Assembly: GCA_913041895.1 (NCBI GenBank)
Contig: CAJWKQ010000010.1
Location: 1 to 34,265, forward strand
From: an uncultured Verrucomicrobiales bacterium
GTDB taxonomy: Bacteria; Verrucomicrobiota; Verrucomicrobiia; Limisphaerales; UBA1100
DNA: 34,265 nucleotides
Direction: 5' to 3'
The stretch's first letter is position 1. Each line of letters starts with the position of its first letter. The notes under the pieces are model-generated. The model was not told the origin of the DNA. It was given only the letters and a program-made list of their open reading frames with translations, and ran no database searches. Of this stretch, positions 1 through 34,265 are shown piece after piece. Both the position numbers and the translations under genes were made by a program.

Positions 1-210
1 CAGAAAACCCTGAGAGACCCAATTCTCCCAATGTTCTCCCTATGTCTAGAGTGATGTTGGTGTGTGGAATTCTTCGATTTAGTGAATCTCGGTGATTCTA
101 GGAGGAATTAGGGAGAACAGTGGGTTTGAAATGGAGATCCTCTGAACTTCTCTGAGTCAGGATTGTGGGGTAGGATTCTCTCAGCAATGAAAAAACTAAT
201 TCCAATTTTG
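1..210 (+). repeat. Direct repeat copy 1: leader/promoter region plus first codons of the downstream gene
   Basis: First 47 nt (cagaaaaccctgagagacccaattctcccaatgttctccctatgtct) are identical to 795-841. Diverged similarity continues to and past the start codon (ATG at offset 186 here, 189 in copy 2; atgaaaaaactaattc vs atgaaagtactaattc). Confidence 0.85.
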
Positions 211-570
211 ATAGGTTTGGTGGTGGTGGGATGTACGATGAATCAATCTGCCAACACAAACGAGGGCAACAACACTCCCAAGCAGAAGGTGGTTGGGGAA
301 TATGAAGGCAAGTTAAAAGAAGCGGGTTACAAATTTATCTTACTAGATAATGGTGTTAAAGTAAATTATTCGAATAGCACGAAAACCAACGAATCTAAAT
401 GGTCAGTAGTAAAAGGAGAAATACATGTTTTTAATTCCACCAACAAACCTGGATGGACATTCGTATTTAAAATCAATAAAGATAAAAGCCTTACTAGGAT
501 TTCAGCTATAACACCAGATGGAAAACGGAGAGACTATAAAAACCAAGGAACTTACAAAAAGATCAAATAA
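187..570 (+). CDS. Small secreted hypothetical lipoprotein
   Basis: In-frame ATG at 187 gives MKKLIPILIGLVVVGCTMNQS, a signal peptide with lipobox (VVGC). The ORF track starts at 163 but the internal Met fits better. Confidence 0.7.
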   Translation: MKKLIPILIGLVVVGCTMNQSANTNEGNNTPKQKVVGEYEGKLKEAGYKFILLDNGVKVNYSNSTKTNESKWSVVKGEIHVFNSTNKPGWTFVFKINKDKSLTRISAITPDGKRRDYKNQGTYKKIK

Positions 571-713
571 CTCCCAAGTCTCCAAGTAGATCTCACATAT
601 CTCGACACAGATTACGCAGTTGTCTCCACGACTAATTCTCTGAGACACCTCTGAACCCAATCCGAGAAATCCCCCAAACCCACAGACTCCAATTGGGATA
701 GTGTGGAAAAGAG

Positions 714-797
714 TGGGTTGTGTTATGGGAATCGAACCCAACGAACATCGAATCCCCCGTTTTCAGGGAAAATACAGCTATCACACTGATCACTCAG
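714..797 (-). pseudogene. tRNA-like remnant (T-arm, CCA-like end and D-arm-like motif; 5' acceptor strand not found)
   Basis: Reverse complement reads GATCAGTGTGATAGCTGTATTTTCCCTGAAAACGGGGGATTCGATGTTCGTTGGGTTCGATTCCCATAACACAACCCA. It has a canonical TTCGATT T-loop in a GGG/CCC stem, a D-arm-like AGTGTGATAG and a terminal CCA. No acceptor 5' strand pairing with AACACAA is visible and the anticodon stem is imperfect. Confidence 0.35.
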
Positions 798-1008
798 AAA
801 ACCCTGAGAGACCCAATTCTCCCAATGTTCTCCCTATGTCTCAGTAATGTGGGGGTGTGGGATTCTTCGTTTCAACCAATCTCAGTGTTTCTTCGGGGAA
901 TTGGTGAGAACGGTGGGATTGAGATGGAGATTCTCTTCTAAACTTCTCTGGATCATTATGGTGGGGTAGCATTATCTCAGACAATGAAAGTACTAATTCA
1001 TATTGTCA
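795..1008 (+). repeat. Direct repeat copy 2: leader region plus first codons of the esterase gene
   Basis: 47-nt exact match to 1-47, then diverged similarity through the ATG at 984. Confidence 0.85.
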
Positions 1009-1883
1009 GAGCTTTGTTGATTGTGATGGGGGTTTTGGTCACCGATCTTCAGGCTCAGGATGTCAGCTCAACCCCCGTCCTGCAAAGCGGCGATGACCTC
1101 AAACTGAAGTCTGGAAACAACCTTCTGAAAATCAACTTTAAGGGTGTCGTCAGGGAGCTCTTTATCGAATTTCCGGCCGAAATAAAAAAGGGAAAGCGAT
1201 ATCCGGTCGTCTTCGGATTCCATGGAGACGGCGGCCCCAAGGAAGCCTACAATCGCCGCCTCTCTCCCTATGTCACGAAATACAACATTATTGGCATCAG
1301 CATCCAAGGAACACCCAAGCGCGTTGGTTCACATGCGTCTTCCTGGGATCATCACAAGGGCTCGAATGTCGACGTCGACGATATAGGTTTTGTTCAGTAT
1401 CTGGTTGACTACCTCAACAAGACTAAGCGTGCCGATTTGAAACGCATCTATGCGACAGGAGGCTCCAGTGGCGGGCTCTTTTGCTATCGCTTAGCGAAAG
1501 AGACCCAACTCTTTGCCGCCATTGGTCCGACCAAATGCGGAATGATCAAAGGAAGTCATGAGCCTGATTCAAATATATCGCCTCTTTCCGTCATGCAAGT
1601 AATAGGCAACCAAGACAAAAGCTTCAACGGCAGTAACAAGAGGCTAACAATGTACTCGGCTGAACAACGCATTGAGATCTGGCGTAATTTTCTCAAGTGC
1701 AATCCCAAACCATCAATCAACACGAAGATCATGGACATGACCATCAAGACCTACGTCAACGACGAAGGGCTTGAGGTTGTCTACTGCATGCTCCATGGCG
1801 TAGGTCATGCTATTCCGAAACAGATCATACCAGTGATGGACGAATTGATAGTGGAATTTTTCCTGAGACACAAAAAGCTTTAG
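984..1883 (+). CDS. Secreted alpha/beta hydrolase, polyhydroxybutyrate depolymerase / feruloyl-esterase-like
   Basis: Signal peptide MKVLIHIVRALLIVMGVLVTDLQAQ; nucleophile elbow GGSSGG; FHGDGG oxyanion-type motif; C-terminal His in MLHGVGHAIP. Confidence 0.75.
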   Translation: MKVLIHIVRALLIVMGVLVTDLQAQDVSSTPVLQSGDDLKLKSGNNLLKINFKGVVRELFIEFPAEIKKGKRYPVVFGFHGDGGPKEAYNRRLSPYVTKYNIIGISIQGTPKRVGSHASSWDHHKGSNVDVDDIGFVQYLVDYLNKTKRADLKRIYATGGSSGGLFCYRLAKETQLFAAIGPTKCGMIKGSHEPDSNISPLSVMQVIGNQDKSFNGSNKRLTMYSAEQRIEIWRNFLKCNPKPSINTKIMDMTIKTYVNDEGLEVVYCMLHGVGHAIPKQIIPVMDELIVEFFLRHKKL

Positions 1884-2018
1884 ACACAAGAACCGATTGC
1901 TGAATACGGCCGTGGATAAATTGGCGGCTCTGAACGAATATCCTGAGAAGAACTAAAAGATAGACTATGAGCACGTGACCAGCCTTCGCAAGGCCCCCCG
2001 GAACAAAGAAGAAAAAAT

Positions 2019-3392
2019 ATGAAGCCAATTATATCTGTCATTCCCTTGTTTCTTTTCGTCCTGATTACACATTGCAGCAGCGCTGATTATTACGTCGATT
2101 CGGTCAATGGATCAGATAACAATGACGGTCTTTCGATACGCAAGCCTTGGAAGTCGCATAAGAAAGCGGAGTCAGTATCACTGAAGGCAGGAGATGTAGT
2201 CCATTTCAAGAAAGGATCCGCCTTCTCAGGTAATATTCGGATCAGTGAATCTGGCACAGCGGCCAAACCGATCCGGCTGACTTCCTATGGGAAGGGCGAG
2301 CTGCCCAAGTTTACCAATCCCACTACTCGTGATGCCAGCGGTAACGCGATTACCCTTGGCGGCGACCACATCATTGTAGAAAACCTGCATTTTCACGATA
2401 CCCCGGGGCAATACGTATCGGGGATGATCATCATGACGAGACTGGCCGCGCTCCGTATCGAACACGGTGCGAACCACTGTATTATCCGAAACAATGAATT
2501 CATCAAGACCGGTCAGGGCATCATGTCAGCTGGCGAGCATACCTTGATAACAAAGAATTATCTGGATGGACCGAGTTATGCACTATGGCGAACGTCAAAA
2601 AGTAGCTGGGGACCGATGGGGATACACTTAAATATCGGAAACCAGGAAGTTTCATACAACACTATTAAGAACTTTGGGACCAAAGACAGCCCATGGGGTT
2701 CAGACGGCGGCGCTATCGAAATAGATTGTGGCAGATATCATAAGAAAAATATCTACATTCACCATAACTATTCAGAAGGAAATGCCGGATTCATTGAATC
2801 CAGCTGGGATTACGATTGGCCACGATATCGACAGGAAATCCATAACTGGAGAGTGTCCTTCAATGTGTGCTACGATGGACAATCATGGCTGTTCATGTTG
2901 GCACCATGCACTGGCATCTATTTTGATAACAATACGATAGCCAGATACAATGGATTCGGGAGGTCCCAAAATGCCTGCGCCCGTATTGATGTTCGGGGTG
3001 GGAGGCCGGTTGGTAAACCTTCTGGAGCTCATTTCAGAAACAATCTGTTCATCTATTCGTCCTCTCCTTATACCGGCAATCGATCTGGTGGCGCCCTGAA
3101 GACAGCTAACTGGTACTCAAAGTATAAATCCCCCAGCACTAAATATAAGGGTGACAGCAATCAGGCAGGAAGCGGCGATCCGGGCCTTGTCGATCTTGAT
3201 AAACAAGATTATCACCTCAAAGCAGATAGCCCATTACGCGGTAAAGCAATAAACCTAAGCGAGTTCTATAAATCGGACTTCGACGGTCGTCCATTGCCTA
3301 AGACCGGCAACTGGGATATCGGTGCGATTCAATACAACGCGAACAAGCCGACCAAAGCATTGCAGCCGAAACAGCGTCGCCCTTACCCTTAA
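2019..3392 (+). CDS. Secreted right-handed parallel beta-helix protein (polysaccharide-lyase-like / DUF1565-like)
   Basis: Signal peptide; YYVDSVNGSDNNDGLSIRKPWKS start typical of DUF1565/beta-helix proteins; N-rich ladder motifs (IIRNNEFIKTG, VSYNTIKNFG, IYFDNNTIARYNG). Confidence 0.75.
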   Translation: MKPIISVIPLFLFVLITHCSSADYYVDSVNGSDNNDGLSIRKPWKSHKKAESVSLKAGDVVHFKKGSAFSGNIRISESGTAAKPIRLTSYGKGELPKFTNPTTRDASGNAITLGGDHIIVENLHFHDTPGQYVSGMIIMTRLAALRIEHGANHCIIRNNEFIKTGQGIMSAGEHTLITKNYLDGPSYALWRTSKSSWGPMGIHLNIGNQEVSYNTIKNFGTKDSPWGSDGGAIEIDCGRYHKKNIYIHHNYSEGNAGFIESSWDYDWPRYRQEIHNWRVSFNVCYDGQSWLFMLAPCTGIYFDNNTIARYNGFGRSQNACARIDVRGGRPVGKPSGAHFRNNLFIYSSSPYTGNRSGGALKTANWYSKYKSPSTKYKGDSNQAGSGDPGLVDLDKQDYHLKADSPLRGKAINLSEFYKSDFDGRPLPKTGNWDIGAIQYNANKPTKALQPKQRRPYP

Positions 3393-3542
3393 ACCCCCTG
3401 CTCTCATCCAATCATCTCACTTAAACTATCAGTCACGATGAGATCCAATTGCAAATCTGAAATTGCGGCTGGTGATGGGAATCAAACCCAATAAGCTATT
3501 CATGGCGTTGACAGTATTAGTTCCGCCCATCAGTTTTTTGCC

Positions 3543-4880
3543 ATGAGCAATGTAACCCGATTCGGGGCCGTTGGAGACGGAACAACTGACGATACTGAAG
3601 CCATTACTCACGCGGCTTCTCAAGGAGATGGAATGCTGCATTTCCCGCCGGGAACATATCGGATTACCCAACCTATTGAAATCAAGCTGACTAAACATGG
3701 GCCTCTTGGAATCGAAGGCACTGGCGGTACTGCACGCATCATCATGGCAGGCAAAGGGCCGGCTTTCAGGCTAATCGGCACCCATGGCGGCACAGGTGAC
3801 CCGGGCAGCCGCAAAGGTAACGTAGCCTCACATCAGCGAATGCCGACCATCCGCAATATCGAAGTGGAAGGCGCACACACAGAAGCCGATGGCTTTGAGC
3901 TGATCGAGACCATGCAGTCGGTATTCGAGGGAGTCATGGTTACGCGCTGCCGTCATGGAATTCACCTCATAAAGCGCAACCGCAATGTGCTCATATCTCA
4001 CTGCCATATTTATTTTAATACTGGAGTGGGAATTTACCTGGATGGAGTTAATCTTCATCAGATCAATATCGCCTCCAGCCACATCAGCTATAACCGATTG
4101 GGCGGCATCCGCCTCGAGGAATCAGAGGTACGCAACCTCCAGATCACCGGCAATGACATTGAGTACAACAACCATCGCTCACACGAAACCGAACCTGAAC
4201 CTACAGCTGAAATCTACATTGATACTTCTACTGAAGGAGCCAGTGTAAATGAGGTGACTATCGCCTCCAATACCATCCAAGCCACCGACTCTCCAGAAGG
4301 CGCAAATATACGCATTAAAGAAAAATCTGACACCTCGCGACCTCCAGGGCTCTTTGCCATCTCCGGCAATATTATTGGCAGTCAGGAAAATAATGTTCAC
4401 CTGACCGGCTGTTACGGTATCGCCATTGCTGGAAACTGTATTTATTCGTGTAAGCAAAATAATTTGCTCATCGAAAATTCAAAATTGATCAATGTCAGTG
4501 GCAATACCTTCCGCCGGCACACACCCAAGTATGGAACAGGCGTAAGTTTTACGCAGTGTACTGACATTACTTTTACCGGTTGTTCCATTCACGATGAAAC
4601 CGAAGAAGGACAGCCCGATTTGCCTGCGCTTCTACGACTCGACAATTGCAAACGAATCAATATAACCGGCAGTCAGTTTATTAATGGATTGGTTGGAATT
4701 GCAGCTTCCAGCACCCATCATTCCCTGATTAGTTCTAATACCATCCATGATGAAAGGAAAAAGCCGATCGCCCGAAACGGTATTCGATTCGACAATACTG
4801 GAGAAGGGAATCTTGCGGCACACAACTCCATCGGCCCCTGTAAAAGCGAATCCATCGAAGGTAGGATTCATTCGGAATAA
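3543..4880 (+). CDS. Pectate-lyase-superfamily right-handed beta-helix protein
   Basis: FGAVGDGTTDDTEAITHAASQGDGMLHFPPGTYRIT is the classic Pectate_lyase_3 N-terminus; repeated N/S-ladder turns (ISGNIIGS, VSGNTFRRH, ISSNTIHD). No signal peptide in this frame. Confidence 0.8.
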   Translation: MSNVTRFGAVGDGTTDDTEAITHAASQGDGMLHFPPGTYRITQPIEIKLTKHGPLGIEGTGGTARIIMAGKGPAFRLIGTHGGTGDPGSRKGNVASHQRMPTIRNIEVEGAHTEADGFELIETMQSVFEGVMVTRCRHGIHLIKRNRNVLISHCHIYFNTGVGIYLDGVNLHQINIASSHISYNRLGGIRLEESEVRNLQITGNDIEYNNHRSHETEPEPTAEIYIDTSTEGASVNEVTIASNTIQATDSPEGANIRIKEKSDTSRPPGLFAISGNIIGSQENNVHLTGCYGIAIAGNCIYSCKQNNLLIENSKLINVSGNTFRRHTPKYGTGVSFTQCTDITFTGCSIHDETEEGQPDLPALLRLDNCKRINITGSQFINGLVGIAASSTHHSLISSNTIHDERKKPIARNGIRFDNTGEGNLAAHNSIGPCKSESIEGRIHSE

Positions 4881-4938
4881 TAACTCAAAACTTTTCCGTT
4901 TGCCTTCCTCATGACCTTTGCCATTCTCTTTTCAACCT

Positions 4939-6087
4939 ATGATTAAACCCTTAATCACTTGTCTGTTTGCTGGCTGCCTCTTGGCAGGAAATCTACTGGC
5001 CGATGAAACTGAAGGGCCATTAAAGCCCCACTTGGGAAAACCACACCATGATTTGCAGCAGCTATTCAAAGGAGAGCGATTTGGTAATATCGTCGTATCA
5101 ATGAAAGGTACGGTGATTGCCACGTGGGGAACCAGTCACGTACGAGCCCGGCGGAGTACCGATGGTGGCAAAACGTGGGACCCTGAGATTGTGATTGCCA
5201 AACCCGGATTCCAAACCGGAGGACTGACAGTCAATGAAACTAATGGTGACATTATTGCCTTTGTTGAAGACCGCCATCCGCCGGCCCCCATCCACATATA
5301 CGTAAGTAGTGATGACGGTAAATCCTGGAAAAAAATCCCGACCAATATAAAGCCGGACTCAAAAGGGAACGCCCCCTCCATGCATATGAACGAACACGGC
5401 ATTACCCTACGCCATGGCAAACACAAGGGGCGACTCATCAGGCCTTCACGCTGGTACGCCGGAAAAAACGACCGTTCCCTTTGGCCAAAACATTTCACTA
5501 ATGCTATTTACAGTGATGACGACGGCAAGACCTGGAAGACCAGCGATCCCTTCCCCGCCAAGGGAACCGGTGAAGCAATGATTGCTGAATTAAGCGATGG
5601 AACCATTTATTACAACTCCCGCCGGCATTGGGCCGAAGAGGGAGCTAATCCGCGAAGACGTTGGACCGCCACAAGCACAGATGGTGGCCACACTTGGGAG
5701 AATTTAAAATTTTGTGAGGTTCTTCCTGATGGACCACAGAACACTAACTACGGCTGCATGGCTGGCCTAACCCGGCTTGCTGTTAAGGATCGCGATATCC
5801 TTATATACAGCAACTGCGATAGCCCCAAGGGTCGAGACCATGGAACCGTTTGGGCAAGCTTCGACGGCGGGAAAACCTGGCCCATCAAAAAACTAGTTTA
5901 TGAAGGACGCCACGCCTATTCCTCTATTACCTCGGGCCGCCCGGGAACCATTACTGAAGGAATGATTTTCCACCATTTTGAGGGTGGGCCCAAAGGAGGG
6001 TCTACTGTTGCACGCTTTAACCTCGCATGGATTATAGATGGCGGAAAATCCACCGGCGATGGAGCCGTCCCAACGAATCTAAACTAA
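4939..6087 (+). CDS. Secreted sialidase/neuraminidase-family (BNR repeat) protein
   Basis: Signal peptide MIKPLITCLFAGCLLAGNLLA; five Asp-box motifs (STDGGKTW, SSDDGKSW, YSDDDGKTW, STDGGHTW, SFDGGKTW). ORF track begins at 4918; the Met at 4939 fits the signal peptide. Confidence 0.85.
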   Translation: MIKPLITCLFAGCLLAGNLLADETEGPLKPHLGKPHHDLQQLFKGERFGNIVVSMKGTVIATWGTSHVRARRSTDGGKTWDPEIVIAKPGFQTGGLTVNETNGDIIAFVEDRHPPAPIHIYVSSDDGKSWKKIPTNIKPDSKGNAPSMHMNEHGITLRHGKHKGRLIRPSRWYAGKNDRSLWPKHFTNAIYSDDDGKTWKTSDPFPAKGTGEAMIAELSDGTIYYNSRRHWAEEGANPRRRWTATSTDGGHTWENLKFCEVLPDGPQNTNYGCMAGLTRLAVKDRDILIYSNCDSPKGRDHGTVWASFDGGKTWPIKKLVYEGRHAYSSITSGRPGTITEGMIFHHFEGGPKGGSTVARFNLAWIIDGGKSTGDGAVPTNLN

Positions 6088-6100
6088 TTTTAACAGCAAG

Positions 6101-6955
6101 ATGAAAAAAATCTTATTTAGTGTATTATTAATTGCTCTAGTGCCAACGGTTTTGTCGGCTGAAAAATCCCTCATTGAATCAATTGAAAAGAGTGGAGGCC
6201 TGATCCTGCCATGGCCCGGTAAAGCTAACAGCTGGGAAGTCGAGTTTCATCTTCGTGGACGCGAACTCACTGATGATGGGCTGGCTAATGTGGCCTCACT
6301 GAAAAGTGTCATCGCTCTCAACCTACGTGACACTCAGATTACCAGCGCAGGGTTGATTCACCTTAAAGCACTATCCAAATTAAAACGCCTGCATCTTGAG
6401 CGAACCAAAATCGATGACAGCGGCATCAACCATTTGGCCGGCCTCCAGAATCTCGAATATCTGAATCTCTATGGCACCAAAATTACTGATAAAGCTCTTG
6501 AGCAACTAAAAGACCTAAAAAACCTAAAACAACTTTACGTGTGGCAGACTGAAGTGACCGATGCAGGTGTTGAAGAGCTCGAGAAATCCTTACCCAACCT
6601 GAAAGTGGTCCGTGGAATAGACCTCAGCAAAATCGTTATTGTTAAAAAACCCGTAACCACGACGCAAGAGAACTTGAAATGGATGCCAGAAGGGGGACCT
6701 GAAAAACCTCCTTCAAAATCCAAGACCGGCTCTTTCACCATTATTACCTTCCAGAATAAGAGCAATAAAAACACCAAGCTCTATTGGATCGATTACGGAG
6801 GTAGTAAAAAACTTTATGGTGAAATAGCCAAAGGTCAGGAACGTAAACAAAATACCTATTCTGATGCAGTATGGCTAATCACAGATGATAAGGAAAAACC
6901 CTTGGGTTATTTTGTAGCAGGAACCAAGGAGGCGCTGGCTATCATCCCGAAATAA
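6101..6955 (+). CDS. Secreted leucine-rich-repeat protein with C-terminal VHL-beta-like domain
   Basis: Signal peptide; 4-5 LRRs (SVIALNLRDTQIT, KLKRLHLERTKID, NLEYLNLYGTKIT, NLKQLYVWQTEVT); C-terminus ITFQNKSNKNTKLYWIDYGGSKKLYGEIAKGQERKQNTYSDAVWLITDD resembles the von Hippel-Lindau beta domain. Confidence 0.8.
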   Translation: MKKILFSVLLIALVPTVLSAEKSLIESIEKSGGLILPWPGKANSWEVEFHLRGRELTDDGLANVASLKSVIALNLRDTQITSAGLIHLKALSKLKRLHLERTKIDDSGINHLAGLQNLEYLNLYGTKITDKALEQLKDLKNLKQLYVWQTEVTDAGVEELEKSLPNLKVVRGIDLSKIVIVKKPVTTTQENLKWMPEGGPEKPPSKSKTGSFTIITFQNKSNKNTKLYWIDYGGSKKLYGEIAKGQERKQNTYSDAVWLITDDKEKPLGYFVAGTKEALAIIPK

Positions 6956-7030
6956 GCGCCACCTGCTTACTTGAGATTTTCTACTGATCTTGTTAAATTG
7001 GGTTGGTTTTTGGAGCGTCTCTATTAGGGA

Positions 7031-8377
7031 ATGTTGAGCTTACACCATAACCGGCGCGATTTCCTTCATTCTGCTGTTGGATTGGCCGGCCTCTCGTTGC
7101 CAACTTTTTTTCAGGCGAAGGCTACCACTCCTACGCTGAAGCGGAAAGCCAAGTCCTGCATCATTATCTATACTTGGGGTGGTATGAGCCATTATGAGTC
7201 ATTCGACCCGAAGCCTGATGCACCTGCTGAAATAAGAGGCGAATTTAAACACATTAAAACATCTACCCCGGGAATCCACTTTTGTGAGCACCTCCCTCTT
7301 CTAGCCAAACATTCCGAAAAATTAGCAGTCGTAAGATCCGTCCATCACAAACACGGCGGTCACGGATCAGGTATGTACGTCAATATGACCGGGCATAACC
7401 CAGTCGGGGGCGTAAAAGCCAAAGGGCGTAAAAACTGGCCTTCGCTGGCCTCAATGATTTCCTATTTTCATAATCCAGCAAAGGGCACTCCACGGGCGAT
7501 CAGAATGCCCTACTCCATGTTTGATAATGGCGGACAACAGGCAGGTGAAGGAGCAGGATGGATGGGATCGAAATATGACCCCATACTGGTACGTACTCCT
7601 GCTGGTGAACCATGGCGCGGAGTAAACCGTTACACCGACCATGAACTGAACCTAAAACTTAATCTGGAAAAAAATCGAATTACTCAACGGCGCAACCTCC
7701 TTGGCCAACTCGACAATGCAGGCACTGAAGAAACCGCCTATAATCAACTAGATCACTATTCTCGCATGGCAGCTGATATGCTTCTAGGATCTCCAGTGCG
7801 TGAAGCTTATGATCTAGAGAAAGAGCACCCTAAGATTCGTGCGATGTACGGCAACCACATGGGAGGACAATCCCTTCTTCTAGCCAGACGTCTAGTTGAA
7901 GCAGGTGTCCCTGTTGTGCAAACCCTTCTTTCGGCAAGTGACCTCGCAGGAGGTAGCGGAGACAACTGGGATACTCATCGGAATCATTTTCCAAAAATGA
8001 AGGATCGCCTTCTGCCAGTTTTTGATAAGGCGGTATCGGGGTTACTTACTGACCTCGACATGAGAGGAATGCTAGAAGAAACCCTTCTGGTATTTCTAAC
8101 CGATTTTGGACGCACCCCAAAAGTGAACGGTAACGGAGGTCGCGACCACTACCCAAATGTCTATTCTTTGGCCTTTGCAGGCGGTGGGATTCAAGGCGGG
8201 CAAGTTTATGGTGCCAGTAATCGAAAAGGAACTGAACCCGCTGCAGGCGCCTGTTCTCCAGCCGATATCCATGCTACTGCATTCAAGGCAATGGGCATTG
8301 ACCCTTCCACTGAATTACACGATTCGCTGGATCGACCATTCCAGCTGTGCGACGGCAATCCTCTGCCATTGTTCTGA
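7031..8377 (+). CDS. DUF1501 domain-containing protein (Tat-exported)
   Basis: Twin-arginine start NRRDFLHSAVGLAGLSLPTF; KSCIIIYTWGGMSHYESFDPKPDAPAEIRGEF and FLTDFGRTPKVNGNGGRDHYPNVYS are DUF1501 hallmarks. Confidence 0.92.
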   Translation: MLSLHHNRRDFLHSAVGLAGLSLPTFFQAKATTPTLKRKAKSCIIIYTWGGMSHYESFDPKPDAPAEIRGEFKHIKTSTPGIHFCEHLPLLAKHSEKLAVVRSVHHKHGGHGSGMYVNMTGHNPVGGVKAKGRKNWPSLASMISYFHNPAKGTPRAIRMPYSMFDNGGQQAGEGAGWMGSKYDPILVRTPAGEPWRGVNRYTDHELNLKLNLEKNRITQRRNLLGQLDNAGTEETAYNQLDHYSRMAADMLLGSPVREAYDLEKEHPKIRAMYGNHMGGQSLLLARRLVEAGVPVVQTLLSASDLAGGSGDNWDTHRNHFPKMKDRLLPVFDKAVSGLLTDLDMRGMLEETLLVFLTDFGRTPKVNGNGGRDHYPNVYSLAFAGGGIQGGQVYGASNRKGTEPAAGACSPADIHATAFKAMGIDPSTELHDSLDRPFQLCDGNPLPLF

Positions 8378-8389
8378 TTCTCTAAGCAC

Positions 8390-9730
8390 ATGAGAATCTC
8401 ATTTCTGCTATTATTCGTATCAATTCAAATTCATTGTGCCGATTGGCCCCAATGGCTAGGCCCGAAGCGTGATGCGGTTTGGCGGGAGGAGGGTATCATT
8501 GATACATTTCCCGAAGGCGGCCCAAAACTAAGATGGAAGACCCCTTTGAGTAGTGGCTATTCCGGCCCCGCCGTAGCCAATGGCCGAGTCTTTGTCATGG
8601 ACCGGGTTGCTGATAAGATTGATACAACTAAAGCCAAGCTACTACACAAGGGGGCCCCTCCTCGAAACCCTAATTTTTTACGTAAACTTTTTCCTGGGAA
8701 AGAACGTGTTGTTTGCCTGGATGAGACTAATGGAAAAATCATTTGGTCTCATGAGTGGAATTGCCCCTATACCACTGTAGCCACCTACGCGATCGGGCCG
8801 CGCGCCACCCCAACTGTAGATGGCGATCATGTTTATGCCCTTGGAGCTGAAGGCAATCTATTCTGTCTTTCCACGAAAACAGGTTCTGTGATCTGGAATC
8901 GTGATTTCAAAAAAGATTATGGACTCAATATCCCTGAATGGGGGACTGCAGCTCATCCCCTCGTCGAAGAAGATTTGCTAATCTGCCTGGTCGGAGGGAA
9001 AGGCACCACATGTGTGGCATTCGACAAAAAAACCGGAATGGAGGTTTGGAGGGCTTTGTCCTCTAAGCAACCTGGCTACTGTCCCCCTGTGATCCATTTT
9101 CTTGGTGACAAAAGACAGTTGCTAATTTGGCACGGTGATGCTCTTGAGGCATTAAACCCTCAAACCGGAAAAGTATATTGGTCAGTTTCCGTAAAACCCA
9201 CTTACGGAATGGCTATTGGCCAGCCCATGGCTGAAGGCAACCGTGTATTTATCATGAGCTTCAATCGTATTTCAGCCTGCATAGAAGTGGCCGACAACGG
9301 CAATGAAGCAAAGATCGTATGGCGAGGAAACACTCGAAACGGTGTCGGCGGTGTCCATAACACAGCTTTTCTGGAAAATGGTCATCTATATGCGTGTGGA
9401 AATGGTGGTAATTATATTTGTGCCAATCTTGATAGCGGCAAAAGGTTATGGGATACCTTTAAACCTGCAGCGGGAGAGCGCCCAGCCAGTTGGGCCAATG
9501 TGTTTACAGTAAAACAAGGAAATCGATTTTTCCTCGTAAATGACTTTGGTGAACTCATCATCGCCCACTTGAGCCCCGCGGGATATCGCGAAATAAGCCG
9601 TTCCAAGCTTATTGAGCCCACTCACCGGGTTGGCCACAGGACCCTTGTCTGGTCTCATCCCGCATTTGCCAACCGCCGCGTTTACCTTCGTAATGATCTC
9701 GAAATTAGATGTTACGATTTAGCTAAGTAG
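8390..9730 (+). CDS. Secreted PQQ-like beta-propeller repeat protein
   Basis: Signal peptide then DWPQWLGPKRDAVW; repeated blades such as VCLDETNGKIIWSHEW, FCLSTKTGSVIWNRDF, EALNPQTGKVYWSVS. Confidence 0.88.
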   Translation: MRISFLLLFVSIQIHCADWPQWLGPKRDAVWREEGIIDTFPEGGPKLRWKTPLSSGYSGPAVANGRVFVMDRVADKIDTTKAKLLHKGAPPRNPNFLRKLFPGKERVVCLDETNGKIIWSHEWNCPYTTVATYAIGPRATPTVDGDHVYALGAEGNLFCLSTKTGSVIWNRDFKKDYGLNIPEWGTAAHPLVEEDLLICLVGGKGTTCVAFDKKTGMEVWRALSSKQPGYCPPVIHFLGDKRQLLIWHGDALEALNPQTGKVYWSVSVKPTYGMAIGQPMAEGNRVFIMSFNRISACIEVADNGNEAKIVWRGNTRNGVGGVHNTAFLENGHLYACGNGGNYICANLDSGKRLWDTFKPAAGERPASWANVFTVKQGNRFFLVNDFGELIIAHLSPAGYREISRSKLIEPTHRVGHRTLVWSHPAFANRRVYLRNDLEIRCYDLAK

Positions 9731-9775
9731 ATTTCGGCTCGCTCCAATTACATCAATCCGTACAATCGCCACCAC

Positions 9776-10219
9776 ATGAACCCTGAAGAAAGAGCAAAGG
9801 ATCTGGGCGTTGAATTTACTAACCAAGAGTCGGGATATTTAAATCTGTGTATTCGGAGCGGCAATCTGCTCATCACTTCGGGCCACACAAGCACTGCCAC
9901 AGGCGTACTTGGAGCTGGCGTATCCGTTGAAGAGGGCTATAAGGCAGCTGAAGATTGCGCAAAAAAGATTTTAAACTCTGTGTACAATACACACGGAACC
10001 ATTAACGGACTGAAAGTGGTTAAACTTCTGGGATGCGTTTATTCAGCACCGGATTTCACCGATCAGCATCTTGTCATTAATGGCGCATCTGACCTTTTAC
10101 ACAAGATTTACGGCAAAGAGGGGGATGGATATCATGCTCGAAGTGCTCTTGGATTTGCCGCCCTTCCCACCGGTGCAGCGGTTGAAGTGGAAGCCATTTT
10201 TGAAATTATTGAAAAATGA
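9776..10219 (+). CDS. RidA/YjgF/Rid-family protein
   Basis: LLITSGHTS...A.VSVEEGYKAAEDCAKKIL; HARSALGFAALPTGAAVEVEAIFEI is the conserved RidA C-terminal motif. Confidence 0.88.
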   Translation: MNPEERAKDLGVEFTNQESGYLNLCIRSGNLLITSGHTSTATGVLGAGVSVEEGYKAAEDCAKKILNSVYNTHGTINGLKVVKLLGCVYSAPDFTDQHLVINGASDLLHKIYGKEGDGYHARSALGFAALPTGAAVEVEAIFEIIEK

Positions 10220-11646
10220 ACCGTGCTCTAATTCTTTTCCTCGTTTGGTTAACCTCTGATTCACTCTGGGCCAAACAGCCAAATATCATTTTTGTACTGG
10301 CAGATGATCTTGGCTGGGCAGAACTGGGATGTTATGGAAACAAATTTAACGAGACACCTCATCTAGATGCACTTGCTAAACGTGGACTTCGTTTCACTAA
10401 TGCATATGCCTCAGCTCCCGTATGTTCCCCCTATCGTGCCGCGTTTTTGACCGGCCAATATCCTGCGCGGGTGGGGATTTTGGATTACTTAAGACCAGAT
10501 TCGGATAATGGACTTTCGACCAAGCACATTACGTTGCCTAAATTGCTAAAAAAAAATGGCTACACAACCGGAATGATCGGCAAATGGCATCTATCGGGAT
10601 ACAAATATCATGGAGCTAATAAAGTCGTCCGACCAACCGACCATGGTTTTGACTGGAACACAGGCAGTGAAATTAAAGGTGTGGGAAATGGGGCGAATTT
10701 TTTCCCATACGTTTTCCGTACTCAACCCATCAGCTGGATCGATTTGCCAAAGAATAAGCTAGGCAAGGATGAATACCTAACTGACCGGCTAAATCGTGAA
10801 GCCATAGATTTTATTGAAAGAAGCAAGACAAAGCCCTTCTTTCTCTATCTGGCCCATTACGCTCCTCACACTATTCTAAATGGCAGGTCCGATCTGGTAG
10901 AAAAATACCGCAAGAAACACCCTCCCGGTAAAAGCACTCGGGATCGGTGCTATTTATGCAAAGATTCAGGTCACGAAGGTGACGCCTTAAATCATTGGGC
11001 CGGCGATTATAACCCCCACTTAGGAGCAATGCTCGAAAGCATCGATGAAGGCATCGGGCTCATCGTAAAAAAACTCAAGGAACTCGATTTAGAAGAAAAC
11101 ACCATTTTAATATTTACCAGCGATAACGGAGGCGAATTGAATGTCACTTCAAATGCCCCTCTGCGCGGAGGCAAAAGCCAATTATATGAAGGCGGAATAC
11201 GAGTTCCACTTATTATCAGCTGGCCTAAAGAAATCCCTCAAAATAAGACATCAGAGCAACCAACTTCAAATGTCGATTTTTACCCAACTCTTTTGAAAGC
11301 CGCCGATATTACACCAGATAAATCTCAAGCCCTTGATGGCGTATCAATATTGCAAACCTTGTGCAACCCGGAGGTAGCGCCCACACGCAAAGCCCTACAC
11401 TGGCATTATCCATTGGAGAAACCGCATTTTCTTGGCGGAAGATCAAGCGGCGCCATTAGAGTCGGAGATTGGAAATTAATTGAAAATTTTAGCGAAAACT
11501 CCCCTGAACTATATCATTTAGCTAGTGATCCAAGCGAAAAAACCAACCTCGCCAGTCAACGTCCTGATAAACTCCGTGAACTTTTGACCCAATTGATTCA
11601 ATGGCGCAAATCAATCGGCGCTACTAAGGAACCTCCAAAAAGATAA
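10216..11646 (+). CDS. Sulfatase (arylsulfatase-like, type I)
   Basis: PNIIFVLADDLGWAELGCYGN; CSPYRAAFLTGQYPAR formylglycine motif; MIGKWHLSG; FTSDNGG; ATGA overlap with upstream ridA. Confidence 0.93.
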   Translation: MNRALILFLVWLTSDSLWAKQPNIIFVLADDLGWAELGCYGNKFNETPHLDALAKRGLRFTNAYASAPVCSPYRAAFLTGQYPARVGILDYLRPDSDNGLSTKHITLPKLLKKNGYTTGMIGKWHLSGYKYHGANKVVRPTDHGFDWNTGSEIKGVGNGANFFPYVFRTQPISWIDLPKNKLGKDEYLTDRLNREAIDFIERSKTKPFFLYLAHYAPHTILNGRSDLVEKYRKKHPPGKSTRDRCYLCKDSGHEGDALNHWAGDYNPHLGAMLESIDEGIGLIVKKLKELDLEENTILIFTSDNGGELNVTSNAPLRGGKSQLYEGGIRVPLIISWPKEIPQNKTSEQPTSNVDFYPTLLKAADITPDKSQALDGVSILQTLCNPEVAPTRKALHWHYPLEKPHFLGGRSSGAIRVGDWKLIENFSENSPELYHLASDPSEKTNLASQRPDKLRELLTQLIQWRKSIGATKEPPKR

Positions 11647-11760
11647 ACTCTTATTTGCGTGGTATTATGACACCAAATTTGACCCTTTTATTTTTGGCAA
11701 TCAGGCTTAAAATGCCTCGGCAATCGAACGCCAATTGCGAAGTTAAACTTAATAGGTCAT

Positions 11761-11778
11761 ACCAAATATAGGTTTGGT
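11761..11778 (+). promoter_or_regulatory. Small perfect inverted repeat just upstream of the desaturase start
   Basis: accaaa-tatagg-tttggt; 6-bp arms ending 9 nt before the TTG start at 11787. Confidence 0.3.
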
Positions 11779-11786
11779 TCTCACTA

Positions 11787-12722
11787 TTGAAAAATAATCT
11801 CAAATCTGCTTTCCGGACTTTTGATTCCGGGTATCGTGATGGATTGACTGAAGAAGCCTCTCATTCTCTTGATCTTGCCAGGTGCTTTTCACTAGTTTTC
11901 CTGCATGCAGGATGCCTAGGGATTATTTGGGTCGGGTGGAGCTGGCTGGCCATTATCGTTGCCCTCGCCCTGTATTTCACCCGCATGTTTGCTATCACCG
12001 CATTCCTCCACCGCTATTTTTCACATCGCACATTCAAAACCAATCGTTTTATCCAGTTCCTTTTTGCAGTCGCTGCATCAACAGCAGTTCAGAGGGGGGC
12101 ACTGTGGTGGGCTGCGCATCACCGTAAGCACCATCAAGAATCCGACAAGGAAAGAGATGTTCACTCGCCTCATACCCACAATTTCCTTTGGGCACACATT
12201 GGCTGGATTGCAAGCCCCAAGAATTTTGAAACTGACTATAATTCAATAAAAGACTTTGCCAAATACCCCGAGCTAGTTTTTCTCAATCGCTTCAACAAGT
12301 TAGTACCTGCAATAATGGCTATAGGACTTTATTTTCTCGGCGATTGGGCTGCTTCACAATGGGCATCATTGCAGACAAGTGGGTGGCAAATCTTGATTTG
12401 GGGATTCTTTGTAAGCACCACCCTTCTTTTCCACGGAACCTCAACCATCAATTCCTTAGCTCATATTTATGGAAAAAAGAGATTTGATACCGGCGACCAT
12501 AGCCGAAACAATTTTTGGCTGGCTCTAATTACCCTTGGAGAAGGATGGCACAATAATCATCATCACTACATGCATTCCGCCCGACAAGGTTTTTACTGGT
12601 GGGAAATCGATCTTACCTATTACGTGTTGAAAATTATGTCCTGGCTTGGATTGATCCATGATCTCAAACCAGTACCTGCCCGTGTGCTCGAAGAAGGGCG
12701 TAAAATCGATTCTGAGGATTGA
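11787..12722 (+). CDS. Acyl-CoA / fatty-acid desaturase (membrane di-iron)
   Basis: Three histidine boxes: HRYFSHR, HRKHH and GWHNNHHHY; hydrophobic segments. TTG start (no early ATG). Confidence 0.9.
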   Translation: MKNNLKSAFRTFDSGYRDGLTEEASHSLDLARCFSLVFLHAGCLGIIWVGWSWLAIIVALALYFTRMFAITAFLHRYFSHRTFKTNRFIQFLFAVAASTAVQRGALWWAAHHRKHHQESDKERDVHSPHTHNFLWAHIGWIASPKNFETDYNSIKDFAKYPELVFLNRFNKLVPAIMAIGLYFLGDWAASQWASLQTSGWQILIWGFFVSTTLLFHGTSTINSLAHIYGKKRFDTGDHSRNNFWLALITLGEGWHNNHHHYMHSARQGFYWWEIDLTYYVLKIMSWLGLIHDLKPVPARVLEEGRKIDSED

Positions 12723-13996
12723 AACCAAAACTCGCTATAATCGGCACGGGCATTTCGGGGCTAGGATGTGGACATTTCCTGCATAAGGATTTTGATATAA
12801 ATCTTTACGAACAGAACGAACACATAGGCGGCCACTCCCTCACGGTAGACGCAAAAGAAAATAATAAGCAGATCCCTATCGACATGGGGTTCATGGTCTT
12901 CAACAAAAAAACCTATCCTAACCTTACTCGTCTATTTGATGAGCTTGATGTTGGCTATAAAAACTCAAACATGTCTTTTAGCGTTCAACATACTGGGCAA
13001 AATATTGAATATTGCGGATCAAGCCTAAACCACCTCTTTGGGCAGAGAAAAAACATTTTCAACCTGCGCCACTGGAGAATGTTGATGCAAATTAACCGCT
13101 TTAATAATGAAGCCCGGGAAGCTTTGGAAGCAGGCCAGTTTGATACGCTTACGCTAGAAGAATACGTTAAAGTAAAAAATTATGGGGAGGATTTTTTTCA
13201 ACTCTATATTGTCCCCATGAGCTCTGCTATCTGGTCCACTCCGCCCAAGCTCATGCTCCAGTTTCCAGCCACTACTTTGCTGCGGTTTTTTAATAATCAC
13301 GGGTTCCTTGGCATGAACACTCAACACCAATGGCTTACCCCTAAGGGAGGCTCACGTGAGTATGTAAAAAAGCTCACAAAACCTTTTAGAGATAAAATCT
13401 CAACCAATAATAAAATTCTGAAGGTATCTAGGGCAGACAAGAGGGCAACTGTCCATACAGCTGATGGACAATCACACTCTTACGACAAGGTCATCCTTGC
13501 TGGTCACGCCGACCAATCACTCGCACTGTTAGACTCACCTAAACTGGAGGAAAAGCAGGAGTTAAGTAAGTTCAAATACCAAAAAAATATTGGTACTTTG
13601 CATACAGATCCAACCTCAATGCCTCAAAATAAACTATGCTGGGCTTCCTGGAACTATCGGATTAAAGAGAATACGCACGGCGAGCTCATTCCTAGAACAA
13701 TCTATTGGATGAACAATCTCCAAAATGTATCCAAAGAAACCAATTATTTTGTGAGCATTAACGGAGAAGATGAAATCAACCCCAAAAGAATCATTAAGCA
13801 GGTAGAGTTTGAGCACCCTCTCTTCGACTCTGCTGCTGTGCATGCTCAAAGTAAATTGCATTCGCTAAATCAACGCTCGCTGGATCAAACAGTTTATTTT
13901 TGCGGTAGTTATTTTAAATATGGTTTTCACGAGGATGCCTTAAATTCTGCTGTAGACCTTTGTTCAATCATATTAGGGAGGCCGCTATGGAGTTGA
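12719..13996 (+). CDS. FAD/NAD(P)-binding oxidoreductase, amine-oxidase-like (COG2907 type)
   Basis: KLAIIGTGISGLGCGHFLHKDFDINLYEQNEHIGGHSLTVD dinucleotide-binding motif; VYFCGSYFKYGFHEDALNSAV C-terminal FAD motif; TTG start overlapping the upstream stop. Confidence 0.9.
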   Translation: MKPKLAIIGTGISGLGCGHFLHKDFDINLYEQNEHIGGHSLTVDAKENNKQIPIDMGFMVFNKKTYPNLTRLFDELDVGYKNSNMSFSVQHTGQNIEYCGSSLNHLFGQRKNIFNLRHWRMLMQINRFNNEAREALEAGQFDTLTLEEYVKVKNYGEDFFQLYIVPMSSAIWSTPPKLMLQFPATTLLRFFNNHGFLGMNTQHQWLTPKGGSREYVKKLTKPFRDKISTNNKILKVSRADKRATVHTADGQSHSYDKVILAGHADQSLALLDSPKLEEKQELSKFKYQKNIGTLHTDPTSMPQNKLCWASWNYRIKENTHGELIPRTIYWMNNLQNVSKETNYFVSINGEDEINPKRIIKQVEFEHPLFDSAAVHAQSKLHSLNQRSLDQTVYFCGSYFKYGFHEDALNSAVDLCSIILGRPLWS

Positions 13997-14754
13997 AGTC
14001 ATGTATCTATGAATGCCGGATAATGCATCATCGCTTCAGCCCCAAGGAGCATCAGTTTCTTTACAGAATATTCATGTTTGGCATCTGTTTAGATGAAATC
14101 GATGAACTCTCCAGAAGATTTATTTTATTAAGCCATAACCGATTTAATCTTTTCTCATTTTATGATCAAGATCATTTGCAAAAGGACAACCGAAGTGCGA
14201 AAGAAAAGATAATAGCATATGCCCATGAAAATGGATCGAATGTCACCGATGATTGCCATGTACAACTAATTACCTTACCTCGCATTGCAGGCTATATATT
14301 TAATCCAGTTTCATTTTATTTCATTTTCAATGAAAAAAATGAACCAATTTGTGCTGTTGCAGAAGTGAGCAATACATATAGGGAAATGAAGCCTTACCTG
14401 TTAACTCAATACACCAATGATCGATTCAGACTTCGTGTGCCCAAATATTTTTATGTATCCCCTTTCTCAAGCCTGGAGCTGGAATTCGACTTTGATCTCA
14501 AGGTACCCAACAAAAAACTCGACATAAAAATAGATGAATTTGAGGCAGACCGAAAAATATTAGCCAGCTCTCTGAGCGGAAACGCCTTTCCTTTTACCGG
14601 AAAGAGACTCATCTGGTATGCAATAAAATACCCACTATTGACGCTTAAAGTCATTACCCTTATTCACTGGCATGCCCTGCGTTTAAAACTTAAAGGCCTA
14701 CATCATCATCCAAAAGATGAGAACCCTCATTTGCAAAAACCCATATTAAGGTAG
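13987..14754 (+). CDS. DUF1365 domain-containing protein
   Basis: IMHHRFSPKEHQFLYRIFMFGICLDEIDEL and LITLPRIAGYIFNPVSFYFIF are DUF1365 signatures. ATG at 13987 overlaps the previous gene's 3' end. Confidence 0.92.
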   Translation: MELKSCIYECRIMHHRFSPKEHQFLYRIFMFGICLDEIDELSRRFILLSHNRFNLFSFYDQDHLQKDNRSAKEKIIAYAHENGSNVTDDCHVQLITLPRIAGYIFNPVSFYFIFNEKNEPICAVAEVSNTYREMKPYLLTQYTNDRFRLRVPKYFYVSPFSSLELEFDFDLKVPNKKLDIKIDEFEADRKILASSLSGNAFPFTGKRLIWYAIKYPLLTLKVITLIHWHALRLKLKGLHHHPKDENPHLQKPILR

Positions 14755-14778
14755 TCGATAATCAAAAAACCCCATTGG

Positions 14779-16068
14779 ATGCAACGAAACACACAATATC
14801 AAAAAACAGCAGGCGACGAGACGGATGGTCGTTCGGCTACTTTTTGGCAAAAACAGTGTCGAAAGCTTATCCACCAAGCATTCTGTAAAATGAAACGAGG
14901 ACGTCTCATTATCAGGATGCCTGAGGGAGACTCGTGTAATTATGGTGAAGACGAAAACGCAGAACCAGCAATCATCCATATTCGCTCCCACAATTTTTTT
15001 GCAAAATGTGTGCAGTACGGTGACATCGGGCTTGGCGAATCTTACGTCGATGGTGACTGGGATACCGATGATATTTCTGCAGTCGTGGCATGGTTTATAT
15101 TAAATATCGATAATGCCCCCTCCATATCTGGCTCTAAGACAAAAACAGTAGCTATCAACTTCCTTAAAATCATCAACCGCATAGAGCATTTACTTCGGCC
15201 AAACAGCTTGAAGATGAGTAAGAACAATATTCACGAGCACTACGATCTGGGTAATGATTTCTATAAGTTGTTTCTGGACAAAACCATGACCTATTCCTGT
15301 GCTTATTATGAAAATTCGAATTATAGTTTATGTGAAGCGCAAACAGCCAAATATGATCGTTTATGCAGGAAGTTAAATATCAAGCAATCAGATCATGTAT
15401 TGGAAATTGGATGTGGCTGGGGGGGGTTTGCTGAATATGCCGCCGGAAAATATGGATGTCAGATTACGGGGATCACTATATCTGGAGAACAACTGAAATT
15501 TGCTAAAGCCCGGATAGAAAAAGCAAATCTATCTGAAAAGGTAAAACTCCTGTTTCAAGACTACCGACACATTAAAGGTCAATTTGATAAAATTGTTTCC
15601 ATTGAGATGCTCGAAGCAGTGGGGGATGCTTATTTGGAGGACTATTTCAAACAATGCAACCAACTACTCAAGCCTGAGGGTTTATTGGGAATTCAAATCA
15701 TCACCTGCCCCGACTCACGCTACAAACAACTTCGAAATGGAACCGACTGGACCCAAAAGCATATCTTTCCGGGCTCACTCCTGCTCGCCCAACATCGCGT
15801 TGCCGAAGCTATGGAAAAAGCTGGATCTCTTTTTCTCTATTCTTGGGATGAATTCAGCCAAAACTATGCCCGCACTCTTAAAGCATGGCATGAACGTTTT
15901 AATGAATCATTGGAAGAAGTACGCTCACAAGGTTTTGATGAGAAATTTATACGCAAATGGAATTACTATCTTTGTTACTGTCATGCGGGATTTACCATGC
16001 GCAATGTAGGCGTCGCTCAAGCCATTTATACTCGGCCAAATAATCTGAGCTTAAGGGAGTATTCATGA
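14779..16068 (+). CDS. Cyclopropane-fatty-acyl-phospholipid synthase-family SAM methyltransferase
   Basis: HEHYDLGNDFYKLFLDKTMTYSCAYY; VLEIGCGWGGFAEYAA SAM motif; QLKFAKARI; C-terminal NYYLCYCHAGFTMRNVGVAQAIYTRP. Confidence 0.92.
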   Translation: MQRNTQYQKTAGDETDGRSATFWQKQCRKLIHQAFCKMKRGRLIIRMPEGDSCNYGEDENAEPAIIHIRSHNFFAKCVQYGDIGLGESYVDGDWDTDDISAVVAWFILNIDNAPSISGSKTKTVAINFLKIINRIEHLLRPNSLKMSKNNIHEHYDLGNDFYKLFLDKTMTYSCAYYENSNYSLCEAQTAKYDRLCRKLNIKQSDHVLEIGCGWGGFAEYAAGKYGCQITGITISGEQLKFAKARIEKANLSEKVKLLFQDYRHIKGQFDKIVSIEMLEAVGDAYLEDYFKQCNQLLKPEGLLGIQIITCPDSRYKQLRNGTDWTQKHIFPGSLLLAQHRVAEAMEKAGSLFLYSWDEFSQNYARTLKAWHERFNESLEEVRSQGFDEKFIRKWNYYLCYCHAGFTMRNVGVAQAIYTRPNNLSLREYS

Positions 16069-16415
16069 CCAAAAAAGGACTACTTTTATTCTTCAGCCTG
16101 ATGCTTATTTCCATGCTAGTTGTTTGCCTTTGGGCTGGCAGCAGTAAAAATATGTTCATTTACTTTAACGAGCAACGTTCCAGCCCATGGTTTATAGCCA
16201 CACTTTTAGACTGCTATTGGGGGTTCCTCATCTTTTATGGGTGGCTACTATATCAAGAGAAATCCTGGACAAAACGAATCCCATGGCTGGCGGCTATTTG
16301 CTTTCTAGGCAATATCGCTGTTGCCATTTATGGTTTGATTAGAGCAGCACGCTTACCAGCCGATGCCACCTTTGAGGATTTTATCATTGAGAAAACTGAT
16401 CGTTACTCCTCGTGA
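16065..16415 (+). CDS. Small multi-TM membrane protein, DUF1475-like
   Basis: ATGA overlap with upstream Cfa; three hydrophobic segments; LISMLVVCLWAGSSKN and WFIATLLDCYWGFLIFYGWLLYQEKSW resemble DUF1475. Confidence 0.65.
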   Translation: MTKKGLLLFFSLMLISMLVVCLWAGSSKNMFIYFNEQRSSPWFIATLLDCYWGFLIFYGWLLYQEKSWTKRIPWLAAICFLGNIAVAIYGLIRAARLPADATFEDFIIEKTDRYSS

Positions 16416-16421
16416 TCCAAA

Positions 16422-17213
16422 ATGCATCCAATTCTTCAACAACTACTCTTAGCTTGGATCGGCATTTTCACTGCAATCAATCTCACTTTTGGATTAAGCG
16501 AAAAGTTGCGCAACGCTGGAATTATTGATGTATTGTGGGGGTTTAGTTTTGCAATCCTTGCCTTGTATTTTGCCTTTTCGGGTGATGGCAATGAAACCCG
16601 CCGAATTATACTAGCAACCGCCACCTGTATTTGGTCAGGACGACTAGGATTCTATTTGCTATTACGCTTCAAACAGCATTACCCACAGGAAGACAAGAGA
16701 TATACTGAACTTCGTGATAAATGGGGTAAAACGGCCACCCCGAAAATGTTTGGCATTTTCCACTGGCAAGGTCTGCTAATAATGATCTTCAGTGTGGTAT
16801 TCGCAGTACCCACATGGAATGAATCGACCGTCATCAGCCCCCTTGAATGGGTAGGTTTAGCGATCATTGCAGTTGCAATAATCGGCGAAAGTATAGCTGA
16901 TTGGCAATTAGCCAGATTTAAATCACAAAATTCAGGCAATAAAGTTTGCCGATCGGGGTTATGGAATTACAGCAGACATCCCAATTACTTCTTTCAGTGG
17001 CTGGCATGGGTCGGCTTTTTCCTCCTTGCCGGAGCCTCTGGAGGGTGGTGGACTATTTTCTGCCCATTATTAATGCTGTTCCTACTACTGAAAGTCTTCG
17101 GGGTTCCCGCCAATGAAAAACAAAACCTAATCTCTAAAGGTTCAGCCTACAAAGCCTATCAACAAACCACTTCTTGTTTCATCCCGTGGCCTCCAAGGGA
17201 AACTCCGTCATGA
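16422..17213 (+). CDS. DUF1295 / steroid 5-alpha-reductase-like membrane protein
   Basis: Multi-[42 protein letters not shown] is the DUF1295/ICMT-type C-terminal signature. Confidence 0.9.
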
Positions 17214-18232
17214 TAAATACCTTGCTTGAAAACGATTGGATACCGGATTTTTTGATTCGCCATCAAATCAGAAAACTGAATCAGCAACGACTACGATCTG
17301 AAGCAAACCGACTTCAATCTGGGGCAAAAAACAAACTTATAGGTGAGTTAAAAACAATGCCTGTTGCAATAGAAACTCAAGCAGCAAATGATCAACATTA
17401 TGAAGTGCCGCCCGAATTTTTCATCAAATGCCTGGGCAAACATCTGAAGTACAGTTGCTGTTATTGGCCTGAAGGAACAAGTAATCTAGATGAAGCCGAA
17501 GCACGAATGCTGGAACTGACCTGCGAACGTGCCGGTCTTAGCGATGGCCAAACAATACTAGAACTAGGGTGTGGTTGGGGAGCAATCAGTCTCTGGATGG
17601 CTGAACATTACCCTCAAGCAAAGATTCTCTCAGTCTCAAACTCAACTGATCAGAGGAAATATATTCAAAATCAGGCCTCCGAAAGAGGCTTGAAAAATCT
17701 AGAAGTGCAAACATGTGACATGAATCAATTTAATACTGACCGAACCTTTGATCGAGTTGTGTCAGTGGAAATGTTCGAGCACATGAAAAACTACGAGAAA
17801 CTGATGGAACGAATCGGTCAATGGCTAAAACCTGACGGACGCCTCTTTGTACACATATTTTCCCACAAAAAATATGCCTACCATTTTGAGACTGAGGGTG
17901 AATCAAACTGGATGGGTAAACACTTTTTTACCGGAGGCATCATGCCTAGCGACGATCTTCTGGGTTATTTCAACCGTGATTTGAAAATCGACCAACAATG
18001 GCAGGTCAATGGGCTCCATTATCATAAAACAGCCGAAGCTTGGCTTGAAAATATGCATACTCACCAAGGAGAAATACGTAGGATTTTTGCCGATACTTAT
18101 GGGGCTGACCAAACGACAAAATGGTGGGTTTATTGGCGGATTTTCTTTATGGCCTGCTCCGAACTATGGTTAACTAACCGGGGAAAAGATTGGATCGTAA
18201 GTCATTATCTGTTTAGAAAGGCAAGCCCTTGA
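17210..18232 (+). CDS. SAM-dependent methyltransferase, Cfa superfamily, coclaurine-N-methyltransferase-like
   Basis: [110 protein letters not shown] overlap with DUF1295 stop. Confidence 0.9.
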
Positions 18233-19617
18233 ATAAATCCAAAAAGATCTTATTTGCGCTTCTGTTATCCTTTTGTATTGCAGGCTGGATGGCCTGTAAC
18301 AATCTGGAATGGAGGGGAGGAGGTATCCCAAAAATCGTTTGGAATAAGTCACAACCGGACATCAACAAACTTAAGAAACAAAGATCAAATCCTATACCGA
18401 CCGTACCTGCTCTGGATGATAATTCGTCTTCAAATAAAAATAATAATTCAAGCACTGCCTGGAGTGCTTTTCGAGGAATTGATGGGTCCGGAATATATAC
18501 TGAAGAAAGCATCCTCACCGAATGGCCAAATGAAGGACCGCCATTGCTATGGAAAAAATTAATCGGGGGAGGCCATGCCTCCTTCACTGTTGCAGGGCAA
18601 CTTGCCTTCACCATTGAGCAACAGGAAGAAAATGAAGTTGTCATCGCCGTCTCTATAAACGATGGATCGGTAAAATGGTCCTACGAATATCCGGCCAAGT
18701 TTGAGGAATATTTTGGAGGAATTGGACCTAGAACCAATCCCTTATGGAGTGAAGGGCTTCTTTATACCATGGGTGCAGTGGGGCATCTACACTGTTTCGA
18801 ATCAAATTCCGGAAAACTGCTTTGGAAAAAAAATACAACAGAAGAAAATGGTGTTCAGCCTCCTTATTGGGGCGTCTCAACTTCTCCTGTAATCCATAAA
18901 GACATGCTCTTCATTACCCCGGGAGGAGATCAGGATAATGCCATAATTGCTCTGGACAAAAAAACGGGTGAAAAGAAATGGAGTACACTTAGTGGGGACC
19001 AAACCTATAGTACCCCAGCTCTGCTTAAAATAAATAATCAACTGCAACTGGTTGTGGCCCTAAAAGGTAAATTTGTTGGGCTAAATCCAGATACTGGCAA
19101 GATTCTTTGGACACATCCCTGGAGAATTTTTATGAACAATTATAACATTGCCCAACCCACCCGATTAGCCGACGACACTTTGCTAATCTCTGCAGGTTAT
19201 GGAACTGGGGCAGAGTCATTTAAACTAATTAAAAATGATAATGAGTTAAAAACTGAATCACTCTGGAAAAGTAAATCACTGAAAACCAAATTTTCTAGTC
19301 CCATTCTGTGGAAGGGCCACTTATATGGCCTGAATGAAAATCGTCTATCATGCCTTGACGCTGAAGACGGATCACTAAAATGGCGGGGGAACAAATATGG
19401 GTATGGACAAATCATTGCAGCATCTGGGCATCTCATCATATTAGGAGATGCCGGCGATCTGTCTTTAGTTGAAATGAATCCACAAAAATTTATTGAAAAA
19501 GCAACTTTCAAAGCCCTGGATGGAGGGAGAACATGGAGTTATCCGGCCCTATCCAAGGGTCTTCTATTCATTAAGAACAGCCGCGAAATGGCATGCTACG
19601 ATTTACGGATTAAGTAA
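18229..19617 (+). CDS. PQQ-like beta-propeller lipoprotein
   Basis: TTG start overlapping previous stop (TTGA); signal peptide with AGWMAC lipobox-like Cys; blades [46 protein letters not shown]. Confidence 0.85.
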
Positions 19618-19723
19618 GCTCCCTTAATGCTACCAAACATTTGTCAGGCCAAGTACTAAATCCTAATGGGGGCATGCCCTTCAGAAGAAACGAATTATTA
19701 ATACCGGTAACTAAATCGGAAAA

Positions 19724-19942
19724 ATGAATCTAATTGCTAACTGCCCCCAAAAAGACTGTCCAGAGAAGTGGGATGCACTTTCCGGTTGTGGAGAATCTCA
19801 TTTAGGTTTTTGTTCTCATTGTTTCAGAAAAGTTCAATTGGTTGAAACAGTTGATGCAATTAAGAGCATAGATCAATTGGGGTTATTGGCTGCCGGTAAA
19901 AAACCCCTCATTAGCGAATTCAATTCTGGAAAAAACAATTAA
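19724..19942 (+). CDS. Small Cys-rich putative metal-binding protein
   Basis: CPQKDCPEKWDALSGCGESHLGFCSHCFRKV; paired Cys motifs (CPxxxC, CxxC) consistent with a zinc-ribbon-like fold; clean intergenic placement. Confidence 0.6.
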   Translation: MNLIANCPQKDCPEKWDALSGCGESHLGFCSHCFRKVQLVETVDAIKSIDQLGLLAAGKKPLISEFNSGKNN

Positions 19943-19986
19943 ATCCAATAAAACTACCTGAAATCTGATATATTCAAATCGATCAA

Positions 19987-21279
19987 ATGATAACGAAAAA
20001 ATCCGCTATTGTAACCCTAGTATTCATTGTGTCTTCTCTTTACGCGGAGGACTGGACCCAATGGCGTGGCCCAAACCGCGATGGAATTGTTGAGGGCAAG
20101 GAGTGGCCAACCGCCTTGGGCCAATCAAACCTAAAACAAAAATGGCGAGTTAAATTAGGCTCAAGCTATTCTGGTGCACTCTTGGACAAGAACACAGTGT
20201 ATGTAACTGAATCAGTGGGACCGAAGAAAGGTGTATATGAATTCGACAAGGTACAAGCGCTAGACAGAGCAACTGGCAAGGTAAAATGGACACAACAGTG
20301 GCCTGGAACCGGAAAATGGAACGTTACGTGGCCTGGCAGGGTAAATGGAGCCTGGATTCGAAGTACTCCTGCACTAGCCAACGGTAAATTGTTCGTGGCA
20401 GGCATGCATGATCGCCTCCTTTGCCTGGAAGCCAACACAGGAAAGAAACTCTGGGAAATTGATTTTCCAAAACAGTTTAAAACCCCGGTCCCAGGCTTTG
20501 GCTGTGTTTGTTCTCCGATGGTAGATGACAAATTTGTTTATATGCAGGCTGGAGCAAGTTTTTGTAAGATTGAACAGGATACTGGAAAAATCGTCTGGCA
20601 GACAATGAAAGATGAAGGCGGCTTAAGAGGTGGTGGTTTTTCCTCCCCCGTTATTGCAACTTTAAACGGCAAACGACAAATTTTACTTCAGGCCAGAACT
20701 GAATTGACCGGTATAGATATTAACTCAGGAGCCGTGTTATGGAAAAAAGAAGTAAAATCATTTAGAGGCATGAATATCCTCACCCCTCTACCTTATGAGG
20801 ATGGAGTTTATACCAGCACTTATCGTTACGGATCTTTTTTTTATAACATTAAAAAAGACAAAGAATCCTGGACTGCAGATGAAAAATGGAAGAATGGTTC
20901 CAAGACTTCAGCTTATATGGCCAGTCCGGTGCTCTTTGAAGGACATGCTTATTTACTCATCCAGGATGGAAACTTTGCTTGCTATGACCTAAAAACCGGA
21001 AAGGAATGTTGGAGGAGCGAAAAACGTTTTGGCTCTGGGCGACATGGCATGTACATGAGTCTAATAAGACAAGGCGACCGAATTCTTGGTCTTGATCAGG
21101 GAGGCAATCTACATCTGATCAAGGCCAACCCAAAAGAGTTTCAACTAATCGACTCAAGAAAAGTCTCTGAGGAACCCACTTGGGCACACTTGGCAATAAG
21201 TGGAGATCAAGTGGCAGTGCGCGAACTTAATGGAATTTCCCTTTACGATTGGAAATCTAAAACCATTCCAATTCCCTAG
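19987..21279 (+). CDS. Secreted PQQ-like beta-propeller repeat protein
   Basis: Signal peptide; DWTQWRGPNRDGI; QALDRATGKVKWTQQW, LCLEANTGKKLWEIDF, TGIDINSGAVLWKKEV blades. Confidence 0.88.
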   Translation: MITKKSAIVTLVFIVSSLYAEDWTQWRGPNRDGIVEGKEWPTALGQSNLKQKWRVKLGSSYSGALLDKNTVYVTESVGPKKGVYEFDKVQALDRATGKVKWTQQWPGTGKWNVTWPGRVNGAWIRSTPALANGKLFVAGMHDRLLCLEANTGKKLWEIDFPKQFKTPVPGFGCVCSPMVDDKFVYMQAGASFCKIEQDTGKIVWQTMKDEGGLRGGGFSSPVIATLNGKRQILLQARTELTGIDINSGAVLWKKEVKSFRGMNILTPLPYEDGVYTSTYRYGSFFYNIKKDKESWTADEKWKNGSKTSAYMASPVLFEGHAYLLIQDGNFACYDLKTGKECWRSEKRFGSGRHGMYMSLIRQGDRILGLDQGGNLHLIKANPKEFQLIDSRKVSEEPTWAHLAISGDQVAVRELNGISLYDWKSKTIPIP

Positions 21280-21297
21280 CCTCTTTATTTGAAATTG

Positions 21298-21337
21298 GCA
21301 GGCTTGCGCACACCGAAAGGTGTGGGCACAATCCTGC
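21298..21337 (+). promoter_or_regulatory. Extended imperfect RNA hairpin with GAAA tetraloop directly upstream of a sulfatase start
   Basis: gcagg..tgcgcacacc-GAAA-ggtgtgggca..cctgc: inner 9 pairs plus one G-G mismatch, outer gcagg/cctgc 5 bp; ends 4 nt before the ATG at 21342. Confidence 0.5.
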
Positions 21338-21341
21338 ATCC

Positions 21342-22796
21342 ATGAATGTAATTCGCTTACTTTTCCTGTTTGCCTGCCTTTACCCTGCTCTGAGTAAAGC
21401 AGATCAAAAAACTAAACCTCTGAACTTTGTTTTTTTTCTGGTCGATGATCTAGGATGGACTGACCTAAAAACATTCGGCAGCTCTTTTTATGATACCCCC
21501 AACTGCGATCGGCTGGCGGCCACGGGCATGAAATTTACTAATGCCTACGCCGCTTGCCCTGTTTGCAGCCCCACACGAGCCAGTATCATGACCGGCCGTT
21601 ACCCTACACGCACAGGTGTGACAGACTACATTGGAGCCCCTGCTGGAAAGGCTTGGCGGCGCAATACTCGCCTACTTCCAGCGACATACACCCGGCAACT
21701 TGAATTAAAGGAATTCACTATTGCTGAAGCCCTTAAGGAAAATGGCTATGCCACCTTCTTCGCTGGCAAATGGCACCTCGGCAACGAGGGTTTCTGGCCT
21801 GAAGATCAGGGTTTCGATGTAAATAAGGGAGGACATCACAGGGGTGGTCCTTATGGAGGAAAAAAGTATTTTTCTCCGTATGGTAACCCACGACTTACTG
21901 ATGGCCCAAATGGAGAACACCTACCCGATCGACTAGCCACTGAAACCGTAAAATTCATGGCAGCCAACAAGAGCAATCCCTTCCTCGCCTACCTGTCATT
22001 CTACTCGGTGCACACGCCACTGATTTCACGCACGGACCTGCGCGACAAATATCTTGCGCGTAAAAAGGAACGCGGGCTTGAGGCGCAGTGGGGAAAGGAA
22101 CACAACCGAAAGGTGAGACTCGTCCAGGAACATGCAGTCTATGGTGGCATGGTTGAAGCCATGGACCTGGCAGTAGGTAAGGTGCTAGATGGCCTTAAGA
22201 AGCACAGCTTGGAAGATAACACCGCCGTGTTTTTCATGAGTGATAATGGAGGACTATCCACCAGTGAAGGACATCCTACCAGCAACCTTCCTCTACGTGG
22301 AGGCAAAGGCTGGATGTATGAGGGCGGCATTCGCGAACCAATGATGGTTCGCTGGCCGGGCGTTACTAAGCCCGGCAGCGTGAGCGATTCCCCCATCACG
22401 AGCACTGACTTTTTTCCCACCATGATGGAAATGGCCGGGATCAAACCAGAAGTGCCACTACCTATTGATGGCGTGAGTTTCACCGCTGCACTACGTGGCA
22501 AAAAATACGACCGCGGCGCCATCTATTGGCACTATCCGCACTATGGCAATCAGGGCAATGCACCTACCGCTGCTGTGCGCGAAGGCGACTGGAAACTTAT
22601 TGAATGGTATGAGGACAACCGGAAAGAACTATTCAACCTCAGAGAGGACATCGGTGAGAAAAATAATCTGGCAAAAAAACATCCGGACAAGGTCAACATT
22701 CTTGCTGCCAAGCTTGCTGCCTGGCGCAAGCAAACTGGCGCGCGCATGCCAACGCCAAACAACAAATTTGATCCCAATAAACGTGAGGGCCGATAA
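21342..22796 (+). CDS. Sulfatase (arylsulfatase A-like, type I)
   Basis: NFVFFLVDDLGWTDLKTFGSSFYDTPNCDRL; CSPTRASIMTGRYPTR; FAGKWHLG; FFMSDNGG. Confidence 0.95.
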   Translation: MNVIRLLFLFACLYPALSKADQKTKPLNFVFFLVDDLGWTDLKTFGSSFYDTPNCDRLAATGMKFTNAYAACPVCSPTRASIMTGRYPTRTGVTDYIGAPAGKAWRRNTRLLPATYTRQLELKEFTIAEALKENGYATFFAGKWHLGNEGFWPEDQGFDVNKGGHHRGGPYGGKKYFSPYGNPRLTDGPNGEHLPDRLATETVKFMAANKSNPFLAYLSFYSVHTPLISRTDLRDKYLARKKERGLEAQWGKEHNRKVRLVQEHAVYGGMVEAMDLAVGKVLDGLKKHSLEDNTAVFFMSDNGGLSTSEGHPTSNLPLRGGKGWMYEGGIREPMMVRWPGVTKPGSVSDSPITSTDFFPTMMEMAGIKPEVPLPIDGVSFTAALRGKKYDRGAIYWHYPHYGNQGNAPTAAVREGDWKLIEWYEDNRKELFNLREDIGEKNNLAKKHPDKVNILAAKLAAWRKQTGARMPTPNNKFDPNKREGR

Positions 22797-24203
22797 ATGA
22801 AAATTCACTTTTTTGGCGTACTGTTTCTGTTCACCGCACAAGTGTGGGCTGAATTTCAAGCCGGAGCAGCGAAGGTGGATATTACGCCCAAACTGTGGCC
22901 AGTTCAAATGGTCGGCTCCTTCCGCGAACGACTAGCCGACAAGGCATATGACCCTCTCTATGCGCGCGCGATTATATGCGATGACGGCCAAACACGACTA
23001 GCGATCGTAATCGTAGACAACTGCCTTATCGGTCGCAATTACCTGGACCGCGCCAAAGCGTTAGCCGCCAAGCAAACAAAGCTGCGTACCGACCGGATCC
23101 TTGTCGCTGCCACACACACACACACCGCGCCGCCAGGTAAGGATCGGCGAACAAACCGCAACGACCCCCAACATCGTGCTTATTTCCAACAACTCGTTGA
23201 GGGTATTGCAGAAGCCATCACGCGAGCGGAAAAAAACCTAGCTCCAGCGGAGATGGCCCACGGAGTTGCGCTGGTTCCTGAGGAGATTTTCAATCGCCGC
23301 TGGCATATGAAACCCGGTGGCATTGCCGTAAACCCTTTCGGCAGTCCGAATGACACCGTCCGTATGAATCCACCGCGAAACCTCATAGACCGCCCTGCCG
23401 GCCCAACTGACCCCGAGGTGCACTTCGTTTCTCTGCGCGCCTCCGACGGACGGCCCATTGCACTATTAGCCAATTATTCTCTTCACTATGTGGGCGGCCT
23501 TCCGGCAGGTGGGGTATCAGCCGATTACTTTGGCGTCTTTTCCAAGCTCATTGAAAAGGCACTGGGAAAAAATACTGGGTTTGTTGGGCTCATGTCAAAT
23601 GGCGCTAGCGGAGACATCAACAACATCAGCTTTCGCGTCCCGCGCCCACGTCAGAAACCCATCCAGCGCATGACCGAGGTCGCCCAACTCATCGCCGACC
23701 GTGTGCTCACAACTCATAAGACTGTGCGTTTTCGTAAGGACATTACCCTTGCTATGGAGCAGAAAGAACTCTCGCTCAAGAATCGTCAGCCCACCCAAAA
23801 AGATATTGACTACGCCAAGGCAGTCCTTGCCGGCACTGCACCCAAACCTCTCTCCGGCCTGGCTGAAGCATACGCCCACCGCACACTCGGATTAGCCAGA
23901 GGTCCACGTGAGGAGAAAATTATTCTGCAGGCCCTGCGTCTCGGTGAGGTGGGCATCACAAGCATCCCCTGTGAGGTGCTTTGCGAGATTGGACTTACTC
24001 TCAAAGCTAAAAGCCCCCTACCTCAAGCTACTTTCACCATAGAGTTGGCCAATGGTCACAACGGCTATCTCCCAACCCCCCGTCAACACGCTCTCGGCGG
24101 CTATGAAACTTGGATGGGCACCTGTACACTGGAAATCACAGCCTCAGTGAAGATCGAAAAAACATTGTTGGCGATGCTTGAGAAAGTAATTGAAGACAAG
24201 TAA
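22797..24203 (+). CDS. Neutral/alkaline non-lysosomal ceramidase N-terminal-domain protein
   Basis: FQAGAAKVDITP; ILVAATHTHTAP; GLMSNGASGDINNI; LANGHNGYLPT are neutral-ceramidase-type motifs. Confidence 0.9.
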   Translation: MKIHFFGVLFLFTAQVWAEFQAGAAKVDITPKLWPVQMVGSFRERLADKAYDPLYARAIICDDGQTRLAIVIVDNCLIGRNYLDRAKALAAKQTKLRTDRILVAATHTHTAPPGKDRRTNRNDPQHRAYFQQLVEGIAEAITRAEKNLAPAEMAHGVALVPEEIFNRRWHMKPGGIAVNPFGSPNDTVRMNPPRNLIDRPAGPTDPEVHFVSLRASDGRPIALLANYSLHYVGGLPAGGVSADYFGVFSKLIEKALGKNTGFVGLMSNGASGDINNISFRVPRPRQKPIQRMTEVAQLIADRVLTTHKTVRFRKDITLAMEQKELSLKNRQPTQKDIDYAKAVLAGTAPKPLSGLAEAYAHRTLGLARGPREEKIILQALRLGEVGITSIPCEVLCEIGLTLKAKSPLPQATFTIELANGHNGYLPTPRQHALGGYETWMGTCTLEITASVKIEKTLLAMLEKVIEDK

Positions 24204-25261
24204 TGAACCTATTAGGTCTGTATGCATTGATCACCTTGTCAGTGCTTTTGCTTGGGTGTTCCAAGCGTGATGAAATAACTGCCGCGATAAACTCGAAGGG
24301 CAAAAAGCCACACATCTCTTCGCGAAAACTTGCTTTACCTAAAGCCGGCAGATTGGCTTTTCATAGTTACACGGCATACGACTTAGATGACTCCGGGAAA
24401 AGATGGTTGAATGGCCAAATCCACGTTTGTGATTTCCCTGCAAAAACAGCTGCGATCATTCCAGAAATTGAGAAGCACACCATTCACGCGATGAACCCAA
24501 TCTTCAGTCATGATGGTTCACAAATGACATTCATGGCACTCCCCATTGGTCCCAAGTACGCCGCAGATTGGCCAGTTGCATTGGATCTTTTTGTTTATGA
24601 TTTTAGAACGGGTGCATTGGCCAACATTTCGAAGCAAGCGGGCTTGGGAGCTTCTGTCGATGAAGACCCGATATTTACGCCAGATGGTGCTTCTCTAGTT
24701 TTTAAACGAAACCGAGACGATCTCTGGATGATTAATTTGAAAACACTTCGGGCCCAGCCCCTAACCAATGATGGAAAAAGGAACGAGGAGTCTGGCCCAA
24801 GGATTTCCCCTGATGGACAATGGATCTATTACTGGAACGGCGATGGCGTAGATGCAGACATATACCGAATTCCCGTGACAGGCGGTGCGGCGGAATTGCA
24901 GGCCGGATTACCAAAAATTCAAGAGATGTTTCCAGTGTTCATGGATAATGGTCAGCTAGCCTACACACGCTGGACCTCTCCTAAAGAGCATGATGACGAA
25001 ATTTACTTTCTTGATCTTGCAAGCGGCAAACATCATGGCGCCGCATTCAATAGCACCAATGGAGCAGATGATTCAGACCCTTTCGCCATAAACAATTGGG
25101 TAGGATTCTCCAGCAGTCGAACGGAAAATGGTAAAGGTGGATGGGACCTATATTTAGGTGACCCAAATTCACCAAACCCAATCCATCTACGTCAACTCAG
25201 TACATCCCGCCATGATCTTGGAGGAACCTACACATCCTCGGTCATTGGTCACACGAAATGA
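24203..25261 (+). CDS. TolB/WD40-like beta-propeller lipoprotein (PD40 repeats)
   Basis: Lipobox VLLLGCSK; PIFSHDGSQMTFMA, PIFTPDGASLVFKRNRDDLWMI, PRISPDGQWIYYWN repeats. Confidence 0.82.
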   Translation: MNLLGLYALITLSVLLLGCSKRDEITAAINSKGKKPHISSRKLALPKAGRLAFHSYTAYDLDDSGKRWLNGQIHVCDFPAKTAAIIPEIEKHTIHAMNPIFSHDGSQMTFMALPIGPKYAADWPVALDLFVYDFRTGALANISKQAGLGASVDEDPIFTPDGASLVFKRNRDDLWMINLKTLRAQPLTNDGKRNEESGPRISPDGQWIYYWNGDGVDADIYRIPVTGGAAELQAGLPKIQEMFPVFMDNGQLAYTRWTSPKEHDDEIYFLDLASGKHHGAAFNSTNGADDSDPFAINNWVGFSSSRTENGKGGWDLYLGDPNSPNPIHLRQLSTSRHDLGGTYTSSVIGHTK

Positions 25262-25323
25262 TTACTTACTATCATTGATTTTGATTTTCACCGAGGTTAG
25301 CATATGTCTTATACACATCTATC

Positions 25324-28300
25324 ATGAGAATCGTTCTTTGCCTTCTATTGTCTGTTTTTTTTATCGAGGGACTGCACGCAGCCGCTAAAAAACCTTTACC
25401 CAAACCTTTGCGGGCGCTGCTAATTACAGGTGGCTGTTGCCACGATTACGCTAAACAAAAGGATATACTCCAGCAGGGTTTGGAGCGACGCATCAATATC
25501 AAGATTGACCATGTTCATTCGCCCGATAAAAGCACCAAGCCACCCTTGGCGATCTATGGCAACTCAGATTACGCCAAGGGTTATGATTTGGTGATTCACG
25601 ACGAATGCTCAGCAGGTATCAATGACCCCAAAGTCATTGCCGGAGTCTTGGCTCCACACAAAAAAGGTATCCCTGGTGTAAACCTACATTGCGCCATGCA
25701 CTCCTACCGTTTTGGGAACTTTCGAGCACCTGTTAAGTTAAACGATGATAACGCAAAATGGTTTGAATACATCGGCTTACAATCCTCAGGCCATGGCCCA
25801 CAACGCCCCATCGACATCAAGTTCGAGAACAGCGTGCCGTTCATTACCAAAGGCGTAAAAAACTGGACGACCGAAAAAGAGGAACTCTATAACAATATTC
25901 AAGTCTTACCGACGGCCAAGATTATCGCCCGAGGAGAACAGGGTAAGTCCAAGGCCGTGGTGGCTTGGACAAATAATTATCATGGCACACGGGTCTTTAG
26001 CACCTCGCTTGGTCATAATAATGTCACCGTGGCAGATGCGCGGTACCTAAACCTTGTCGCTCGTGGCATCCTCTGGGCCACCCAGAAAGAGGATTGGCCG
26101 GTAATTCAGCCAAAGAGCGAATCCTTTGACCTAAGCAGCAAGCCAAAACCGGCAAGCCAAAAAAAAAACGGTAAAGCCGTAGCTTCCGTTCCGAAGAGCG
26201 CGGTAACCGGTGCTAAGGCTACCGCCAGCTCTGAGGAAAAAAACAAAAATAATTTTGCCTCAAACGCCATTGACGGGAAACCCAGCACTCGCTGGTGTGC
26301 CCAAGGCGGAGGCTCTGGCCAATGGCTGCAAGTCGAGCTGAAGGAGGCTTCGAATGTGGAAAACATCCGTATTATTTGGGAAAAAACCAACGCCGCCTAT
26401 TCCTATATTGTTGAGTTCTCAAGTAACGGAAAGGATTGGAAAACGGTAGTCGATCAATCCAAAAATAAGGAAGTTAGACAAATTACTCCCCACAAGGTTA
26501 ACGCCAATGGCGCGAAGTTTTTCAAGATCACATTTCTCGGTGCTAGCACAGGCGTTTGGGGCAGTCTGTGGGAGTTTGAGGCACACACCGGTACTTTGCC
26601 CGAGCTTCCGCGCAAAGCAATGAAGGCCGCAGAAAACGCGAGTAACAAAAGCGCCAATGGCTTCAATGGTGTGAAAGCCCCAGAAGGGTTTAAAGTAAAC
26701 CTCTTCGCCGCCCCGCCTGAGGTGAATTACCCCGTCTGTCTCACGGCGGCAGCCACCGGCGAGGTGTTTGTGGGCATCGATGAACAAGGTTCTCTCGGAA
26801 AAGAAAAAGGTCGCGGACGTGTAGTCCGGTGCATTGATACCGATGGCGATGGGAAAGCAGACCAAGTCAATACCTTTGCAAAAATGGATCACCCCCGTGG
26901 ACTTATATACGATAACGGTAAGCTCTGGGTACTGCATCCACCATTCCTCACGTTGTACGAGGATACCAATGAAGACGGCGTAGCCGATAGGGAGAAGCGA
27001 CTGATTGAGGGTATCAGTACCGATTATGTTTCGAAGCGCGGCGCTGATCACACAACCAACGGCATTCGGATGGGTATTGATGGCTGGATCTATATTGCTG
27101 TGGGCGACTTCGGCTTTACCAAGGCCGTTGGAGCCGATGGCAGAGTGCTAAGCCGGCGCGGCGGCGGTATCGTGCGTGTGCGTCCTGACGGCACAGACAT
27201 GGAAATATACTGCTGGGGCCTACGCAATATCCTCGATGCCTGCATTGATCCCTACCTTAACATTTTCACGCGTGACAACACCAACGACGGCGGCGGCTGG
27301 AACGTACGCTTCAGCCACATCATGCAGAGCGCAGAATATGGCTACCCGTCGTGGTACAAAAATTTCCACGAAGAGATTTTCCCGACACTCAAAGACTACG
27401 GCGGTGGATCCGGTTGCGGAGGCATGTTTTATCATGATACACGTTGGCCCAAACCATACAACCACGGAGCCTATACCTGCGACTGGGGACTCAGTGCAGT
27501 GTTTCTACATAACCCACCTGCTAACGGCCCAACCTTTGATGCGCATCAAGAAACTTTTCTTACCATTTCACGCCCAACTGACATCGATGTCGACGCCAGC
27601 GGCCGTATGTACGTAGCCAGCTGGCATGGAGGCAAATTCGCCTATGGCGGACCAAATGTCGGCTTCGTCGTGCAAGTTGTACCCGAAGGTTTCAAGCCTG
27701 AGCCTTTTCCGGACACCACCAAGATTGATGACATCGCTCTGTTCGATCTACTCATCGGCCCGAGCCAACAGCAAAACTTACATGCACAATTCGAGCTGCT
27801 CCGACGCGGCCCCAGCGCCGCCCGTACCGCCAAGCTCAATGCGCTTGCCACCAGCAAAGCCGTGCCACTCGTAGGTCGAGTGGCTGCCATCTTCACGCTC
27901 AAGCAACTCAATGGCATCAAGGCACAGGCCGATCTACTAAAGCTCGCCGCCAGCCCTGACGTCGGCGAGTTCGCTCTGCGAGCGTTAACCGATCGTACAG
28001 GTGAATTAAAAGGCCTTAAAAAAGACGTGTTCATCAGCGCGCTCGACAGCAAAAATGCCCGCGTACGTGCACAGGCACTCATAAGTCTGGGCCGTCTGAA
28101 CGATGCATCTGCGGCTGTAGCCATGCTCCCGCACGCCACCGCGCCCAAGCTCACCAAGGCTCCAGCTCAAAACAAACCGAATCCCGACCGCGTCATCCCG
28201 CATATTGCCACACGTGCGTTGGTAGCCCTTAAGCCAGTCGATACTTTACTTGATGCGCTGAACGGATCGCACAGCGCCACGGCACTCAGCGTGTTGAAAT

Positions 28301-29142
28301 ACATTCATGATGACAAAGTAATCGCCGCCCTCAACGCTCGCGCCGTCGAGAACCCTGATCCCGCCACGTTATCAACGCTCATACGTCTGTATCATCGTGA
28401 AGGCAGTTACACCGAAGGCTGGTGGGGCACACGCCCAGACACCACCGGCCCATACTTTGCTCGCGAAAAATGGAGCGGCAGCAATTCCATCGAGGTCGGC
28501 CTCAAGGCCGCCCTCACCAATGCACCCAAGACCACCATTGATACAGTCAGAATCCAGCTCGCCCGCCACAAGATTTCGTTCAAGGATCTCCCATCCGGCA
28601 TGGCCGCCGCCAGCAGCGGTACTGCCAACGCACCCTTCAAGATACCCACGCCCACGGGTGATCCAAAAAACTGGATTGCCACATTAGGTGAAAAGAAATC
28701 AATAGAACTTGCACTTAAGTCTAAAGGGGATATAGCGCGCGGGGAAATACTCTTTACCAGCCAAGCCTGTGTTGCGTGCCATACTACTAGCGACGGACAA
28801 TCCCCGAAAGGTCCCCACTTGGCGGACATCGGCAAACGTTACAAGCCCATCGAACTGTTGCAGTCCATTCTAAACCCTAACGCCGTCATCGCGCAGGGTT
28901 TCGACACCTACGCCTTTACTACCAAGGATAAGAAAACACACGTCGGTTTTGTCACCCTTGAAAGCTCCGATACCATAAGTATGCGAACTGCGGTAGGAGT
29001 TGCAGTGGAAATCCCTACTAAACAAATCCTCAAACGCGAAAAAATTGCCTACTCCTCCATGCCTCAGGGTTTGGCAGCAGGCCTAACCCCCAATCAACTG
29101 GCTGATCTACTAGCCTATTTAAAATCACTAAAATCTAACTAA
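25324..29142 (+). CDS. Multidomain secreted ThuA - F5/8 type C - PVC-type heme-binding dehydrogenase (PQQ/GSDH-like propeller) - HEAT - cytochrome c protein
   Basis: ThuA start RALLITGGCCHDYAKQKDIL; discoidin-like ATASSEEKNKNNFASNAIDGKPSTRWCAQ; PEGFKVNLFAAPPEVNYPVCLTA with DTDGDGKAD; CVACH heme motif at 28768-28782 plus C-terminal LLAYLKSL. Confidence 0.92.
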   Translation: MRIVLCLLLSVFFIEGLHAAAKKPLPKPLRALLITGGCCHDYAKQKDILQQGLERRINIKIDHVHSPDKSTKPPLAIYGNSDYAKGYDLVIHDECSAGINDPKVIAGVLAPHKKGIPGVNLHCAMHSYRFGNFRAPVKLNDDNAKWFEYIGLQSSGHGPQRPIDIKFENSVPFITKGVKNWTTEKEELYNNIQVLPTAKIIARGEQGKSKAVVAWTNNYHGTRVFSTSLGHNNVTVADARYLNLVARGILWATQKEDWPVIQPKSESFDLSSKPKPASQKKNGKAVASVPKSAVTGAKATASSEEKNKNNFASNAIDGKPSTRWCAQGGGSGQWLQVELKEASNVENIRIIWEKTNAAYSYIVEFSSNGKDWKTVVDQSKNKEVRQITPHKVNANGAKFFKITFLGASTGVWGSLWEFEAHTGTLPELPRKAMKAAENASNKSANGFNGVKAPEGFKVNLFAAPPEVNYPVCLTAAATGEVFVGIDEQGSLGKEKGRGRVVRCIDTDGDGKADQVNTFAKMDHPRGLIYDNGKLWVLHPPFLTLYEDTNEDGVADREKRLIEGISTDYVSKRGADHTTNGIRMGIDGWIYIAVGDFGFTKAVGADGRVLSRRGGGIVRVRPDGTDMEIYCWGLRNILDACIDPYLNIFTRDNTNDGGGWNVRFSHIMQSAEYGYPSWYKNFHEEIFPTLKDYGGGSGCGGMFYHDTRWPKPYNHGAYTCDWGLSAVFLHNPPANGPTFDAHQETFLTISRPTDIDVDASGRMYVASWHGGKFAYGGPNVGFVVQVVPEGFKPEPFPDTTKIDDIALFDLLIGPSQQQNLHAQFELLRRGPSAARTAKLNALATSKAVPLVGRVAAIFTLKQLNGIKAQADLLKLAASPDVGEFALRALTDRTGELKGLKKDVFISALDSKNARVRAQALISLGRLNDASAAVAMLPHATAPKLTKAPAQNKPNPDRVIPHIATRALVALKPVDTLLDALNGSHSATALSVLKYIHDDKVIAALNARAVENPDPATLSTLIRLYHREGSYTEGWWGTRPDTTGPYFAREKWSGSNSIEVGLKAALTNAPKTTIDTVRIQLARHKISFKDLPSGMAAASSGTANAPFKIPTPTGDPKNWIATLGEKKSIELALKSKGDIARGEILFTSQACVACHTTSDGQSPKGPHLADIGKRYKPIELLQSILNPNAVIAQGFDTYAFTTKDKKTHVGFVTLESSDTISMRTAVGVAVEIPTKQILKREKIAYSSMPQGLAAGLTPNQLADLLAYLKSLKSN

Positions 29143-29149
29143 ACTTTGA

Positions 29150-30565
29150 ATGCAAAAGCTCCTATTTATTACCTGCACTCTTTATATAACAATACTACTG
29201 CAAGCCATAGAGTTCGAAAAAAATGTAATCTATAAAAAAGTAGGGCAAAGAGAACTAAAGCTAGATATCATGTATACTAAGGGCGCAAAAATGCAGCCTT
29301 TGGTTATGTGTATTCATGGCGGCGGATGGATGGGAGGGCACCGCTCCATGTATCATAGTCGGATGCGTAAAATAGCCGAGGAAGGCTACGTAGCCGCCAC
29401 ACTAGAGTATCGGTTTGCCCCCAAAACAATTTGGCCGGGGCAACTGGAGGACGTTCAAGCAGCTCATAAATTTCTGGTTAAAAACGCTGCCAAGTATGGA
29501 ATTGATCCAGAACGTATTGCCGCATGGGGTGAATCAGCGGGTGGTCACTTATCCCTATTACTCGGCCTAATGCCAAAAGAAAAAGGGGAATCGCTACGCC
29601 TTCGCGGAATCGTAAATTATTTTGGACCAACGGAATTTCGCCAAACCGATCGAATCCAAGGAGCTGGTCGCTTTATGCTAATGGCATTAATGGGCGGACG
29701 ATTGGAAAACAAAAAGGAAATACTGGCAGAAGCCTCTCCCATGTTTCACATAGGACGAACAGACCCTCCCATCCTGACATTACATGGTACCAAGGATCGT
29801 TTGGTTCCTATAGAGGGATCAGAACTGCTTCATGAAGAAATGATCAAAGCACAAGTTCCCGGCCAACTATTTCCCATGGAAAATACTGGCCATGGCATGG
29901 GACGAGACCGAAAAAAAGGGCAGGCACTTTTGCGTAATTTCTTTTTTGATTATCTGAGGAGTTCTGAAATGGAACTTATGGCTCATGAAGATTTTGATAA
30001 AGGCACCAGCAGATGGGAACCCACCGACCCCAAGGCATGGAAAATAGTAAAAAAAAATGGACGCAGCTTCTACTCCTTGCACGCAAAAAGTAATTACAAA
30101 ACTAAAGTACGTTCACCTTTCAATATTTCTCTACTTAAAGAAAGTGAAGTAGGGGATTTCGTTTTAGATGTAGATTTGCGTTCCACAATCAAGGTCTACG
30201 GACACCAAGACCTTTGCCTCTTCTTTGGCCATCAGGATCCAGAACATTATTATTATGTGCATCTTGGCCGCAAAGCCGACGCTCATGCTAATTCCATCTT
30301 CCTAGTGAATAATGCCCCACGAGTGAGCATAGCCGAGACCAGAACTAATGGTACTGACTGGAGTCGCGGCTGGCACCGCGCACGGATACGACGCGAAGCG
30401 GTTTCGGGCAAGATTGAGGTTTTCTTTGATGATATGCAAAAACCAATCATGACCACGGTTGATAAGACCTTTACCCATGGCCGCGTGGGCATTGGCAGCT
30501 TTGATGATACCGGCGACTTTGACGCCATTCGACTCTGGGGTAAAAAAATCAAAAAAAGAAAATGA
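29150..30565 (+). CDS. Secreted alpha/beta hydrolase (acetyl-esterase / BD-FAE-like) with C-terminal LamG/DUF1080-like beta-sandwich
   Basis: CIHGGGWMGG oxyanion motif; AAWGESAGGHLSLLLG nucleophile elbow; LTLHGTKDRLVP; C-terminal HEDFDKGTSRWEP...VGIGSFDDTGDFDAIRLWGK. Confidence 0.85.
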   Translation: MQKLLFITCTLYITILLQAIEFEKNVIYKKVGQRELKLDIMYTKGAKMQPLVMCIHGGGWMGGHRSMYHSRMRKIAEEGYVAATLEYRFAPKTIWPGQLEDVQAAHKFLVKNAAKYGIDPERIAAWGESAGGHLSLLLGLMPKEKGESLRLRGIVNYFGPTEFRQTDRIQGAGRFMLMALMGGRLENKKEILAEASPMFHIGRTDPPILTLHGTKDRLVPIEGSELLHEEMIKAQVPGQLFPMENTGHGMGRDRKKGQALLRNFFFDYLRSSEMELMAHEDFDKGTSRWEPTDPKAWKIVKKNGRSFYSLHAKSNYKTKVRSPFNISLLKESEVGDFVLDVDLRSTIKVYGHQDLCLFFGHQDPEHYYYVHLGRKADAHANSIFLVNNAPRVSIAETRTNGTDWSRGWHRARIRREAVSGKIEVFFDDMQKPIMTTVDKTFTHGRVGIGSFDDTGDFDAIRLWGKKIKKRK

Positions 30566-30607
30566 ATGCCCCTTACCTCTGTTGATTCAAACCAAAAAAG
30601 AATAATC

Positions 30608-31645
30608 ATGGGCAATTTGCGAATCTACATCTCTCTGCTTTGGACAGGCGTCGCATTGTTTTCGTCTGGGTGTGTTGTAAAACCAGAACTTCGATTTGAG
30701 GCAAATGCGGTGATTGTCGAAGCCAATCAGGGTACGCTAAGTATTCGACCGAAAGGAGGCGAACCCCTTCTCGGGCATACCACTCGGAAGGGTGGCAAGA
30801 TTCGATTTGTTCCGGAGTTTCCATTTCTGAAAGGGCAACCCTATGAAGCGACCTTTACCAACGTCTCAGGCCAACGCACCAGTTACCTACGCACACTACC
30901 GATTTCAGCTCCCATTCCAAAGTTGATCAAAATCTTCCCGAGCGGATCTACTGTCCCAACCAACCATCTCAAATTCTACCTTCAATTCACTGCCCGTATG
31001 GAACAGGGAAATATATTTCGTCACTTCCGACTGGTTGATCTGAACACTAACCAACCCATAGAAGAGCCCTTTCGTAAAACGGAACTTTGGAGCGCAGACG
31101 GTAAACGTTTGACGCTCTGGTTACATCCAGGCCGCCAAAAGACCGGCATAAACCTAAACGTTGACCTAGGTCCAGTGCTGGAACCACAAGGGCGTTATGC
31201 GTTGGAAATCTCAAGTATCTGGAAGTCGGAGCAAGGTTTAGCTCTAGCCCAGTCAGCTCGTAAAGTTTTCGCAACCAAACCCGCTGATCGTACTAAACCC
31301 AAACCCGCGAGATGGATAGTTGACCCTCCTGCCGCAAACTCACGGAAGCCGCTAACCATTACCTTTAAAAACCCCTTGGATTGGGCACTACTGCACACCA
31401 TGCTCACAGTATTGAATGCCGCAGATGAAGAAGTTCCCGGCAAGATTAATGTCGTTCAAAACGAAACCCAATGGCATTTCACCCCGTCACATAGCTGGAT
31501 GAAAGGTGATTACCGGATAAGGGTGGGATGGGAGCTGGAAGACTTAGCTGGCAACAATCTCTTAAGGTTATTTGAAGTAAACCTTGAGGACGGCCGCGTG
31601 CCGGCCTTAACCGGCCCACGGTATTTAGAGTTTAGCCCTCAATAA
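30608..31645 (+). CDS. Ig-like-fold (Big_5/SbsA-type) lipoprotein
   Basis: Met at 30608 gives MGNLRIYISLLWTGVALFSSGC lipobox; IPKLIKIFPSGSTVPTNHLKFYLQFTARME resembles bacterial Ig-like SbsA-type domains. Confidence 0.7.
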   Translation: MGNLRIYISLLWTGVALFSSGCVVKPELRFEANAVIVEANQGTLSIRPKGGEPLLGHTTRKGGKIRFVPEFPFLKGQPYEATFTNVSGQRTSYLRTLPISAPIPKLIKIFPSGSTVPTNHLKFYLQFTARMEQGNIFRHFRLVDLNTNQPIEEPFRKTELWSADGKRLTLWLHPGRQKTGINLNVDLGPVLEPQGRYALEISSIWKSEQGLALAQSARKVFATKPADRTKPKPARWIVDPPAANSRKPLTITFKNPLDWALLHTMLTVLNAADEEVPGKINVVQNETQWHFTPSHSWMKGDYRIRVGWELEDLAGNNLLRLFEVNLEDGRVPALTGPRYLEFSPQ

Positions 31646-31660
31646 GAGGTAACTTTACAG

Positions 31661-32791
31661 TTATGGTAATTTTACTATCTCTAAGTTCAAGGCTCCCTTT
31701 ACCTCTCGCAGTAAAACAGCTTGTTGCTTCCCATAACCATCCACTTGTACAGCACCGTGTAATTCCTCCAGGACTTCGACACCTTTAGGATCCTTCGCAA
31801 CACCTTTGTTACGTCGGGCTGCTTGCTTGTTGATTTTATCATCACTGGGAGCAATCAATTTCATGTCAATACGTGCAGCCCAGTATTTACTTGGAGTATA
31901 ATCGAAGAGCTTGTGAAAGCGCATAGAATGAGTAACCAACCATTGTTTGCCTCCACTAAAATAGGTGAACATATCTAAAGGCCGGTTACCGGAGCCTAGC
32001 TCCAGTACACTCGTACCCTTAACCTGCGCTCCATCTTTCAAGTTCGTAATTGGAAACTTTGCTATCGGAGTACAGGCAAAGGATCCTACCAAGTATGGAG
32101 TGCCTGCTTCCTGAGTCAGGATAAAACTCTGAATAGGAGCTTTTGTTTCCCATCGGCCATGCGCTACGTGATAGGTATCTGTGCTGAAAACAGCAGCCTT
32201 GGAGCCGTGCAGGATTGGGGTGGGAATGGAAAAAATCTTACTTCGGAATGCATCGTTACTTTGTCCTGCAGCCAATACGCGACCATCGTGATAACCAATT
32301 GCACTGATTCGTGAAATCTTCAGTTTTTCAGATAACTTTATACGCACCCAGTTCAGTTTATCTGTATTAAGCGTTTTTAATTTCCCTGAACTCTCCAGAG
32401 TAAGAATCGTTGAGATTCCGTCACTTCGACGTACGCTAATGTAGAGTGTGCCGGTTTCTGGATTTGCCTTTAAATCGTTAATGGCAACCTTGTCCGGAGA
32501 AGCCCCAATGGCACTAGCTAGCTTAGCGTCAAGATTAGCCATAAGTTTGACGGGTTTAAACTTACCAGTATCCTCTGTATCAATTGCCACCATTGAACCT
32601 CCTGCTTCAGCCACTAGAAGGAGACCATGATTAGCAGCGTGCATCACTCCTGCACCATTCAGTTTTAATTCTCCTTTCTGTGGTTTCTTAAAAAAGGCCT
32701 GCGTAGCAGACTTAGCCTCAGAAGGCTCTTTGGCAAAGACGTGGAACGAAAGAGTAAGAGCAACAAGAAGGAAGGGAATGATAGAATTCAT
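31661..32791 (-). CDS. Secreted hypothetical protein, probable beta-propeller
   Basis: Met at 32791 gives signal peptide MNSIIPFLLVALTLSFHVFA; repeated short motifs (LLLVAEAGGSMVAIDTEDTGKF, LKANPETGTLYISVRR). Only substantial minus-strand gene. Confidence 0.7.
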   Translation of the reverse strand: MNSIIPFLLVALTLSFHVFAKEPSEAKSATQAFFKKPQKGELKLNGAGVMHAANHGLLLVAEAGGSMVAIDTEDTGKFKPVKLMANLDAKLASAIGASPDKVAINDLKANPETGTLYISVRRSDGISTILTLESSGKLKTLNTDKLNWVRIKLSEKLKISRISAIGYHDGRVLAAGQSNDAFRSKIFSIPTPILHGSKAAVFSTDTYHVAHGRWETKAPIQSFILTQEAGTPYLVGSFACTPIAKFPITNLKDGAQVKGTSVLELGSGNRPLDMFTYFSGGKQWLVTHSMRFHKLFDYTPSKYWAARIDMKLIAPSDDKINKQAARRNKGVAKDPKGVEVLEELHGAVQVDGYGKQQAVLLREVKGALNLEIVKLP

Positions 32792-32983
32792 TTTATGTAT
32801 TCGGTTCGGATGAATATTAACAACCAACACTAAGTAGGCAATCCATAAAGCCTAGATAACTTTCCTAAGCAGTTGTTTGAATAGAATTTCCAGTGAAGAA
32901 ACCGAATTTAGGCACATGAATAATAAACTTGCTTAATCCCGGCACACTGAGACCTTAAGTTGTTCGATGTGTAGTTCATTAAT

Positions 32984-33484
32984 ATGAAAATTTTGTTCGG
33001 TTTTAGTGGAATTGTAATCATATTGCTTAACGGTTGTTGCGGATTAGGAACAAACCACTTTGAAGCGAACTATACAGGCACGTACAACTATGGAAAAACT
33101 ACAGCAACGGTGGAACCAGAAGTTGTTTTAGCCGCAAACAAAAGTGGTTATGACACTGAAGTGTCCCTCATAAAATCTAGAGGTGCCACCCTGCTTGGAA
33201 CTTCATTTTTCAATATTCATTCTTACAGCATGTGTGAAAGTCACCTGAAATCTTGGGCCAAAAAACAAGGAGCAGATTTTGTGGTTGCAACACGCGAATT
33301 CACCAAACAGACAAGGACCATGGAACCGCGACAAGAGCGCGTCAATATATACAATGCAGACGGGACACTAGCATACTATTATGACCATACGGTAATGAGA
33401 GAAATAGTGCGTAACTATTATGATTATAGTGCGACCCTTCTAAGAGCCGCATCCGCTAAGCCATCTGAGCCCTTTGTTCCCTAA
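32984..33484 (+). CDS. Hypothetical lipoprotein
   Basis: MKILFGFSGIVIILLNGCCG lipobox; Tyr-rich C-terminal region. Confidence 0.65.
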   Translation: MKILFGFSGIVIILLNGCCGLGTNHFEANYTGTYNYGKTTATVEPEVVLAANKSGYDTEVSLIKSRGATLLGTSFFNIHSYSMCESHLKSWAKKQGADFVVATREFTKQTRTMEPRQERVNIYNADGTLAYYYDHTVMREIVRNYYDYSATLLRAASAKPSEPFVP

Positions 33485-33628
33485 GCACATCAAAACGAAT
33501 TGCTGACCACAGACACTCGCCCGAAAAGGGACGGGTATTGCTTGTTCGTCAGCAACCAAAGAAACGTAGATTTTACGCCTACTTCAAGGCCTTGATGCAT
33601 TCAAGAACGAATGCTTTAATGGGGGTCT

Positions 33629-34265
33629 ATGAGCAGCCACTTGGAATCCCTTCGTCAATATACAACCATCGTTGCCGACACTGGCGACTTTGAATCCATC
33701 CGGAAATACACTCCTCAAGATGCCACCACAAATCCCAGCCTTATCCTTAAGGCCGCACAAATGCCTGAGTATACAAAATTATTGAACAAAGTACTCACTG
33801 AAGACGGTAATGAGATGGCTGAAACACTAGACAAGTTAGCGGTGTTTTTTGGGCTAGAAATTTTGAAAATAGTGCCCGGACGGGTTAGTACCGAGGTGGA
33901 TGCACGCCTAAGCTTTGATACACAAGCCACATTGGATAAAGCACGTTCATTAATTGCACGCTATGAAAAGAACGGCGTTGAGCGCGAACGTATTCTCATC
34001 AAGATAGCTGCCACTTGGGAAGGCATTCGAGCAGCTGAAGAGCTCGAGAAAGAAGGTATTCACTGCAATCTCACCCTACTCTTCTCCTTTGCACAAGCCG
34101 TGGGATGTGCCGAAGCTGGCGTAAAACTGATTTCACCCTTTGTGGGCCGTATTATGGACTGGCACAAAGCAAAGACTGGCAATGAGTTTGCCCCAGCTGA
34201 GGATCCCGGTGTGCAGTCAGTCACCCGCATTTACAACTACTACAAAAAATTTGACTACGCAACCG
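33629..34265 (+). CDS. tal: Transaldolase (3' truncated by window edge)
   Basis: Manual translation from ATG 33629: [44 protein letters not shown]...[13 protein letters not shown]...[36 protein letters not shown]; open to the window end (not in the ORF track). Confidence 0.93.

Follow-up and report, generated by a model that had tools for sequence, protein, structure and literature searches.

The window analysed here, a 34,265-nucleotide stretch from the MAG of a marine Verrucomicrobiales bacterium (81.5% complete), carries seven open reading frames on the plus strand between positions 11787 and 18232 (Table 1). A Pfam profile search assigned to each of them the family named in the original prediction, and the intergenic spacings of genes 1 to 7 (-4, -10, +24, -4, +6 and -4 bp, in order), most pairs overlapping by 4 to 10 bp, agree with its description of a same-strand, overlapping block. 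An eighth gene, encoding a PQQ-type beta-propeller protein, follows gene 7 in those same-genus contigs that are long enough, whereas beyond the genus this placement is not the rule; it is translationally coupled to gene 7 within the genus and probably external to the pathway proposed below.

Table 1. Genes of the cluster, with window coordinates and profile matches.
Gene	Assignment	Coordinates	Strand	Evidence
1	Acyl desaturase (membrane di-iron, FA_desaturase)	11787..12722	+	PF00487, 67.9 bits
2	UfaD-like FAD-dependent fatty acyl desaturase	12719..13996	+	Amino_oxidase PF01593, 70.9 bits; also PF13450
3	UfaO-like DUF1365 protein	13987..14754	+	PF07103, 239 bits, above cut-off
4	UfaM-like SAM-dependent fatty acyl C-methyltransferase (Cfa superfamily)	14779..16068	+	CMAS PF02353, 289 bits
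5	DUF1475 small membrane protein	16065..16415	+	PF07343, 27.4 bits, barely above 22.3 cut-off
6	DUF1295 membrane protein	16422..17213	+	PF06966, 206 bits; Steroid_dh, 30.7 bits
7	FufM-like SAM methyltransferase (coclaurine-NMT clade)	17210..18232	+	CMAS PF02353, 155 bits
8	PQQ-type beta-propeller protein	18229..19617	+	4-bp overlap with gene 7

A furan fatty acid (FuFA) pathway comprising UfaM, UfaD and UfaO, the last a DUF1365 protein, is known from Rhodobacter sphaeroides and Rhodopseudomonas palustris (PMC7380195), and ufaM, ufaD and ufaO alone suffice in R. sphaeroides in vivo. Genes 2 to 4 belong to the same three families and stand in the order ufaD-ufaO-ufaM found in R. palustris (RPA2571-2570-2569). 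For the cluster as a whole, the putative orthology to the reference proteins RSP1090, RSP1091, RSP2144 and RPA0924 is drawn from family membership, tree placement, synteny and identity values in the literature. Unlike in those two species, the genes here form a single run that adds a dedicated desaturase, DUF1475, DUF1295 and a second methyltransferase, and the window ORFs put through the Pfam scan included no sigma-E or ChrR gene. Some relatives in the class (L111, L119 and L126) have a sigma-factor-like gene upstream, oriented away from the cluster. Gene 2, which shares 10 bp with the DUF1365 gene, is a member of the phytoene-desaturase/amine-oxidase-like FAD family and by homology would be a second desaturase. 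The predicted model of the DUF1365 protein (pLDDT 95) has weak calycin/lipocalin-like matches, which pointed to no particular cofactor, and we predict this protein to be the O2-dependent furan-forming oxygenase that puts oxygen into the ring. Gene 1 has the histidine boxes HRYFSH, HHRKHH and HNNHHH, read off its translation, and is predicted to supply a cis monounsaturated acyl chain; it opens the block within the genus and in most of those class members that possess the desaturase. The sole fabA match in the source genome was below cut-off, a weak result for a MAG of 81.5% completeness.

Uniqueness to this contig, which the original prediction had named as counting against it, does not apply to the neighbourhood; a neighbourhood search finds the set in several phyla. 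Five of the six same-genus contigs compared with the window hold all seven genes in order, one of them with its DUF1295 match split in two pieces, and the sixth ends at the contig edge past DUF1365. Gene order is kept in the genus and across the class but rearranged in Bacteroidota and Pseudomonadota. An Acinetobacter plasmid has six of the seven genes ordered as here, and on Rhizobium, Shinella and Phyllobacterium plasmids ufa genes adjoin sigma/ChrR genes. Across 335 genomes of the class, the cluster families co-occur genome-wide with Fisher p of ~1e-77 to 1e-80 (uncorrected for phylogeny). DUF1365 is present in 102 genomes and UfaD in an almost identical set of 101, while the second methyltransferase (MT2), DUF1365 and DUF1295 are almost always found together (97, 98 and 100 shared genomes). 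Because order is kept within the genus and the families co-occur in this sample, the gene association is far beyond chance.

Two membrane proteins complete the set. DUF1475 has a constant position in the block across the class and stands upstream of DUF1295 in Bacteroidota; in other lineages DUF2878 or DUF2062 proteins occupy this position, and a profile search of the plasmids gave no DUF1475 match. Homology between DUF1475 and DUF2878 was unsupported (hhalign probability 1.4%). The link of DUF1295 to the pathway is as tight as that of the core genes: DUF1295 is present in 100 of the 102 DUF1365-positive genomes, and the pairing holds also where it is unlinked or the second methyltransferase is missing. 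Its AlphaFold model (pLDDT 95.7) resembles steroid 5-alpha and delta(14)-sterol reductases in overall fold (Foldseek probability 1.00 for 4quv and 0.95 for 7bw1; TM-score by query length 0.48-0.49 for 7bw1 and 4quv; all E-values >0.001), and the Pfam Steroid_dh match is a further likeness. Identity to these reductases is, however, 10-16%, and ICMT, a methyltransferase of related fold, matches as well; the Foldseek matches also include 5vg9. DUF1295 is predicted to reduce C=C bonds with NAD(P)H at a step within or close to the pathway. Of the original proposal that the FAD enzyme and DUF1295 oxidise or reduce the product, the reductive role of DUF1295 is plausible by fold, while by homology the FAD enzyme would be a second desaturase. 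Since R. sphaeroides manages with ufaM, ufaD and ufaO only, neither DUF1295 nor DUF1475 is obviously needed for synthesis.

The original prediction left the product open between cyclopropane, methyl-branched and furan fatty acids; the UfaD-UfaO-UfaM set, together with the missing cyclopropane-synthase histidines, favours furan. Both methyltransferases match PF02353, which is consistent with two cyclopropane synthases and a cluster yielding cyclopropane fatty acids. Gene 4, however, has Ala and Gln at the positions of E. coli Cfa His240 and His266, and these residues are invariant in 96 of 96 cluster-type homologs, whereas His266 is kept by the cyclopropane synthases in the PDB (E. coli, two other bacterial and mycobacterial). 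Cfas of the class that have no ufa neighbours and a canonical sequence retain both histidines, with one exception at 266. Phylogenetic reconstruction places gene 4 with Cfa/UfaM, and gene 7 falls outside this clade. A cyclopropane product was rejected on the replacement of both histidines in all 96 cluster-type UfaM candidates, and we regard this reading of the cluster as extremely improbable; gene 4 is instead a putative Cfa-superfamily fatty acyl methylase, with cyclopropane synthesis disfavoured. In actinobacteria, pairs of Cfa-like and FAD enzymes produce 10-methyl fatty acids. This precedent and the sterol-reductase-like fold of DUF1295 are compatible with methyl-branched, non-furan products, Cfa-like methylation being followed by a reductive step that the FAD enzyme or DUF1295 would carry out, as for 10-methylstearate. 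Such a route would require neither an oxygenase nor a FufM-like enzyme, yet the cluster has DUF1365, the family of the furan-forming UfaO, and about 100 of the 335 genomes have inherited DUF1365 together with UfaD; we consider this route very unlikely.

The second methyltransferase is distinct from the first, as originally proposed. The best PDB match of gene 7 is coclaurine N-methyltransferase (CNMT; E=1.4e-74), against only ~2e-31 for Cfa, and in the tree it groups with plant CNMT in a clade separate from Cfa/UfaM with support of 100/100. MT2-type and UfaM-type proteins share ~25% identity, and the published value for FufM versus UfaM is 26%. FufM (RPA0924) is the 9M5-FuFA methylase that converts mono- to dimethyl-furan, and an identity of 37.9% with the plant protein LIME1 (PMC10940516) ties it, indirectly, to this CNMT-like group within the Cfa superfamily, distant from UfaM. 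The R. palustris gene is unlinked to the ufa genes, whereas gene 7 is directly linked to them. By this clade placement, gene 7 is predicted to be FufM-like and to add a second ring methyl to the finished furan; the additional methylation anticipated for the second enzyme is thus retained, with its place corrected to a step on the furan itself. The nearest solved relatives of gene 7 are plant alkaloid N-methyltransferases and its likeness to FufM is drawn through LIME1, so that it might methylate an amine or other group, leaving a monomethyl-FuFA and an unrelated modification. We judge this unlikely, as DUF1365 occurs in 97 of the 98 genomes of the class that carry gene 7, gene 7 is mostly linked to ufa genes, and LIME1 occurs on plant lipid droplets alongside UFAO1 and UFAMD1 (PMC10940516).

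We therefore propose with considerable confidence that the seven genes encode a self-contained FuFA pathway whose substrates are the acyl chains of phospholipids; most likely it converts a common fatty acid of the membrane into an antioxidant FuFA bearing one or two methyl groups. The desaturase would introduce a cis double bond, which gene 4 would methylate and shift to give a methyl trans-monoene; gene 2 would take off two hydrogens to form a methylated conjugated diene, DUF1365 would add oxygen from O2 with closure of the furan ring, and gene 7 would put on the second ring methyl to give a dimethyl-FuFA. DUF1295, a membrane protein of putative reductase fold, would be needed somewhere in or around this pathway, with DUF1475 as a membrane accessory. 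The steps from methylation to the dimethyl product have been demonstrated experimentally for alphaproteobacterial enzymes (PMC7380195), and in the Verrucomicrobiales cluster we infer them from homology, order and co-occurrence. This accords with the earlier view of a fatty-acid modification operon that forms a double bond, methylates it with a Cfa-like enzyme and includes an FAD step, furan being among the products then named. The same four activities are predicted by homology for the plant lipid-droplet proteins UFAMD1, UFAO1 and LIME1/FUFM1 (PMC10940516), but there one protein carries both UfaM and UfaD similarity, and the plant function is likewise putative.

The physiological role of the product is likely singlet oxygen or radical scavenging in the membrane. 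CFA1, CFA2, DUF1365, DUF1295 and DUF2177 are co-induced in Chlamydomonas under singlet oxygen (PMC4067076); apart from this table of co-induced genes, literature searches on DUF1295 with DUF1365 or cyclopropane returned only a plant miRNA paper without bearing on the subject, and none was found pairing steroid 5-alpha reductase with furan fatty acids. It is possible, though rather doubtful, that DUF1295 is an overlooked enzyme of FuFA metabolism, with a sterol-reductase fold and NADPH-dependent enone/ene-dione reductase activity, and that it turns the ene-dione left when a FuFA quenches singlet oxygen into a 1,4-diketone. If so, the diketone could be detoxified or re-cyclised to furan, and the antioxidant regenerated rather than spent.

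The UfaM-UfaD-UfaO pathway was already known; the link to DUF1295 is new and places a widespread family in the FuFA pathway with a directly testable function. Ala240 and Gln266 are candidate sequence marks by which annotation could tell cyclopropane synthases and UfaM-type enzymes apart. FuFAs, recorded in few bacteria, are predicted in many Verrucomicrobiota, Bacteroidota and other phyla, the predicted makers including the named strains Mucilaginibacter frigoritolerans and Pedobacter zeae.

The seven-gene run of the original prediction is present in full, with each ORF in its predicted position and of the family named: a desaturase, a FAD enzyme (UfaD-like), DUF1365 (UfaO-like), a Cfa-like methyltransferase (UfaM-like, gene 4), DUF1475, DUF1295 and a second methyltransferase (MT2, gene 7). 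The successive gene junctions are -4, -10, +24, -4, +6 and -4 bp, and the PQQ beta-propeller gene next after gene 7 overlaps it by 4 bp. PQQ beta-propeller and sulfatase-like ORFs lie on both sides of the operon and look like a lineage-expanded set. In the published furan fatty acid (FuFA) pathway, UfaM of R. sphaeroides and R. palustris methylates cis-vaccenate, UfaD of these species yields a methylated conjugated diene, the DUF1365 protein UfaO uses O2 as the source of the oxygen that it inserts, and FufM contributes a second methyl (PMC7380195). The window has the Ufa families in the same D-O-M gene order as R. palustris, a likeness of family and order. The window is an entire contig of a MAG with 81.5% completeness, in which no fabA match above the cut-off was found and two desaturase genes are present. 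If the operon desaturase is a delta-9 enzyme, the furan ring would be placed elsewhere than in 9M5-FuFA.

Coordinates of the operon and of features in and around it
Feature	Sequence	Coordinates	Strand
Seven-gene operon	window	11787-18232	+
UfaO-like DUF1365 gene	window	13987-14754	+
PQQ beta-propeller ORF	window	8390-9730	
PQQ beta-propeller ORF	window	18229-19617	
PQQ beta-propeller ORF	window	19987-21279	
Sulfatase-like ORF	window	10216-11646	
Sulfatase-like ORF	window	21342-22796	
Photolyase gene	L118, same-genus contig PBEJ01000007.1 (Verrucomicrobiales MAG)	18226-19806	
Second UfaD/DUF1365 pair	L002, contig C93 of genome G000	227-2262	

A search for this neighbourhood, proposed with the original prediction, recovered the gene set in the same genus, the wider class and other phyla. 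All seven genes occur in order on five of the six same-genus contigs fetched alongside the window, one of the five (L015) having its DUF1295 match split into two pieces, and on the sixth (L017) a contig edge ends the block after DUF1365. In the same-genus genome G007 the block is on a 57,713-bp contig, and it behaves as a unit because the upstream genes vary in more distant genus members. On one same-genus contig a photolyase gene lies ~7 kb downstream of the operon; no photolyase gene was found in the window. A contig from another family of the same order (genome G025) carries the series DUF1365-Cfa-DUF1475-DUF1295-MT2, interrupted by a PQQ gene; FAD and desaturase genes are absent from this contig, and the UfaD homolog of G025 is on a different one. 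The same-genus genome G003, which is 95% complete, is without DUF1365, MT2, DUF1295 and UfaD, and DUF1365 had no match in the sampled sister genera of the family, indicating that the operon is patchily distributed through loss or transfer. Genome G000 contains a second UfaD/DUF1365 pair, 40% and 31% identical to those of the window, in which homology of the DUF1365 ends after ~130 residues and the frame continues into unrelated sequence; its contig is possibly chimeric or foreign to the MAG.

Across 335 genomes of the class, MT2 was found in 98, DUF1365 in 102, the UfaD homolog in 101 and full-length DUF1295 in 102, the DUF1295 matches standing well clear of the tail of weak ones. MT2 shares 97 genomes with DUF1365 and 98 with DUF1295, and DUF1365 and DUF1295 share 100 (Fisher p values around 1e-77 to 1e-80, computed as if genomes were independent when they are in fact related by phylogeny). 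Three genomes have DUF1365 and DUF1295 but lack MT2, and in several the pathway genes are spread over different contigs, so the co-occurrence goes beyond physical linkage alone. Within 10 kb of MT2, at the 48 class loci with enough flank, we counted FAD at 36, DUF1365 at 36, Cfa at 39, DUF1295 at 40 and DUF1475 at 23, with all seven genes at 10. The scan of genome contigs gave at least 80 named loci. Among the matches listed, the order is desaturase-DUF1475-DUF1295-MT2-FAD-DUF1365-Cfa in Bacteroidota and desaturase-FAD-DUF1365-Cfa-DUF2878-DUF1295-MT2 in Gammaproteobacteria. A plasmid of Acinetobacter sp. WY4 carries desaturase-FAD-DUF1365-Cfa-DUF1295-MT, and plasmids of Rhizobium tropici, Shinella and Burkholderia have DUF1295-MT pairs close to ufa genes and sigma/anti-sigma genes.

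Gene 4 is most likely a UfaM-type methylase and not a cyclopropane synthase. Together with all 96 of its cluster homologs it has Ala and Gln at the positions of His240 and His266, and retains Glu239, Ile268 and Tyr317 (E. coli Cfa numbering); His266 is present in solved cyclopropane synthases. A class control set includes 8 Cfas without ufa neighbours that all carry His240, 7 of them together with His266 and the remaining one (L216) with Gln266. The other 21 Cfas of the set have Ala/Gln, and ufa-type neighbours were found within the short flanks of 19 of them. No further CMAS protein scored above the cut-off elsewhere in the window's genome at its 81.5% completeness. Gene 7 clusters with plant CNMT and pavine NMT, separate from Cfa; by an indirect link, its 37.9% identity to plant LIME1, FufM would belong to the same clade (PMC10940516).

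Structure comparison of the predicted DUF1295 model (pLDDT 95.7) gave delta(14)-sterol reductase, steroid 5-alpha-reductase 2 and ICMT, all at weak E-values; we infer that DUF1295 may be a C=C reductase. Among the matches listed, the DUF1475 slot is occupied by DUF2878 in Gammaproteobacteria and by a DUF2062 protein in Akkermansiaceae-like loci; DUF1475 and DUF2878 have no detectable relatedness. In R. sphaeroides, three genes alone suffice for 9M5-FuFA (PMC7380195), and DUF1295 and DUF1475 are therefore probably dispensable for FuFA synthesis as such. The same study constructed a mutant of RPA0923, the neighbour of fufM, for which we found no reported outcome in the text consulted (PMC7380195). 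Hypothetically, DUF1295 could serve in recycling, regenerating spent FuFA from its ene-dione. DUF1365 of the window is confidently predicted as a largely beta protein. The model weakly resembles nitrobindin, the OssO/OlmO spirocyclases and the FABP-like Ycf58, matches that may assist in finding the cofactor of UfaO.
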